Origin: Bradyrhizobium sp. 195
GTDB taxonomy: Bacteria; Pseudomonadota; Alphaproteobacteria; Rhizobiales; Xanthobacteraceae
Length of the DNA: 64,000 nt
Direction of reading: 5' to 3'
NCBI RefSeq assembly: GCF_023101665.1
Contig: NZ_CP082161.1
Span: 8,104,501-8,168,500 of the forward strand
A program made the translations under genes and the position numbers. The notes below the pieces were generated by a model, which was not told where the DNA came from, did no database searches, and worked only from the letters and a program-made list of their open reading frames with translations. Positions within the stretch are counted from its first letter, which is position 1. Every line of letters begins with the position of its first letter. Below are positions 1 to 64,000 of the stretch, one piece after another.

Positions 1-58
1 CGGGACTTCAATTGCGAAGACGCGCTTCGCGCTTTAGCCCGGCCATGACGGCTCTTGA

Positions 59-2148
<2,090 letters not shown>

Positions 2149-2823
2149 AGACGCGCTCTTTTTGCTGTCAAACTCGCAAGGGAAAAACCGTCGCCACGAA
2201 GCGGCGCCAAGCGATCCAAGCCCTTGGAATTCAAGCGGGACTTCGATTTCCGACCAGCACGGGACGTGCCGGGCTCGTTAAAATCGCGGCTTTGCTAACA
2301 TAGCAGGCGCGCAGGTGCAACATGACGCCAAATTAAAGGCACGAGGTTCTGTCGCCAGTTCGTCGCACGCCGGATGCATCGATCACCAGCTGGTGCAAGG
2401 ACCGATCAACAAGGACGTCGGGAGCGATCCGCCCCAACACGGAATTGTCGCGAGCCTTCGGAGCGAACTCCCCTCGTTGGTTCCTGCCCTCAGCGCATAG
2501 CGGCCATGAACACGGATCGCTGAGGCGTGATTTTGGCCTCCCCAAATCCACTCGCCGAATACTTACCCAATTCTAAACGCTCAGCGCTTTGACTTCGTTT
2601 TACAGTATTCACATGTAATCAAAGGATTAATAAATCGTTAAAGCCGAAGATTACGGAACATCGGCTGAATATCCGATAGCGGTAACAAGATATTTCATGA
2701 CGAAACAGAATGGATTTACTGCCCAATTCACGCCTCATTAGGAATCGAAACGCCAACCCGCTCACAAACTGATGGGGGCTCCACTAGCCACATATGTGGC
2801 AATACTAGCTTAGGGACCAGTAA
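2149..2823. other. Intergenic region between the atp operon and rlpA
   Basis: There is no convincing gene in these 675 bases. The left part should hold the leftward atp operon promoter, but I see no strong consensus. The part from about 2560 to 2760 is clearly AT-richer than its surroundings and probably carries the rightward promoter of the rlpA-like gene. A perfect 12-base palindrome, CCACATATGTGG, lies at 2789-2800 just upstream of that gene. The short ORFs on both strands have no recognisable features. Confidence 0.5.
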
Positions 2824-3330
2824 ATGCTGTCTTTGAAGACGCTGGGCTTTGTGACCCGGCCGCGCACGGCGATTGCTTTCGTTGCCGCAACTCTCCTCAT
2901 CGGTGGAACCGCCACCGAAGCTTCCGCCAAATCTCGCCATCACCGGCATCACCATCATCACCGCCACCACGCCGCCCAGGCCGAGACCAACGCGACCTCC
3001 GATTGGCGCAACGCCAATGCGTCGATGACGCCGACCTCCGGCACCGGCCGCAGCTTCTCCGGCGTCGCGTCCTTTTACGGCAACGAGTCCGGCAGCAAGA
3101 CTGCCTCGGGCCAACGCTTCAACCAGAACGCCATGACCGCGGCGCACCGTTCGCTGCCGTTCGGCACCAAGCTGCGCGTCACCCATGGCAGTTCGAGCGT
3201 CATCGTCACCATCAATGACCGTGGCCCGTTCATTCGCGGCCGTGTGCTCGATCTCTCCACGGGCGCTGCCCGCGCCATCGGCCTCACCGGTCGCGGCGTC
3301 GGCCGCGTCACCGCGGAAGTCGTCTCCTAG
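2824..3330 (+). CDS. rlpA: RlpA-like double-psi beta-barrel protein
   Basis: This 168-residue secreted protein has a basic N-terminus, a hydrophobic segment (about residues 18-32) and a likely signal-peptidase site after ASA. A striking His-rich stretch follows (about residues 36-50, mostly H with R and S). The C-terminal two thirds is an RlpA-type double-psi beta-barrel, with GVASFYGNESGSKTASGQRF, AAHRSLPFGTKLRV and the signature INDRGPFIRGRVLDLS. RlpA proteins act on peptidoglycan glycan strands or bind the septal ring. There is no SPOR domain, so septal targeting by denuded glycan is not supported. The His tract could bind metal, which is inference. An intrinsic terminator follows. Confidence 0.9.
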   Translation: MLSLKTLGFVTRPRTAIAFVAATLLIGGTATEASAKSRHHRHHHHHRHHAAQAETNATSDWRNANASMTPTSGTGRSFSGVASFYGNESGSKTASGQRFNQNAMTAAHRSLPFGTKLRVTHGSSSVIVTINDRGPFIRGRVLDLSTGAARAIGLTGRGVGRVTAEVVS

Positions 3331-3390
3331 GGCGCGTTAGCGCCTCATCGACCGCGCAGTTTTTCATCAGTTTGCTGCGCACATGAAACA

Positions 3391-3423
3391 AGCCCGCGGT
3401 CTTGGGGGACCGCGGGCTTTTTG
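3391..3423 (+). terminator. Intrinsic terminator of the rlpA-like gene
   Basis: An 11-base GC-rich stem (AGCCCGCGGTC at 3391-3401 with GACCGCGGGCT at 3408-3418) and a 6-base loop are followed directly by a T run. It lies about 60 bases after the rlpA stop. Confidence 0.9.
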
Positions 3424-3439
3424 TTGCCTGTCATGCCGC

Positions 3440-3580
3440 TAATGTCCCGGACAAGCTGCAGCGCCGCCAGGCGTTGCGGCGCAGAGCCGGGACCCAGGAG
3501 CCGCGAGCTCCTCTGCGACATGGGCCCCGGCTCTGCAGCGCACCGCTAAGGAGCGCTGCGCTGCGTCCGGGGCACGACGG
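3440..3580. repeat. Intergenic palindromic repeat, type C
   Basis: A long imperfect palindrome whose outer arms read GTCCCGGAC and GCGTCCGGGGCAC, with an internal GAGCCGGGACCCAGGA/GGGCCCCGGCTC pair. Related copies are at 21757-21893, 44701-44841 and 56281-56407. Confidence 0.8.
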
Positions 3581-3607
3581 AGGAGAGAGAAGCACTGCTC
3601 TCACGGC

Positions 3608-3695
3608 GTCATTGCGAGCGCAGCGAAGCAATCCAGGAATCTTTCCGTGGAGGGACTCCTGGATTGCTTCGTCGCAAGGGCTCCTCGCAATGACG
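3608..3695. repeat. Intergenic palindromic repeat, type A
   Basis: Outer arms GTCATTGCGAG and CTCGCAATGAC enclose inner arms GAAGCAATCCAGGA and TCCTGGATTGCTTC. Near-identical copies occur at 27852-27938 and 50338-50423. Confidence 0.85.
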
Positions 3696-3710
3696 TGGAG
3701 AGAGCGGCGG

Positions 3711-5921
3711 CTACAAAAAGCTCTGCGGATCGACGTCGACTTCGAGCTTCTGGTTGCCCGTCGGCTTGGGGCAGACCGCGAGCCAGTTGCGTAAATAGTC
3801 CGACAGATCGAAGCCGCGCGCCGATTTCACCAGGATGCGGAAGCGGTAGCGGCCCTTGATCACGGCGAGCGGCGCCTCCGCAGGCCCGAGCACCACGACG
3901 CGCTCATCGCGCGGCGCGAGCGCGACGAGACGGCGGCCAAGACCCTCGGCGCTCGGGCGGTCGCCCGCGGAGATAATCAGGCTCGCGAGCCGGCCGAACG
4001 GCGGATACAGCGTCTTCTCACGCAGATCGATTTCGCTGTCATAGAATGCCTCGCGGTCGCAGGCGATCAGCGCTTTCATCACGGGATGATCGGGCTGGTG
4101 GGTTTGGAGATAGCCGACGCCGCGGCCCTGCTCGCGCCCGGCGCGGCCGATCACCTGGTTGAGCAATTGCCAGGTGCGCTCCGCCGCGCGCGGATCGCCG
4201 TTGCTCAGACCAAGATCGGCATCGACCACGCCGACCAGATTGAGCCGCGGGAAATTGTGGCCCTTGGCGACGAGCTGCGTGCCGATGATGATGTCAACGC
4301 GACCCTCCGCGATCTCGGCGAGTTCGCTGCGCATCGTCTCGATCGAGGTGATGAGGTCGCTCGACAGCACCATGGTGCGCGCTTGCGGAAACAGCGCAGC
4401 CGCCTCCTCCTGCAGCCGCTCGACGCCGGGCCCGACTGCGACCAGCGATTCCTCGGCCGAGCAGTGAGGGCAAATGTGCGGGCGCGGCATCGAGAAGCCG
4501 CAATGATGGCAGACCAGGCGCTGGCGGAAACGGTGATCGACCAGCCAGGCATCGCAGATGGTGCAGGCGAAGCGATGGCCGCAGCCGCGGCACAGTGTCA
4601 GCGGCGCATAGCCGCGGCGATTGAGGAACAGCAGCGCCTGCTCGCGCTTTTCGATCGCGCCTCTGATCTCGCCGGCAAGCCGCGGCGAGATGAAGCGGCC
4701 GCGCGCGGGCGGCTCGCGGCGCATGTCGATGGCCTCGATATGCGGCATGTGCTGGCCGCCAAAGCGCGAGGGCAGCGCGATGCGCTGATAGCGGTTCTTG
4801 CGCGCATTGACCTCGGACTCGACCGAGGGCGTCGCGGACGCCAGCACGACCGGGATCTTTGCGATATGCGCGCGCACCACCGCCATGTCGCGGGCGTGAT
4901 AATGCACGCCCTCGTCCTGCTTGTAGGCCTGGTCGTGCTCTTCATCGACGATGATGAGGCCGAGATCGGCGTAGGGCAGAAACAGCGCCGAGCGCGCGCC
5001 GACCACGACCGGCGCGGTACCGCCAGAGATCGCCGCCCAATTGCGCGCGCGGGTGCGCGGCGTCAGCTCGGAGTGCCATTCGATCGGCCGCACGCCGAAA
5101 CGCTGCGCGAAGCGGTCGAGGAACTGGCCGGTCAGCGCGATCTCCGGCATCAGGATCAGCGATTGCTTGCCGCGGCGGATCGTTTCAGCAACGGCCTCGA
5201 AATACACCTCGGTCTTGCCCGAGCCGGTGACGCCGTCGAGCAGTGCGACGTGGAAGGTGCCGTTGGCCGCGAGCGCGCGCATTGCATCCACACCGGCACG
5301 CTGCAGCGGCGAGAAATCTGGTCGGCCGAAATCCGGATCGGGCACAGGCGGGGGCGCGGGCGGCGGCATCGGCTCGACCGTGAGCGTGCCTTCATCGACG
5401 AGGCCGTCGATCACGCCGGCCGAGACACCCGCCTCCTTGGCGGCCTCCGACTTGCCGTGCAGCAGCCGGTCCGACAGCACCTCGATCACGCGCGCCCGTG
5501 CCGGCGTCAGCCGTCGCGGCGGATCGCCGACCAGGCGCACGCCGGGGCGCACCCGCTCGGGGCCGAGATTCTCGCCCATCCGCAGGCACATCCGCAGCAC
5601 CATGCCGCGCGGGCTCAGCGTGTAATTGGCGACCCAATCGACCACGGACCGCAGCTCGGGCTTGAGCGGCGGGATGTCGAGCTTCTCGCTGACCTCCTTG
5701 AGGCGGTTGTGCAGGCGCGGATCCGGATTGGCGTTTTCTCCCCAGACCACGGCCAGCACCTCGCGCGGCCCGAGCGGCACACCGACGAGATCGCCGGCCT
5801 TCAACTCCATCCCGCGGGGCACCTTGTAGGAATAGGTTTGGTCGAGCGCGACCGGCACCAGCACGTCGACCATGCCGGTCGCGTTGGTGGGGGCGGTGGT
5901 GCTGCGCGACGTGTGATCCAT
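3711..5921 (-). CDS. priA: Primosomal protein N' (replication restart helicase PriA)
   Basis: This 736-residue superfamily 2 3'-5' helicase reloads the replisome at collapsed forks. The Walker A GVTGSGKTEVYF lies near residue 230 and the DEEH box in LIIVDEEHDQAYKQDEG near residue 320. A zinc-binding insertion has paired cysteines (CRGCGHRFACTICDAW and CHHCGFSMPRPHICPHC) near residues 440-485. Helicase motif V/VI (GTQLVAKGHNFPRL and GRAGREQGRGVGYLQT) follows. Length is typical. Translation could begin at the second Met, 16 residues in, where family similarity (VDVLVPVALDQTYSYKVP) starts. It is divergent from the XerC-type gene. Confidence 0.97.
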   Translation of the reverse strand: MDHTSRSTTAPTNATGMVDVLVPVALDQTYSYKVPRGMELKAGDLVGVPLGPREVLAVVWGENANPDPRLHNRLKEVSEKLDIPPLKPELRSVVDWVANYTLSPRGMVLRMCLRMGENLGPERVRPGVRLVGDPPRRLTPARARVIEVLSDRLLHGKSEAAKEAGVSAGVIDGLVDEGTLTVEPMPPPAPPPVPDPDFGRPDFSPLQRAGVDAMRALAANGTFHVALLDGVTGSGKTEVYFEAVAETIRRGKQSLILMPEIALTGQFLDRFAQRFGVRPIEWHSELTPRTRARNWAAISGGTAPVVVGARSALFLPYADLGLIIVDEEHDQAYKQDEGVHYHARDMAVVRAHIAKIPVVLASATPSVESEVNARKNRYQRIALPSRFGGQHMPHIEAIDMRREPPARGRFISPRLAGEIRGAIEKREQALLFLNRRGYAPLTLCRGCGHRFACTICDAWLVDHRFRQRLVCHHCGFSMPRPHICPHCSAEESLVAVGPGVERLQEEAAALFPQARTMVLSSDLITSIETMRSELAEIAEGRVDIIIGTQLVAKGHNFPRLNLVGVVDADLGLSNGDPRAAERTWQLLNQVIGRAGREQGRGVGYLQTHQPDHPVMKALIACDREAFYDSEIDLREKTLYPPFGRLASLIISAGDRPSAEGLGRRLVALAPRDERVVVLGPAEAPLAVIKGRYRFRILVKSARGFDLSDYLRNWLAVCPKPTGNQKLEVDVDPQSFL

Positions 5922-6032
5922 GAACGGAGAATCGGAACCCGGGATTTCAAGGCTATCGCCCTGGGGCGGCCTTAGCGAACGATAAACGAGTGTGATGCGA
6001 TATACTGTAGGGAATCACCACGTCCAGAGCGC

Positions 6033-6998
6033 ATGAGCAAAGCGGCCGCCCCACAAATCGAGCTCGCCAGCGCCGATCCCTCGATCGCGCAGGAGATAAC
6101 GCGCTGGCTGTCGCATCTCGGCGCCGAGCGGCGACTGTCGCCGAAGACGCTGGAGGCTTATGGCCGCGACTTGCGGCAATGCCTGGATTTCCTCTGTGCC
6201 CATTGGGGCGAGCGCGTCACGCTCAAGCGCTTCGCCGCGCTGGAAGCAACCGACGTGCGCGCCTTCATGGCGATGCGCCGCGCCGACGACATTGCCGGCC
6301 GCTCGCTGATGCGCGCGCTGGCGGGCCTGCGCTCCTTCGGCCGCTTTCTCGAGCGCGAAGGCAATGGCAAGGTCGGCGCGCTCTCTGCCATTCGCGCCCC
6401 GAAGGTCGCAAAGAGTCTGCCAAAGCCGCTGCCGATGGCATCCGCAAAGCGTCTTGCCGACGCCGACGAGCGCGCCGGCGAGGATCGCGAAACCTGGATT
6501 CTGTCGCGCGATGCAGCGGTGATGGCGCTCTTGTACGGCTCGGGCCTGCGCATCTCCGAAGCGTTGGGGTTGAAGCGCCGCGAGGTGCCGCGGCCGGGCG
6601 AAGGCGACGTGCTCGTCGTCACAGGCAAAGGCAACAAGACCCGCATGGTGCCGGTGCTGCAGAATGTGCTGGAGCTGGTGCAGCAGTACGTTGCGATGTG
6701 TCCGTACTCGCTGCCGGCGGACGGCCCGATCTTCGTCGGCGCGCGCGGCGGCCCCTTGAGCCCGCGCATCATCCAGCTCGCAATGGAGCGACTGCGCGGT
6801 GCGCTCGGCCTGCCCGACAGCGCCACGCCGCACGCGCTCCGGCATTCCTTCGCCACGCATCTGCTGTCACGCGGCGGGGACCTGCGCGCCATCCAGGAAT
6901 TGCTCGGCCATTCCTCGCTCTCGACCACGCAGGTCTATACCGGCATCGATTCCGAGCGCCTGCTCGAAGTCTATGCCAGCGCGCATCCGCGGCGCTGA
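6033..6998 (+). CDS. xerC: Tyrosine site-specific recombinase XerC
   Basis: This 321-residue tyrosine recombinase of the chromosome dimer resolution type has an N-terminal SAM-like DNA-binding domain (SPKTLEAYGRDLRQCLDFL near residue 38). The catalytic domain shows the first catalytic Arg in YGSGLRISEALGL, the HALRHSFATHLLSRG box (His and Arg), the second His in ELLGHSSLSTTQVYTG, and the nucleophilic Tyr in VYTG near residue 303. XerC and XerD are hard to separate by eye. The position next to priA and the length favour XerC. A TATACT hexamer at 6001-6006 is a possible -10 box giving a very short leader. Confidence 0.9.
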   Translation: MSKAAAPQIELASADPSIAQEITRWLSHLGAERRLSPKTLEAYGRDLRQCLDFLCAHWGERVTLKRFAALEATDVRAFMAMRRADDIAGRSLMRALAGLRSFGRFLEREGNGKVGALSAIRAPKVAKSLPKPLPMASAKRLADADERAGEDRETWILSRDAAVMALLYGSGLRISEALGLKRREVPRPGEGDVLVVTGKGNKTRMVPVLQNVLELVQQYVAMCPYSLPADGPIFVGARGGPLSPRIIQLAMERLRGALGLPDSATPHALRHSFATHLLSRGGDLRAIQELLGHSSLSTTQVYTGIDSERLLEVYASAHPRR

Positions 6999-7099
6999 AC
7001 TGGCGCTGAATCCTGACATGAAGCTGTCATAGCTCGCGTGCCTCTTGCGCGTCGCCCGCGGTTCGGTCAATCGTTGCGGAACCGAGGCAGGAGAGACGT

Positions 7100-7690
7100 A
7101 TGAGCGCACATGAAAGCATGGAGCACGCCGAGCACGCCGAACACGCGTCCGGCTCGAACAAGAAGATCGCGCTCCTGATCGCCGTGCTGGCGCTATTCCT
7201 GGCGATCTCGGAGACGCTCGGCAAGGGCGCCCAGACCGAATCGATCAGCAAGAACGTCGAGGCCGCCAATCTCTGGGCGTTCTTCCAGGCCAAGAGCATC
7301 CGCCGCACCGTGGTGATCACCGCGGCCGAGCAGGGCAAGCTGACGCTGGGCGGCACGAGTGACGACGCCATGAGGGCGACGGTTCAGAAGCAGGTCGACG
7401 ACTGGACCAAGACTGCGCAGCGCTACCGCTCCGAGCCCGAGACCGGCGAAGGCACCGAGCAACTCGCGGAGAAGGCCAAGCACGCCGAGCACGATCGCGA
7501 CGAGGCGACCGCGAAATACCACCATTTCGAGCTGGCGTCGGCCGCGTTCCAGATCGGCATCGTGCTGGCCTCGGCGACCATCATCACCGGCATGTTCGCG
7601 CTGGCCTATGTCGGCGGCATCCTGACGCTCGCCGGCCTTTTCATGACCGCGCTCGGCCTGTGGTGGCCGCATCTGCTGCACTTGCATTGA
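7100..7690 (+). CDS. DUF4337 family membrane protein
   Basis: This 196-residue inner-membrane protein resembles the DUF4337 family; its biochemical role is unknown. A short His/Glu-rich N-terminus (HESMEHAEHAEHA) precedes a first membrane helix (about residues 21-40). A charged helical middle section with AEKAKHAEHDRDEATAKYHHFELA follows, then two further hydrophobic segments near the C-terminus (about residues 150-190). The family-typical segment NLWAFFQAKSIRRT lies near residue 56. It has its own purine-rich ribosome site (GGAGAG) and is followed by a repeat carrying an IS insertion. Confidence 0.85.
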   Translation: MSAHESMEHAEHAEHASGSNKKIALLIAVLALFLAISETLGKGAQTESISKNVEAANLWAFFQAKSIRRTVVITAAEQGKLTLGGTSDDAMRATVQKQVDDWTKTAQRYRSEPETGEGTEQLAEKAKHAEHDRDEATAKYHHFELASAAFQIGIVLASATIITGMFALAYVGGILTLAGLFMTALGLWWPHLLHLH

Positions 7691-7748
7691 GGGAGCGCGC
7701 TGTCGCGCACGCTTGAAGCCTCACAGACAGTGTCATGCCCCGGTCGAG

Positions 7749-9017
7749 TGTTTAGCCCGGACAGATCACTGACGGGTGTTCGGAGACATAGCTGACACAT
7801 CAACATTGGCTGGATTGGTCCGATTCGGGAGGCCGTCCATGCCCTGGAGTGAGGTGTCAGCAATGGATCAGCGTCACGAGTTCGTGCGGCTGGCTTTGCA
7901 GGAGGGCGCCAATCGGCGCGAGTTGTGCCGACGGTTCAACATCAGCCCTGACGTGGGCTACAAATGGCTGCGGCGCTGGCAGGCTGGCGATCGAGAGCTG
8001 GCCGACCGCTGCCGTTGCCCGCATGCGATGCCCAAGCGCAGTGAGGCTGCGGTCGAGGCACAGGTTCTGGCCGTGCGGGACAAGCATCCGGCTTGGGGAG
8101 CGCGGAAGATCGCTCACTGCCTGAAGCGGCGCGGGCAGACGGTGCCCGTGCCGTCAACGGTGCACCAGATCCTGTGTCGGCACGGTCGGGTCAAGCCAAG
8201 CGAGAATGCACCGCCCAATCCGGGGCATCGCTTCGAGAAGGAAGCTCCTAACCTGCTGTGGCAGATGGACTTCAAGGGACACCTGCCGCTCGCCAACGGG
8301 ACGCGATGTCATCCGCTGACAATTGTCGACGATCACTCGCGCTATGTCCTGTGCCTGAAGGCCTGCGCCGACGAGCAGCGTCTTACCGTGCAGGATCATC
8401 TGACGACGACGTTCCGCTGCTACGGCCTGCCGGAGGCTTTCTACACCGACAACGGCTCACCGTGGGGCGATACGTCAGGTGTTCGTTGGACCGGGCTGAA
8501 GGTGTGGCTGCTCAAGCTCGGTGTCAGGGTGGTGCATGCCAGGCCCTGTCACCCGCAGGCGCGCGGCAAGAACGAACGCTTCCATCGCACCCTGAAGGCC
8601 GAGGTTCTTGCCATGCGTCGCTTCCGCACTCTGCCGGAGGTCCAGCGCGCCTTCGACGCCTGGCGGCCAGTCTACAATCTGGAACGTCCCCACCAGGGCC
8701 TCGATATGCACGTCCCCGCCGATCGCTTCCGGCCGAGCACCCGTGCCATGCCGGCTCGCGTTCCGATCGTCGAATACGACAGCGGTGAGATCGTGCGCAG
8801 AGTCTCATCGACAAGACCCTACATCTCCTTCAAGGGGCGCTTCTGGAAGGTTTCCCAGGCCTTCGCCCGCGAGCGCCTCGCCATCCGGCCGCTGGACCGC
8901 GATGGCCATTACGGCATCTTCTTCGCCAGCTGGCAGGTCGCATCGATCGACTTGACCAATGGCCAACCTGTCAGTGATGTGTCCGAACAGGTGTCAGCCA
9001 TGTCTCCGGACTAAACA
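7749..9017 (+). mobile_element. IS481-family insertion sequence (about 1.27 kb)
   Basis: The ends begin TGTTTAGCCCGGA (left, 7749) and, read inward from the right end at 9017, TGTTTAGTCCGGA. That gives imperfect terminal inverted repeats with 5'-TG...CA-3' tips. Both subterminal regions also contain related motifs (ATCACTGAC, GTTCGGA and GCTGACA blocks), likely transposase sites. A single transposase fills the interior. I could not find a clear target-site duplication. The element looks intact. Confidence 0.85.
7839..9014 (+). CDS. IS481-family transposase
   Basis: This 391-residue DDE transposase has an N-terminal helix-turn-helix region (LCRRFNISPDVGYKWLRRW near residue 30). The integrase core has the first Asp in LLWQMDFKGHLPL, the second in FYTDNGSPWG, and the Glu in HPQARGKNERFHRTLKAEVL. 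A family-typical tail with NLERPHQGLDMHVPADRF follows. I start at the ATG at 7839 (MPWSEVSAMDQRHEF) because IS481 proteins commonly begin MPW. The in-frame ATG at 7863 is the alternative. The stop lies three bases before the right terminus. No frameshift or missing catalytic residue is seen, so it may be active. Confidence 0.92.
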   Translation: MPWSEVSAMDQRHEFVRLALQEGANRRELCRRFNISPDVGYKWLRRWQAGDRELADRCRCPHAMPKRSEAAVEAQVLAVRDKHPAWGARKIAHCLKRRGQTVPVPSTVHQILCRHGRVKPSENAPPNPGHRFEKEAPNLLWQMDFKGHLPLANGTRCHPLTIVDDHSRYVLCLKACADEQRLTVQDHLTTTFRCYGLPEAFYTDNGSPWGDTSGVRWTGLKVWLLKLGVRVVHARPCHPQARGKNERFHRTLKAEVLAMRRFRTLPEVQRAFDAWRPVYNLERPHQGLDMHVPADRFRPSTRAMPARVPIVEYDSGEIVRRVSSTRPYISFKGRFWKVSQAFARERLAIRPLDRDGHYGIFFASWQVASIDLTNGQPVSDVSEQVSAMSPD

Positions 9018-9143
9018 GTAGGCGGGGCATCCAGTACGCCGCGGCCTTTCGGTTCAACCACTGACGTCTCTGGAATACTGGATCGCCCGGTCCTAGTGCG
9101 CAATTGCGCACTGGCCGGGCGATAACAGCGGTCTACGCCGCAA

Positions 9144-9674
9144 TTAGCGCGCCTCGTGCACGCTCTTCCTGAAACGCTGGATCAAACGCAGCGTACGTGA
9201 CGACCACCCCTCCCCGTTGCCGGCGATCAGCTCGCGGATGCGGCGCTTGACCGGGTCGACCAGCTCGGCGGCCTTGGCGCGCACCTTCAGCACGAGATCG
9301 TAGATCCGCTCGAACCAGTGCATCTCCAAGAGCTTGTCGCGCGTCACGTCGAACACGAAGGCGGTGACGCCGACGCCGAGCAGCTTTGCGAAAACGATCG
9401 TGAAGATCGCGCTGGTCCAGTACTCATGCGTGAGCAGCCACAGGCCGACCAGCTTGAGCGGAAACAGCGGGACGATGGGGACCGCGAACACGATCAGCGT
9501 CGTGGCCGGCGACAGCGCGTCGACCCGCTCCGTCAGCCATTGCTTGAAGCGCGCCAGCGGAATCGCCGCGACAATCCGCGCGACGATCGGCTCGAGATGG
9601 TCCCACAGCCAAGCTTCGATCAGGAAGACGATCGCAAGCAGGACCCAGACCGGTTGAAGAAGGCGGCGCAGCAT
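9144..9674 (-). CDS. Small membrane protein downstream of lpdA, unknown function
   Basis: This 176-residue protein has three likely membrane segments: PVWVLLAIVFLIEAWLW near residue 8, one near residues 56-80 (VPIVPLFPLKLVGLWLL), and one near residues 88-107 (FAKLLGVGVTAFVFDV). A basic amphipathic C-terminal half follows (DPVKRRIRELI). I do not recognise a named family. It starts 34 bases after the lpdA stop on the same strand and is probably co-transcribed at the end of the TCA gene block. The longer reading frame upstream overlaps lpdA, so the ATG at 9674 is preferred. Confidence 0.8.
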   Translation of the reverse strand: MLRRLLQPVWVLLAIVFLIEAWLWDHLEPIVARIVAAIPLARFKQWLTERVDALSPATTLIVFAVPIVPLFPLKLVGLWLLTHEYWTSAIFTIVFAKLLGVGVTAFVFDVTRDKLLEMHWFERIYDLVLKVRAKAAELVDPVKRRIRELIAGNGEGWSSRTLRLIQRFRKSVHEAR

Positions 9675-9708
9675 GTGTTTCCCGCCCGATTCGGTCCTGG
9701 GCGCGTGC

Positions 9709-11109
9709 CTACATATGGATGGCCCGCTTGCCGACTGCAAGCGCGGCCTCCTTGATGGCCTCCGAGCGGGTCGGATGGGCGTGGCAGGTGCGCGCGAGAT
9801 CCTCCGCACTGCCGCCAAACTCCATGAGAACGCAGGCTTCATGGATCATTTCGCCGGCTTCGCGGCCGATAATGTGCACGCCGAGCACGCGATCGGTCTT
9901 CGCATCTGCGAGGATCTTCACAAAGCCGTCAGTGGTCTGATTGACCTTGGAGCGGCCGTTGGCGGTAAAGGGGAACTTTCCGACGGTATAGGCTGTCCCT
10001 GCCTGTTTCAGTTCCTCCTCGGTCTTGCCGACGCAGGATACTTCCGGCGTGGTATACACGACGCCTGGGATCACATCGTAATTCACGTGACCGGCCTGGC
10101 CTGCGATGATCTCGGCCACCGCAACGCCTTCGTCCTCGGCCTTGTGCGCAAGCATCGGGCCCGCGACGACGTCGCCGATGGCGTAGACGCCCTTCAGGCT
10201 GGTGGCGAAATGCGGATCGATCTGCACGCGGCCACGGGGATCAAGCGCAACGCCGGCTTCCTTCAGGCCGAGAGCGTCCGTGTACGGCACGCGGCCGATG
10301 CAGACCAGCACGACGTCGGCGTCCAGCGTCTCGGCGGCGCCGCCGGCGGCGGGCTCGATCGTCGCCTTCAGCGACTTGCCTGCCGTGTCGACGGCGGTGA
10401 CCTTGGCGCCAAGCTTAAACGCAAAACCCTGCTTTTCCAGGATGCGTTGGAATTGCTTGGCGATCTCGCCGTCCATGCCGGGCAGGATACGATCCAGGAA
10501 TTCGACCACCACGACTTCGGCCCCTAAGCGATGCCAGACCGAGCCGAGCTCGAGGCCGATCACGCCGGCGCCGACGATCAGAAGCTTGCCGGGGACCTTG
10601 TCCAGCGACAGCGCGCCGGTCGAGGACACGATGCGCTTCTCGTCGATCTCGATCCCCTTCAGACGCGCGATGTCCGAGCCGGTGGCGATGACGATGTTCT
10701 TGGTGTCGACGACTTGCGACTTGCCGTCGGCGGAGACCTCGACCTTGCCGCTGCCGAGGATCTTGCCGGTGCCCTTGAGCACGTCGATCTTATTCTTCTT
10801 CATCAGAAACTCGACGCCCTTGACGTTACCGTCGATGCCCTGCTGCTTGAAGTTCATCATCGCGGGAAGATCGAGCTTCGGCGACGAGACCGACACGCCC
10901 ATTTTCGCAAAGGAATGGCCGGCTTCCTCGAACATTTCGGAGGCGTGCAGCAGCGCCTTCGACGGCATGCAGCCGACATTGAGGCAGGTGCCGCCGAGCG
11001 TGGCGTTCTTTTCGACCACGGCGACTTTCATGCCGAGCTGGCTGGCGCGCACCGCGCAGACATAACCGCCAGGTCCAGTGCCGATGACGACGAGATCGTA
11101 GGTAGCCAT
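9709..11109 (-). CDS. lpdA: Dihydrolipoyl dehydrogenase (E3)
   Basis: This 466-residue flavoprotein reoxidises the dihydrolipoyl groups of 2-oxo acid dehydrogenase complexes using NAD+. The FAD-binding motif [13 protein letters not shown] lies near residue 10 and the redox-active disulfide in [17 protein letters not shown] near residues 40-55. The NAD-binding motif is [13 protein letters not shown] near residue 180, and the catalytic His-Glu region is [14 protein letters not shown] near residue 445. It lies with sucA and odhB on one strand, so it most likely serves the 2-oxoglutarate dehydrogenase complex. Confidence 0.97.
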
Positions 11110-11166
11110 GAGAGAAAGTCCCGTAAGTTTAGCGTGATGAGGATGCGTCAGCGTCCGCGCGGCGCG

Positions 11167-11928
11167 TCAGCGTCCGCCGGACACATCGAGAATGGCTGAG
11201 GTGACGTAGGAGGCCTCGTCCGACATCAGCCAGACGATGGCGTTGGCGATTTCGTCGGCGGTGCCGACGCGCTTCATCGGCACCAAATGGGCCAGACGAT
11301 GGGCGCGGTCGGGCTCGCCGCCGGCGGCGTGGATCTCGGTGTCGATCAGACCGGGGCGGATGCCTGCGACGCGAATGCCCTCGTTCGCAACCTCATAACC
11401 GAGGCCGATGGTGAAGGAATCGATCGCGCCCTTGGAGGCCGCATAGTCGACATAGGTGTTGGGCGCACCGAGCTTGGCGGCGACCGACGACAGATTGACG
11501 ATGACGCCGCCCTTGCCGCCGTGCTTGGTCGACATCCGCTTCACCGCCTCGCGCGCGCAGAGGATCGAGCCGGTGACGTTGACCGCCATCACGCGCTGGA
11601 TGCGCTCGGCCGACATCTCGTCGACGCGCACGCCGCTTTGACCGACGATGCCGCCATTGTTGACGAGCGCGCCGAGCGTGCCGAACTTGTCCGCTTCCTT
11701 GAACAGCTCGATGATGTCGCGTTCCTCGGCGACATCGCATTTCACCGCGATCGCCTTGCCGTTGCTGGCCGCGATCTGCGCGACCACCTCGTCAGCGGCG
11801 GTCTTGTTGCTGGCATAGCCGACCACGACGCGAAAGCCGCGCGCGGCCGCTGCAATCGCGGTCGCCCGCCCGATGCCGCGGCTGCCGCCGGTGATGACAA
11901 CGACTTTATCGGTCACGCGCGCCTCCAT
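11167..11928 (-). CDS. SDR family NAD(P)-dependent oxidoreductase
   Basis: This 253-residue classical short-chain dehydrogenase/reductase has the cofactor motif TGGSRGIGRA near residue 14, NNGG near residue 90, the catalytic Ser in VNLSSVAAKLG and the YxxxK motif in YVDYAASKGAID. The substrate is not evident; similarity is to the general glucose-1-dehydrogenase/FabG-like group. It sits between odhB and lpdA on the same strand with short gaps, hence probably in the same operon although it is not a known part of the dehydrogenase complex. Confidence 0.9.
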   Translation of the reverse strand: MEARVTDKVVVITGGSRGIGRATAIAAAARGFRVVVGYASNKTAADEVVAQIAASNGKAIAVKCDVAEERDIIELFKEADKFGTLGALVNNGGIVGQSGVRVDEMSAERIQRVMAVNVTGSILCAREAVKRMSTKHGGKGGVIVNLSSVAAKLGAPNTYVDYAASKGAIDSFTIGLGYEVANEGIRVAGIRPGLIDTEIHAAGGEPDRAHRLAHLVPMKRVGTADEIANAIVWLMSDEASYVTSAILDVSGGR

Positions 11929-11980
11929 GGTTCGACATGCGCCGCCGCGAATCGCGACGGCGCTCGCAGAGCATCAGGGA

Positions 11981-13216
11981 TCAGAGATCGAGCACCAGGC
12001 GCGCCGGATCTTCCAGGCTCTCCTTGACGCGAACCAGGAAGGTGACGGCTTCCTTGCCGTCGATGACGCGGTGATCATAGGACAGCGCCAGATACATCAT
12101 CGGGCGGACCTCGATCTTGCCGCCGACGACCATCGGGCGATCCTGGATCTTGTGCATGCCGAGGATGCCCGACTGCGGCGCGTTCAGGATCGGGGTCGAC
12201 ATCAGCGAGCCGTAGATGCCGCCATTGGTGATGGTGAAGGTGCCGCCCTGCATCTCGTCGATCTTGAGCTGGCCATCGCGGGCGCGGCGACCGAAATCGG
12301 CGATGCCCTTCTCGATGTCGGCGATCGACTTGTGGTCGCAGTCGCGCACCACGGGCACGACGAGGCCCTTGTCGGTGCCGACGGCGACGCCGATGTGGTA
12401 GTAGTTCTTGTAGATCAGGTCGGTGCCGTCGATCTCGGCGTTGACGGCCGGGATATCCTTCAGCGCCTGCACCACGGCCTTGGTGAAGAAGCCCATGAAG
12501 CCGAGCTTGGAGCCGTGCTTCTTCTCGAACGCATCCTTGTAGTGCGCGCGCAGCGCCATCACGTTGGTCATGTCGACCTCGTTGAAGGTCGTCAGCATGG
12601 CCGCGGTGTTCTGCACGTCCTTGAGCCGGCGCGCGATGGTCTGGCGCAGCCGGGTCATCTTGACGCGCTCTTCGCGGGCGGCATCATCCGCCGGCGAGGG
12701 CGCGCGCACCTGCACGGCGGCGGCGGGCTGGTTGACCGGGGTCGGCGCGGAGGCCGCACGCTCGATCGCGGCGAGCATGTCGCCCTTGGTGACGCGGCCG
12801 TCCTTGCCGGAGCCCGGAACGGTGGAGGCGTCGACGCCGCTCTCGGCCGACAGTTTTCGCACGGAAGGCGCGAGCGGGGCGTCGGCCGGCGGCGCCTTCG
12901 CAGCCGGGGCCGATGCAGCAGCGGCTGCCGCGGGAGCAGCAGCAGGCTTGGCAGGCGCAGCGGCCGGCTTGGCAGCGCCGACACCATCGGTGATCTGGCC
13001 GAGCAGCGCGCCGACGGCGACGGTGGCACCATCGGCGGCGATGATCTCGCTCAGCGTGCCCGCGGATGGCGCCGGGACTTCGATGGTGACCTTGTCGGTC
13101 TCGAGCTCCACCAAGGGCTCGTCAACGGCGACGGGATCGCCGGCCTTCTTGAACCAGCGGCCGATGGTGGCCTCGGTGACGGATTCGCCGAGCGTCGGCA
13201 CACGAATTTCAGTCAT
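11981..13216 (-). CDS. odhB: 2-oxoglutarate dehydrogenase E2, dihydrolipoyl succinyltransferase
   Basis: This 411-residue E2 core enzyme moves succinyl groups to CoA. It has an N-terminal lipoyl domain with the modified Lys in [16 protein letters not shown] near residue 43, then an Ala/Pro-rich linker (about residues 80-125). A peripheral-subunit-binding domain ([30 protein letters not shown], split here by residues 130-160) precedes the acyltransferase domain, which ends in [14 protein letters not shown] with catalytic His and Asp. The ATG at 13216 is preferred over an upstream start because it begins [12 protein letters not shown] and has an AAGGA site in front. It lies downstream of sucA. 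Confidence 0.96.
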
Positions 13217-13261
13217 GGTCTTTGTCCTTAGGGATCGCCGGTGCGGTCGTGAATTCACAGG

Positions 13262-13363
13262 TGTCATCGCCCGCGAAGGCGGGCGATCCAGTACGCCGTG
13301 ACGGTCATGATGACGACGAACGACGCGGAATACTGGATGCCCCGCCTTCGCGGGGCATGACGA
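13262..13363. repeat. Intergenic palindromic repeat, type B
   Basis: Two hairpins, CGCCCGCGAAGGCGGGCG and GCCCCGCCTTCGCGGGGC, are linked by ATCCAGTA and TACTGGAT arms. It fills the sucA-odhB gap and would appear in the operon transcript. Confidence 0.85.
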
Positions 13364-13379
13364 CGTCTTTAAAAACTTC

Positions 13380-16349
13380 TTAGCTCAGTGCTTCGTCCAG
13401 GAACGCCTTCAACTGCGCCTGATGCTTGGACATCAGACCCGTGGCGGTCGCAGCGGAAGCGGCGCGGCCGACATAACGCGGACGCCGGCTCGCACCGTGC
13501 ACCTGGTTCAGCACCCATTCCAGATAGGGCTCGATGAAGTGCCAGGCGCCCATGTTGCGCGGCTCTTCCTGGCACCACACCACTTCGGCCTTCTTGAAGC
13601 GCGACAGCTCGGCTACCAGCGCCTTCAGCGGCACCGGATAGAGCTGCTCGACGCGCATCAGGTAGATGTCGTCGATGCCGCGCTTCTCGCGCTCCTCGTA
13701 GAGGTCGTAATAGACCTTGCCGGAGCACAGCACGATGCGGCGGATCTTCTCGTCGGGAACGAGCTTGGTCGCCTCGCTCGGCTGCATCTGGGCGTCATCA
13801 TAGAGGATGCGGTGGAAGGTCGTGTCCTTCGCGAGCTCCTCGAGACGCGACACCGCCCGCTTGTGACGCAGCAGCGACTTCGGCGTCATCAGGATCAGCG
13901 GCTTGCGGATCTCGCGATGGAGCTGGCGCCGCAGCACGTGGAAGTAGTTCGCCGGCGTGGTCGGGTAGACCACCTGCATGTTGTCTTCGGCGCACATCTG
14001 CAGATAACGCTCGAGGCGCGCCGAGGAATGCTCCGGCCCCTGGCCTTCATAGCCATGCGGCAGCAGGCAGACCAGGCCGGACATGCGCAGCCATTTGCGC
14101 TCGCCCGAGGAGATGAACTGGTCGAACACGACCTGCGCACCGTTGGCGAAGTCGCCGAACTGGGCTTCCCAGAGGGTCAGCGTGTTCGGCTCGGCGAGCG
14201 AATAGCCGTATTCGAAGCCGAGCACGGCTTCTTCCGACAGCAGCGAGTTGATGACCTCGTAATGGCCCTGCTCGTGGCCGAGATGGTTGAACGGCGTGTA
14301 GCGGCTCTCGTCTTCCTGGTCGATCAGGACGGAATGACGCTGCGAGAAGGTGCCGCGCTCGGAGTCCTGGCCCGACAGGCGGACGTGGTGGTTCTCGTTG
14401 AGCAGCGTGCAGAACGCCAACGCCTCGCCGGTCGCCCAATCGATGCCGACGCCGGTGTCGATCGCCTTGGAGCGGTTCTCCAGGAAGCGCTGGATGGTGC
14501 GGTGGGCGCGGAAACCGTCCGGCACCTTGGTGATCTTGCGGCCGATATCCTTCAGCTCGGCGACGTCGACGCCGGTGACGCCGCGCCGCGCATCCTCTTC
14601 CTGGTCGGCAATCTTGAAGCCGGCCCACTTGCCGTCGAGCCAGTCGGCCTTGTTGGGCTTGTAGCCGGAGCCGGCCTCGAGCTCGGCGTCGAGCCGCGCA
14701 CGCCAGTCGGCCTTGGCCTTGTCGACCTCGCCCTCGGTCAGCACGCCTTCGCTGATGAGGCGGCGGGCGTAGAGCTCGAGCGTGGAGGGATGGGCCGCGA
14801 TCTTCTTGTACATCACCGGCTGGGTGAAAGCCGGCTCGTCGCCTTCGTTATGGCCATGCCTGCGGTAGCAGAACATGTCGATGACGACCGGCTTGTGGAA
14901 CTTCTGCCGGAACTCGATCGCGACCTTGGCCGCAAACACGACGGCTTCCGGATCGTCGCCGTTGACGTGGAAGATCGGCGCGTCGATCATCTTCGCCACG
15001 TCGGACGGATAGGGCGAGGAGCGCGAGTAACGCGGATAGGTGGTGAAGCCGATCTGGTTGTTGACGATGAAGTGCACGGAGCCGCCGGTGCGGTAGCCCT
15101 TCAGGTCGGACAGACCGAAGCATTCAGCCACCACGCCCTGGCCGGCGAACGCGGCATCGCCATGCATCAGCAGCGGCAGCACAGAGATGCGCATGTCCGG
15201 GGGATCGCCGTGCTGGTCCTGCTTGGCGCGGACCTTGCCGAGCACGACGGGATCGACGATCTCGAGATGCGAGGGGTTGGCGGTCAGCGACAGATGGATG
15301 CGGTTGCCGTCGAACTCGCGGTCCGAGGACGCACCGAGGTGGTACTTGACGTCGCCGGAGCCTTCGACCGCGTCGGGGTTGGCCGAGCCGCCCTTGAACT
15401 CGTGGAACAGCGCGCGGTGGGCCTTGCCCATCACCTGGGTCAGCACGTTGAGGCGGCCGCGATGCGGCATGCCCAGCACGATCTCCTTCACGCCGAGATT
15501 GCCACCGCGCTTGATGATCTGCTCGAGCGCGGGGATCAGCGATTCACCGCCGTCGAGGCCGAAGCGCTTGGTGCCGGTGAACTTGGTGTCGCAGAACTTC
15601 TCGAAGCCCTCGGCCTCGATCAGCTTCATCAGGATGGCGCGGCGACCTTCGCGGGTGAACGAGATTTCCTTGTCCGGCCCCTCGATGCGCTCCTGGATCC
15701 AGGCCTTCTGCGCGGCATTGCTGATGTGCATGAACTCGACGCCGAGCGTCTGGCAGTAGGTGCGCTCGCAGATCGCGGTGATCTCGCGCAAGCTGCCGTA
15801 TTCGAGACCGAGCACGTGATCGAGGAAGATCTTGCGATCGAAATCGGCTTCGCTGAAGCCGTAGGTGCGCGGGTCGAGCTCTTCGCGGTTGCGCGGGGGC
15901 TCGATGCCGAGCGGATCGAGCTTGGCGTGGAAGTGGCCACGCATGCGGTAGGCGCGGATTAGCATCAGGGCGCGGACGGAGTCGCGCGTCGCCTGGAGCA
16001 GGTCGGCCGAGGAGAGACCGGCGCCCTTGTCGCCTCCCTTGGCCTGCGCCTTGGCCGCGATCTTGGCACCGACCGCCTTCTCGACCTCGGCCCAATTGCC
16101 GTCGAGGGCGGAGGTCAGGTCATCCTGCGGGGTGAGCGGCCAGTTGTCGCGCTCCCAGGACGGGCCCTCGGCGTTCTTCCGGACGTCCGCCGGCTGGTCG
16201 TTGAGGCTCTTGAAGAACTCCTGCCACTCGGCGTCGACCGAGGACGGGTCCTTCTCGTAGCGGGCGTAGATTTCGTCGATGTAGGTGGCGTTGGTGCCCT
16301 GCAAAAAAGAGGACAAGGCAAAGGCTGCGTTCGCGTCCTGGCGAGACAT
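13380..16349 (-). CDS. sucA: 2-oxoglutarate dehydrogenase E1 component
   Basis: This 989-residue thiamine-diphosphate enzyme decarboxylates 2-oxoglutarate and succinylates the E2 lipoyl group. The N-terminal E2-binding segment has [21 protein letters not shown] near residue 14. The ThDP region includes [19 protein letters not shown] near residue 290 and the NNQIGFTT motif near residue 430. [16 protein letters not shown] and the C-terminal [12 protein letters not shown] are family hallmarks. Length is typical. It precedes odhB, SDR and lpdA, and the operon provides all three catalytic components of the complex. Confidence 0.97.
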
Positions 16350-16486
16350 ACTGGAGTTCCTGGCGATTTCGGTTCGCGCATAATAAACGGCGCTGGCACC
16401 GAGCTCCCCGGCAGAGGCTCGGCGCGACAGGCACCCTTTACCCTATTTGCTGCGAAACTTCGCCCGGAAAAGTACGAAGAAGTGAA

Positions 16487-17371
16487 TTAACCCTTCAACT
16501 TTTCGGCAAGCGTATGGCCGAGGCGCGCGGGCGACGGGGACACTGTAATCCCTGCCGATTTCATCGCTTCGGTCTTGGAACCAGCGTCGCCCTTGCCGCC
16601 CGAGATGATCGCGCCGGCGTGGCCCATGCGGCGGCCGGGAGGGGCCGTGACACCGGCAATAAAGCCGACCATCGGCTTCTTGCGGCCGCGCTTGGCCTCG
16701 TCCTTGAGGAACTGGGCGGCGTCTTCCTCGGCGGAACCGCCGATCTCGCCGATCATGATGATCGACTCGGTCTTGGGGTCACCGAGCAGCATTTCCAGCA
16801 CGTCGATGAACTCGGTTCCCTTGACCGGGTCGCCGCCGATGCCGACCGCGGTGGTCTGGCCGAGGCCTTCCTGGGAGGTCTGGAACACGGCTTCGTAAGT
16901 GAGCGTGCCGGAGCGGGAGACGATGCCGACCGAGCCGGTCTTGAAGATGTTGGCGGGCATGATGCCGATCTTGCATTCGCCGGCGGTCATGACGCCCGGG
17001 CAGTTCGGCCCGATCAGGCGCGACTTGGAAGCCGCCAGCGAGCGCTTCACCCGCACCATGTCGATAACGGGAATGCCCTCGGTGATGCAGACGATCAGCG
17101 GGATCTCGGCGTCGATGGCTTCGCAGATCGCATCGGCCGCGCCCGGGGGCGGCACGTAGATCACCGACGCATCGGCGCCGGTCTTCTCACGCGCATCGCG
17201 CACGGTGTCGAACACCGGCAGGCCCAGATGGGTCGCGCCGCCTTTGCCCGGCGAGGTGCCGCCGACCATCTTGGTGCCGTACGCAATCGCGGCCTCCGAG
17301 TGGAAGGTGCCGTTCTTGCCGGTAAAGCCCTGGCAGATGACCTTGGTGTTCTTGTCGATCAGGATGGACAT
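16487..17371 (-). CDS. sucD: Succinate-CoA ligase subunit alpha
   Basis: This 294-residue alpha subunit binds CoA and carries the phosphorylated His. Seen in sequence are the N-terminal Rossmann region with [56 protein letters not shown] and [18 protein letters not shown], whose His is the phosphorylation site. It works with SucC, encoded upstream; the two are separated by a DUF1579-like gene instead of being adjacent as in many bacteria. Confidence 0.97.
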
Positions 17372-17404
17372 GAGGTCTGCTTTCGCGAACTAACGAGTGA
17401 GAGG

Positions 17405-17884
17405 TCAGTGGATGCGGCGGTAGACGCCGGTGAGCACGTCGGCCCAGCCTTCCGCGTCCGGCGAGAACTGGATCTTCAACGAATAGGAATTGTCGTCGAT
17501 GATTTCGTAGACGTGGCGCGCATTGCCGCGGAGCGAGCCGCGCACCAGCGTCAGGGTCTTGCCGACCCACCCGCCGGAGGCGGGCGAGGGCGGCGTGTAG
17601 CCGAGCGAATCGTACCAGAACAATTTGTAGGTCCGGTCGTCGCGGTCGAAGGTGAAGATGCCGTGGGTGGCGAAGCTCTGCTTGCCGCTACGCGTCTGCA
17701 CCGTGTCCTGGATCAGGTAGAAGCCATTGAGATCCATGCGCGCGACGATGTGAGAGGTGGCAGGGCCACCCTCCATCCAGCGCGACGGAAAGACCACCTC
17801 TTCGCCATTCCATTCGCCGGCGAACGCGGCGAGGCGCGCGTGCTCTGCAAGCGGAGATGATGCGGCGAGATGGTCCTGGGTCAT
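17405..17884 (-). CDS. DUF1579-like protein within the sucCD pair
   Basis: This 159-residue soluble protein without a signal peptide shows [19 protein letters not shown] near residue 18 and later [19 protein letters not shown]. The pattern resembles DUF1579 (calycin-like lipid-binding-type folds), but the assignment is by eye and moderate. The function is unknown. It begins 4 bases after the sucC stop and ends 33 bases before sucD, so it is almost certainly co-transcribed with the succinyl-CoA synthetase genes. Conservation of the placement would argue for a role tied to this enzyme. Confidence 0.8.
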
Positions 17885-17888
17885 GGCC

Positions 17889-19085
<1,197 letters not shown>

Positions 19086-19257
19086 ATGGTCGCTCCCTGA
19101 ACCCGCGGGCGGTGACCTCTTGGGCCCACCTCAGTCTTGTGGCTGGCATACCATATACCACAGGAACTGCAACCCGGATTCTTTGACATCGATCTCTGGA
19201 CTGCCGAACCGGGAACCCGCCAAGCCTTCAACACGTGATGCAGCCAAGCCCCGGAAA

Positions 19258-19295
19258 TGAAACCGCCGAAGACCGGGTTTTGGTCTTCGGCGGGA
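19258..19295 (-). terminator. Probable terminator after mdh
   Basis: A 12-base stem (CCGCCGAAGACC at 19263-19274 with GGTCTTCGGCGG at 19282-19293) with a 7-base loop lies 12 bases past the mdh stop. On the minus strand it is followed by a T-rich stretch (TTTCATTT). It may separate mdh from sucC transcription at least partly. Confidence 0.7.
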
Positions 19296-19306
19296 TTGTT
19301 TTGACC

Positions 19307-20323
<1,017 letters not shown>

Positions 20324-20402
20324 TTATCCCTTTCGCTTCCCCCGTTCAAGTCGCCGGATGCCCATTTGTCAGGCTTGCCGCAAGAGCAGCCATACCGGGT
20401 CC

Positions 20403-20489
20403 GTCATTCCGGGATGCGCCGACAGGCGCAGGCCCGGAATCCATCGGGCAGCAGAAAATTGTGGCGCGTCGCGCCCGGGAAAATGACAG
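20403..20489. repeat. Intergenic palindromic repeat, type I
   Basis: Outer arms GTCATTCCGGGATGCGCC and GGCGCAGGCCCGGAATCC, with a distal CGCGCCCGGGAAAATGAC. It occupies the gap between zapE and mdh. Confidence 0.6.
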
Positions 20490-20505
20490 CGCTGACAAAT
20501 AGGAC

Positions 20506-21690
20506 TTAAGTCTCCACCAGGCCTTTGGTGGAGCCGCTGGCGGTGGAATCCTTGCGGCCGTGAGCCAGCGCCAGATAGGATTCCGAGCTCATCTCGATCA
20601 GGCGCGATGCCGTCCGCCTGAACTCCATGGCCTCGTTGCCCTCATGGGCGAGGTAGAGCGAGATCGGGTTGGCGTCGGCCGACGCCATCAGCTTCACGGC
20701 ATTGTCATAGAGCGCGTCGATCAGCGTGATGAAGCGCTTGGCGGCATTGCGCTGGGAGAGATCCATCACTGGAATATGGTCGACCAGGATGGTGTGATAG
20801 TCGTGCGCCAGCCTGAGGTAATCGGATGCGCCGAGCGGCTTCTCGCAGAGGTCGGCGAACGAAAACCGCGCCACGCCGTGAGCCGAGCACGGCACGTGCA
20901 GGATGCGGCCCTTGATCGAAATATCGCGCGACCTGCATTTGGCGCCGCCCGACATCCGCGACCAGGCGCGGTCGAGCGCGGCATCCGCATCGCTATTCGC
21001 CGGCGTCAGCCACATCGGCACGCCCTGGAGCTTCTCAAGCCGGAAGTCGGTGCGCGCGTCGAGCCGCGCGACGTCCATGCGGTCGGTGATGTTCTTGATG
21101 AAGGGCAGGAACAGCGACCGGTTGAGGCCGCCCTTGTAGAGATCGTCGGGGGCAACGTTGGAGGTCGCGACCACGACGGTGCCGAGCTCGAACAATTTGG
21201 CGAATAGGCGTCCCAGGATCATCGCATCCGCGATATCGGTGACGTGGAATTCGTCGAAGCAGAGCAGCCAGCTCTCCTCGAAGATCGCATTCGCGGTCAG
21301 CGCGATGACGTCGCCGTCGGCGATCTCGCCGCGCGCGATGCCCTGGCGATAATCGTAGATGCGCTCATGCACGTCGGCCATGAATTCGTGGAAATGCGCG
21401 CGCCGCTTGTGCTCGACGGATGAGTGCTGGAAGAACAAATCCATCAGCATCGTCTTGCCGCGGCCGACCTCGCCGTGGATGTAGAGCCCGCGCGGCGCCT
21501 CGTCCTTGTCGCTGCTGAACAGGCGGCTGAGCAGACCCTGCTTGCGCAGCGGCTTGTAAGCAGCGAGGCGCTGGTCGAGCGCCGCATAGGCCTCGGCGAC
21601 CTCGGCCTGCGCGGCATCCGGCTCGATCGCGCCGGAGGCGATCTCGGCCTGATAGGCTTCGCTGAATGGGGAACTGGGGGTCGAGAGCAT
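20506..21690 (-). CDS. zapE: Cell division protein ZapE (AFG1-like ATPase)
   Basis: This 394-residue AFG1/ZapE-family P-loop ATPase is associated with the division ring under stress in E. coli. The Walker A is GEVGRGKTMLMDLFFQ near residue 74, Walker B LCFDEFHVTDIADAMI near residue 143, and a sensor region VVATSNVAPDDLYKGGL near residue 173. The C-terminal region with FADLCEKPLGASDYL is typical. It lies immediately upstream of mdh on the same strand, a linkage also common in related genomes, but a repeat separates them. Confidence 0.93.
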   Translation of the reverse strand: MLSTPSSPFSEAYQAEIASGAIEPDAAQAEVAEAYAALDQRLAAYKPLRKQGLLSRLFSSDKDEAPRGLYIHGEVGRGKTMLMDLFFQHSSVEHKRRAHFHEFMADVHERIYDYRQGIARGEIADGDVIALTANAIFEESWLLCFDEFHVTDIADAMILGRLFAKLFELGTVVVATSNVAPDDLYKGGLNRSLFLPFIKNITDRMDVARLDARTDFRLEKLQGVPMWLTPANSDADAALDRAWSRMSGGAKCRSRDISIKGRILHVPCSAHGVARFSFADLCEKPLGASDYLRLAHDYHTILVDHIPVMDLSQRNAAKRFITLIDALYDNAVKLMASADANPISLYLAHEGNEAMEFRRTASRLIEMSSESYLALAHGRKDSTASGSTKGLVET

Positions 21691-21756
21691 GGCCCCTTAC
21701 CGCCAGAGACCGGCGGAAATTGCAAGCCGTGAATTGGTGGGCGGGGTATGCGCCTT

Positions 21757-21893
21757 CGTGTCCCGGACGCGCTGCAGCGTGCAACGCTGCTTCGCAGAGC
21801 GGGGACCCGCTGTTTCGTACATCGATCGTGGAACGATGGGCCCCCGGGCTCAGCGGCGCCTCGCTAACGCGCTGCGCCGCGTCCGGGTACGAG
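21757..21893. repeat. Intergenic palindromic repeat, type C
   Basis: Arms GTGTCCCGGACGCGCTGC and GCTGCGCCGCGTCCGGGTAC border internal GAGCGGGGACCCGCTG and GGGCCCCCGGGCTC segments. It lies between zapE and thpR. Confidence 0.8.
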
Positions 21894-21900
21894 AGCGGCG

Positions 21901-22437
21901 CTACTCACACAGCTCGTACGCGTCCTCGACCACATACGGCCCGCCGCCCGTCGAGGCCCGCGATGAGAACAGCACAAAACGTTCGGCCATGAACGCCTTG
22001 CTCGGGAAGTAGCCGCGCAGCGAGAGATAGTCGGCGACGTCGCGGTCGGTGGCGTCGTGCAACCGGGCCAGCGTGACGTGCGGAATGAACTTGCGCCCCT
22101 CCGGGTTGAGGCCGATCCGCTGCATCATGCGCTCGAGCTCGGCCTGCAATTCCATCAGCGGCTTGCTAGGCGCGATGGTTGCGACCACCGCGCGCGGCTT
22201 GCGTCCGCCGAAACTCTGCAAACCCTGCACCTTCACCTCGAACGGCTTGCGGTCGACCCGAAACAGCATCGAGGCGATCTCGTTGGCGGACAGGCCGTCG
22301 ATATCGCCGATGAAGCGCAACGTGACGTGATAATTTTCGGGATCGATCCACCGGGCGCCGGGAAGGCCACCCCGCAAGTTGGAAAGCGACTGGCCGATCT
22401 CGGCCGGAATTTCCAGACCAGTGAACAAACGCGGCAT
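21901..22437 (-). CDS. thpR: RNA 2',3'-cyclic phosphodiesterase
   Basis: This 178-residue 2H phosphoesterase belongs to the ThpR/LigT family. The two HxTx motifs that define the catalytic pair are both present, YHVTLRFIGDI near residue 38 and PHVTLARLHDA near residue 123. The N-terminus MPRLFTGLEIP is family-typical. Proteins of this group open 2',3'-cyclic phosphates on RNA ends, although the cellular substrate is usually unknown. It is a single gene between two intergenic spacers. Confidence 0.93.
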   Translation of the reverse strand: MPRLFTGLEIPAEIGQSLSNLRGGLPGARWIDPENYHVTLRFIGDIDGLSANEIASMLFRVDRKPFEVKVQGLQSFGGRKPRAVVATIAPSKPLMELQAELERMMQRIGLNPEGRKFIPHVTLARLHDATDRDVADYLSLRGYFPSKAFMAERFVLFSSRASTGGGPYVVEDAYELCE

Positions 22438-22609
22438 CGTTTCGCACTCCCGATGCTTGGGTACAATCCCTGAGCAGGATCATATCCAAATTAGAGCCGG
22501 TGACGAATCACCGGTACCTTGATTCCTATCGCAGTTGTGTGACTCTGCGAAGCATCGCACGCCCCACCCCCGGTAAATCCCTGGGAATTACGGATCGCCC
22601 TGCCTGCAT

Positions 22610-23254
22610 TCAACGCCGCTGCCCAGCGATCGTGCCAATGAATGCCTCCACCGTGGGCATGATGTTGCCGACGATGATGTCGACGCCGGCCGCGGTCGGA
22701 TGAATGCCGTCGGCCTGGTTGAGCTTGGCATCGGCGGCGACGGCGTCGAGGAAGAACGGATAGAGCGGCACGTCGAATTTCTTCGCAAGCTCCGGATAAA
22801 TCGAATTGAAGCGCGCGGCATAATCGGCGCCGTAATTCGGTGGCGCCAGCATGCCGCACAGCATAACCGGAATCTTGCGCGCCTTGAGCCGCTGGATGAT
22901 GTCGGTGAGCGCGGCGCGCGTCAAATCGGGATCGATGCCGCGCAGCGCATCGTTGGCGCCGAGCTCGACGATGACGCCCTCGGTTCCGTCCGGCACCGAC
23001 CAGTCGAGCCGGTCGCGGCCGCCGGAGGTGGTGTCGCCGGACACCCCGGCATTGGTCATGTCAACCGCTATGCCTTTGGCCTCTAAGGCTTTTTGAAGTT
23101 TTTGGGGGAACGCCTCCTGGGCCGCGAGGCCGAGACCGGCACTCAAGGAATCACCGAGAACCACCAGCTTGATCGGCTTGGCGGCCGGCTGTGCTTGTGC
23201 CGACACGCTTGTCGCAATCGTCATCAAAGCGAGCATCAACACGGCTATGTGCAT
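22610..23254 (-). CDS. Secreted SGNH-family arylesterase/lysophospholipase (TesA-like)
   Basis: This approximately 214-residue GDSL/SGNH hydrolase has a leading hydrophobic segment ending in SVSAQAQ, consistent with export to the periplasm. Block I is GDSLSAGLG (catalytic Ser), block II has VSGDTTSGG, block III is ELGANDALRG, and block V is DGIHPTAAG (Asp and His). The start is uncertain: ATG at 23254 gives a compact signal peptide, while ATG at 23311 adds 19 residues including two Arg but overlaps the divergent ABC gene start. The pairing with a LolD-like ABC exporter is a widely conserved tesA-ybbAP arrangement. Confidence 0.92.
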   Translation of the reverse strand: MHIAVLMLALMTIATSVSAQAQPAAKPIKLVVLGDSLSAGLGLAAQEAFPQKLQKALEAKGIAVDMTNAGVSGDTTSGGRDRLDWSVPDGTEGVIVELGANDALRGIDPDLTRAALTDIIQRLKARKIPVMLCGMLAPPNYGADYAARFNSIYPELAKKFDVPLYPFFLDAVAADAKLNQADGIHPTAAGVDIIVGNIMPTVEAFIGTIAGQRR

Positions 23255-23309
23255 GAACAATCCGTAACGCCTCTCGACCGCGCTATCGGAGTTGCCATAT
23301 GACCGGACC

Positions 23310-24029
23310 ATGGACACTCGCATCGAAACCTCTTCGCTCGCCGCTGCCGCGGACACCATCGCCATCTCCAACGTCAATCTCTCATTGGGTACTGGCGCGG
23401 CACGCGTTCACATCCTCAAGGATATCAGCTTGCGGGTCGCCTCGGGCGAGACGATCGGCCTGATCGGCCCGTCAGGCTCGGGCAAATCCACGCTGCTGAT
23501 GGTGATGGCGGGGCTGGAGCGTCCTGATAGCGGAGAGGTGGTGGTCTCAGGTACGCCTTTCAATGCCCTCGACGAGGACGCGCTGGCCCGCTTCCGCGGC
23601 CGCCAGGTCGGCATCGTCTTCCAGTCCTTCCATCTGATCCCGACCATGACGGCGCTGGAAAACGTCGCCGTGCCGCTCGAGCTCGCCGGCAATCCGGACG
23701 CCGCAAGGCGCGCGGCGCAGGAGCTGCAATCGGTCGGACTTGGCGATCGCCTGCATCACTATCCGACGCAGCTCTCCGGCGGCGAGCAGCAGCGCGTGGC
23801 GCTCGCCCGTGCGCTGGCGCCCGATCCCGCCATCCTCGTTGCCGACGAGCCGACCGGCAATCTGGATGAGGCCACGGGGAAGCAGATCGTCGATCTCCTG
23901 TTCAGCAAGCATTCCGAGCGCGGCATGACGCTGGTGCTGGTCACGCACGATTCCTCGCTCGCGCAACGCTGCGATCGCGTGATCCGCCTGCGCTCCGGGC
24001 GCATCGACACGCAGTCGGCGCCGGCATGA
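23310..24029 (+). CDS. ABC transporter ATP-binding protein (YbbA/LolD-like)
   Basis: This 239-residue ABC ATPase has the Walker [12 protein letters not shown] near residue 56, signature [15 protein letters not shown] near residue 156, and Walker [17 protein letters not shown] near residue 178. These are typical of the MacB/LolD group, which drives exporters with FtsX-type permeases. It overlaps the following permease by four bases (ATGA at 24026-24029), so the two are coupled. It is divergent from the SGNH esterase; substrates are not known. Confidence 0.94.
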
Positions 24030-26596
24030 GCGCGGCAGCCGAACCCTCGGCGAAACCCGGCGGCGTCGCGCTGTCGCTGCGTTACGCGCTGCGCGAATTG
24101 CGCGGGGGCTTGCGCGGCTTCTACGTCTTCATCGCCTGCATCGCGCTCGGCGTGATGGCAATCGCCGGCGTCGGCTCGGTATCTGCGAGCCTCTCCGACG
24201 GCCTTGCCCGCGAGGGCCGCACGCTGCTCGGTGGCGACGTCTCCTTCGTGCTGTTCCAGCGCGAAGCGAAACCTGAAGAGGTCGCCTTCCTGCGCTCGCG
24301 CGGCAACGTCTCGACCGCCGCCACCTTGCGCGGCATGGCGCGCGCGGCCGACGGCCAGCTCGCTTTGGTCGAGATGAAGGCGGTCGACGACACCTATCCG
24401 ATGCTCGGCCAGCTGAAGCTTGCGCCGCAGCTGGCGATGCCCGATCTGCTTGCGGAACGTGACGGCGCGTTCGGCGCCGCCGCCGATCCGACGCTGCTGG
24501 CGCGGCTGTCGCTGAAGACCGGCGATCGCGTCACCATCGGCGCTGCGACCTTCCAGATCCGCAGCACGGTCGAGACCGAGCCCGACAAGCTCGCCGGCGG
24601 CATCGGCTTCGGCCCGCGCTTCCTGATCAGCGAGGCGGGCCTGCGGGCCACTGGCCTGATCCAGCCCGGCAGCCTGGTGCGCTGGGTCTATCGGGTGAAG
24701 CTGCCGGATGCTGCGAACAACGAGCGCGCCACCGAAGCCTTCATCGCGGATGCACGCAACGCGGCGCCGCAGGCCGGCTGGGAGATCCGCAGCCGCTCCA
24801 ACGCCTCGCCGCAGCTCGAGCGCAACATCAACCGATTCACCCAGTTCCTGACCCTGGTCGGCCTCGCCGCGCTGCTGGTCGGCGGTGTCGGCGTGGCCAA
24901 TGCCGTGAAGAGCCATATCGACCGTCGGCTCGAAGTGATCGCTGCCCTCAAGGCCGTCGGCGCCACCGGGCGCGACGTGTTCGGCATCTATCTCGCGCAG
25001 GTTCTTCTGCTGGCGGGCATCGGCTCGATAATCGGCCTTGCGCTCGGCGCCGCCATGCCCTTCGCCATCGTCGGCCTGTTCGGCAAGCTCTTGCCGCTGC
25101 CGGTGGTGCCGGCCGTGCATGCCGACGAGCTCGCGCTGTCCTTCGTCTATGGCCTCCTGACCGCGCTCGCTTTCGGCCTGTGGCCGCTCGGGCGTGTCCA
25201 CGACGTGCCGGTGGCCGCGCTGTTCCGGGACACCATCAGCTCGGAATGGCACCGGCCGCGCTTGGGCTATCTCGTGTTCATGGGCGTCGTGATCGCGCTG
25301 CTGATCGCGGTCGTGATCGGGCTGTCGTTCGACAAGCGCATCGCGGCGGTGTTCGTGGCCTCCTCGGTCGTCGTGTTCGCCCTGCTGCGCGGCATTGCCG
25401 CCCTGCTGATGGCAACCGCGCGGCGGCTGCCGCGGACACGGCTGCCGATGCTGCGGCTTGCGATCGCCAACATCCACCGGCCGGGTGCGCTGACGCCGTC
25501 CGTCGTGCTGTCGCTGGGGCTCGGGCTCGCCGTGCTCGTCACCATCACCCAGATCGACGGCAATCTGCGCCGGCAATTCCTCGCGGCGCTTCCCGATCAG
25601 GCGCCGTCGTTCTTCTTCATCGACATTCCGAGCACGCAAGCCGAGCAGTTCGACCTCTATCTGCGCCAGATCGCGCCGGGTGCGAAGGTCGAGGACGTGC
25701 CGATGCTGCGCGGACGCATCGTCGCGGCGCGCGGCGTTCGCGCCGAGGAGCTCAAGCCGACCACCGATTCCGAATGGGTGCTGCAGAGCGACCGCGGCCT
25801 GACCTATACCGGCGAGCTACCGAAGGGTTCCAAGGTGGTCGAGGGCGAATGGTGGAGCGCGGACTATTCCGGCCCGCCGCTGGTCTCGATGGAGAAGAAG
25901 ATCGCCGACGGATTAGGCCTCAAGCTCGGCGACGAAGTCGTGGTCAATGTGCTCGGCCGCGACATTCCGGCTAGAATCGGCAATCTGCGCACCATCGACT
26001 GGCAGGGACTCGGCATCAACTTCGTTCTCGTGTTCTCGCCGAACGCCTTCAAGGGCGCGCCGCACACCCACATCGCGACGCTGACGGAAGCGGGCGGAAA
26101 TGCGGCAGGCGACGGCAAGATCATCAAGCAGGTCGCCGACGCCTACCCGATGGTGACGAGCGTGCGCGTACGCGAGGTGATGGAGACGGTCGGCTCGGTG
26201 GTGACCAATCTGGCGCTGGCCATTCGCGGCGCCAGCGCCGTGACCTTGATCTCGGCGATCCTGGTGCTGGGCGGGGCGCTCGCCGCCGGCCATCGCCACC
26301 GGGTCTACGATGCGGTGATCCTGAAGACGCTGGGCGCGACGCGGCTGCGGCTGCTGGGCGCCTATGCGCTCGAATATCTCCTGATCGGGCTCGCCACCGC
26401 ATTGTTCGGCGTGATCTCCGGCAGCATCGCGGCCTGGATGATCGTGACGCGGCTGATGACGCTGAGCTTCGTCTGGCAGGCCGGCAGCGCGGCGGGCGTG
26501 GTGGCGGCCGCCCTGGTCGTCACGGTCGGGCTCGGGCTTGCCGGCACGCTGCTGGCGTTGAACAAAAAGCCCGCCACGGTGTTGCGGAATTTGTGA
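24026..26596 (+). CDS. FtsX-family ABC permease (YbbP-like)
   Basis: This 856-residue permease has a first membrane helix near residues 30-52 (IALGVMAIAGVGSVS), a large periplasmic segment, and several helices around residues 275-480. A second periplasmic segment follows (about residues 500-700), then a C-terminal FtsX core (GASAVTLISAILVLGGALAAG near residue 733, and three further helices). Two FtsX domains and the MacB-like periplasmic domain are the YbbP arrangement. It is expected to act with the ATPase encoded just upstream, in the inner membrane, on an unknown lipid or protein substrate. Confidence 0.93.
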   Translation: MSAAAEPSAKPGGVALSLRYALRELRGGLRGFYVFIACIALGVMAIAGVGSVSASLSDGLAREGRTLLGGDVSFVLFQREAKPEEVAFLRSRGNVSTAATLRGMARAADGQLALVEMKAVDDTYPMLGQLKLAPQLAMPDLLAERDGAFGAAADPTLLARLSLKTGDRVTIGAATFQIRSTVETEPDKLAGGIGFGPRFLISEAGLRATGLIQPGSLVRWVYRVKLPDAANNERATEAFIADARNAAPQAGWEIRSRSNASPQLERNINRFTQFLTLVGLAALLVGGVGVANAVKSHIDRRLEVIAALKAVGATGRDVFGIYLAQVLLLAGIGSIIGLALGAAMPFAIVGLFGKLLPLPVVPAVHADELALSFVYGLLTALAFGLWPLGRVHDVPVAALFRDTISSEWHRPRLGYLVFMGVVIALLIAVVIGLSFDKRIAAVFVASSVVVFALLRGIAALLMATARRLPRTRLPMLRLAIANIHRPGALTPSVVLSLGLGLAVLVTITQIDGNLRRQFLAALPDQAPSFFFIDIPSTQAEQFDLYLRQIAPGAKVEDVPMLRGRIVAARGVRAEELKPTTDSEWVLQSDRGLTYTGELPKGSKVVEGEWWSADYSGPPLVSMEKKIADGLGLKLGDEVVVNVLGRDIPARIGNLRTIDWQGLGINFVLVFSPNAFKGAPHTHIATLTEAGGNAAGDGKIIKQVADAYPMVTSVRVREVMETVGSVVTNLALAIRGASAVTLISAILVLGGALAAGHRHRVYDAVILKTLGATRLRLLGAYALEYLLIGLATALFGVISGSIAAWMIVTRLMTLSFVWQAGSAAGVVAAALVVTVGLGLAGTLLALNKKPATVLRNL

Positions 26597-26876
26597 CAAA
26601 TTGAAGCGGAGGATCAAGCCGGGCGGAATCCCCCCGGTTTCCGCAATTAACCACATCGCTTGTCAGGCTCGCGTCAGGATCGCCGCCAAGGGCGACATTC
26701 AGCCGCGCGTGGAAGGTTGCAGCGAATGTGTTAGTTTCCCACATATCGAATGGGTTCGGAGCCCCGATTGTTAGCCAAAATTTAGTCGGTTGGCATCGGT
26801 ATCCGAGATAGAATTTGACGAACCGGCGGCGTGGCGACCCTCATGCCGGACCGGACCAACCAACGGGAATTCGACC

Positions 26877-27668
26877 ATGTCGGACCTAGACCGTAACTAC
26901 GCTTCTCCTTTCGGCAGGGCCGCCGGGCGTGTTGACGCCGCGACGGTCGATGCCGGCCTGCGCGCCTATATGCTGCGCATCTACAACTACATGAGCATTG
27001 GCCTGGCCATCACCGGCCTTGCCGCGCTCGGCGTCTACATGGCTGCCGTAACAGACGTGCCGACCGCGGACGCCGTCCGCGTCGGCAAGCTGTTCCTGAC
27101 GCCGTTCGGCTACGCGATGTTCGTCAGCCCGCTGAAGTGGCTGTTCATGCTCGCGCCGCTCGCCATGGTGTTCGTGATCTCGGCGGGCATCAACCGTCTC
27201 GCGCCCTCGACCGCCCAGATCCTGTTCTGGGTATTCGCGGCGCTGATGGGCATCTCGCTGTCGTCGATCTTCCTGGTGTTCACGCACACCTCGATCGTTC
27301 GGGTGTTCTTCATCACCGCGGCGACCTTCGGCGCGCTCAGCCTCTACGGCTACACCACCAAGCGTGACCTGACCGGGATGGGCTCGTTCCTGTTCATGGG
27401 CCTGATCGGCATCATCATCGCGAGCCTGGTGAACCTGTTCCTGGCGAGCTCGTTGCTGCAGTTCATCGTGTCGGTGGTCGGCGTGCTGGTGTTCGCGGGC
27501 CTCACCGCCTGGGACACCCAGCGACTGAAGAACGACTACATCTACGGCTACGCCTCGGCCGGCGGTGAGATCGCGGAGCGTGCGGCCATCACCGGCGCGC
27601 TGTCGCTGTACCTGAACTTCATCAACCTGTTCACGCTGCTGCTGCAGCTCCTCGGCCAGCGCGACTAA
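26877..27668 (+). CDS. BAX inhibitor-1/YccA family membrane protein
   Basis: This 263-residue polytopic protein of the Bax inhibitor-1 family has about seven hydrophobic helices from residue 42 to the C-terminus. The short soluble N-terminus reads MSDLDRNYASPFGRA. Hallmarks include LRIYNYMSIGLAITGL near residue 38, TTKRDLTGMGSFLFMGLIG near residue 160 and VFAGLTAWDTQRLKNDY near residue 205. Bacterial members act as pH-sensitive calcium leak channels or protease modulators; no role is shown here. The ATG at 26877 is preferred to a longer frame because similarity starts there. An intrinsic terminator follows. Confidence 0.94.
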   Translation: MSDLDRNYASPFGRAAGRVDAATVDAGLRAYMLRIYNYMSIGLAITGLAALGVYMAAVTDVPTADAVRVGKLFLTPFGYAMFVSPLKWLFMLAPLAMVFVISAGINRLAPSTAQILFWVFAALMGISLSSIFLVFTHTSIVRVFFITAATFGALSLYGYTTKRDLTGMGSFLFMGLIGIIIASLVNLFLASSLLQFIVSVVGVLVFAGLTAWDTQRLKNDYIYGYASAGGEIAERAAITGALSLYLNFINLFTLLLQLLGQRD

Positions 27669-27692
27669 GCGCTCAACCGAGTGAACGACATG

Positions 27693-27719
27693 AACCCCGG
27701 CCGAAAGGCCGGGGTTTTT
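27693..27719 (+). terminator. Intrinsic terminator of the BAX inhibitor-1 gene
   Basis: A ten-base stem AACCCCGGCC (27693-27702) and GGCCGGGGTT (27707-27716) closed by a GAAA tetraloop is followed by a T run, 25 bases after the stop codon. Confidence 0.93.
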
Positions 27720-27747
27720 GTTTGGGCCGGGAAAGCGCCGTGCGCGC

Positions 27748-27835
27748 GTAGCCCGGATGGAGCGTAGCGCATCCGGGAAAGTCGAGCCCGCGGATGAACC
27801 TACCCCGGATTTCGCTGCGCTCCATCCGGGCTACG
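27748..27835. repeat. Intergenic palindromic repeat, type D
   Basis: Outer arms GTAGCCCGGATGGAGCG and CGCTCCATCCGGGCTAC pair over 17 bases, with inner GCATCCGGGAAA and CCCCGGATTTCG. Confidence 0.85.
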
Positions 27836-27851
27836 AGGACGGTCTTTCCCG

Positions 27852-27938
27852 GTCATTGCGAGCGGAGCGAAGCAATCCAGGAATCTCTCCGCGGAGGCAG
27901 CCTGGATTGCTTCGTCGCAAGAGCTCCTCGCAATGACG
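27852..27938. repeat. Intergenic palindromic repeat, type A
   Basis: Copy of the element at 3608-3695, with outer arms GTCATTGCGAGCGGAGCG and CTCGCAATGACG and inner arms GAAGCAATCCAGGA and CCTGGATTGCTTC. It lies 17 bases after a type D element. Confidence 0.87.
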
Positions 27939-27999
27939 GCGTACGGGGATGCAGCGGTGCCCCTTCCAGCCATCGCGGGAAGGCTTTAGTCTTCTTTCC

Positions 28000-28530
28000 A
28001 TGTCCGCACCTGAAATCAGGCCCGCCACCGAGGCCGACCTTCCCGCCATCACCGCCATCTACCAGCAGGCCGTCCGCGAGGGCACCGCGACGTTCGAGTT
28101 GGAGCCGCCTGAACTCTCGGAGATGACGCGCCGCTATCGCGCGCTGGTCGACGGCGGCTATCCCTATTTCGTCGCCATCCTCGACGGCCGCGTCGCGGGC
28201 TATGCCTATGCCGGCGCCTACCGGCCGCGGCCGGCCTATCGCTTCACGGTCGAGAACTCGATCTATCTCGACCCCTCCTTCCACCGTCGCGGCGTCGGCT
28301 CGTTGCTGCTGGACCGGCTGATCACCGAATGCGAGGCGCGCGGCTTCCGCCAGATGATCGCGGTGATCGGCGATTCCGCCAATGCCGGCTCGATCGGCGT
28401 GCACACCAAAGGCGGCTTCAAGATGATCGGCACCCATCCCAATGTCGGGCTGAAATTCGGCCGCTGGCTCGACACGGTGATGATGCAGCGCGACCTCGGC
28501 GAGGGCGCGAGGAGCGTGCCGGGGAAGTAG
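28000..28530 (+). CDS. GNAT family N-acetyltransferase (phosphinothricin acetyltransferase-like)
   Basis: This 176-residue acetyltransferase shows IRPATEADLPAITAIYQQAV at the N-terminus, AYRPRPAYRFTVENSIYLDP near residue 74, and the acetyl-CoA loop HRRGVGSLLLDRLI near residue 98. It ends with HTKGGFKMIGTHPNVGLKFGRW. The pattern is that of the PAT/Bar-like subgroup, which acetylates small amines, often amino-acid analogues; the natural substrate is unknown. ATG at 28000 is chosen because the upstream extension reads through a repeat. Confidence 0.9.
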   Translation: MSAPEIRPATEADLPAITAIYQQAVREGTATFELEPPELSEMTRRYRALVDGGYPYFVAILDGRVAGYAYAGAYRPRPAYRFTVENSIYLDPSFHRRGVGSLLLDRLITECEARGFRQMIAVIGDSANAGSIGVHTKGGFKMIGTHPNVGLKFGRWLDTVMMQRDLGEGARSVPGK

Positions 28531-28536
28531 GTCTCA

Positions 28537-28622
28537 TAGGGTGGGCAAAGCGGAGCGTGCCCACGATTTACGGCGATCGAGAAAGGACGTGGGCACGGCG
28601 CGGTGCGCCTTTGCCCACCCTA
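28537..28622. repeat. Intergenic palindromic repeat, type F
   Basis: Outer arms TAGGGTGGGCAAAGCG and GCCTTTGCCCACCCTA enclose GTGCCCACG and CGTGGGCAC inner arms. It lies between the convergent GNAT and DUF2794 genes. Confidence 0.85.
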
Positions 28623-28639
28623 CGGCACCGGACGTGTGG

Positions 28640-29011
28640 CTAGACCACCGCCAGTTTCCGATCGATCACCAGCAGCACGCGCTCCAGCTCGTGGCCGCGG
28701 CGCAGGATCAAGCCCGTCGCCGAGATCACGCTGTACATGCCCTGCTTGCGCGCCAGCCGCGGATCCTTCTCGATGCGATAGATCGGCACTTCCGAGGCAC
28801 GGCGATAGACCGAGAACACGGCGCGATCCCTGAGGAAGTCGATGGCATAATCGCGCCACTCGCCGTCGGCGACCATGCGGCCGTAAAGATTGAGAATGCG
28901 GTGCAGCTCGAGCCGGTTGAAGGTCACCCGGTTCGACTGCTGGGCGCTGGCTGCGGCGGGACGCGCCGCCGCGCGCTGCTCGCTCGGATCAGCATCCTCC
29001 GACAGACTCAT
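28640..29011 (-). CDS. DUF2794 domain-containing protein
   Basis: This 123-residue soluble protein is of an alphaproteobacterial family of unknown function. Seen are VTFNRLELHRILNLYGRMV near residue 30, EWRDYAIDFLRDRAVFSVYRR near residue 52 and a C-terminus with LERVLLVIDRKL. The ATG at 29011 is preceded by GGAGG at good spacing; a longer frame to 29080 lacks such support. It is monocistronic, with repeats downstream and a long spacer upstream. Confidence 0.88.
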   Translation of the reverse strand: MSLSEDADPSEQRAAARPAAASAQQSNRVTFNRLELHRILNLYGRMVADGEWRDYAIDFLRDRAVFSVYRRASEVPIYRIEKDPRLARKQGMYSVISATGLILRRGHELERVLLVIDRKLAVV

Positions 29012-29275
29012 GGGAAGCGCGCCTCCTCGTCGCACGACATGATCGCGTCCGCGAAAACCGTCCCCGGAACCGCAGATCATGACAGTGATATGATTGCGCC
29101 AACCGTTCCCCGCTGCAAGGCTCTTGATGGAACTCGCTACTCAACTTATCGGAATGAGCGCACACGCAGGAGTGGAACTTCCTCGCGGCAAACCGTCACG
29201 GGATCGTTAGCAGGAATCATACTCTCGCCGCTTTTCCGCCCAGCGACTGCCGCCCTGCATTGCGAAAAGACTCAC

Positions 29276-29391
29276 GTGCGTTGACCCGGTCCTTTCGGTT
29301 CCGGATTCCTCAGCCCCCAGCCCCCCGGGGTCGAACAGGATCGGGTCTGTACGCGCAACAAGGAGGGCCAACGCAAGTTGGTCCTTTTTTG
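29276..29391 (+). ncRNA. Candidate structured small RNA with intrinsic terminator
   Basis: Inside a 525-base gene-free gap, GTGCGT (29276-29281) pairs with ACGCGC (29351-29356). After a small internal loop, GACCCGGTCCT (29283-29293) pairs with AGGATCGGGTC (29337-29347), 11 pairs including one G-U. The enclosed 43 bases are C-rich (CAGCCCCCAGCCCCCCGGGG). A separate hairpin with a GCAA loop (29364-29385) followed by six Ts ends the element. This is the architecture of a trans-acting or 6S-like RNA, but I cannot match it to a known family, and no convincing promoter is seen. The direction is set by the terminator. Confidence 0.45.
29362..29391 (+). terminator. Intrinsic terminator of the candidate RNA
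   Basis: GGGCCAAC and GTTGGTCC, with one G-U pair, enclose a GCAA loop and are followed by TTTTTT at 29385-29390. No rightward protein gene lies upstream within 800 bases, so an RNA gene is the simplest user. Confidence 0.75.
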
Positions 29392-29536
29392 TTTGTGTCG
29401 GAATGTTTCCGGCCGCGACCGATCTTCTCACCAAACATCCGCGCGAAGACTCGCTCTCCTCATCTTGAGGAGCGCGCTCCTGCGCGCGCTCTCTCCATGA
29501 GGAGTTAGTACGAGCGTAGCGCTAGAGAAATTCGAA

Positions 29537-30313
29537 TCAGTGCAGCGACGTGTACGCCGCGCCCAGCATCGGGCCGGGCTTCTCTCGGCTGCCGTCCTGG
29601 ACATAGACCACCGCGCCGTCGACGCCGTCGCGCGTGAGGTTCTCGATCGGCACCGTCCAGCTTTCCGAACGCCCGGTCCAGTCACCGACCTTGAGCAGGT
29701 TGCGCACCACGTTGTGATAGGTGACCTGCTGCCCGCGATTCTCGCCGCGGGAGATCGCGATCGGCACCGACTTGGCGATCGAGCAGATCCAGACCTCGCC
29801 ATGCGAGGCTGCGGGCTCGTTGCTCGCGGCCACCGACACGTTGATCTGCTTGCCCGCGAGCGACATCGTCACCGGCACGCTCATCACGCCGGCGCCTTTG
29901 TCGGTCTTGCCGATGGCATTCTCGATGCCGGTACGGTCGCTGCCGATGACGTGAGTCGAGCCGTTGACCACGACCTGCGGCGTATAGACCTCGCGGTCGC
30001 CGCGCATGCGCGAATAGGCACGCTGGCGTGCAGAGAAGCGCGAATCCGCCAGCGTGTCCTTCCAACCCAGATAGTCCCAATAATCGATCGGCATGCTCAG
30101 CGCGATGATCGACGGGTCTTTGGAGAGATCGCCGATGATCTGGTCCGCGGGCGGACATGAGGAACAGCCCTGCGAGGTAAACAATTCGACAACGGCGCGG
30201 GGATCAGCCTGCGCAGGACGGATGACAGCGACGATCGCACAGATGCCGATAGCGCCCGACCAGAGGGCACCGGACCAACGTGAAACCAGATGAGAAGCCG
30301 TCATTGTTGTCAT
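29537..30313 (-). CDS. DUF1223 family secreted thioredoxin-like protein
   Basis: This 258-residue protein has an N-terminal hydrophobic segment (about residues 14-35, ending in PAQA) that suggests export. The core begins AVVELFTSQGCSSCPPAD near residue 40, with the CSSC pair in the position of a thioredoxin-type motif. YWDYLGWKDTLADSRFSARQ and YTPQVVVNGSTHVIGSD follow. This is the DUF1223 pattern; the fold is related to thioredoxins and the redox role is unproven. Start could also be the Met three residues later. It is a single gene bordered by the candidate RNA and the acnA 3' region. Confidence 0.9.
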   Translation of the reverse strand: MTTMTASHLVSRWSGALWSGAIGICAIVAVIRPAQADPRAVVELFTSQGCSSCPPADQIIGDLSKDPSIIALSMPIDYWDYLGWKDTLADSRFSARQRAYSRMRGDREVYTPQVVVNGSTHVIGSDRTGIENAIGKTDKGAGVMSVPVTMSLAGKQINVSVAASNEPAASHGEVWICSIAKSVPIAISRGENRGQQVTYHNVVRNLLKVGDWTGRSESWTVPIENLTRDGVDGAVVYVQDGSREKPGPMLGAAYTSLH

Positions 30314-30631
30314 GTCGAACGCCGCACACCATTGCTCGTGGGAAGGGAGATCTTATCGCCGGACGGTCACCGTAGTCTTACGGGGCGCGGCACACTCGAC
30401 CGCCCAGGCAGACCGTCCAAAGGGAGGTTTCCGCCGGGCGGGCCCATCTAAAGCATGCCGCAAACGCACGAAGGCGGCCTTGTGATAGGCCGCCTTCGTT
30501 TAACCTTCTACTCACGTCGCGGTGAGCCACCGTTCACAAATTCGCGCGCGAAAGCGCGGTAAGCGCGCTTTGCGCTGTTGTTCGAGCATGATCTTTCCGG
30601 AAAACCGCTGCGCACTTTTCCGGATCATGCT
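30314..30631. other. Gap between DUF1223 and acnA
   Basis: No gene is seen. It contains one strong hairpin (30470-30497) and one dispersed palindrome (30584-30632), annotated separately, and should also hold the leftward DUF1223 promoter in its left part. Confidence 0.5.
30470..30500. terminator. Hairpin terminator between acnA and DUF1223
   Basis: A perfect ten-base stem GAAGGCGGCC (30470-30479) and GGCCGCCTTC (30488-30497) with an 8-base loop. Short T tracts follow on the plus strand (GTTT), and a weaker one on the minus strand. It most likely stops leftward acnA transcription. Confidence 0.6.

Positions 30632-30632
<1 letters not shown>
30584..30632. repeat. Intergenic palindromic repeat, type J
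   Basis: AGCATGATC and GATCATGCT outer arms with inner TTCCGGAAAA and TTTTCCGG. It abuts the acnA stop codon and could also serve as a 3' stabilising or terminating hairpin. Confidence 0.8.
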
Positions 30633-33352
<2,720 letters not shown>

Positions 33353-33592
33353 GTAGGAAATCCCAATGGTTAGTTATACCCGGCAGGGTATCTTAACACC
33401 GTCAGCGTATCAGGCTGGGCCGCTTGCAGGGGCAGGTTGAGTTGCTGCATCAAGTAGTTCCGGGCTTATAGAAGCTTTCTAACCGCACCGCCACAGCCAC
33501 AATCGTGCCGCAGCAATCGCGAGCCAAAAATTCCCATGCGCTACCCCAAGTTTTCCTGAGGCCCGGCTTTGAGTGACTTGAAACGAGGCGAG

Positions 33593-34195
33593 ATGCAGCT
33601 CTCCGGACACGGGGTCGCCTGCGTGCGCGGCGGCCGCGAGGTGTTTGCCGGGCTCGATTTCGAGGCTGTCGCTGGCGAAGCCGTGGCCGTCGTCGGGCGC
33701 AACGGATCGGGCAAGACCTCGCTGCTGCGGCTGATCGCGGGCCTGCTGGTGCCGGCGGGAGGCAGGATCGCGCTGGAGGGCGGCGATGGCGAGCTGACGC
33801 TGCCCGAGCAGTGCCACTATCTCGGCCATCGCGATGCCCTGAAGCCGGCGCTCAGCGTGGCGGAAAATCTGGCATTCTGGGCCGATTTTCTCGGCGGCGA
33901 GCGCCTGGACGCGGCCGAAAGTCTCGCCACCGTCGGGCTCGACCATGCCACCCATCTGCCCGCCGGCTTCCTGTCCGCCGGCCAGCGCCGCCGGCTATCG
34001 CTGGCTCGTCTGTTGACCGTCCGCCGCCCGGTCTGGCTGCTGGACGAGCCAACCAACGCGCTCGACACCGCTGGCCAGGACATGTTCGGCGGCTTGATGC
34101 GCCAGCATTTGGCGCACGGTGGCCTGATCATCGCGGCGACCCATGCGCCGCTAGGGATCGAATCGCGGGAGTTGCGGATCGGGGAAATGACATGA
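33593..34195 (+). CDS. ccmA: Heme exporter ATPase CcmA
   Basis: This 200-residue ABC ATPase is part of CcmABCD, which prepares heme-CcmE for cytochrome c maturation. The Walker A is [16 protein letters not shown] near residue 34, the signature [16 protein letters not shown] near residue 130, and Walker [17 protein letters not shown] near residue 150. The ATG at 33593 is preferred, with GAGGCGAG just before it; TTG at 33569 would add eight residues. A repeat-filled 232-base gap separates it from ccmB. Confidence 0.94.
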
Positions 34196-34274
34196 GGCGG
34201 AGGGACCCTCAGTTTTTCGAACGGCAAAGCTCCGCTCTCGCACCCAGGAAGCAGCCATTGCCGCAGACTCCCTC

Positions 34275-34393
34275 GCCTCTCCCGCTTGCGGGAGAGGTCG
34301 GCGCGCAGCGCCGGGTTAGGGTTCTCTCCTCTGGGGGAATCTTCGTTGTCGAGACACCCTCTCCCCAACCCTCCCCCGCACGCGGGGGAGGGA
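34275..34393. repeat. Intergenic palindromic repeat, type E
   Basis: CCTCTCCCGCTTGCGGGAGAGG hairpin at the left and an inverted CCCTCCCCC/GGGGGAGGG hairpin at the right are joined by GAGACACCCTCTCC. A second copy is at 39368-39486. It separates ccmA and ccmB. Confidence 0.83.
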
Positions 34394-34427
34394 GCGCACC
34401 GCCGTTGGAGCGCGAAAGGGCCATCCC

Positions 34428-35096
34428 ATGACCGCCCTGTCCGCCCTCATTCGCCGGGACATCCGGATCGCGCTCCGCGTTGGTGGCGGCGCGCTGATCG
34501 GCGTGCTGTTCTTCCTGACCGTGGTGGTGCTGATGCCGTTCGCGGTCGGGCCGGATCTGGCGCTCCTGTCGCGGCTGGGGCCGGCCATTCTCTGGCTCGG
34601 CGCGCTGCTGGCGAGCCTGCTCACCCTCGACCGGCTGTTCATGGCCGACCACGAGGACGGCTCGCTCGACCTGATCACGATGAGCCGGACGCCGCTGGAA
34701 CTCGCCTGCGCCGCCAAGGCGCTGGCGCATTGGCTGGCCGCTGGCCTGCCGCTGATTGTCGCAACCCCCGTGCTCGGCCTCTTGCTCAACCTCGACATGG
34801 TTGCGACCGGGGCGGTGGCGCTGACGCTGCTGGCGGGCACCCCGGCCCTGACGTTTACCGGCATGATCGGCGCGGCGCTGGCGGTGACACTGCACCGCGG
34901 CGGACTGCTGATGGCGGTGCTGGTGCTGCCGCTGTCGATTCCCGTCCTGATTTTCGGCGTGGCGGCCTCGCAGGCCGTGATCGTCGGTCCCATGACGTTC
35001 GGCGCGCCGTTCTCGATCTTGTGCGCGCTGTCCCTGGTCAGCCTCGTGGTCGGCCCCTTCGCAGCCGCAGCGAGCTTGCGGCATGGACTTGACTGA
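34428..35096 (+). CDS. ccmB: Heme exporter protein CcmB
   Basis: This 222-residue membrane subunit of the Ccm ABC complex has six hydrophobic helices. The N-terminal RRDIRIALRVGGGALIGVLFF near residue 8 and DRLFMADHEDGSLDLITMS near residue 65 are characteristic. LSIPVLIFGVAASQAVI near residue 168 is also family-typical. Together with CcmA and CcmC it releases holo-CcmE. Confidence 0.95.
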   Translation: MTALSALIRRDIRIALRVGGGALIGVLFFLTVVVLMPFAVGPDLALLSRLGPAILWLGALLASLLTLDRLFMADHEDGSLDLITMSRTPLELACAAKALAHWLAAGLPLIVATPVLGLLLNLDMVATGAVALTLLAGTPALTFTGMIGAALAVTLHRGGLLMAVLVLPLSIPVLIFGVAASQAVIVGPMTFGAPFSILCALSLVSLVVGPFAAAASLRHGLD

Positions 35097-35202
35097 GATG
35101 GGCGCGATTGAGATGGGCTCGACTGACCTTGACCCCGATCAACTTTCGTCCCTCGCTTTCGTGCTGATTGCCTGAGCGGCCACCGATGATTATCACGGTA
35201 CC

Positions 35203-35997
35203 ATGTCACTGATCGACCTCGCCAACCCGACCCGGTTCCTCGCGCTGACAGCGCGGGTGTTGCCGTGGCTCGCGGCCGCGACAATCATCCTGCTCGCGAT
35301 CGGCCTCTACCAATCCGCAAACGCGCCGGACGACTATCAGCAGGGCGCGACCGTCAAGATCATGTTCATCCACGTGCCCAATGCCTGGCTGTCGATGTTC
35401 GTCTGGGGCGTGATGAGCATCGCCTCCCTGGGCACGCTGGTGTGGCGTCATCCGCTGGCGGACGTTGCCGCCAAAGCCGCAGCGCCGATCGGCGCCTCCT
35501 TCACCTTCCTCGCGCTGCTCACGGGCTCGCTGTGGGGCCGGCCGATGTGGGGCACCTATTGGGAATGGGATGCGCGGCTCACCTCGGTGCTGATCCTGTT
35601 CCTGATGTATCTCGGCCTGATGGCGCTGTGGCGCGCAGTCGACGATCCCTCGCGCGCGGCGCGCGCCGCCGCCGTGCTGACCCTGGTCGGCGCGATCAAC
35701 CTGCCGATCATCAAGTTCTCGGTCGACTGGTGGAACACGCTGCACCAGCCGGCCTCGGTGATGCGCATGGGCGGCTCGGCGCTGGACAAATCGTTCCTGA
35801 TTCCGCTGCTGGTGATGGCGATCGCATTCACGCTGCTGTTCGTCACGCTGCACCTGGCGGCGATGCGCAACGAGATCCTGCGCCGCCGCGTCCGTTCCCT
35901 GCAGATGATGCAGGCGAGCCGTGTCGCGTTCTCGAGCGAAGCGGGCACCGGTTCGCGCGGACAAAACGCGTCGAAAGAAGTTGGGGCCGCAGGATGA
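35203..35997 (+). CDS. ccmC: Heme exporter protein CcmC
   Basis: This 264-residue inner-membrane protein loads heme onto CcmE. It has six membrane helices and the periplasmic tryptophan-rich WWD-type motif [19 protein letters not shown] near residue 113. Heme-ligand histidines are in [11 protein letters not shown] near residue 53 and [11 protein letters not shown] near residue 177. The stop overlaps the ccmD start region. Confidence 0.96.
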
Positions 35998-36176
35998 TGT
36001 CGCTCGGTCCTTATGCATCCTTCATCGTGACGTCCTATGCCGCAGCGGCCGTCGTGGTCGCGATCCTGATCGGCTGGATCGTGCTCGACCATCGCAACCA
36101 GACGCAGCGCCTGCGCGAGCTCGACCGCAGCGGCATCACCCGCCGCTCCGGCCGCGGCGCCATGGACGCGTCATGA
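35994..36176 (+). CDS. ccmD: Heme exporter protein CcmD
   Basis: This 60-residue single-pass protein was found by reading the gap between ccmC and ccmG. It starts [17 protein letters not shown], has one membrane helix (about residues 13-31, [15 protein letters not shown]) and a basic cytoplasmic tail ([14 protein letters not shown]). That is the CcmD pattern, with SLGPYASFI at the N-terminus. It may begin at the second ATG (35997). It overlaps ccmC and, by four bases (ATGA), ccmG, which indicates tight coupling. CcmD helps release holo-CcmE from CcmABC. Confidence 0.93.
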
Positions 36177-36766
36177 GCGAACAATCGACCTCCGCACCGC
36201 CGCAGCGCCGCACCTTCCTGATGGTGCTGCCGCTGATTGCCTTCATTGGCCTTGCGATGCTGTTCTGGTTCCGGCTCGGCAGCGGCGATCCCTCGCGGAT
36301 TCCCTCCGCGCTGATCGGCCGCCCCGCGCCGCAGACCGTGCTGCCGCCGCTCGAGGGATTGCAGGCTGACAACGCGCCGGTGCCGGGGCTCGATCCTGCC
36401 GCCTTCAAGGGCAAGGTCAGCCTCGTCAATGTCTGGGCGTCCTGGTGCGTGCCTTGTCATGACGAAGCACCGCTCCTGACCGAACTGGCAAAAGACAAGC
36501 GCTTCCAGCTGGTCGGCATCAATTACAAGGACGCGGCCGACAATGCGCGCCGCTTCCTCGGCCGCTACGGCAACCCGTTCGGCCGCGTTGGCGTGGACGC
36601 CAACGGCCGTGCCTCGATCGAATGGGGCGTCTACGGCGTTCCCGAGACCTTCGTCGTCGGGCGCGAAGGCACCATCGTCTACAAGCTGGTCGGCCCGGTC
36701 ACGCCGGACAATCTGCGGACGGTGTTGTTGCCGCAGATGGAGAAGGCGTTGAAGGCGGGAAGCTGA
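36173..36766 (+). CDS. ccmG: Thiol:disulfide interchange protein CcmG (DsbE)
   Basis: This 197-residue membrane-anchored periplasmic thioredoxin keeps apocytochrome c or CcmH thiols reduced. An N-terminal anchor (about residues 13-35) precedes the redox motif [17 protein letters not shown] near residue 85, with the WCVPC active site. The acidic [15 protein letters not shown] and the cis-Pro region [15 protein letters not shown] are CcmG-specific. It is the last gene of this ccm cluster; ccmE, F and H are not in the window. Confidence 0.96.
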
Positions 36767-36793
36767 TTGCCGCTCTCGTGCCGCACACTCAAC

Positions 36794-36899
36794 TGTCATC
36801 GCCCGACTTGATCGGGCGATCCAGTATTCCAGAGACGTCAATCGTTTACGGAGAGGCCGCGGCGTACTGGATGCCCCGGTCAAGCCGGGGCATGACAGC
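36794..36899. repeat. Intergenic palindromic repeat, type B
   Basis: TGTCATCGCCCGACTTGATCGGGCGATCCAGTATT... and ...TACTGGATGCCCCGGTCAAGCCGGGGCATGACAG, separated by AGAGACGTCA. It is the best match to the IS-interrupted copy at 7731-9128. Confidence 0.87.
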
Positions 36900-36921
36900 G
36901 GTATGTGGGGCGAACGCTTCG

Positions 36922-37524
36922 CTACCCCTTCCTGACATCGCCCGCTTCGGCCTCGCTTGCCTCCAGCGACACCGGCTCGAGGTGATAGCGCTTGGTCAGC
37001 GGCATCTGGGCGATGGCGAAGATCATCGTGATCGGGGTCACGCCGAACACCTTGAAGTTGACCCAGAAGTCCGTGCTTTGGGTGCGCCAGACGATCTCGT
37101 TCAGGATGGCCATGCCGGCGAAGAACAGCGCCCAGCGCAGCGTGAGGATGCGCCAGCCCTGCGGCGTCAAATTGAACATCTGGTCGAACATCACGGCGAT
37201 GAAGGAGCGGCCGAACAAAAGGCCACCGCCGAGGATCGCGGCGAACAGGCCGTAGATGATGGTCGGCTTGACCTTGATGAAGGTCTCATCGTGCAACACC
37301 AGCGTCAGCGTGCCGAACACCAGCACGATCACGCCTGTGACGATCGCCATGATCGGGATGTGACGCGTCACCACATAGGACGCGACCATCGCCGCCACGA
37401 TCGCGACCATGAAGGCGCCGGTGGCCGCGAACAGATTGAACTTGGCATTGACGAAGAAGAACACGAGCAGCGGACCGAGCTCGGTCGCCAGCTTGAACAG
37501 CGGATGCGGCTGGGTCTTGTCCAT
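36922..37524 (-). CDS. yciB: Inner-membrane spanning protein YciB (septation protein A)
   Basis: This 200-residue polytopic membrane protein has about five to six helices. [21 protein letters not shown] near residue 13 and [20 protein letters not shown] near residue 113 are diagnostic of YciB/IspZ, as is [20 protein letters not shown] near residue 152. YciB family members affect septation and envelope integrity. ATG at 37524 (MDKTQPHP) is chosen because the upstream extension is translated repeat. The stop is near the ccm cluster end, convergent with ccmG. Confidence 0.94.
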
Positions 37525-37541
37525 TACCTGACCTTCGTTGC

Positions 37542-37641
37542 TGTCATCACCCGCGAAGGCGGGTGATCCAGTATTCCGAGGCGCCTCGATCGATAACTGG
37601 CGGCGCGGCGTACTGGATGCCCCGCCTACGCGGGGCATGAC
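37542..37641. repeat. Intergenic palindromic repeat, type B
   Basis: Same layout as the copy at 36794: TGTCATCACCCGCGAAGGCGGGTGATCCAGTA... and ...TACTGGATGCCCCGCCTACGCGGGGCATGACA. It lies between ftsY and yciB. Confidence 0.87.
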
Positions 37642-37650
37642 AAAAGAAAC

Positions 37651-38598
37651 CTATGACTCGATTCCAGCGATGGCGCGGGCGAAGTCGCGCGCGGTGAACG
37701 GCGCGAGATCGTCGACGCCTTCGCCGACGCCGATGAAATGCACCGGCAGTTTGAATTTCTCCGCGAGCGCCACCAGAATGCCGCCGCGCGCGGTGCCGTC
37801 GAGCTTGGTCATCACGAGGCCGGTGACCCCCGCGGTGCGATGGAAGGCCTCGACCTGCGACAGCGCATTCTGGCCGACGGTGGCGTCGAGCACCAGCAGC
37901 ACGGCATGCGGCGCAGTGTCATCCACCTTGCGGATCACGCGCACGACCTTTTCGAGCTCGTTCATCAGCTCGGCCTTGTTTTGCAAGCGACCGGCGGTGT
38001 CGATCAGGAGCACGTCGACGCTCTGTTCCTTCGCCGCGGTCAGCGCGTTGAAGGCGAGGCTCGCCGAATCCGAGCCCTGCGCCCCGGCGATGACCGGTGT
38101 CTTCGTGCGTTCGCCCCAGACCTTCAGCTGCTCGATCGCGGCTGCGCGAAACGTGTCGCCGGCGGCCAGCATCACCTTGCGGCCTTCGGATGCGAATTTT
38201 TGCGAGAGCTTGCCGATCGTGGTGGTCTTGCCGGAGCCGTTGACCCCGACCACCAGAATCACGAACGGCTTCCTGGCCGTGTCGATTTCCAGCGGCCTCG
38301 CCACCGGCGCCAGCACCTTCTCGACCTCGGTCGCGACGACATCCTTCACCTCGTCCGCCGAGATCGCCTTGTCGTAGCGGCCGGTGCCGACCGCATCGGC
38401 AATCCGGACCGCGACGGAAGTGCCGAGATCGGCGCGCAGCAGCACATCCTCGATGTCATCGAGCATGGCGCGGTCGAGCTTGCGCTTGGTGACGAGGTCG
38501 GCGACCGCGGTCCCGAGCGAGGACGAGGTGCGCTTCAGCCCGTTGGACAGGCGGCGCCACCAGCTCAGCTTGGGGGGATCTGACGTGGTATCGTTCAT
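37651..38598 (-). CDS. ftsY: Signal recognition particle receptor FtsY
   Basis: This 315-residue SRP GTPase receptor docks ribosome-SRP complexes at the membrane. The NG domain shows the P-loop VVGVNGSGKTTTIGKL near residue 112, GDTFRAAAIEQLKVWG near residue 140, LLIDTAGRLQNKAELM near residue 195 and the closing loop TKLDGTARGGILVALAEKF near residue 270. The acidic A domain is nearly absent, as in many alphaproteobacteria, with the basic amphipathic N-terminus WWRRLSNGLKRTSSSLG serving for membrane contact. The partner ffh is 8 kb away. Confidence 0.96.
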   Translation of the reverse strand: MNDTTSDPPKLSWWRRLSNGLKRTSSSLGTAVADLVTKRKLDRAMLDDIEDVLLRADLGTSVAVRIADAVGTGRYDKAISADEVKDVVATEVEKVLAPVARPLEIDTARKPFVILVVGVNGSGKTTTIGKLSQKFASEGRKVMLAAGDTFRAAAIEQLKVWGERTKTPVIAGAQGSDSASLAFNALTAAKEQSVDVLLIDTAGRLQNKAELMNELEKVVRVIRKVDDTAPHAVLLVLDATVGQNALSQVEAFHRTAGVTGLVMTKLDGTARGGILVALAEKFKLPVHFIGVGEGVDDLAPFTARDFARAIAGIES

Positions 38599-38659
38599 GG
38601 TGGCGGTGTGTTAGCCGTTCCCGCTGTTAAACGAAAGACTTGACCCGAAGGTCCTGCAA

Positions 38660-39361
38660 TTGCTCGATGTTCCCGAATTGACAGCCGATGAGATCCTGGC
38701 CCGCGTGCTCCATCGCGACGGCTTGATGCTGATCATCGACAAGCCGTCCGGCCTGCCGGTGCATCGCGGCCCCAAGGGCGGCGCCAATCTGGAGGACTCC
38801 TTCGGCGCGCTATGTTTCGGCCTGCCGCGGCCGCCGGTGCTGGCCCACCGGCTGGACAAGGACACCTCCGGCTGCCTCGTGCTCGGCCGCCATCGCAAGG
38901 CGACGGCCTCGCTCGGCCTCCTCTTCAAGCACGGCAAGATCGGCAAGACCTATTGGACCGTGGTCGAGGGCGGCCCCACCGAGGACGAAGGGACCATCGA
39001 CATGCCGCTCGGCCGGCTCAATGCCGAACGCGGCTGGTGGCAGAAGCCCGACCCCGAGGGCCAGAAGGCGATCACGAACTGGAAGGTGATGGGCCGGGGC
39101 GAGGGCTTTGCCTGGCTCGCCATGGAACCGGTCACGGGGCGGACCCACCAGCTGCGGGTGCATTCGTCCGCGACCGGCTGGCCGATCTTCGGCGATAACA
39201 TTTACGGCAACGGCCCGCGCTTCGGCGAGCCGAAGCTGCACCTGCATTCCCGCGAGATCGTGGTGCCGATCTCCCGGAACAAGGAGCCGATCCGCGTCGT
39301 CGCGCCGGCCCCGCCCCACATGCACGAGAAGCTCCGTGCCTGCGGGTGGAACGGGGAATAG
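38660..39361 (+). CDS. RluA-family RNA pseudouridine synthase
   Basis: This 233-residue pseudouridine synthase has DGLMLIIDKPSGLPVH near residue 19, the catalytic motif LAHRLDKDTSGCLVLGR near residue 54 (catalytic Asp in HRLDKDTSG) and PVTGRTHQLRVHSSATGWPI near residue 158. There is no S4 domain. The RNA target cannot be inferred, but the short single-domain form resembles TruC/RluC-like enzymes. The start is uncertain: TTG at 38660 has GAAGG eight bases ahead, and no ATG is in frame nearby. A type E repeat follows. Confidence 0.9.
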   Translation: MLDVPELTADEILARVLHRDGLMLIIDKPSGLPVHRGPKGGANLEDSFGALCFGLPRPPVLAHRLDKDTSGCLVLGRHRKATASLGLLFKHGKIGKTYWTVVEGGPTEDEGTIDMPLGRLNAERGWWQKPDPEGQKAITNWKVMGRGEGFAWLAMEPVTGRTHQLRVHSSATGWPIFGDNIYGNGPRFGEPKLHLHSREIVVPISRNKEPIRVVAPAPPHMHEKLRACGWNGE

Positions 39362-39367
39362 TGTTAA

Positions 39368-39486
39368 CCTCTCCCGCTTGCGGGAGAGGTCGCACCGAAG
39401 GCGCGGGTGAGGGCTTTTTCCTCATGGGGGTTATCCCATTGCGGAGACACCCTCTCCCCAGCCCTCTCCCGCAAGCGGGAGAGGGA
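39368..39486. repeat. Intergenic palindromic repeat, type E
   Basis: CCTCTCCCGCTTGCGGGAGAGG at the left and CCCTCTCCCGCAAGCGGGAGAGGG at the right are joined by GGAGACACCCTCTCC. Compare 34275-34393. Confidence 0.85.
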
Positions 39487-39600
39487 GCCCACTGCCCTCG
39501 CCGCGAGGCCCCCATGGTTTACCAAACCTTCAGTGCTCGCCTCTAATGATAGCGGTTGCTTAGAACAACTTCTGTAACCGCTCAGGACGAGCAAGGCGTG

Positions 39601-40710
39601 ATGTCCAAGGCCGAGCTATCGATCATCGACGAGGTCGAATCCGCCATTCGAGCAGGCTCGGCGGAAAAGGGCCTGGAAACCGCCCGGCGCGTCACCGATC
39701 TGTTCCTCTCCTCCGCCGGCAGTTTCGACGACGAGCAGATCGCGCTGTTCGACGAAGTGCTCGAGCGCCTGATCGGCACCATCGAGCTGCGCGCACTTGC
39801 CGACATGGGCGCACGCATCGCGCTGGCCGAGATCAGCGCACAACTGGCGCCGATCGCGCAGGCGCCGCCCTCCGTGATCCGCCGCCTCGCCAGCAATGAC
39901 GAGATCCGCATCGCCGGTCCCGTGCTGCAGGAATCCGCCCGCCTCGACGACGGCGAGCTGGTGAAGATCGCATCATCCAAAGGCGAGCCGCATCTGCTTG
40001 CGATGGCTGGCCGCTGGTGGCTGAAGGAGATCGTCACCGACGCGTTGCTGGCGCGCCGCTATCCCAGCGTCAACCGGCGGCTCGCCACCAATCCCGGCGC
40101 GCGCGTTTCCGGAAACGGATTCGCCGTCATGGTCGGGCAAGCCGAGGCGGACCCCGAACTTGCCGTCAGCATCGGCGTCCGCGTCGACCTGCCGTCGGAG
40201 CTGCGCCGCCGATTGCTGCAATCGGCGACCGATGCCGTGCGCGCCCGCCTGTTGTCGCGCGCGCCGCCGCATCTGTTCGAGGAAATCCAGAGCGCGATCA
40301 CGGCCATCGCCGTCGGCGTCGAGCGCGAGATGTCGGGCGTCCGCGAATTCGAAGGTGCCAAACGCGCGATTGCAATGCTCAAGGCAACCGGCCAGCTCAA
40401 TGAGGCGACGCTGTTCGGCTTCGCCAGGCAACGGCGTTATGAGGAGACCGCCGCCGCGCTGGCAGCGCTGTCCGGATCGACGGTCGAAGTCATTCGCCCG
40501 CTGATGCAGAGCCTGCGCGACGACGGCCTGCTGGTGCCGTGCAAGGCGGCGCAGCTCAGCTGGGAAACCACCACCGCCGTGCTCGAAAGCCGCTTTGCGA
40601 CCGGCGCGATGAAGCCGGCGGATCTCGCACGCGCGCAAGGTCACTATGCGCACATGGCGCCGGAGAATGCGCGGCGAACGCTGCGGTTCTGGCAGGTGCG
40701 GGCGTCGTAG
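39601..40710 (+). CDS. DUF2336 domain-containing protein
   Basis: This 369-residue soluble, mainly helical protein is of the alphaproteobacterial DUF2336 family. It contains HEAT-like segments, for example VIRRLASNDEIRIAGPVLQES near residue 97, ELVKIASSKGEPHLLAMAG and VNRRLATNPGARVSGNGF near residue 158. The function is unknown, though some DUF2336 proteins are linked to signalling. ATG at 39601 is preferred over a longer frame. It is monocistronic. Confidence 0.88.
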   Translation: MSKAELSIIDEVESAIRAGSAEKGLETARRVTDLFLSSAGSFDDEQIALFDEVLERLIGTIELRALADMGARIALAEISAQLAPIAQAPPSVIRRLASNDEIRIAGPVLQESARLDDGELVKIASSKGEPHLLAMAGRWWLKEIVTDALLARRYPSVNRRLATNPGARVSGNGFAVMVGQAEADPELAVSIGVRVDLPSELRRRLLQSATDAVRARLLSRAPPHLFEEIQSAITAIAVGVEREMSGVREFEGAKRAIAMLKATGQLNEATLFGFARQRRYEETAAALAALSGSTVEVIRPLMQSLRDDGLLVPCKAAQLSWETTTAVLESRFATGAMKPADLARAQGHYAHMAPENARRTLRFWQVRAS

Positions 40711-40736
40711 GCGAGTACTGTTCGCCAAACTAACGG

Positions 40737-40840
40737 TGTCATCCTCCGCGAAAGCGGGGGATCCAGTATTCCAGAGACGTCAGTGAGATTCGGAGAAGCC
40801 GCCGCGTACTGGGTCGCCCGGTCAAGCCGGGCGACGACAG
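40737..40840. repeat. Intergenic palindromic repeat, type B
   Basis: TGTCATCCTCCGCGAAAGCGGGGGATCCAGTATTCC... and ...GCGTACTGGGTCGCCCGGTCAAGCCGGGCGACGACAG. It lies between the convergent DUF2336 and mtaB genes. Confidence 0.85.
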
Positions 40841-40844
40841 CGCG

Positions 40845-42098
40845 CTAGACAATCAACCGCTCACCATCACTGCCGGCGATTCTGAGCGGCACCACGCTCC
40901 CGACCCGCTCGCCCGCAATCGCCACCGGCAGATAGTGCTGGGTGCGGCCTGCCCCCTCGCTCTCGATCAACACATCCCGCGTCGCGCCGTTCTCCGCTTG
41001 CAGTCTTCGCCGCAATGCCGCTTCGCCAGCCGCGCGCAGCCGCTTCGCGCGTTCCTTGATCGCACCGCCCGCAACCTGCGGCATCTTTGCAGCCGGCGTG
41101 CCGGGACGGGGCGAGTAGGGAAAGACGTGCAGGAATGTCAGGCCGCATTCTTCGACGAGATCGAGCGAGCGTGAAAACATCTCCTCGCTCTCGGTCGGGA
41201 AGCCCGCGATGATGTCGGCGCCGAAGGCGATGTCCGGGCGCAGCCGGCGCACCTGGTCGCAGAACGCGATCGCATCCTGCCGCGAATGCCGCCGCTTCAT
41301 GCGCTTCAGAATCATGTCGTCGCCGGATTGCAGCGAAAGGTGCAGATGCGGCATCAGCCGCGCATCATCAGCGATGGCATCGAGCAGATCGTCATCCGCC
41401 TCGATCGAATCGATCGAGGAGATGCGCAGGCGCTTCAGCTCCGGCACGTGCCGCAAAATCTGCTTCGTCAACATGCCGAGTTTCGGCGCGCCGGGCAGGT
41501 CGGCACCGTAGCTGGTGAGGTCGACGCCGGTCAGCACGATCTCGGCATGGCCGCGCTCGGCCAGTGTCCGCACCTGCTCGACCACCGCGCCCATGGGCAC
41601 CGAGCGCGAATTGCCGCGACCGTAGGGAATGATGCAGAAGGTGCAGCGATGGTCGCAGCCATTCTGCACCTGAACGAATACGCGCGGCAGGCCACTCGCA
41701 TAGCCGGCGATGAGATGCGGCGCCATCTCCCGGATAGCCATGATGTCGCTGACGGCGATCTTCTCGCTGGTACCGAGATCGAACGCATCGCGGGCCTCGC
41801 GCCAGGCCTGCCTGCGCATCTTGTCGTCATTGCCGACGACGCGATCGACCTCGGTCATATCGGCGAACATGCCGCTTTGCGTCTGCGCCGCGCAACCGGT
41901 GACGACGATGCGCGCACCCGGCCGTTCGCGCTTCAGCTTGCGGATCGATTGCCGGGCCTGCGCCACCGCCTCATTGGTGACGGCGCAGCTGTTGATGACG
42001 ATGGTGTCGACGAGGCCCGCGCCCTCGGCCTCACGGCGGATCACCTCGGCCTCGAAGGCATTGAGGCGGCAGCCGAAGGTGACGATGTCGACGGCCAT
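40845..42098 (-). CDS. mtaB: tRNA t6A37 methylthiotransferase MtaB
   Basis: This 417-residue radical SAM methylthiotransferase converts t6A37 to ms2t6A in tRNAs. The N-terminal UPF0004 domain has cluster cysteines in VTFGCRLNAFEAEV, INSCAVTNEAV and VVTGCAAQTQ. The radical SAM motif is CDHRCTFCIIPYGRG near residue 151. LTGVDLTSYGADLPG and ADIIAGFPTESEEMF follow, and a TRAM-type domain ends the protein. The short N-terminus VDIVTFGCRLN supports MtaB over MiaB. The start overlaps the dapF stop by one base, so the pair is coupled. Confidence 0.94.
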   Translation of the reverse strand: MAVDIVTFGCRLNAFEAEVIRREAEGAGLVDTIVINSCAVTNEAVAQARQSIRKLKRERPGARIVVTGCAAQTQSGMFADMTEVDRVVGNDDKMRRQAWREARDAFDLGTSEKIAVSDIMAIREMAPHLIAGYASGLPRVFVQVQNGCDHRCTFCIIPYGRGNSRSVPMGAVVEQVRTLAERGHAEIVLTGVDLTSYGADLPGAPKLGMLTKQILRHVPELKRLRISSIDSIEADDDLLDAIADDARLMPHLHLSLQSGDDMILKRMKRRHSRQDAIAFCDQVRRLRPDIAFGADIIAGFPTESEEMFSRSLDLVEECGLTFLHVFPYSPRPGTPAAKMPQVAGGAIKERAKRLRAAGEAALRRRLQAENGATRDVLIESEGAGRTQHYLPVAIAGERVGSVVPLRIAGSDGERLIV

Positions 42099-42973
42099 CA
42101 GCCAACCGGCGCGAACAGCGCCGGATCGAAGGTGTCCTCATATTCGAAGGTCGCTGTGCCCGTCATCAGCACGTGGTCGTCGCGCTCGCGCCATTCGATG
42201 CCGAGCTTGCCGCCGGGCAGCGTGATCTCGACATTGCGCTCGACACGCTTCAGGCGCGCCGCGGCAACCGCCGTGGCGCAGGCCGCCGAGCCGCAGGCCT
42301 TGGTCAGGCCGGCACCGCGTTCCCAGGTGCGGATCGTGATGTGCTTATCATCGACGATATGGGCGAGCGTGATGTTGGCGCGCTCCGGGAAGATCGGATG
42401 GTTTTCGAGCAGCGGACCGAAACGCTCGAGATCGTAGGCATGGACGTCGTCGACCCAGAAGATCGCATGCGGATTGCCCATGCTCACCACGGAGGGCGAA
42501 TGCAGGATCGGCTTGTCGATCGGCCCGATCTGCAATTCGATGTAGCGGGTGTCGCGGAACTCTTCCGCCAGCGGAATGTCCTGCCAACCGAACTTCGGCG
42601 CCCCCATGTCGACGGTGTAGAGATCCGGCGCGGGACCCTGCCAAGCATTGAGTAGCCCAGCTTCCGTCTCGAACGTCGCATTGGTCTGGCCGCTCTTCTC
42701 GAAGATCCGGCGGACCACGCAGCGCATGCCGTTGCCGCAGGCGCCGGCCTCCGAGCCGTCATTGTTGTAGATGCGGATGAAGGCCTCGGTGCCGCCGAGC
42801 CGCGGCTTCTGAAGCACCATGAGCTGGTCGTAGGCCACGCCGCCGTTCGCGGACGCCACCGCGCGCGCGTCGTCCGGCGTCACCTTTGCCGTGGACTCGC
42901 GCATGTCGACAACGACGATCTCGTTGCCGATGCCGTTCATCTTGGCAAATGCGTGGTTGGCCAGCGCGCTCAT
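42098..42973 (-). CDS. dapF: Diaminopimelate epimerase
   Basis: This 291-residue enzyme converts LL-DAP to meso-DAP for lysine and peptidoglycan synthesis. The first catalytic Cys lies in [16 protein letters not shown] near residue 80 and the second in [17 protein letters not shown] near residue 225. The N-terminal [17 protein letters not shown] is also characteristic. Length is typical. It is translationally coupled to mtaB downstream, a linkage found in related genomes. Confidence 0.96.
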
Positions 42974-43196
42974 GAAAATTCCCGAATTTCGCCTGCCTTA
43001 TATGGCCATCATTGCCGGCTTGGCCAGTGTTTTGCCACCGGTCGCCAAGGGGCTGTCAGGAGGCCTGCCATGACGCATCTGTCATGGGACGAATTTGGCG
43101 CTCGCGTGTTAGAACGGCGCGTTCGCGCGAGCCGGGGCGCGGCCGGGCGCAAAGACGGATTTAGGCCTTGGTGGTTAAGGCCTTGGGGAGAATAAA

Positions 43197-43976
43197 ATGT
43201 TCAGGTTTCGTCGTCTCGCTCTGGCCGCGCTGATCCCGGCAGCGGCCTTGTCGCTTGGCCTGCCTGAGGCTCTGGCGCAGACCCCGAGCCCGGCACCGGC
43301 CGCCTCGGCAAGTCCCTCGCCGGCCCCATCGGCGTCCCCCGCTCCGGCCGCAAGCGCCTCACCGGCGCCTGCGGCAACGCCCTCACCTGCGCCATCGCCG
43401 GCGGCTAGCGCTTCGCCTGCCCCGACCACGTCGCCCTCGCCCGCAGCCAGCGCCTCCCCCAGCCCGGCGACTCCGCCGCCTGCCGCGGCCGCAACGCCCG
43501 CTCCGGTGCAGACCGCCGATCCCTTTGGCCTCGAGACCGCGCTGGAGTCCAGGAAGGTCGTGATGGTCAAGGGCACTGCCAATTGGGATTCGGCCTTCGA
43601 CACGCTGGTCGACGCCTTCAAGGCGCTGAACACGCTGCTGGACAAGCAGGGCATCAAGCACGCCGGCAATTCGATGATCGTTTACACCTCGACCGACGAC
43701 ACCGGCTTCACCTTCCTGGCCGAGATCCCGGTCGATCAGGATCCCAAGAGCTTGCCCAAGGACATGAGCATCGGCAAATCGCCGGAGGGCAAGGCGCTGA
43801 AATTCGTCCATCGCGGTTCCTACGACAACATGGACAACACCTATGAGGCGATCACCAATCACCTCGACGACAAGAGACTGGAAGCCAAGGACACCTTCAT
43901 CGAGGAATACCTTACCGATCCCCTGAAGACCGCTGAGGACAAGCTCGTGATCAACGTTTTCGTGCCGCTGAAGTGA
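43197..43976 (+). CDS. Secreted GyrI-like/effector-binding domain protein with Ala/Ser/Pro linker
   Basis: This 259-residue exported protein has a signal peptide (about residues 1-28, ending in ALAQ). A roughly 75-residue low-complexity segment follows (residues 29-107, repeated SPAPAAS units). The C-terminal domain of about 150 residues shows VVMVKGTANWDSAFDTLVDA near residue 123, EIPVDQDPKSLPKDMSIG and KFVHRGSYDNMDNTYEAI. That is the pattern of GyrI-like/AraC-effector-binding domains, here placed in the periplasm by the signal peptide. Ligand is unknown. Its stop is three bases before the SIMPL gene, so the two probably form one transcription unit. Confidence 0.85.
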   Translation: MFRFRRLALAALIPAAALSLGLPEALAQTPSPAPAASASPSPAPSASPAPAASASPAPAATPSPAPSPAASASPAPTTSPSPAASASPSPATPPPAAAATPAPVQTADPFGLETALESRKVVMVKGTANWDSAFDTLVDAFKALNTLLDKQGIKHAGNSMIVYTSTDDTGFTFLAEIPVDQDPKSLPKDMSIGKSPEGKALKFVHRGSYDNMDNTYEAITNHLDDKRLEAKDTFIEEYLTDPLKTAEDKLVINVFVPLK

Positions 43977-43978
43977 GA

Positions 43979-44698
43979 ATGATGAAAAAGCCTGCCGTAC
44001 TCGTTACTTCCCTCGCCACCGTTTTCGTCACGCTGTTGGCAGCACCTGCGCTCGCCGATGATTTCCCGTCCGCCATTTCGGTGAGCGGCGAGGCCCATGT
44101 TTCCGTAGCGCCGGATCTCGCGCAGATCGATGCCGGCGTTGCCAATGACGCCAAGACGGCGAAGGAAGCTTCCGATGCCAACAACGCGGCCATGGGCAAG
44201 GTGCTGCTGGCGCTGAAGGGCGCCGGCGTTGCGGAGAAGGACTACCAGACCTCGCGGCTATCGCTGCAGCCGCAATACGGCCAGAACAAATCTACCGGCG
44301 CATCTCCGGTGGTCGGCTTCCGCGCCTCCAACCGCGTCACCGTAAAAATTCGCGACGTGACCAAGGTCGCCGGCATCATCGATACGCTGGTCAGCGCCGG
44401 TGCCAACGATATCGGCAATATTTCCTTCGAGGTGACGCAGGCCTCAAAGCTGCTCGACGATGCCCGCGAGCAGGCGGTCGCCGATGCACGGCGCAAGGCC
44501 GAAGTTTACGCCCGGGCCACCGGTGTCACGCTGGGTGCGCCGCTCAGTGTCACGGAAGGCGGTGGCCCAGTGCCGCTGTTCAAGGGCCGCATGGCGGCGC
44601 CGATGGCGGCAGCGCCCCAGGCCGCGGTCGCGCCGGGCGAGGAAACGCTGTCGGTGACGGTGAATGTGAGCTGGGCGATTAAGCCCAAAGAGCAATAG
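43979..44698 (+). CDS. SIMPL (DUF541) domain secreted protein
   Basis: This approximately 239-residue protein has a signal peptide (MMKKPAVLVTSLATVFVTLL...ALA). The SIMPL/DUF541 core includes ISVSGEAHVSVAPDLAQIDA near residue 32, YQTSRLSLQPQY near residue 83 and VARVKIRDV-like strands, ending LSVTVNVSWAIKP. The function of SIMPL proteins in bacteria is poorly defined; some influence envelope stress and outer-membrane integrity. ATG at 43979 or 43982 is more likely than the GTG at 43973, which overlaps the previous gene's stop. Confidence 0.88.
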   Translation: MMKKPAVLVTSLATVFVTLLAAPALADDFPSAISVSGEAHVSVAPDLAQIDAGVANDAKTAKEASDANNAAMGKVLLALKGAGVAEKDYQTSRLSLQPQYGQNKSTGASPVVGFRASNRVTVKIRDVTKVAGIIDTLVSAGANDIGNISFEVTQASKLLDDAREQAVADARRKAEVYARATGVTLGAPLSVTEGGGPVPLFKGRMAAPMAAAPQAAVAPGEETLSVTVNVSWAIKPKEQ

Positions 44699-44700
44699 GT

Positions 44701-44841
44701 CTCGTGTCCCGGACGCGCTGCGGCACGCAGTGACGCTGCGCAGAGCCGGGACCCAGGAAGCAACACGGTACATCGTTGTGACATGGGCCCCGGCTCTGCA
44801 GCGCACCGTCGAAGAGACGCTGCGCTGCGTCCGGGGCACGG
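44701..44841. repeat. Intergenic palindromic repeat, type C
   Basis: CTCGTGTCCCGGACGCGCTGCG and CGCTGCGTCCGGGGCACG arms enclose GAGCCGGGACCCAGGA and GGGCCCCGGCTC. It follows the SIMPL gene directly. Confidence 0.85.
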
Positions 44842-44860
44842 GCGGTGTGTGCGAAGAAAG

Positions 44861-45925
44861 CTAAATCTCCACCACCTGCCCCGGCTTCATCGCCACGAAC
44901 CGCTCCTGCGGAAGTTTCGCCGCATCCAGCGCCTCGACCAGCGCCTTCGCCGGCGCGTCGATCGCCTCGTCCGTCAGCTGGAACGTGCCGTGATGATGCC
45001 CGAGCGCGGCCTCGGCGCCGCAATCAGCCAACGCCTTTACCGCATCCTCCGGATTCATGTGCTGGTCGCGCATGAACCAGCGCGGCTCGTAGGCGCCGAT
45101 GGGGAGGATCGCCAGGCGCAGGGGGCCGTGCTTCTCGGCGACGCGACGAAAATGCGTGCCGTCGCCATAGCCGGAATCGCAGACGACGTAGATCTTCCCC
45201 GCAGGCGTCTCCAGCACAAAGCTCGCCCACAGCGCCTTGTTGCGATCGAACATGCCGCGCGCCGTCCAGTGCCGCGTCGGCACCAGATGCACGGCGATGC
45301 CACCACCGAGCTCGACGCGGTCGTGCCAGTCGAAGGCTTCCACCTTGATCGTGGAATCCCAGCTGCGCATCGTCACGTCGTTGCCGAGCGGGGTGACCAC
45401 GCGCGGACCAAAGTTCTTCGCGAGGCGCGACAAGGTCGCGATGTCGAGATGGTCGTAATGGCCGTGCGAGACCAGCACGACATCGATCTTCGGCAACTTC
45501 TCGAAGGCGATGCCGGGATCGTTGTGCCGCTTCGGCCCGGCCCAGGCGACCGGCGAGACCCGCTCCGACCAGACGGGATCGACCAGAATGTTGAGGCCGC
45601 CGGTCTGGATCAGCCAGCTGGCGTGGCCGACGAAGGAGAGCCGCACGTTGTCGCCGTCGACACACGCCGGCGGGGTATCGGCGTGGGGGCTGGGGGCCCA
45701 GTCGGGCCAAGTGGCGCGCTGTCCCCGGCCGCCTAATTGCCAACGTAGCACCTCGCCGAGCGATCTCGGCGGCGCCCCGTCGGGATCGAAGAAGGTCAAG
45801 CCGTCGAAATGGTCGGAGACCGGGCCGTCGTAGGTTTTCATTCGGGACATCCAGAGGGAGGGCACGCCGACCAGCGCGCCGGCCCCGGCGAGCAGTCCGA
45901 ACAAGTGGCGGCGGGTGATCGGCAC
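44861..45925 (-). CDS. MBL-fold metallohydrolase (NAPE-PLD/UlaG-like), probably exported
   Basis: This 354-residue protein has TRRHLFGLLAGAGALVG at the N-terminus, resembling a twin-arginine signal or membrane anchor. The metallo-beta-lactamase core has LSFVGHASWLIQTGGLNILVD near residue 96, the metal motif VLVSHGHYDHLD near residue 150 (HxHxDH) and HWTARG further on. A CDSGYGDGTHF segment lies near residue 250, and GHHHGTFQL near residue 320. The pattern matches the NAPE-PLD-like/YjfR group. The natural substrate is unknown. Confidence 0.9.
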   Translation of the reverse strand: MPITRRHLFGLLAGAGALVGVPSLWMSRMKTYDGPVSDHFDGLTFFDPDGAPPRSLGEVLRWQLGGRGQRATWPDWAPSPHADTPPACVDGDNVRLSFVGHASWLIQTGGLNILVDPVWSERVSPVAWAGPKRHNDPGIAFEKLPKIDVVLVSHGHYDHLDIATLSRLAKNFGPRVVTPLGNDVTMRSWDSTIKVEAFDWHDRVELGGGIAVHLVPTRHWTARGMFDRNKALWASFVLETPAGKIYVVCDSGYGDGTHFRRVAEKHGPLRLAILPIGAYEPRWFMRDQHMNPEDAVKALADCGAEAALGHHHGTFQLTDEAIDAPAKALVEALDAAKLPQERFVAMKPGQVVEI

Positions 45926-46063
45926 GGCGGGTTTCAGCGATGGTAACGGAGGCGGGTCATCACCTCTATATGGGTGGACCCCAGAGAAAAGGAACCGGCC
46001 GCAAAAAGCCCGCCGGTTTCAGGGCTTTGACCTGGCAAAGGCACCCCGACGCCCCAACTTTCC

Positions 46064-46092
46064 TTGACTTTTGGGCGGGAGCGGCGTTTAAC
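46064..46092 (+). promoter_or_regulatory. Candidate sigma-70-type promoter upstream of ffh
   Basis: TTGACT (46064-46069) and TTTAAC (46087-46092) are separated by 17 bases, close to the alphaproteobacterial housekeeping consensus. Transcripts from here would run through a palindromic repeat before reaching ffh. Inference only. Confidence 0.35.
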
Positions 46093-46220
46093 CCCGCCAC
46101 TTTCTCGGAAAGACTTTCTTTTCGACCCGCCGACTGGCCCTGGAGGCCAGAGGTCAACGCCCGACAGCGCTGTGCGCCCTCGGGCGTAAAGGTGTTTGGA
46201 AGATTGCTTATCAAGGAAGT

Positions 46221-46327
46221 GGTCATCGCCCGACTTGATCGGGCGATCCAGTATCCCAGAGGCGGCTCGGCTGGAACCGAGGCGCCGCGGCGTACTGGAT
46301 GCCCCGGTCAAGCCGGGGCATGACAGT
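46221..46327. repeat. Intergenic palindromic repeat, type B
   Basis: GGTCATCGCCCGACTTGATCGGGCGATCCAGTATCCC... and ...TACTGGATGCCCCGGTCAAGCCGGGGCATGACAG, almost identical in its arms to 36794-36899. It lies 45 bases ahead of ffh. Confidence 0.87.
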
Positions 46328-46371
46328 GTGAACGCGGCAACCCTGCGCGAGCAGGACAAGGGACAATTGCA

Positions 46372-47919
46372 TTGTTCGACAATCTGTCGGAACGGCTTGG
46401 TGGCATTCTCGATCGTCTGACGGGGCGCGGTGCGCTGACCGAAAAGGACGTCGATGCCGCGATGCGCGAGGTACGCCGCGCGCTGCTGGAGGCCGACGTC
46501 GCGCTGGAAGTGGTGCGCAGCTTCACCGAGCGCGTCCGCGAGCAGGCGATCGGCGCCACCGTCGTCAAGTCGGTGACCCCCGGGCAGATGGTGGTCAAGA
46601 TCGTCCATGACGAGCTGATCAACACGCTCGGCGCCGAAAGCCAGACCATCGACGTCAATTCCGTGCCGCCGGTGCCGATCATGATGGTCGGCCTGCAAGG
46701 CTCCGGTAAGACCACGACCACCGCGAAACTCGCCCGCCGCCTGGTCCAGCGCGACAAGCGCAAGGTGCTGATGGCCTCGCTCGACGTCTACCGTCCGGCG
46801 GCGATGGAGCAGCTGGCCGTGCTCGGCCGCGATCTCGATATTCCGACCTTGCCGATCGTCGCGGGTCAGCAGCCGCCGCAGATTGCGAAGCGCGCGCTGG
46901 AAGCCGGCAAGCTCGGCGGCTACGACATCGTGCTGCTCGACACCGCCGGCCGCACCACGCTCGACGAAGAGATGATGGCGGAGGCCGCCGCAATCAAAGC
47001 TGCCGCCAATCCGCACGAAGTGCTGCTGGTCGCGGACTCACTCACCGGCCAGGACGCGGTGAACCTCGCGCGCGCGTTCGATCAGCGCGTCGGCCTCACC
47101 GGTATCGTTCTCACACGTGTGGACGGCGATGGCCGCGGCGGCGCCGCGCTGTCGATGCGCGCGGTCACTGGCAAGCCGATCAAGCTGATCGGCACCGGCG
47201 AAAAGACCGATGCGCTGGAAGATTTCCATCCCGACCGTATCGCCGGCCGCATTCTCGGCATGGGCGACGTGGTCTCGCTGGTCGAACGTGCCGCCGCCAA
47301 CATCGACGCCGAAAAGGCCGCGCGCACTGCCGAGCGCATGCGCAAGGGTCAGTTCGACCTCAACGACATGCGCGAGCAGCTGTCGCAGATGGCCAATATG
47401 GGCGGCATCAGCGGGCTGATGGGCATGATGCCCGGCATCTCCAAGATGAAGAACCAGATCGCGGCGGCCGGCATCGACGACAAGATCTTGAAGCGCCAGG
47501 TCGCGATCATCGATTCCATGACGCGCGACGAGCGCCGTCATCCCGACCTGCTCAAGGCCAGCCGCAAGAAGCGTATCGCCGCAGGCTCCGGCCAGAGCGT
47601 CGAGCAGGTCAACAAGCTGCTGAAGATGCACCGGAACATGGCCGACGTCATGAAGGCGATGGGCTCGGGCAAGCGCGGCCCGCTCGCCGGCATCGCGCAG
47701 GCGATGGGCTTTGGCGGCGGCATGAAGCCACCTTCGCCGGAAGAGATGAAGGCGATGCAGGAGAAGATGCAGGCCGGCGGTGGACAAGGTCTGCCCAGCC
47801 TGCCGAAGGATCTGCCGCCTGGTCTTCGCTCGGGTCTACCAAATTTGCCGGGGCTTACGGGCCTCAGCGGCAAGCCGACCCTTCCGGGGCTCGGCGGTTT
47901 TCCCGGCAAGAAGAAATGA
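46372..47919 (+). CDS. ffh: Signal recognition particle protein Ffh
   Basis: This 515-residue SRP54 homologue binds signal sequences and SRP RNA. The N domain begins MFDNLSERLGGILDRLTGRG. The GTPase has a P-loop GLQGSGKTTTTAKLARRL near residue 106, LLDTAGRTTLDEEMMAEA near residue 190 and TRVDGDGRGGAALSMRAV near residue 248. The M domain has the methionine-rich finger loop (GLMGMMPGISKMKNQ) and the RNA-binding RRHPDLLKASRKKRIAAGSG near residue 387. A Gly/Pro/Leu-rich tail of about 60 residues is added at the C-terminus. The start is a TTG with AGGGACA upstream. It leads rpsP, rimM, trmD and rplS. Confidence 0.96.
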   Translation: MFDNLSERLGGILDRLTGRGALTEKDVDAAMREVRRALLEADVALEVVRSFTERVREQAIGATVVKSVTPGQMVVKIVHDELINTLGAESQTIDVNSVPPVPIMMVGLQGSGKTTTTAKLARRLVQRDKRKVLMASLDVYRPAAMEQLAVLGRDLDIPTLPIVAGQQPPQIAKRALEAGKLGGYDIVLLDTAGRTTLDEEMMAEAAAIKAAANPHEVLLVADSLTGQDAVNLARAFDQRVGLTGIVLTRVDGDGRGGAALSMRAVTGKPIKLIGTGEKTDALEDFHPDRIAGRILGMGDVVSLVERAAANIDAEKAARTAERMRKGQFDLNDMREQLSQMANMGGISGLMGMMPGISKMKNQIAAAGIDDKILKRQVAIIDSMTRDERRHPDLLKASRKKRIAAGSGQSVEQVNKLLKMHRNMADVMKAMGSGKRGPLAGIAQAMGFGGGMKPPSPEEMKAMQEKMQAGGGQGLPSLPKDLPPGLRSGLPNLPGLTGLSGKPTLPGLGGFPGKKK

Positions 47920-48003
47920 GGAATTCGTCGCGGGGGATCGCAAGCGTCCCGCGCACGCGGAATACCAATCAACCGAACGAACTGTACTTTGAAGGAGAAC
48001 TAG

Positions 48004-48336
48004 ATGTCCGTCGTTATCCGCCTCGCCCGCGCAGGCACCAAGAAGCGTCCCGTCTACCACGTCGTCGTCGCCGACTCGCGCTTTCCGCGCGATGGCCGCT
48101 TCATCGAGCGTCTCGGCCATTTCAACCCGCTGCTGCCGAAGGACAACGAGACCCGCCTGAAGCTCGACATGGAGAAGGTGAAGGCCTGGCTCGCCAAGGG
48201 CGCGCAGCCGTCGGACCGCGTGGCCCGTTTCCTCGACGCCGCTGGCGTCAAGAAGCGCGAAGCCCGCAACAACCCCGAGAAGGCCGTGCCGCGCAAGGAG
48301 CGCAAGGCGCAGGCCGAAGCCGCCGCGAAGGGCTAA
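48004..48336 (+). CDS. rpsP: 30S ribosomal protein S16
   Basis: This 110-residue ribosomal protein has the family start [21 protein letters not shown] and [20 protein letters not shown]. An AAGGAGA site lies nine bases before the ATG. The basic C-terminal extension ([17 protein letters not shown]) is common in alphaproteobacteria. Second gene of the ffh operon, ending 9 bases before rimM. Confidence 0.98.
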
Positions 48337-48345
48337 GGCTAGATC

Positions 48346-48903
48346 ATGTCGGCGCTGGTCTGCGTCGCGCGGATCGGCGCCGCGCATGGGGTGCGCGGTG
48401 CGGTCAAACTGTGGACCTTCACCGAAGATCCCTTTGCCGTCAGGCGCTACGGTCCGCTTCTCGCCAAGGACGGCAAGCGCCAGTTTGAGGTCGCAACGGC
48501 GCGCGAGGCCAAAGATCATCTGGTCGCGACGTTCAAGGGCGTCACGACCCGCGATGAGGCCGAGCGCCTCAACGGCATCGAGCTCTATGTCGCGCGCGAT
48601 AAGCTGCCTGCGACAGATGAGGATGAATATTACCACACCGATTTGATCGGGCTCGCCGCCGTCACCACCGATGGCGATGCGCTCGGCCGCGTGCTCGCGA
48701 TCCACAATTTCGGCGCCAGCGATATCATCGAGATCGCTCCGCCCAAGGGTTCGACGCTGCTGTTGCCGTTCACGAACGCGGTGGTGCCGGAGGTCGATCT
48801 CAAAGGCGGTCGCGTGGTGATCGCGCTGCCGCAGGAAGTCGAGGGGGAGGATCGAGGCGAAGCTCTCTCCCCGAGTCGTCCCCGCGAACGCGGGGACCCG
48901 TAA
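48346..48903 (+). CDS. rimM: Ribosome maturation factor RimM
   Basis: This 185-residue 30S maturation factor binds S19. The N-terminal RimM barrel has [20 protein letters not shown], and the PRC-barrel half has [20 protein letters not shown] near residue 100, followed by [21 protein letters not shown]. The last roughly 17 residues ([14 protein letters not shown] and preceding) are not conserved sequence but translation of a palindromic repeat that begins at about 48875. The repeat supplies the stop codon. It is coupled to rpsP and trmD in the usual order. Confidence 0.95.
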
Positions 48904-49006
48904 CCACAGGCCGAAATTTTTCGCTAAGCTGTTTGCTCCAGCCATCGCAAAACTGGCTGTGGTGGTTATGGGTCCCGGGCTCGCGCTTCGCGCGCCCCGG
49001 GACGAC
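48875..49006. repeat. Palindromic repeat, type G, overlapping the rimM 3' end
   Basis: GTCGTCCCCGCGAACGCGGGGACCCGTAACCACAG and, inverted, TGTGGTGGTTATGGGTCCCGGGCTC...CCCCGGGACGAC. The left 29 bases are coding for rimM. Confidence 0.8.
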
Positions 49007-49021
49007 AACAACTGAGATCGA

Positions 49022-49777
49022 ATGACCAATCCCTCACCCTGGCGCGCGACGGTGCTGACGCTGTTTCCGGAGATGTTTCCGGGACCGCTCGGCGTGAGCC
49101 TCGCCGGCCGGGCGCTCGCCTCGGGCCTCTGGGAGATCGAGGCGCGGGACATCCGGGCTTCCGCCACCGACCGCCACCGCAGCGTTGACGACACCCCGGC
49201 CGGCGGCGGCCCGGGCATGGTGCTGCGGGCGGATGTTTTGGCGGCTGCCATCGACGCCGCTGAGATCGGCCCGGACCGGCCAAAACTCCTGATGAGCCCG
49301 AGGGGTCGGCCATTGACCCAGGCCCGTGTTGTGGAACTGGCCCAGAGCGCCGGCCCCCTGATCGTCTGCGGGCGCTTCGAGGGGATCGACCAGCGGGTCA
49401 TCGACGGGCGGGGCCTGGAGGAGGTTTCGATCGGCGATTACGTGCTGTCCGGGGGCGAAATCGCGGCTTTGGCGCTGATCGATGCCTGCGTCCGGCTGCT
49501 GCCGGGCGTGATGGGCAAGGAGGCCTCGGGAACCGACGAAAGCTTTTCGGACGGCCTGCTCGAATACTCCCAATACACCCGCCCGCAGCTGTTCGAGGGG
49601 GCACCGATCCCGGAGATCCTGACCTCCGGCGACCACGCCAAGGTTGCTGGCTGGCGGCGGGCGCAATCGGAGGCCCTGACGGCGGCCCGGCGGCCCGATT
49701 TATGGGCCAAGATCCCACCCAAGCCGGCGAATCGGGCTGGCCGCCAAAAAACGCCAAAAAACAAGACAGACGGGTGA
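49022..49777 (+). CDS. trmD: tRNA (guanine-N1)-methyltransferase
   Basis: This 251-residue SPOUT methyltransferase makes m1G37. The N-terminal [41 protein letters not shown] near residue 58 and the trefoil-knot segment [21 protein letters not shown] near residue 138 are diagnostic. [15 protein letters not shown] near residue 178 is also diagnostic. It lies between rimM and rplS, a linkage conserved across most bacteria. Confidence 0.97.
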
Positions 49778-49887
49778 CAAACGCTCCGGCTTGCCTTATA
49801 GGAGCGGCCAAATCCGCAATGGCTGGATAGACGAATTTTGCGCAGCCCCCCGTTTCCAGGGCTGGGCGCGCCGATGGAGATTTACCC

Positions 49888-50268
49888 ATGAACCTGATCA
49901 AGCAGCTCGAGCAAGAGCAATTCGACAAGCTGTCCGCCGGCAAGGACATTCCGGAATTCGGTCCCGGCGACACCGTGATCGTCAACGTGAAGGTCGTCGA
50001 AGGCGACCGCACCCGCGTGCAGGCCTATGAAGGCGTCTGCATCGGCCGTTCCGGCGGTGGCCTCAACGAGAGCTTCACTGTTCGCAAGATCTCCTACGGC
50101 GAGGGCGTGGAGCGCGTGTTCCCGGTGATGTCGCCGATGATCGACTCGATCAAGGTGGTGCGCCGCGGCAAGGTGCGTCGCGCCAAGCTCTATTACCTCC
50201 GCAACCTTCGCGGCAAGTCGGCCCGCATCGTCGAGAAGCAGGACCGCTCGGCTGCCGTCGGCGAGTAA
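49888..50268 (+). CDS. rplS: 50S ribosomal protein L19
   Basis: This 126-residue ribosomal protein has [22 protein letters not shown] near residue 24 (20 residues from PGDT), [20 protein letters not shown] and a C-terminal [18 protein letters not shown]. The 110-base gap from trmD contains a hairpin-forming stretch with CAGCCCCCCG and CAGGGCTGGG that might be an L19-type leader; I did not verify an autoregulatory fold. An intrinsic terminator follows, ending the ffh operon. Confidence 0.98.
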
Positions 50269-50292
50269 GCTTCGCCACCAGGCAAGGTTTCG

Positions 50293-50323
50293 AAAGCGCG
50301 GGGCTCGGCTCCGCGCTTTTTTG
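50293..50323 (+). terminator. Intrinsic terminator of the ffh-rplS operon
   Basis: AAAGCGCGG (50293-50301) pairs with CCGCGCTTT (50311-50319) and is followed by TTTTG. It lies 25 bases after the rplS stop. Confidence 0.92.
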
Positions 50324-50337
50324 TTTTTGCCCCCGCC

Positions 50338-50423
50338 GTCATTGCGAGGAGCGAAGCGACGAAGCAATCCAGACTATATCCGCGGACGCATTTCTGGATT
50401 GCTTCGCTGCGCTCGCAATGACG
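50338..50423. repeat. Intergenic palindromic repeat, type A
   Basis: GTCATTGCGAGGAGCGAAGCGACGAAGCAATCCAG... and ...CTGGATTGCTTCGCTGCGCTCGCAATGAC. It is immediately upstream of the leuC leader region. Confidence 0.87.
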
Positions 50424-50455
50424 AGCCGAAACTCTCGCGCTTTTACCGCTGCGTG

Positions 50456-50461
50456 CTATAT
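50456..50461 (+). promoter_or_regulatory. Candidate -10 element of the leuC leader transcript
   Basis: CTATAT followed by AGC, an AT-rich island in GC-rich sequence, lies 11 bases before the ATG of the small leader ORF. No good -35 is seen at the expected distance, so this is weak. Confidence 0.3.
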
Positions 50462-50471
50462 AGCTTCTAGA

Positions 50472-50600
50472 ATGTTTCCAGATCCGACCAGCCTCGTCCC
50501 CGTCAAGCGCGTCGTCATCGACGATCGCTTGCGGCTGCCTGGCCGGTTCTTCGGACGCTTCGCGACCTCGGCAACGTCAGAGCTTATTCGCGCAGCCTGA
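50472..50600 (+). CDS. Possible 42-residue leader ORF upstream of leuC
   Basis: This short frame ([18 protein letters not shown]..., rich in Arg, Val and Phe) ends at a TGA located in the loop of a hairpin (50590-50610). It begins a few bases after a possible -10 box, so it could be near-leaderless. It holds four Leu codons, too few for a classical leucine attenuator, and I cannot identify the peptide. The frame could also be a longer one reaching back to 50418 through a repeat. Coding is uncertain; the layout is what raises interest. Confidence 0.35.
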
Positions 50601-50619
50601 AAGGCTGCGCTGACGATTT
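50590..50619 (+). promoter_or_regulatory. Leader hairpin before leuC (possible attenuator)
   Basis: A perfect eight-base stem GCGCAGCC (50590-50597) and GGCTGCGC (50603-50610) with loop TGAAA is followed after six bases by TTTT. The stop codon of the leader ORF is in the loop, so ribosome position would decide whether the hairpin forms. Confidence 0.4.
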
Positions 50620-50677
50620 TGTTGCCCGTGCGCTGCCTGCGCACACCCGCTTCACACATTCTTCGGAGCTGACGCTC

Positions 50678-52084
<1,407 letters not shown>

Positions 52085-52177
52085 ACCGCTTCCTGCAATT
52101 GTAGCGATCGCGGCAAACCGCCGTTAATCGATCGCCTGACACTCTCGTCCTCGCGAGGTTTCGCGAGGACACGCCTC

Positions 52178-52387
52178 ATGGCCAACAAGCCTGAATATGT
52201 CGATCTGATCGGCGAAGCGACGCGCCAGCACCGGCGGCGCGCCGCGCCGCTGCGCGTCGTCGCCAAGCCCGAGATCGAGGAGACCTCAAAGCTCAGCCGC
52301 TGGCCGCCGGCGATATTCAAGCAGTGGAAGATCGAGAACCTGACGCGGTGGAAAGCTTCGTCGTGGAAGCTGAAGGATTGGCTTTAG
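52178..52387 (+). CDS. Small basic hypothetical protein
   Basis: This 69-residue protein (MANKPEYVDLIGEATRQHRR...) is rich in Arg, Lys and Trp toward the C-terminus (WPPAIFKQWKIENLTRWK). There is no signal peptide or membrane segment. I do not recognise it. It lies between leuC and a type H repeat with only a weak ribosome site (GAGGA), so it is plausible but not certain. Confidence 0.5.
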   Translation: MANKPEYVDLIGEATRQHRRRAAPLRVVAKPEIEETSKLSRWPPAIFKQWKIENLTRWKASSWKLKDWL

Positions 52388-52398
52388 GCCGCGTACAC

Positions 52399-52522
52399 CG
52401 TCATGGCCGGCATAGCCGTCCGTAGGACGGCGTCGCTTCCGCTCGCCTATGTCCCCGGCCATCCACGTTTTTAGGCGCAGACAGAAAGATCGTGGATGCC
52501 CGGGACAAGCCCGGGCATGACG
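52399..52522. repeat. Intergenic palindromic repeat, type H
   Basis: CGTCATGGCCGGCATAGCC... with an internal CCGTCCGTAGGACGG hairpin and a distal CCCGGGACAAGCCCGGGCATGACG hairpin. Confidence 0.7.
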
Positions 52523-52534
52523 ACACAACTCACA

Positions 52535-53095
52535 TCACCAATAGCGATACGGATAGTGCCAGCGATGCCAGCGGCAGATGCGGCGCGGGCCGTAATAGGT
52601 CCAGATGATCCGGCAGCGGCGCGGATAGTGGTAGTAGGGATAGTAGCCGCCGTAATAATAGCGCCGGTGGAAGTGACGATAGCCGTAGTGCGGGCGATAG
52701 ATCCCGTAACGACGAAACCCGCCATAGCGGTGAAATCCACCATAGCGATAGCCGCCACCGTGGAAGGCCGGCCCTGCGCGGAAGCCGCCGATATGGCCGC
52801 CGTGAAATCCACCGCCGCGGAAACCGCCGATATGGCCTCCGCCACCATGGAAGCCGCCACCGCGGAAGCCTCCGCCGCCGTGAAAATGTCCGCCCCCGCC
52901 ATGTCCGCCGCCGCCGTGGCGAACCTGCGTGACGAGGTCGTCGGCCGCAGCCTTCGTCGCGGGTGACGTCGCCGGATTGATCAGGGTCAGCGCTTCAGCA
53001 CGACGCGCAGTGCCGGCCGACAGCATCAGCGTCGTGGCGGCCGCAATCCCGAGCAGGCGCATCGGGCTTGCCGTGAGACCCAAACTCCTCAGCAT
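52535..53095 (-). CDS. Secreted Gly/His/Tyr-rich protein
   Basis: This 186-residue protein starts MLRSLGLTASPMRLLGIAAA with a signal peptide ending around TARRAEA, then a short acidic-neutral segment. A Gly/His-rich region (HGGGGHGGGGHFHGGGGF from about residue 60) and an aromatic, Arg-rich C-terminus (YYYGGYYPYYHYPRRC, WHRWHYPYRYW) follow. Related low-complexity secreted proteins are common in Bradyrhizobium. Their role is unknown; metal or surface binding is conceivable from composition only. ATG at 53095 has GGGAGGAG ahead, deciding the start over a longer frame. Confidence 0.8.
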   Translation of the reverse strand: MLRSLGLTASPMRLLGIAAATTLMLSAGTARRAEALTLINPATSPATKAAADDLVTQVRHGGGGHGGGGHFHGGGGFRGGGFHGGGGHIGGFRGGGFHGGHIGGFRAGPAFHGGGYRYGGFHRYGGFRRYGIYRPHYGYRHFHRRYYYGGYYPYYHYPRRCRIIWTYYGPRRICRWHRWHYPYRYW

Positions 53096-53272
53096 GGACT
53101 CCTCCCTGAATCTGGACAGCGGAATTGCGATGCTCGTCGCGGCCCGCATCATCCCTGTTCAATTGCAGTCGCTCCCGGGATTAAATTGCGGACAGCGATG
53201 TGAACGCACCATGAATGAACGAAGCTGGGCCCCGCGCTGCGGCGCCGTGCCGCGACGGAAGGAATTTTGAAA

Positions 53273-53572
53273 ATGACTGTTTACGCGATTGCACAATTGA
53301 AGATGACGGACCGCGCGGCCTATGACCGCTATCAGGCGCGGTTCTTCGATGTGTTCAGGAAGTACAATGGTCGGCTGCTCGCCGCCGATGAGCGCCCGCG
53401 CGTGCTCGAAGGGGCGTGGCCGCAGGACAAGCTCGTCATGATGTCGTTTCCCGACGAAGCTGCCTTCCTCGCCTTCTCGAACTCACCCGACTACGAGGAG
53501 ATTTCGCGCGATCGCAAGGCCGGCGCGCAGGCGACCGTGCTGCTGGTCAAGGGATTTGAGCCTGCCGGCTAG
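53273..53572 (+). CDS. DUF1330 domain-containing protein
   Basis: This 99-residue protein is a small alpha-beta barrel of the DUF1330 (dimeric ferredoxin-like) family. It shows YAIAQLKMTDRAAYDRYQAR, GRLLAADERPRVLEGAWPQD and SFPDEAAFLAFSNSPDYEEI. The role is unknown. ATG at 53273 has AAGGAA ten bases upstream; a TTG-initiated form would add two residues. It is convergent with the next small gene, stops 4 bases apart. Confidence 0.9.
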   Translation: MTVYAIAQLKMTDRAAYDRYQARFFDVFRKYNGRLLAADERPRVLEGAWPQDKLVMMSFPDEAAFLAFSNSPDYEEISRDRKAGAQATVLLVKGFEPAG

Positions 53573-53576
53573 CGCG

Positions 53577-53837
53577 TCACCAGAACGGCCCGTAGCCGAA
53601 CACGAAGGGTGCGGGCACGCGGTAGGGATAGGGACGGTAGTGCACGGGCCGCGCGTAATAGCGGGGATCACGGCGCACGAGGGGCCGTGCAATGTGTTGG
53701 TTTCGCGCGGGTCGCCGCACATCGAAAACCGCGATCCCTGCGGAGGCCTCTGGCACCGTCACCCTTGGCGCCGCGAAGGCGCGCGGCAGGCCGGCGGCAA
53801 GCGCGACGGCGACGACCACTGCAACCCATCTCGTCAC
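53577..53837 (-). CDS. Small secreted Pro/Tyr/Arg-rich protein
   Basis: This 86-residue protein with a hydrophobic start (VTRWVAVVVAVALAAGLPRAFA) reads as a signal peptide. It is followed by a short body and a Pro/Tyr/Arg-rich tail (YYARPVHYRPYPYRVPAPFV) ending GYGPFW. I propose a GTG start at 53837 (53840 is possible) because the longer frame overlaps the next gene. I do not recognise the family; it resembles other small exported aromatic-rich proteins near here. Confidence 0.5.
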   Translation of the reverse strand: MTRWVAVVVAVALAAGLPRAFAAPRVTVPEASAGIAVFDVRRPARNQHIARPLVRRDPRYYARPVHYRPYPYRVPAPFVFGYGPFW

Positions 53838-53893
53838 CACGAACCCCGCGAGGCGACTACGCTGTTTGGTTGGCGGGGCATCAAGCCGGTCTC

Positions 53894-54202
53894 TCAGCCG
53901 CGGCGCCAGTAGCAGCTCACACGCGGCACGATCACCGTGCCGCTCGGCCGGAATTCCTGCACATAGGTGGCGTTGCACACGCGGACTGCATCGGGACCGG
54001 GATTGTAGCGCGGATAGACGCCGTCCGGGCTGTAGTAGGGCGTGACGCGCAGCCGCGCCGGAGGCCGCTTGCGCGGCGGCGGGGCATCAGGTGAGGCCTG
54101 GGCGAGGCGGATCTCGGGGCCCGCAGTCTGGGCCTCCGCGCCAACGCAAAATGGCGAAAACAACCCCATGCACAGTAGCGTCAGCGCTGTTTTCGCTCGC
54201 AT
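53894..54202 (-). CDS. Small secreted protein, unknown function
   Basis: This 102-residue protein has a signal peptide (MRAKTALTLLCMGLFSPFCVGAEAQ), then a Pro/Arg-rich stretch (PPPRKRPPARLRVTPYY). The C-terminal segment has two Cys (VRVCNATYVQEFRPSGTVIV and VSCYWRRG) that could form a disulfide. ATG at 54202 follows GGCGGAAAA and is preferred to a much longer frame with no support. It resembles Bradyrhizobium secreted proteins annotated only as hypothetical. Confidence 0.65.
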   Translation of the reverse strand: MRAKTALTLLCMGLFSPFCVGAEAQTAGPEIRLAQASPDAPPPRKRPPARLRVTPYYSPDGVYPRYNPGPDAVRVCNATYVQEFRPSGTVIVPRVSCYWRRG

Positions 54203-54325
54203 TTTTCCGCCCACGTGAAACGTCCCATTTAAGACCCCACGCTCCCCGTTTTGGAAGCGCCCGTCAACCTCGCCGCGTTTATAAAGCCGGATGCATCGCC
54301 GCGGAACCCGCGCTAAGAGGGTGGC

Positions 54326-54724
54326 ATGTGGACGGAATTGAAAGCACCCTCGCTGGCCGAGATGGAAGCCACGGCGCATGACATCTTCGAGCGCCTGCCG
54401 GCGGAGTTTCGCACCCTGTGCGAGGGCGTGATCATCCGGGTCGACGACTTCCCGAGCGAGGAAGTGCTGGACGAGATGGAATGCGAGAGCGAGTTCGATC
54501 TGCTCGGCCTGTTCCAGGGCATCGGCTTGCCGCAGCAGAGCCTTGGCGACGTGGCGCGGCTGCCCAACATGGTCTGGCTCTACCGCCGGCCGATTCTGGA
54601 TTACTGGGCCGAGCACGACGAGAGCCTCGGCCACATCGTCCGCCACGTCCTGATCCACGAGATCGGCCACCATTTCGGCCTCTCGGACGACGATATGGCC
54701 GCGATTGAGGCCAAGGCAGAGTAG
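54326..54724 (+). CDS. Zincin-like metallopeptidase family protein
   Basis: This 132-residue protein has the zinc-binding motif VLIHEIGHHFGLSDDDM near residue 112 (HExxH plus a third residue). The N-terminal LAEMEATAHDIFERLPAEFR and IRVDDFPSEEVLDEM are typical of the PF06262-type metallopeptidase family. Members are soluble and of unclear substrate. It lies ahead of leuD on the same strand with a gap of 81 bases. Confidence 0.9.
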   Translation: MWTELKAPSLAEMEATAHDIFERLPAEFRTLCEGVIIRVDDFPSEEVLDEMECESEFDLLGLFQGIGLPQQSLGDVARLPNMVWLYRRPILDYWAEHDESLGHIVRHVLIHEIGHHFGLSDDDMAAIEAKAE

Positions 54725-54805
54725 ATCTGCCGAATTCGACCTAGGATTTCCGCCCCGATCGCGATAAATACCTGTTCCCCTAGACCCATCCGGGAAAGCC
54801 CAACC

Positions 54806-55411
54806 ATGGACAAGTTCACCACGCTGGAAGGCGTCGCGGCGCCGCTGAAGATCATCAATGTCGACACCGACATGATCATTCCGAAGCAGTACCTCAAGAC
54901 CATCAAGCGCACCGGCCTTGGCAAGGGGCTCTTCTCAGAGCAGCGCTACAGGGACGACGGCAGCGAGAATCCGGATTTCGTCCTCAACCAGCCCGCCTAT
55001 CGCAATGCGAAGGTGCTGGTCGCCGGCGACAATTTCGGCTGCGGCTCGAGCCGCGAGCACGCGCCGTGGGCGCTGCTCGACTTCGGCATCCGCTGCGTGA
55101 TCTCGACCTCGTTCGGCGACATTTTCTACAACAACTGCTTCAAGAACGGCATCCTGCCGATCCGCGTCAGCCAGGAAGACCTCGACAAACTGTTCGACGA
55201 TGCCGAGCGCGGCGCAAATGCGACGCTGACGGTCGACCTGCCGAACCAGGAGATCCGCGGCCCCGACGGCGGCAAGGTCAAGTTCGAGATCGATCCGTTC
55301 CGCAAGCACTGCCTGATCAACGGCCTCGACGACATCGGCCTCACGATGGAGAAGAAAGCCTCGATCGACACCTATGAGGACAAGCTCAAGCGCGAACGCG
55401 CCTGGGCCTGA
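54806..55411 (+). CDS. leuD: 3-isopropylmalate dehydratase small subunit
   Basis: This 201-residue swivel-domain subunit pairs with LeuC. It shows [39 protein letters not shown] and [20 protein letters not shown] near residue 72, with [18 protein letters not shown] following. It lies 2.7 kb from leuC on the same strand. An intrinsic terminator follows. Confidence 0.97.
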
Positions 55412-55428
55412 TCGCAAGTTTTCGTTCG

Positions 55429-55460
55429 AGCCCCGGTGCTAATGGCGCCGGGGCTTTTTC
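55429..55460 (+). terminator. Intrinsic terminator of leuD
   Basis: AGCCCCGGTGC (55429-55439) and GCGCCGGGGCT (55445-55455), with loop TAATG and one G-T pair, are followed by TTTTT. Confidence 0.92.
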
Positions 55461-55492
55461 TTTGTCCAAACTATCCCTTATAGCTTCCGCGC

Positions 55493-56278
55493 ATGCTGTC
55501 CGAGATCGTCACCTTCTGGCATGGCCCGATGGACGCGCTGCGCCAGACCTGTCTGCGCTCGCAGCTGGCGGCTGGCCACAAGGTCACCGTCTACAGCTTC
55601 GACACCATTCCCGGCCTTCCCGCCGGTGTCGCCAACGCGGATGCCGAAGCGATCCTGCCGCACGCATTCTCCGAACGCTTGCGGCCACCGCAGCCGGACG
55701 GAAGCTGGCGCGACTGGACCACGCTTCAGTTCAGCGACTTCTTCCGCATGAAGCTGATGGCGAAGGGCCTCGGCCTCTGGCTCGACGCCGACGTGCTGCT
55801 CTTGAAGCCCGTCGAGATCGATCCGGCAAAGCCTTACTTTGCCTGGGAGCGCCCCCGGCAGCTCGGCAATTCCGTGATCTATCTGCCGCCCGACCACGGC
55901 ATCGTCAACGCCTTCGAGGAGCTGATGGAGCAGGAGGAACTGACGCCGAACTGGCTGTCGGTGCGCCACCGCATCACCTTCATGATGCGCCGCCTGCGCG
56001 GCGGCTCGAGCCGCCTCTCCGACATCCGCGTTGCGATCTATGGCCCCGCAGCGCTCACCGCGCTCGCGCGCCGCACCGGCGAACTCGCATGCGCGCTGCC
56101 GAAGCAGTCGTTTTATGCCGTGCATGCCGAGCCAAAACTCTTCTTCGATCCGTCAAGCTATCTCGGCCTCGTCACCAACCCCGAGATCATCGGCCTGCAC
56201 ATCTCGCCCAAGGGCCGCGGCGGCGAAAAGCCGATTCCGGGCAGCCTGTATGCCTGGGCTGCGGAGCGATTTGCTTAG
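55493..56278 (+). CDS. Glycosyltransferase with DXD motif
   Basis: This 261-residue protein resembles the sugar-binding-region DXD family (Gb3/alpha-1,4-glycosyltransferase-like). It has FWHGPMDALRQTCLRSQLAAG at the start, DWTTLQFSDFFRMKLMAKGLG near residue 77, and LWLDADVLLLKPVEI, whose DAD is the probable metal/nucleotide-sugar motif, near residue 98. KLFFDPSSYLGLVTN near residue 212 follows. The acceptor and donor are unknown. It is followed by a type C repeat. Confidence 0.85.
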   Translation: MLSEIVTFWHGPMDALRQTCLRSQLAAGHKVTVYSFDTIPGLPAGVANADAEAILPHAFSERLRPPQPDGSWRDWTTLQFSDFFRMKLMAKGLGLWLDADVLLLKPVEIDPAKPYFAWERPRQLGNSVIYLPPDHGIVNAFEELMEQEELTPNWLSVRHRITFMMRRLRGGSSRLSDIRVAIYGPAALTALARRTGELACALPKQSFYAVHAEPKLFFDPSSYLGLVTNPEIIGLHISPKGRGGEKPIPGSLYAWAAERFA

Positions 56279-56280
56279 CT

Positions 56281-56407
56281 CTCGTGCCCCGGACGCAGCG
56301 CAGCACCCCTTGGTGATGCCCTGCCGAGCCGGGGCCTAGCACAGCCGTGCGATGGGTCCCGGCTCTGCGGAGCGGCACTTCGCGCCGCACCGCGTCCGGG
56401 ACACGAG
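56281..56407. repeat. Intergenic palindromic repeat, type C
   Basis: CTCGTGCCCCGGACGCAGCGCAGC and CGCACCGCGTCCGGGACACGAG arms enclose GCCGAGCCGGGGCC and GGGTCCCGGCTC. Confidence 0.83.
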
Positions 56408-56502
56408 AGCAATTTCCTTCTTTCCCAGTTTGATCCAGCGCAACGCGCTCCTGCATCATTGTGCTTAATTCGCTCCAATTCCGCTGTCCGAAGGAGCTTT
56501 CC

Positions 56503-56952
56503 ATGAGCACCGCAAGCAGGCCTTATCCCATCATGCAGGATCTCATCGACTCCTTTGCGAGCTGGCTGAAGCATCGCCGCGAGATGAACGAGATGCGGCA
56601 GCTCGACCGTGCCGATTTCGACCGCATCGCCAACGACCTCAGGATCGCACCTGACGATCTGGAGGAACTGGTTCGCCACGGCAAGCACTCCGCCGACGAA
56701 TTGCCGAAGATGCTGGAACAGCTTGGCATCAGCGCCGAAGGACTCGGCCGCGCGCAGCCGCTGTTGCTGCGCGACCTGGAACGCGTGTGCTCGCTGTGCA
56801 ATCACAAGGGCCAATGCGATCGCGAGCTGGCCGACGGCACCGCCGCGGAGAACTATCACGGCTTCTGCGCCAATGCCTCGACACTGGAGTCGCTCGATCG
56901 CAGCGACTTGGCGGCGCAGGACAACCAGAAGCCGGAGCTCTCGGTGCTGTAG
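56503..56952 (+). CDS. DUF6455 family protein
   Basis: This 149-residue protein has helical N-terminal two thirds (DSFASWLKHRREMNEMRQLD, FDRIANDLRIAPDDLEELV). A cysteine-bearing C-terminal part follows, with CSLCNHKGQCDRELADGTAA then NYHGFCANASTLESL. The four Cys (CxxC-x5-C and a later HGFC) look like a metal-binding site, which is inference. The family is DUF6455 by eye. AAGGAG precedes the ATG. A C-terminal fragment of a related gene lies at 60684-60851, on the far side of the TIR-WD40 gene. Confidence 0.85.
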   Translation: MSTASRPYPIMQDLIDSFASWLKHRREMNEMRQLDRADFDRIANDLRIAPDDLEELVRHGKHSADELPKMLEQLGISAEGLGRAQPLLLRDLERVCSLCNHKGQCDRELADGTAAENYHGFCANASTLESLDRSDLAAQDNQKPELSVL

Positions 56953-57198
56953 AACGCGCCGAGACAACCCCGTCACAATCTTCTTGCACAGGTCCGGATC
57001 CGGGGCCTGATCCGGCCGTCTTTCAATGGCTTAGCCGGCTCGGCGCTCGCGATGGCGGCAATCGCGGGCGCGCCTAGGTGTGAAGCACCTCATATGCTCG
57101 CCGGGCGCGCCGGTCTAGCCTGGGGCTTGTTCGCCTCGCGCCTGTCGTGATTCTCCTTTTCGATCATTGCGCGTGCTTCGTTCCGCAAGGGACACACC

Positions 57199-60153
57199 AT
57201 GGACGCCGCCATTGCTGCGAAAGCTGCTGTCGCCGCGACGAGCAACCGCGACCGGAAGACCCGCGTCTTCATCTCCTATTCCCGCAAGGACTCCGTATTT
57301 TCCAACCGGCTCGTCGATGCCCTCAACGCGCGCGGCTTCGAAGCCTATCTCGACAAGAAAGACATCTTGCCGGGCGAGCCGTGGCAGGAGCGGCTCGATG
57401 CGCTGATCCTTTCCGCCGACGCGATCGGCATCGTCATCAGCCCCGACCTGATCGCGTCTCCCGTCTGCGCGTGGGAGGCCGAACGAACCGAGAGCTTGCA
57501 GAAAAAACTTCTGCCGCTGGTGTACCGGCCTGTCGCCGACGCCGACCTGCCGCCACGCCTGGCGCGGCTCAACTACATCTTGCTGCGCGACGAGGACGAT
57601 TTCGATGTCGGGCTGTCGGCGCTGGCGGACGCTCTGGATACCGACATTGCCTGGATTCGCCAGCACACGCGCATCGGCGAGCTGGCGCAAAGGTGGGACG
57701 GAGCCGGCCGCCCGGCGTCCGGAGGCCGCCTGCTGCGCGGCGAGGAATTGGCCGACGCCGAAGCCTGGCTGCTCACCTCGCCCAAGGGTGCGCCGGACCC
57801 GACCGAGCTGCAGCGCGCCTATGTCCATGCGAGCCGCCTTTTCGAGACCGGCGAGATCGAAAAGGAACGCGCCGCGATCGCGCGCACGCGGCGTTTCCAA
57901 CGACGAAGCGCCTGGGCGCTCGCCGGCATCGCACTGCTCGTCGTCACCGGCGCGGGCTACGTCCTGTGGCAGCAGCGCGAGACGGATCGTCGCGAAATCT
58001 TGGTGATGACGAGCGCGGCACATCGTGCCATCGCCGAGAAGAGGTACGACACGGCCATGCGGATCGCGGTGGAGGGCCTGCCACCGCCGGGACGTTTACC
58101 GGTGACGCTGGGCTGGTCGACCCGCGAGGTCGCGGGACTCGAGGCGAAGCTCGCGGGTGCGGCCCAGCTCAGCCGGCTGCAACGCGTGCTGTCAGGCCAC
58201 ACGGATACAATCAACAGCGTTGCCATCAGTACCGACGGCACGCGCATTGTCAGCGGCTCGTCGGATCGAACCGCCCGGGTGTGGGACTCGCGAAGCGGCG
58301 AGCTGTTGCACGAGCTGAAGCATGAAGGTGCGGTGGGCCGCGTCGCATTCAGCTCAGACGGCAGGCGCGTCTTCACGGCATCGTCGAATGGTTCGGACAG
58401 CGTGCTGCGTTCGTGGGATGCCGTTAGCGGCACGCCGTCGGCCGCGATCAAGGTTGCCAGCAGCTACAGCTCCGTCAGGCGGATTTTTCTCGTCAGCGGA
58501 ACATTCAGCACCGACGGGAAACGGGCTCTGGTCGCCACCACATACAGTCGTGCGAATGTGTGGGACCTCACCAGCGGCAAGATCTTGGCAGAGCTCCAGA
58601 TCAAAACTCGCCCTGCCAGCGCCACCATCAGCGGCGACGGCACACGAGCGATCGTAGGGGGAATGGAAACGGCCCAGATTTGGGACACGACCAACAGCAC
58701 AATGCTGCATGAGCTGGCTGGACACAAGGACTACATCCACGCCGTTGCGTTCAGCGCGGATGGAACGAAAGTCGCGACTGGTGCGGGCGACCGGCTTGCA
58801 CGTGTATGGGACGCGGTCACCGGCAAGCTTATCCGCGAATTCGAGCCTCACGATGCAGAGGTCAAGGCAGTCGCGTTCAGTGCCGACGGATCGGCGCTCG
58901 TCACGACGTCAGCGGATCAGACCGTGCGATTGCTGAGTATCGCGACCGGAGGACTCCTGCTCGAGCTCAAAGGCCACGACGACGCGGTCACCGGCGTTGC
59001 ATTCAGCGCCGATGGCCGCATCGTCACCGGCTCGTCCGACCGCACGCTACGCATCTGGGACGCGACAAGCGAGCCACCGCCCTTGCGCCACGACAATCCC
59101 GTCGTGACCGCCGCCTTCGATGCCACAGGCTCACGAGTCATTACGTTGTCGGGCGCGGCCCGCATCTGGGACGCCGCCACCGGGAATATGCTCCGCGAAC
59201 TGCCTCTCAACGGTTTTGCCAATGATGCGGCCTTCAGCCCCGATAATGCGCTCATCCTGACGCTCTCGGAGAACATGGTCCGCGTGTGGGACGCCTCGAC
59301 CGGCGATACAATCCGCGAATTTCGCGACGATGAAGGGATTTACGGCGCGAGGTTCATAGCCGATCGCACCAGCCCCCATATCGTTCTCATGTTCCGCAAG
59401 CGCGCAGCGATATGGGACGCGAAAAGCGGTACGTTGGTGCGCGAGCTGAAGGACCACGGGGGCGGCTATGGCTCGCCCGGCGTCAGCGCCGATGGGCGGC
59501 TCATTTCCGACAGTCGAGGTGACCATGCCCGGATTTGGGACGCCGCAACCGGAACGTTGGTGCGGGAGATCGTGAGCCCAGGTGGTATATGGACTACGGC
59601 GCTGAGCCCGGACGGTAAACGTCTCACCACTACCGGGTTTTCGGGGCTTGTCCGCGTTTGGAATACCGACACCGGCGACATGTTGCGAGAACTCAGGGGC
59701 CATGCCGCCCAGGTTTCGAGTACCGCGTTCAGCGCCGATGGAACGCGCATCATCACGGCCTCGAACGATCGAACCGCGCAGATCTGGGACGCCGCGAGCG
59801 GTGAGGTTCTCCGCGTGATCGAGGGACATGGTCGCGGCCTGCAGACCGCCGTCTTCAGTCCCGATGGCGGACGCGTCCTCACTTCTTCGATGGATGGAAC
59901 CGCGCGCATATGGGACGTGAGCTTCGGGATGACGCTGCACGGTGACGCTCTCGTTCGAACCGTCTGCATGCAAAAGCTGGCTGGCGCGCAGACCTTCACG
60001 ATTGTGGATGCAATAGATCCGATCCTCGTCGGCCTCGCCGGCGTGAACCCCTGCCGCCAGCATGGACCGCTGTCATCGGAGTACTGGACCGATCTCGGCC
60101 GTGCCGTCGTCGAACGGTTCAAGAAACTGATCGGGCGCAATTCACGGAGCTGA
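57199..60153 (+). CDS. TIR domain-transmembrane-WD40 repeat protein
   Basis: This 984-residue protein has three parts. A TIR domain (about residues 20-140) has KTRVFISYSRKDSVFSNRLV, AYLDKKDILPGEPWQERL and VCAWEAERTESLQ, where Glu93 is in the position of the catalytic Glu of NAD-cleaving TIR domains. A linker (about residues 155-225, LLRGEELADAEAWLL, AYVHASRLFE) leads to one membrane helix (about residues 236-258). From about residue 325 to 910 there are 14 WD-type repeats ending in motifs such as ARVWDSRSG, AQIWDAASG and ARIWDVSFG, enough for two seven-bladed propellers. An N-in topology would put TIR in the cytoplasm and the propellers outside. Enzyme activity and role are untested inference. 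Confidence 0.9.
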   Translation: MDAAIAAKAAVAATSNRDRKTRVFISYSRKDSVFSNRLVDALNARGFEAYLDKKDILPGEPWQERLDALILSADAIGIVISPDLIASPVCAWEAERTESLQKKLLPLVYRPVADADLPPRLARLNYILLRDEDDFDVGLSALADALDTDIAWIRQHTRIGELAQRWDGAGRPASGGRLLRGEELADAEAWLLTSPKGAPDPTELQRAYVHASRLFETGEIEKERAAIARTRRFQRRSAWALAGIALLVVTGAGYVLWQQRETDRREILVMTSAAHRAIAEKRYDTAMRIAVEGLPPPGRLPVTLGWSTREVAGLEAKLAGAAQLSRLQRVLSGHTDTINSVAISTDGTRIVSGSSDRTARVWDSRSGELLHELKHEGAVGRVAFSSDGRRVFTASSNGSDSVLRSWDAVSGTPSAAIKVASSYSSVRRIFLVSGTFSTDGKRALVATTYSRANVWDLTSGKILAELQIKTRPASATISGDGTRAIVGGMETAQIWDTTNSTMLHELAGHKDYIHAVAFSADGTKVATGAGDRLARVWDAVTGKLIREFEPHDAEVKAVAFSADGSALVTTSADQTVRLLSIATGGLLLELKGHDDAVTGVAFSADGRIVTGSSDRTLRIWDATSEPPPLRHDNPVVTAAFDATGSRVITLSGAARIWDAATGNMLRELPLNGFANDAAFSPDNALILTLSENMVRVWDASTGDTIREFRDDEGIYGARFIADRTSPHIVLMFRKRAAIWDAKSGTLVRELKDHGGGYGSPGVSADGRLISDSRGDHARIWDAATGTLVREIVSPGGIWTTALSPDGKRLTTTGFSGLVRVWNTDTGDMLRELRGHAAQVSSTAFSADGTRIITASNDRTAQIWDAASGEVLRVIEGHGRGLQTAVFSPDGGRVLTSSMDGTARIWDVSFGMTLHGDALVRTVCMQKLAGAQTFTIVDAIDPILVGLAGVNPCRQHGPLSSEYWTDLGRAVVERFKKLIGRNSRS

Positions 60154-60180
60154 AGCGGACCAACGACCGCTTGATGATCT

Positions 60181-60684
60181 TCAGCCCTTGCTCATCGCCG
60201 CGATCGCGTCTGCGATTGCGATCGTGCGCCGGGCCATGTCGGCGTGCAGGCGCTCGACCATCGCACCGTCGAGACGGATCGCGCCGCGCGAGGCGTTTTC
60301 CGGCAGTTCGAACGCGGCGATGATCTTTCGCGCGCGCGCGACGTCTTCTTCGGGAGGCGTGAAGATCGCGTTGCAGGCGTCGATCTGCGATGGGTGGATC
60401 AGCGTCTTGCCATCGAAACCGAGATCGCGGCCTTGCGCGCATTCGGTGGCAAAGCCGTCGGAATTGGCGATGTCGCTGTAGGGGCCATCGAGAATTTCGA
60501 GGCCATGAGCGCGCGTCGCCAGGATGCAATGCGTGATCATCGGGATCATCGCGGCGCGGCCGGGCAGCATCCGGATCCGCGTCTCGCGCGAAATGTCGTT
60601 CGGGCCGAACACGAAGCCTGAGAGGCGCCTCGATGGATCACGCCCGGCGGCAGCCAGTTCCTCGGCATGCAGCACGGCGCGCCC
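60181..60684 (-). pseudogene. Truncated citE-like gene fragment (C-terminal half)
   Basis: These 504 bases match 62722-63225 at a constant offset of 2541 with only scattered differences. The encoded roughly 165 residues (from AVLHAEELAAAGRDPSRRL to ADAIAAMSKG) differ from the intact protein at one position (Asp/Glu in TPPEEDVARA). The N-terminal half, including the start, is missing, and the sequence upstream is the reverse complement of a DUF6455 gene. A 230-residue reading frame crosses the junction, but its N-terminal 65 residues are out of frame with anything real, so I call it a pseudogene. Confidence 0.9.
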
Positions 60685-60851
60685 AGCCGCTGCTGCTGCG
60701 CGGCATGGAGCGGGTCTGCTCGCTCTGCAATCACAAGGGACAATGCGACCGCGATCTCGCCGACGGCACCGCCGCGGAGAATTATCACGGCTATTGCGGC
60801 GACGCCTCGACACTGGAATCGCTCGCACGCGCCGACGTCGCGCCGCACTGA
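60684..60851 (+). pseudogene. DUF6455 gene fragment (C-terminal part)
   Basis: In frame, this reads QPLLLRGMERVCSLCNHKGQ, then CDRDLADGTAAENYHGYC and ASTLESLARADVAPH. It aligns with the C-terminal 55 residues of the DUF6455 protein at 56503-56952, with roughly one residue in four changed. All four Cys are kept. There is no start or N-terminal part; it joins the citE fragment at CGCGC (60678-60682). Confidence 0.88.
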
Positions 60852-60899
60852 GGTTCTGCAATCGATAGATCATTCAACGACTGGCGTGCTCGCCGCACG

Positions 60900-62573
60900 C
60901 TAGATCACACCAGTTCGCGCGCAAGCCTCGCGCCGGGCAAACCCTTTCACGAGCTTCTTGCAGGCACGATAGCGCTCTTCCATGCTCCCTCCGCCAACAC
61001 TTGCCGGCGCATGCGGCTCGGCAGTACTTTCCTTCTTGATGGCATGAGGCTGCGAGGCTTTTTCGCGCTTAGCTGAAGGGGCGACGTCCTGTGGCATCGG
61101 CACGAGCTGCCAGACCGGACCAAGCTCTATGTTCGCGGTCTCGGAGGGGTTCTCCTTCCTGAAGGAAGAAAGGGCCAGGACGTTCTTCTCCATCCTGACG
61201 GTAACTGGCGTCCCGGCGATCGAAAATTTATTGTCCGTGATGTACTCTGCAAACGATCGGTATCCCGCCTCGTCTTTTGCCCACGATGCCTTTGTCGGCG
61301 GCCCCCAGAGGTAGTAGCCTTTGGCTAACCCCGTGTCAGAGACCTCGGTCACGATCAGCATTGCATAGCGTCCCTTGCCATTCGTCCACCCACGCTTGTT
61401 GGACCACACCCCAACAAACCTGGAATCGGATTTCAGAGAGACATCCTCGCTGGACGAGATCGTGAAGTTCGGCAGCTTGAGCTGCTGTGCGGCCGCGATG
61501 GCGGCAACCTTTTGATTGTCCTCGGGCGCAAATAGATTTCGGGCAACCGCTTTCGTATCGGTCCCCTGACGCCCGCCTGCATCCGGTGCCGGGGAGGCAA
61601 CCGGAGGCGATACCGCCGCCACCTCCTTGGCCTTGATATCCTTGATCCGCTGGCGAGCTTCAGCAGCATGACTGCTGCGCGGATACCTAGCCAGAAACTC
61701 TTCATACGGGCCGGCCACTGTCGATGTCCGGATCGCCAGCCAGGACTTCTCGTCTTCCGCCGGAGCTGTAGGTACTGGAGATGGCGCAACAGGCGCCCGA
61801 GCATTAGCGGCGGGCGCTTTCAGGTAAATCTCCTCCTTCGACAAGGAGCCATACACAAAAGGCTGCTGTTCGCGCTTAGTCGCGGCCATCACGTCGTCGC
61901 GAACCCGACGAAACAGAAACGATATCTCAAGGCCCGATGTTTCGATGTGCCGAAGGAGCGATGCCGTAAAAGGGCTATTCCGGCCATCGCCGTCGCTCGC
62001 CGTGGTCCCGTCCCGGGCGGCGTATGCGATCAGAACGTTGTCGGATGGTTCGGTCGGCGCGAGTCCGCGCGCCACTGCCCTGGTGCTGATGGAACGCTTC
62101 ATCTTCGCCGCAAACGGGTTATTGCGGCACGCGTCGAGTATGACCAGGCCCAACTTCCGTGCCTTCGAAACCTGAAGGCTCACCGAACGTAGGCTGATGG
62201 CCTCGCTTTCGATGTCGGTATCGCTCCGCAGCTCCGCGCTGATGGGAATCAGCCAGTTCTCGCCGCCAACCTCCAAGCCGTGCCCGGCGTAAAATACAAC
62301 GGCGATGTCGGATCCCTCGGCAGAGCGGCCGAAGTCGACGACGGCCTTCCTCATCTCTTGCGCGGTCGCGTTCTTGACCTGGGTGACCTTGAAATCCAGT
62401 CGCTCCAGCGCGCGGCCGATGTCGGCCGCATCGCGGGTCGGGTTCGGCAGCTCAGGCACCTTCTCATAGGTGCCGTTACCGATGACAAGAGCGACCCGCG
62501 ACTGCTGCGCGAGCGCCGACTGAGCGAACAAGAGCGACGTGACGAGAAAGACTGCAGCCCTAAAGTTACGCAT
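60900..62573 (-). CDS. Secreted caspase-like (peptidase C14) protein
   Basis: This 557-residue protein has a signal peptide (MRNFRAAVFLVTSLLFAQSALA). The caspase p20-type domain runs from about residue 24 to 250, with VALVIGNGTYEKVPELPNP, the catalytic His98 in VVFYAGHGLEVGG and Cys149 in LVILDACRNNPF. A Pro/Ala-rich linker (about residues 260-345) precedes an unassigned C-terminal region (about residues 370-510, FVGVWSNKRGWTNGKGRYA) and a tail with several Cys. The ATG at 62573 is chosen to give a clean signal peptide. It faces the TIR-WD40 gene across the citE/DUF6455 scar. Substrate and function are unknown; many bacterial caspase homologues act in regulated death or envelope signalling. 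Confidence 0.9.
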   Translation of the reverse strand: MRNFRAAVFLVTSLLFAQSALAQQSRVALVIGNGTYEKVPELPNPTRDAADIGRALERLDFKVTQVKNATAQEMRKAVVDFGRSAEGSDIAVVFYAGHGLEVGGENWLIPISAELRSDTDIESEAISLRSVSLQVSKARKLGLVILDACRNNPFAAKMKRSISTRAVARGLAPTEPSDNVLIAYAARDGTTASDGDGRNSPFTASLLRHIETSGLEISFLFRRVRDDVMAATKREQQPFVYGSLSKEEIYLKAPAANARAPVAPSPVPTAPAEDEKSWLAIRTSTVAGPYEEFLARYPRSSHAAEARQRIKDIKAKEVAAVSPPVASPAPDAGGRQGTDTKAVARNLFAPEDNQKVAAIAAAQQLKLPNFTISSSEDVSLKSDSRFVGVWSNKRGWTNGKGRYAMLIVTEVSDTGLAKGYYLWGPPTKASWAKDEAGYRSFAEYITDNKFSIAGTPVTVRMEKNVLALSSFRKENPSETANIELGPVWQLVPMPQDVAPSAKREKASQPHAIKKESTAEPHAPASVGGGSMEERYRACKKLVKGFARREACARTGVI

Positions 62574-62721
62574 CAATTGATTGCCCGGATAAAATACCGG
62601 CAGCGAGGGTAGCACCGCTTTTTACAACCGCAATGAGAAAAGCGGAGCCCGAAAGATTTCGAGGGAATCGCCGCTCTCCGGACAAAACGGACGACTGTGT
62701 CGATGTTGTTCGGCTCTGACC

Positions 62722-63603
62722 CTAACCCTTGCTCATCGCCGCGATCGCGTCCGCGATTGCGATCGTGCGCCGCGCCATGTCGGCGTGGAGCCGCTCGACC
62801 ATCGCACCGTCGAGACGGATCGCGCCGCGCGAGGCGTTTTCCGGCAGTTCGAACGCGGCGATGATCTTTCGCGCGCGCGCGACTTCTTCTTCGGGAGGCG
62901 TGAAGATCGCGTTGCAGGCGTCGATCTGCGATGGGTGGATCAGCGTCTTGCCGTCGAAACCGAGATCGCGGCCTTGCGCGCATTCGGTGGCAAAGCCGTC
63001 GGAATTGGCGATGTCGCTGTAGGGGCCATCGAGAATTTCGAGGCCATGAGCGCGCGTCGCCAGGATGCAATGCGTGATCATCGGGATCATCGCGGCGCGG
63101 CCGGGCAGCATCCGGATCCGCGTCTCGCGCGAAATGTCGTTCGGGCCGAACACGAAGCCTGAGAGGCGCCTCGATGGATCACGCCCGGCGGCAGCCAGTT
63201 CCTCCGCATGCAGCACGGCGCGCGCGGTCTCGATCATGGCCCAGACCTTCACGGTCGCCGCCGCGCCAAGCTCGGCGAGGCGCCGGCCGATGACGTCGAG
63301 ATCTTCGATGCTTGAAACTTTCGGAACCAGGATGCCATCCGGCGAAGCCTTGGCGGCCATCGCGAGGTCATCGGCCCACCACGGCGTGTCGAGGCCGTTG
63401 GTCCGGATCAGGATTTCACGCCTGCCAAAACCCTTGGCCGCAATCGCAGCGGCGATGCCATCGCGCGCGACCGCCTTGGCGTCGGGGGCGACGGAATCCT
63501 CGAGATCAAGGATCAAGCCGTCGGCGGCAAGATTGCGCGCCTTTTCCAGCGCGCGGGGGTTGGAGCCGGGCATGAACAGATGGCTGCGGCGCGGGCGGGT
63601 CAT
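62722..63603 (-). CDS. HpcH/HpaI aldolase/citrate lyase family protein (CitE-like)
   Basis: This 293-residue CitE-like lyase has RRSHLFMPGSNPRALEKARN at the start, GLILDLEDSVAPDAKAVARD near residue 29 (metal-binding Glu/Asp region), EILIRTNGLDTPWWADDL and FVFGPNDISRETRIRML near residue 168. Such stand-alone CitE-like enzymes cleave or form malyl-CoA-type thioesters, but the substrate here is unknown. ATG at 63603 begins MTRPRRSHLF and is preferred to a longer frame. It is divergent from the carbonic anhydrase gene. Its 3' half is duplicated at 60181-60684. Confidence 0.93.
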   Translation of the reverse strand: MTRPRRSHLFMPGSNPRALEKARNLAADGLILDLEDSVAPDAKAVARDGIAAAIAAKGFGRREILIRTNGLDTPWWADDLAMAAKASPDGILVPKVSSIEDLDVIGRRLAELGAAATVKVWAMIETARAVLHAEELAAAGRDPSRRLSGFVFGPNDISRETRIRMLPGRAAMIPMITHCILATRAHGLEILDGPYSDIANSDGFATECAQGRDLGFDGKTLIHPSQIDACNAIFTPPEEEVARARKIIAAFELPENASRGAIRLDGAMVERLHADMARRTIAIADAIAAMSKG

Positions 63604-63715
63604 GCAAGCGTTCCTTCCGGTTTCCTCAAACGGGCTCTTGACCGGAGGCGATAGCACCTGGCCTGCCTATTCGAAAGGCTTGTTCGCCCCGACGGTATAT
63701 GTTTAGGCATAGGCC

Positions 63716-64000
63716 ATGATCGTATTCCCAGAGCATTTGCTGGAAGGCTACAGGGCCTTCGCCACCCAGCGGCTGCCGACCGAGCAGAACCGCTACCGCG
63801 AACTCTCGGTGAAGGGGCAGTCGCCCCCGGTGATGGTGATCGGGTGCTGCGACAGCCGCGTCTCGCCCGAGGTGATCTTCGACGTCGGTCCGGGCGAGTT
63901 GTTCGTGGTCCGCAACATCGCCAATCTGGTGCCGACCTATCAGCCCGACGAGAACGCACATGGCGTCTCGGCCGCACTCGAATATGCCGTGACGGTGTTG
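63716..64000 (+). CDS. Beta-class carbonic anhydrase (5' part, cut by window edge)
   Basis: The first 95 codons are present, with no stop before the edge. MIVFPEHLLEGYRAFATQRL leads to the zinc and active-site motif VIGCCDSRVSPEVIFDVGPG near residue 43 and FVVRNIANLVPTY. NAHGVSAALEYAV follows. This is the beta-CA signature for hydrating CO2 to bicarbonate. The remaining zinc ligands (His and Cys) lie beyond the window. Confidence 0.93.
   Translation, partial: MIVFPEHLLEGYRAFATQRLPTEQNRYRELSVKGQSPPVMVIGCCDSRVSPEVIFDVGPGELFVVRNIANLVPTYQPDENAHGVSAALEYAVTVL

Follow-up and report, generated by a model that had tools for sequence, protein, structure and literature searches.

Neighbouring TIR-WD40 and caspase-family genes in Bradyrhizobium as probable independent cargo of a leuD-citE replacement hotspot

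In Bradyrhizobium sp. 195, a gene for a protein with a TIR domain, a predicted transmembrane (TM) segment and WD40 repeats faces a gene for a caspase-family protein with an export-like N-terminus. The original prediction for this DNA had treated the two as a candidate signalling or conflict locus, in which the sensor-like repeats and the protease might meet outside the membrane while TIR acts inside. We studied them within a stretch of 64,000 nt (the window; contig NZ_CP082161.1, positions 8,104,501 to 8,168,500) and by comparison with related genomes. The two genes are probably independent cargo of a replacement hotspot that lies between leuD, a glycosyltransferase-like gene and a DUF6455-like gene on one side and citE on the other, with the TIR protein acting alone and the caspase as a separate peptidase. 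Their adjacency is most likely a by-product of the merging of two hotspot alleles, and not the mark of one pathway.

The genus has a replacement hotspot in the stretch that runs from leuD, the glycosyltransferase-like gene and DUF6455 up to citE. The conserved left boundary in the window is leuD (54806..55411, + strand); it is followed by the glycosyltransferase-like gene (GT, a label given without a family scan; 55493..56278, +) and by the DUF6455-like gene (56461..56952, +; 22.9 bits in Pfam, just below the cut-off of 23.7), which is the last recurrent gene on that side. The conserved right boundary is a citE-like gene of the HpcH/HpaI aldolase family (62722..63657, − strand; Pfam). In the 195 genomes of the genus, leuD was matched in 183 at E 1e-80 and citE in 188 at E 1e-120. 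Loci were picked from the 194 other genus genomes where both genes lie near each other, which makes the sample non-random and drawn mostly from a close clade. From 100 stretches taken (L065-L164), L067, L075, L080, L083 and L084 were dropped, as they lacked leuD or represented other places; the remaining 95 distinct relatives with both leuD and citE, together with the window, form the 96 loci used below.

GT lies within 250 bp of leuD in all 96 loci, and DUF6455 is present in 81 of them (match over 70 aa). The interval from DUF6455 to citE, which spans 56953-62721 in the window, ranges from 67 to 7937 bp (median 2320), and the 96 loci hold 59 cargo combinations, counting the empty one found in 15 loci; conserved flanks thus enclose cargo with a high turnover. 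Strains would swap this interval, with recombination in the conserved flanks as the probable means. The available text of PMC5635113 describes hotspots of horizontal gene transfer whose content is exchanged through recombination at the core genes on either side, and these have conserved flanks and fast cargo turnover in common with the spot described here; the difference is that here end remnants (see below) show repeated side-by-side joining of alleles. Other routes of entry were considered and set aside. Insertion by a tRNA-targeting integrase is unsupported, as no tRNA lies in 52-64 kb of the window, and a plasmid origin is unsupported by a 5375-bp query that matched one Methylobacterium record with 5% covered.

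Among the cargo clusters, 47 have an ORF of at least 150 aa, and 20 of these occur in at least two loci. C14 caspases make up the largest cluster by gene number (22 genes in 20 loci). One representative from each of 30 of the 47 larger clusters was scanned against Pfam: 17, of which one is C14, gave a match, and 13 gave none. Most of the cargo that could be identified consists of Crp-like and AraC regulators, PAS-MCP, LssY_C, metallo-beta-lactamase fold, HAD, SDR, MFS and TonB receptor; the other matches are a caspase with TPR, UPF0182, an ion channel, DUF1254/DUF1214, DJ-1/AraC, a DUF6455 relative and an IS21-type pair. That pair, in L076, accounts for the only mobile-element genes among the 30 representatives and also for the sole rve-type core; no tyrosine or serine integrase was seen among them. 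On this sample, the content of the hotspot looks like general cargo. It could alternatively be a defence island, where both genes were gathered as defence cargo but act separately. The size of the C14 cluster fits such an island, and so does the description of TIR and caspase domains as effectors in predicted counter-invader systems, given in the available portions of PMC7159879 and PMC8195603. Set against the matches listed above, a defence island appears improbable to us, with the identity of the cargo read from 30 of the 47 larger clusters, 13 of these 30 lacking a Pfam match, and with a PADLOC scan that covered two window proteins and produced matches in their TIR, caspase and repeat parts.

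The TIR-WD40 gene was found in the ORF listing at 57199..60153 on the + strand, where it had been predicted. Its product of 984 aa consists of a TIR domain, a linker, one predicted TM segment, WD40 repeats and a C-terminal tail. In a Pfam scan, TIR_2 reached 79.6 bits (cut-off 28) at aa 23-138 (57265..57612, +) and WD40 reached 243.5 bits (cut-off 27). The propeller block was measured as aa 365-915 (58291..59943, +), its edges by dS lying near aa 365-385 and at about aa 925. The Glu93 position, which we take to be that of the catalytic Glu of TIR NADases, holds a glutamate in 221 of the 222 TIR sequences aligned, the window protein among them. Judged by Glu93 only, the window TIR is a putative NAD+-cleaving domain.

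The TM segment is predicted at aa 238-256 (57910..57966, +) from hydropathy and charge only; by hydropathy alone it is the strongest hydrophobic stretch within aa 190-350. The net charge is +5 in the 15 residues before this segment and 0 after it, so that by the positive-inside rule the protein would be oriented with its N-terminus in and its C-terminus out. Propellers outside the membrane, as originally proposed, are therefore the likely topology. This architecture suggests a TIR receptor in the membrane whose sensor can be exchanged, a role to which we give an even chance. The WD40 propellers outside the inner membrane would then respond to a ligand or to damage, and the cytoplasmic TIR domain, activated by clustering, would cleave NAD+, either as suicide or as a signal.

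The caspase gene (60900..62573, − strand, read from an ATG at 62573) encodes a protein of 557 aa. Peptidase_C14 scored 131.1 bits (cut-off 21.4) at aa 26-246, to which profile positions 2-230 align in the usual order, and His98 and Cys149 are invariant across 25 aligned C14 rows, among them the window protein; place, strand and dyad all agree with what had been predicted. The proposed signal peptide is also plausible by hydropathy and reading, as a hydrophobic segment at aa 4-22 precedes an ALA-Q site that to the eye resembles a Sec signal cleavage site. The C-terminal part of about 300 aa gave no Pfam match at 0.01, and against NF047832 (EACC1-associated caspase) the protein scored 63.7 bits, below the cut-off of 140. 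Among the 120 homologues listed of 152, every row that names an organism is Bradyrhizobium, and the caspase query matches 191 of the 195 genus genomes at 1e-60. We regard the product as a putative exported and separate peptidase, its proteolytic activity being predicted from sequence. As a side observation on this family, at G000:C2:236890-237544 two adjacent C14 matches (profile 1-72 and 78-227) fall in separate open frames and apparently represent one broken caspase gene.

The TIR and C14 genes are convergent, and the space between them holds truncated 3' ends of both flank genes. One is a copy of the citE 3' end (60185..60682, −), in which 60185-60484 duplicates 62726-63025 at 98%; the other is a copy of the DUF6455 3' end (60678..60851, +), in which 60678-60847 duplicates 56749-56918 at 85%. 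The duplication scar that had been noted near the two genes is therefore real. The two pieces have 5 bp in common, CGCGC at 60678..60682, which we infer to be the junction of two alleles. In alignment, the citE piece is 98.6% identical to the intact citE of the window and 92.3% to the best-scoring other, and both citE ends of the window seem to belong to the same species or to have been homogenised. The DUF6455 piece is 84.7% identical to the intact gene of the window and 92% to the L096 gene, which suggests that the DUF6455 end on the caspase side came from a different allele.

Our preferred reading of the locus is that an allele carrying TIR and one carrying the caspase became joined at the 5-bp match of the citE and DUF6455 pieces, and the scar would be there because two alleles of a gene-replacement spot were joined. 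While strains mostly swap the interval, occasional illegitimate joining at one end would put two alleles side by side and leave truncated pieces of the flank genes behind; in this case, a DUF6455-TIR-citE allele and a DUF6455-caspase-citE allele would have been joined between citE and DUF6455 at CGCGC. Remnants of this kind recur in other loci. Pieces of citE lie inside the interval in 10 of the 96 loci and pieces of DUF6455 or GT in 14, with both kinds in three (the window, L153 and L157); at least one flank remnant is present in 21 loci, all of them within the 81 that have an interval of at least 600 bp. In eight of the 10 loci with a citE piece, the piece matches the citE of another strain better than its own, the exceptions being L158 and the window. 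This closeness of the window's citE piece to its own citE counts against a merger with a foreign allele; the pieces may instead have arisen by duplication within the lineage, followed by a change of cargo. The merger of two alleles is nevertheless the reading that we carry forward.

The two genes are distributed independently of each other. The TIR gene occurs at the hotspot in two of the 96 loci and in strain G354, that is, in three strains, and in G046 and G354 the TIR allele stands alone (DUF6455-TIR-citE). C14 genes occur at the hotspot in 20 of the 96 loci by clustering, 19 of these without TIR, and a profile search gives 21 by adding a fragment in L087. Ten strains without TIR carry a caspase of the window type (at least 65% identity over at least 330 aa) in the hotspot interval. 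As 19 of the 95 other loci have C14, about 0.6 of the three TIR alleles would be expected to have it by chance, and one does; a caspase with one TIR allele out of three is also compatible with a weak association, which is a point against full independence.

Pairing is rare away from the hotspot as well. No C14 gene was found within about 20 kb in any of 12 other TIR loci, five from the same genome and seven from TIR-linker relatives in the genus; loci of about 20 kb were used for this search, those of 3-4 kb being uninformative. From the family and order, 39 of 40 TIR loci were examined, with G354 included and the contig-edge match G628:C71 left out. Two of these have C14: the L183 protein is itself a TIR-C14 fusion, and L214 has a C14 match about 9 kb from its TIR domain, a count that is a lower bound in view of several short contigs. 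At E 1e-30, the TIR N-terminal query (aa 1-321) matches six of 195 genomes in the genus, seven of 248 in the family and 16 of 397 in the order, the source genome being included each time. That genome (9.14 Mb) contains 21 C14 rows (about 20 genes) and six TIR_2 rows. With about 20 C14 genes spread over 9.1 Mb, simple arithmetic puts the chance that a random gene lies within 10 kb of one at about 4%; with six TIR genes, one TIR/C14 pair is therefore unremarkable.

These results bear directly on the idea of a two-component conflict system, in which the propellers would recruit the periplasmic caspase, or be cut by it, and so trigger TIR inside. The idea draws on the adjacency of the genes, on predicted topologies that are compatible with it, and on related TIR-linker modules fused to caspase-like domains (of a permuted type) or subtilisin domains; such fusions also speak against strict independence, as they make some connection between the two folds conceivable. 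Weighed against the independent occurrence at the hotspot, the absence of C14 near the 12 other TIR loci, the single fusion and single distant neighbour in the 39 loci from family and order, and the DUF6455 piece, which indicates separate alleles, we consider a two-component system highly improbable. The original prediction had made co-occurrence in relatives the check on its functional link, and co-occurrence proved rare; its anatomy, likely topology and duplication scar stand, whereas the link does not, with TIR alone in two of three strains, 19 of the 20 C14 loci lacking TIR and no C14 gene near any of the 12 other TIR loci. On the reading as independent cargo, the merging of alleles at a hotspot can produce a suggestive pair of immune-like genes and so mislead searches that identify defence systems through guilt by association.

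The TIR-WD40 gene shows a break in dS at the propellers. Between the window and G354, dS is 0.19 for aa 1-235, 0.28 for aa 236-285 (the TM region), 0.18 for aa 286-350, 0.90 for aa 365-915 and 0.26 for aa 925-984. The corresponding values between the window and G046 are 0.20 (aa 1-235), 0.27 (aa 286-350), 0.81 (aa 365-915) and 0.24 (aa 925-984), and those between G046 and G354 are 0.21, 0.24, 0.28 and 0.29 for the same four stretches; dS between the window and G046 is 0.16-0.34 for leuD, GT, DUF6455 and citE. The TM region is comparable with G354 only, as G046 is unreadable there: its TIR-WD40 gene (in L065) has a run of N, a gap or masked stretch, between the TIR-linker part and the propellers. 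An insert of 290 aa in the G046 protein is only apparent and corresponds to this run of N.

A change on the window's branch confined to the propeller block, either a divergent homologous replacement or a burst of conversion, would explain these values. From dS of 0.81-0.90 in the propellers as against about 0.2-0.3 on both sides, the sensor of the window receptor was probably exchanged. This conclusion comes chiefly from the dS profile, and protein trees are mixed: a tree of aa 365-625 still places the window with P0002 (support 99/97), and for aa 626-915 that placement is rejected by a narrow margin (p-AU 0.0445). The break could also come from gene conversion, with the WD40 repeats exchanging sequence inside the gene or with paralogues and the propellers alone becoming more divergent as a result. 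The repeat pieces are indeed mutually similar (family D2), and at least one strain has further relatives of the TIR-WD40 gene in its genome (four matches in G046); however, there is no rise between G046 and G354, where dS of the block is 0.28, which is more in keeping with an event on the window's branch than with a steady rate. We find conversion rather unlikely and retain sensor exchange as the explanation. If the receptor reading is true, near-identical TIR-TM parts that carry different propellers would constitute a natural experiment on sensor specificity.

TIR NADase effectors include ThsB of Thoeris systems and SARM1. The window protein shares with these the TIR domain and a catalytic-type Glu, and it differs from them in the fusion of TIR to a predicted TM segment and WD40 propellers. 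It scored 48.4 bits with the NCBIfam model for Thoeris ThcB4, below the cut-off of 220, and 37.6 bits at best with the ThsB models of PADLOC, which give no cut-off. The window caspase is similar to the orthocaspases covered in the available parts of PMC3501461 and PMC6426788 in its C14 His/Cys dyad and export-like N-terminus, and dissimilar in its C-terminal part of about 300 aa; in the former paper, as available, rhizobia are named as rich in prokaryotic caspase homologues. The NTP-dependent conflict systems described in the available portions of PMC7159879 and PMC8195603 likewise join effectors to propeller, TPR or FGE-type parts. Unlike them, the window TIR protein has no NTPase family among the 25 listed of its 54 Pfam matches, and its type has no recurrent partner gene, neighbour families other than TIR recurring in at most three of 46 TIR loci.

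Relatives of the TIR-linker module carry a variety of other parts. Homologues of aa 1-325, 102 in all, have the module attached to WD40, TPR, FGE-sulfatase or unassigned parts, and at least three of them (P0083, P0096 and P0100) carry nSTAND1. The L183 protein (L183:9565-11265, +), with 41% identity to the module, is a fusion of TIR-linker to C14. The search with this type of fusion gave 1057 homologues, 120 of which were listed (P0224-P0343), and 86 of those 120 match a custom C14 profile built from nine sequences of the window's own genome. Among these listed homologues, a p10-like half comes before a p20-like half in 84 of the 86, and two match one half only. When the halves were put in the usual order, the best-domain score rose in 80 of the 84, the median going from 36.6 to 64.8 bits. 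Aligned to the window caspase, His is kept in 34 and Cys in five of these 84 listed proteins. In a selected subset of 30 proteins, each one matches TIR_2 as well as Peptidase_C14 at 0.001. Related TIR modules are also found with subtilisin (PF00082; P0291, P0312, P0314, P0323, P0331, P0335 and P0338) and with a thiol isomerase-like domain (PF13462; P0327, P0336, P0339, P0341 and P0342).

Type III metacaspases, in which p10 precedes p20, are given as undetected in prokaryotes in the available text of PMC6426788, whose definition of p10 differs from the one used here. A search of the open-licence literature for named TIR-caspase or TIR-WD40 fusions and for permuted bacterial caspases returned nothing on point. 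We tentatively suggest, at somewhat less than even chances, that the window gene belongs to a wide TIR-linker-(TM)-X class that would combine one cytoplasmic TIR module with exchangeable sensors, where X may be WD40, TPR, FGE-sulfatase, thiol isomerase-like, subtilisin or a circularly permuted and mostly dyad-less caspase. Sensors would be recombined between strains and the TIR, TM and tail parts kept, as in an immune receptor under sensor diversification, and the permuted caspases would be sensors of protease descent. Two things here are worth following: the receptor, whose sensor was probably exchanged, and the relatives with permuted caspases. By hydropathy, the TM segment is weak in 18 of the permuted-caspase fusions (median 1.44).
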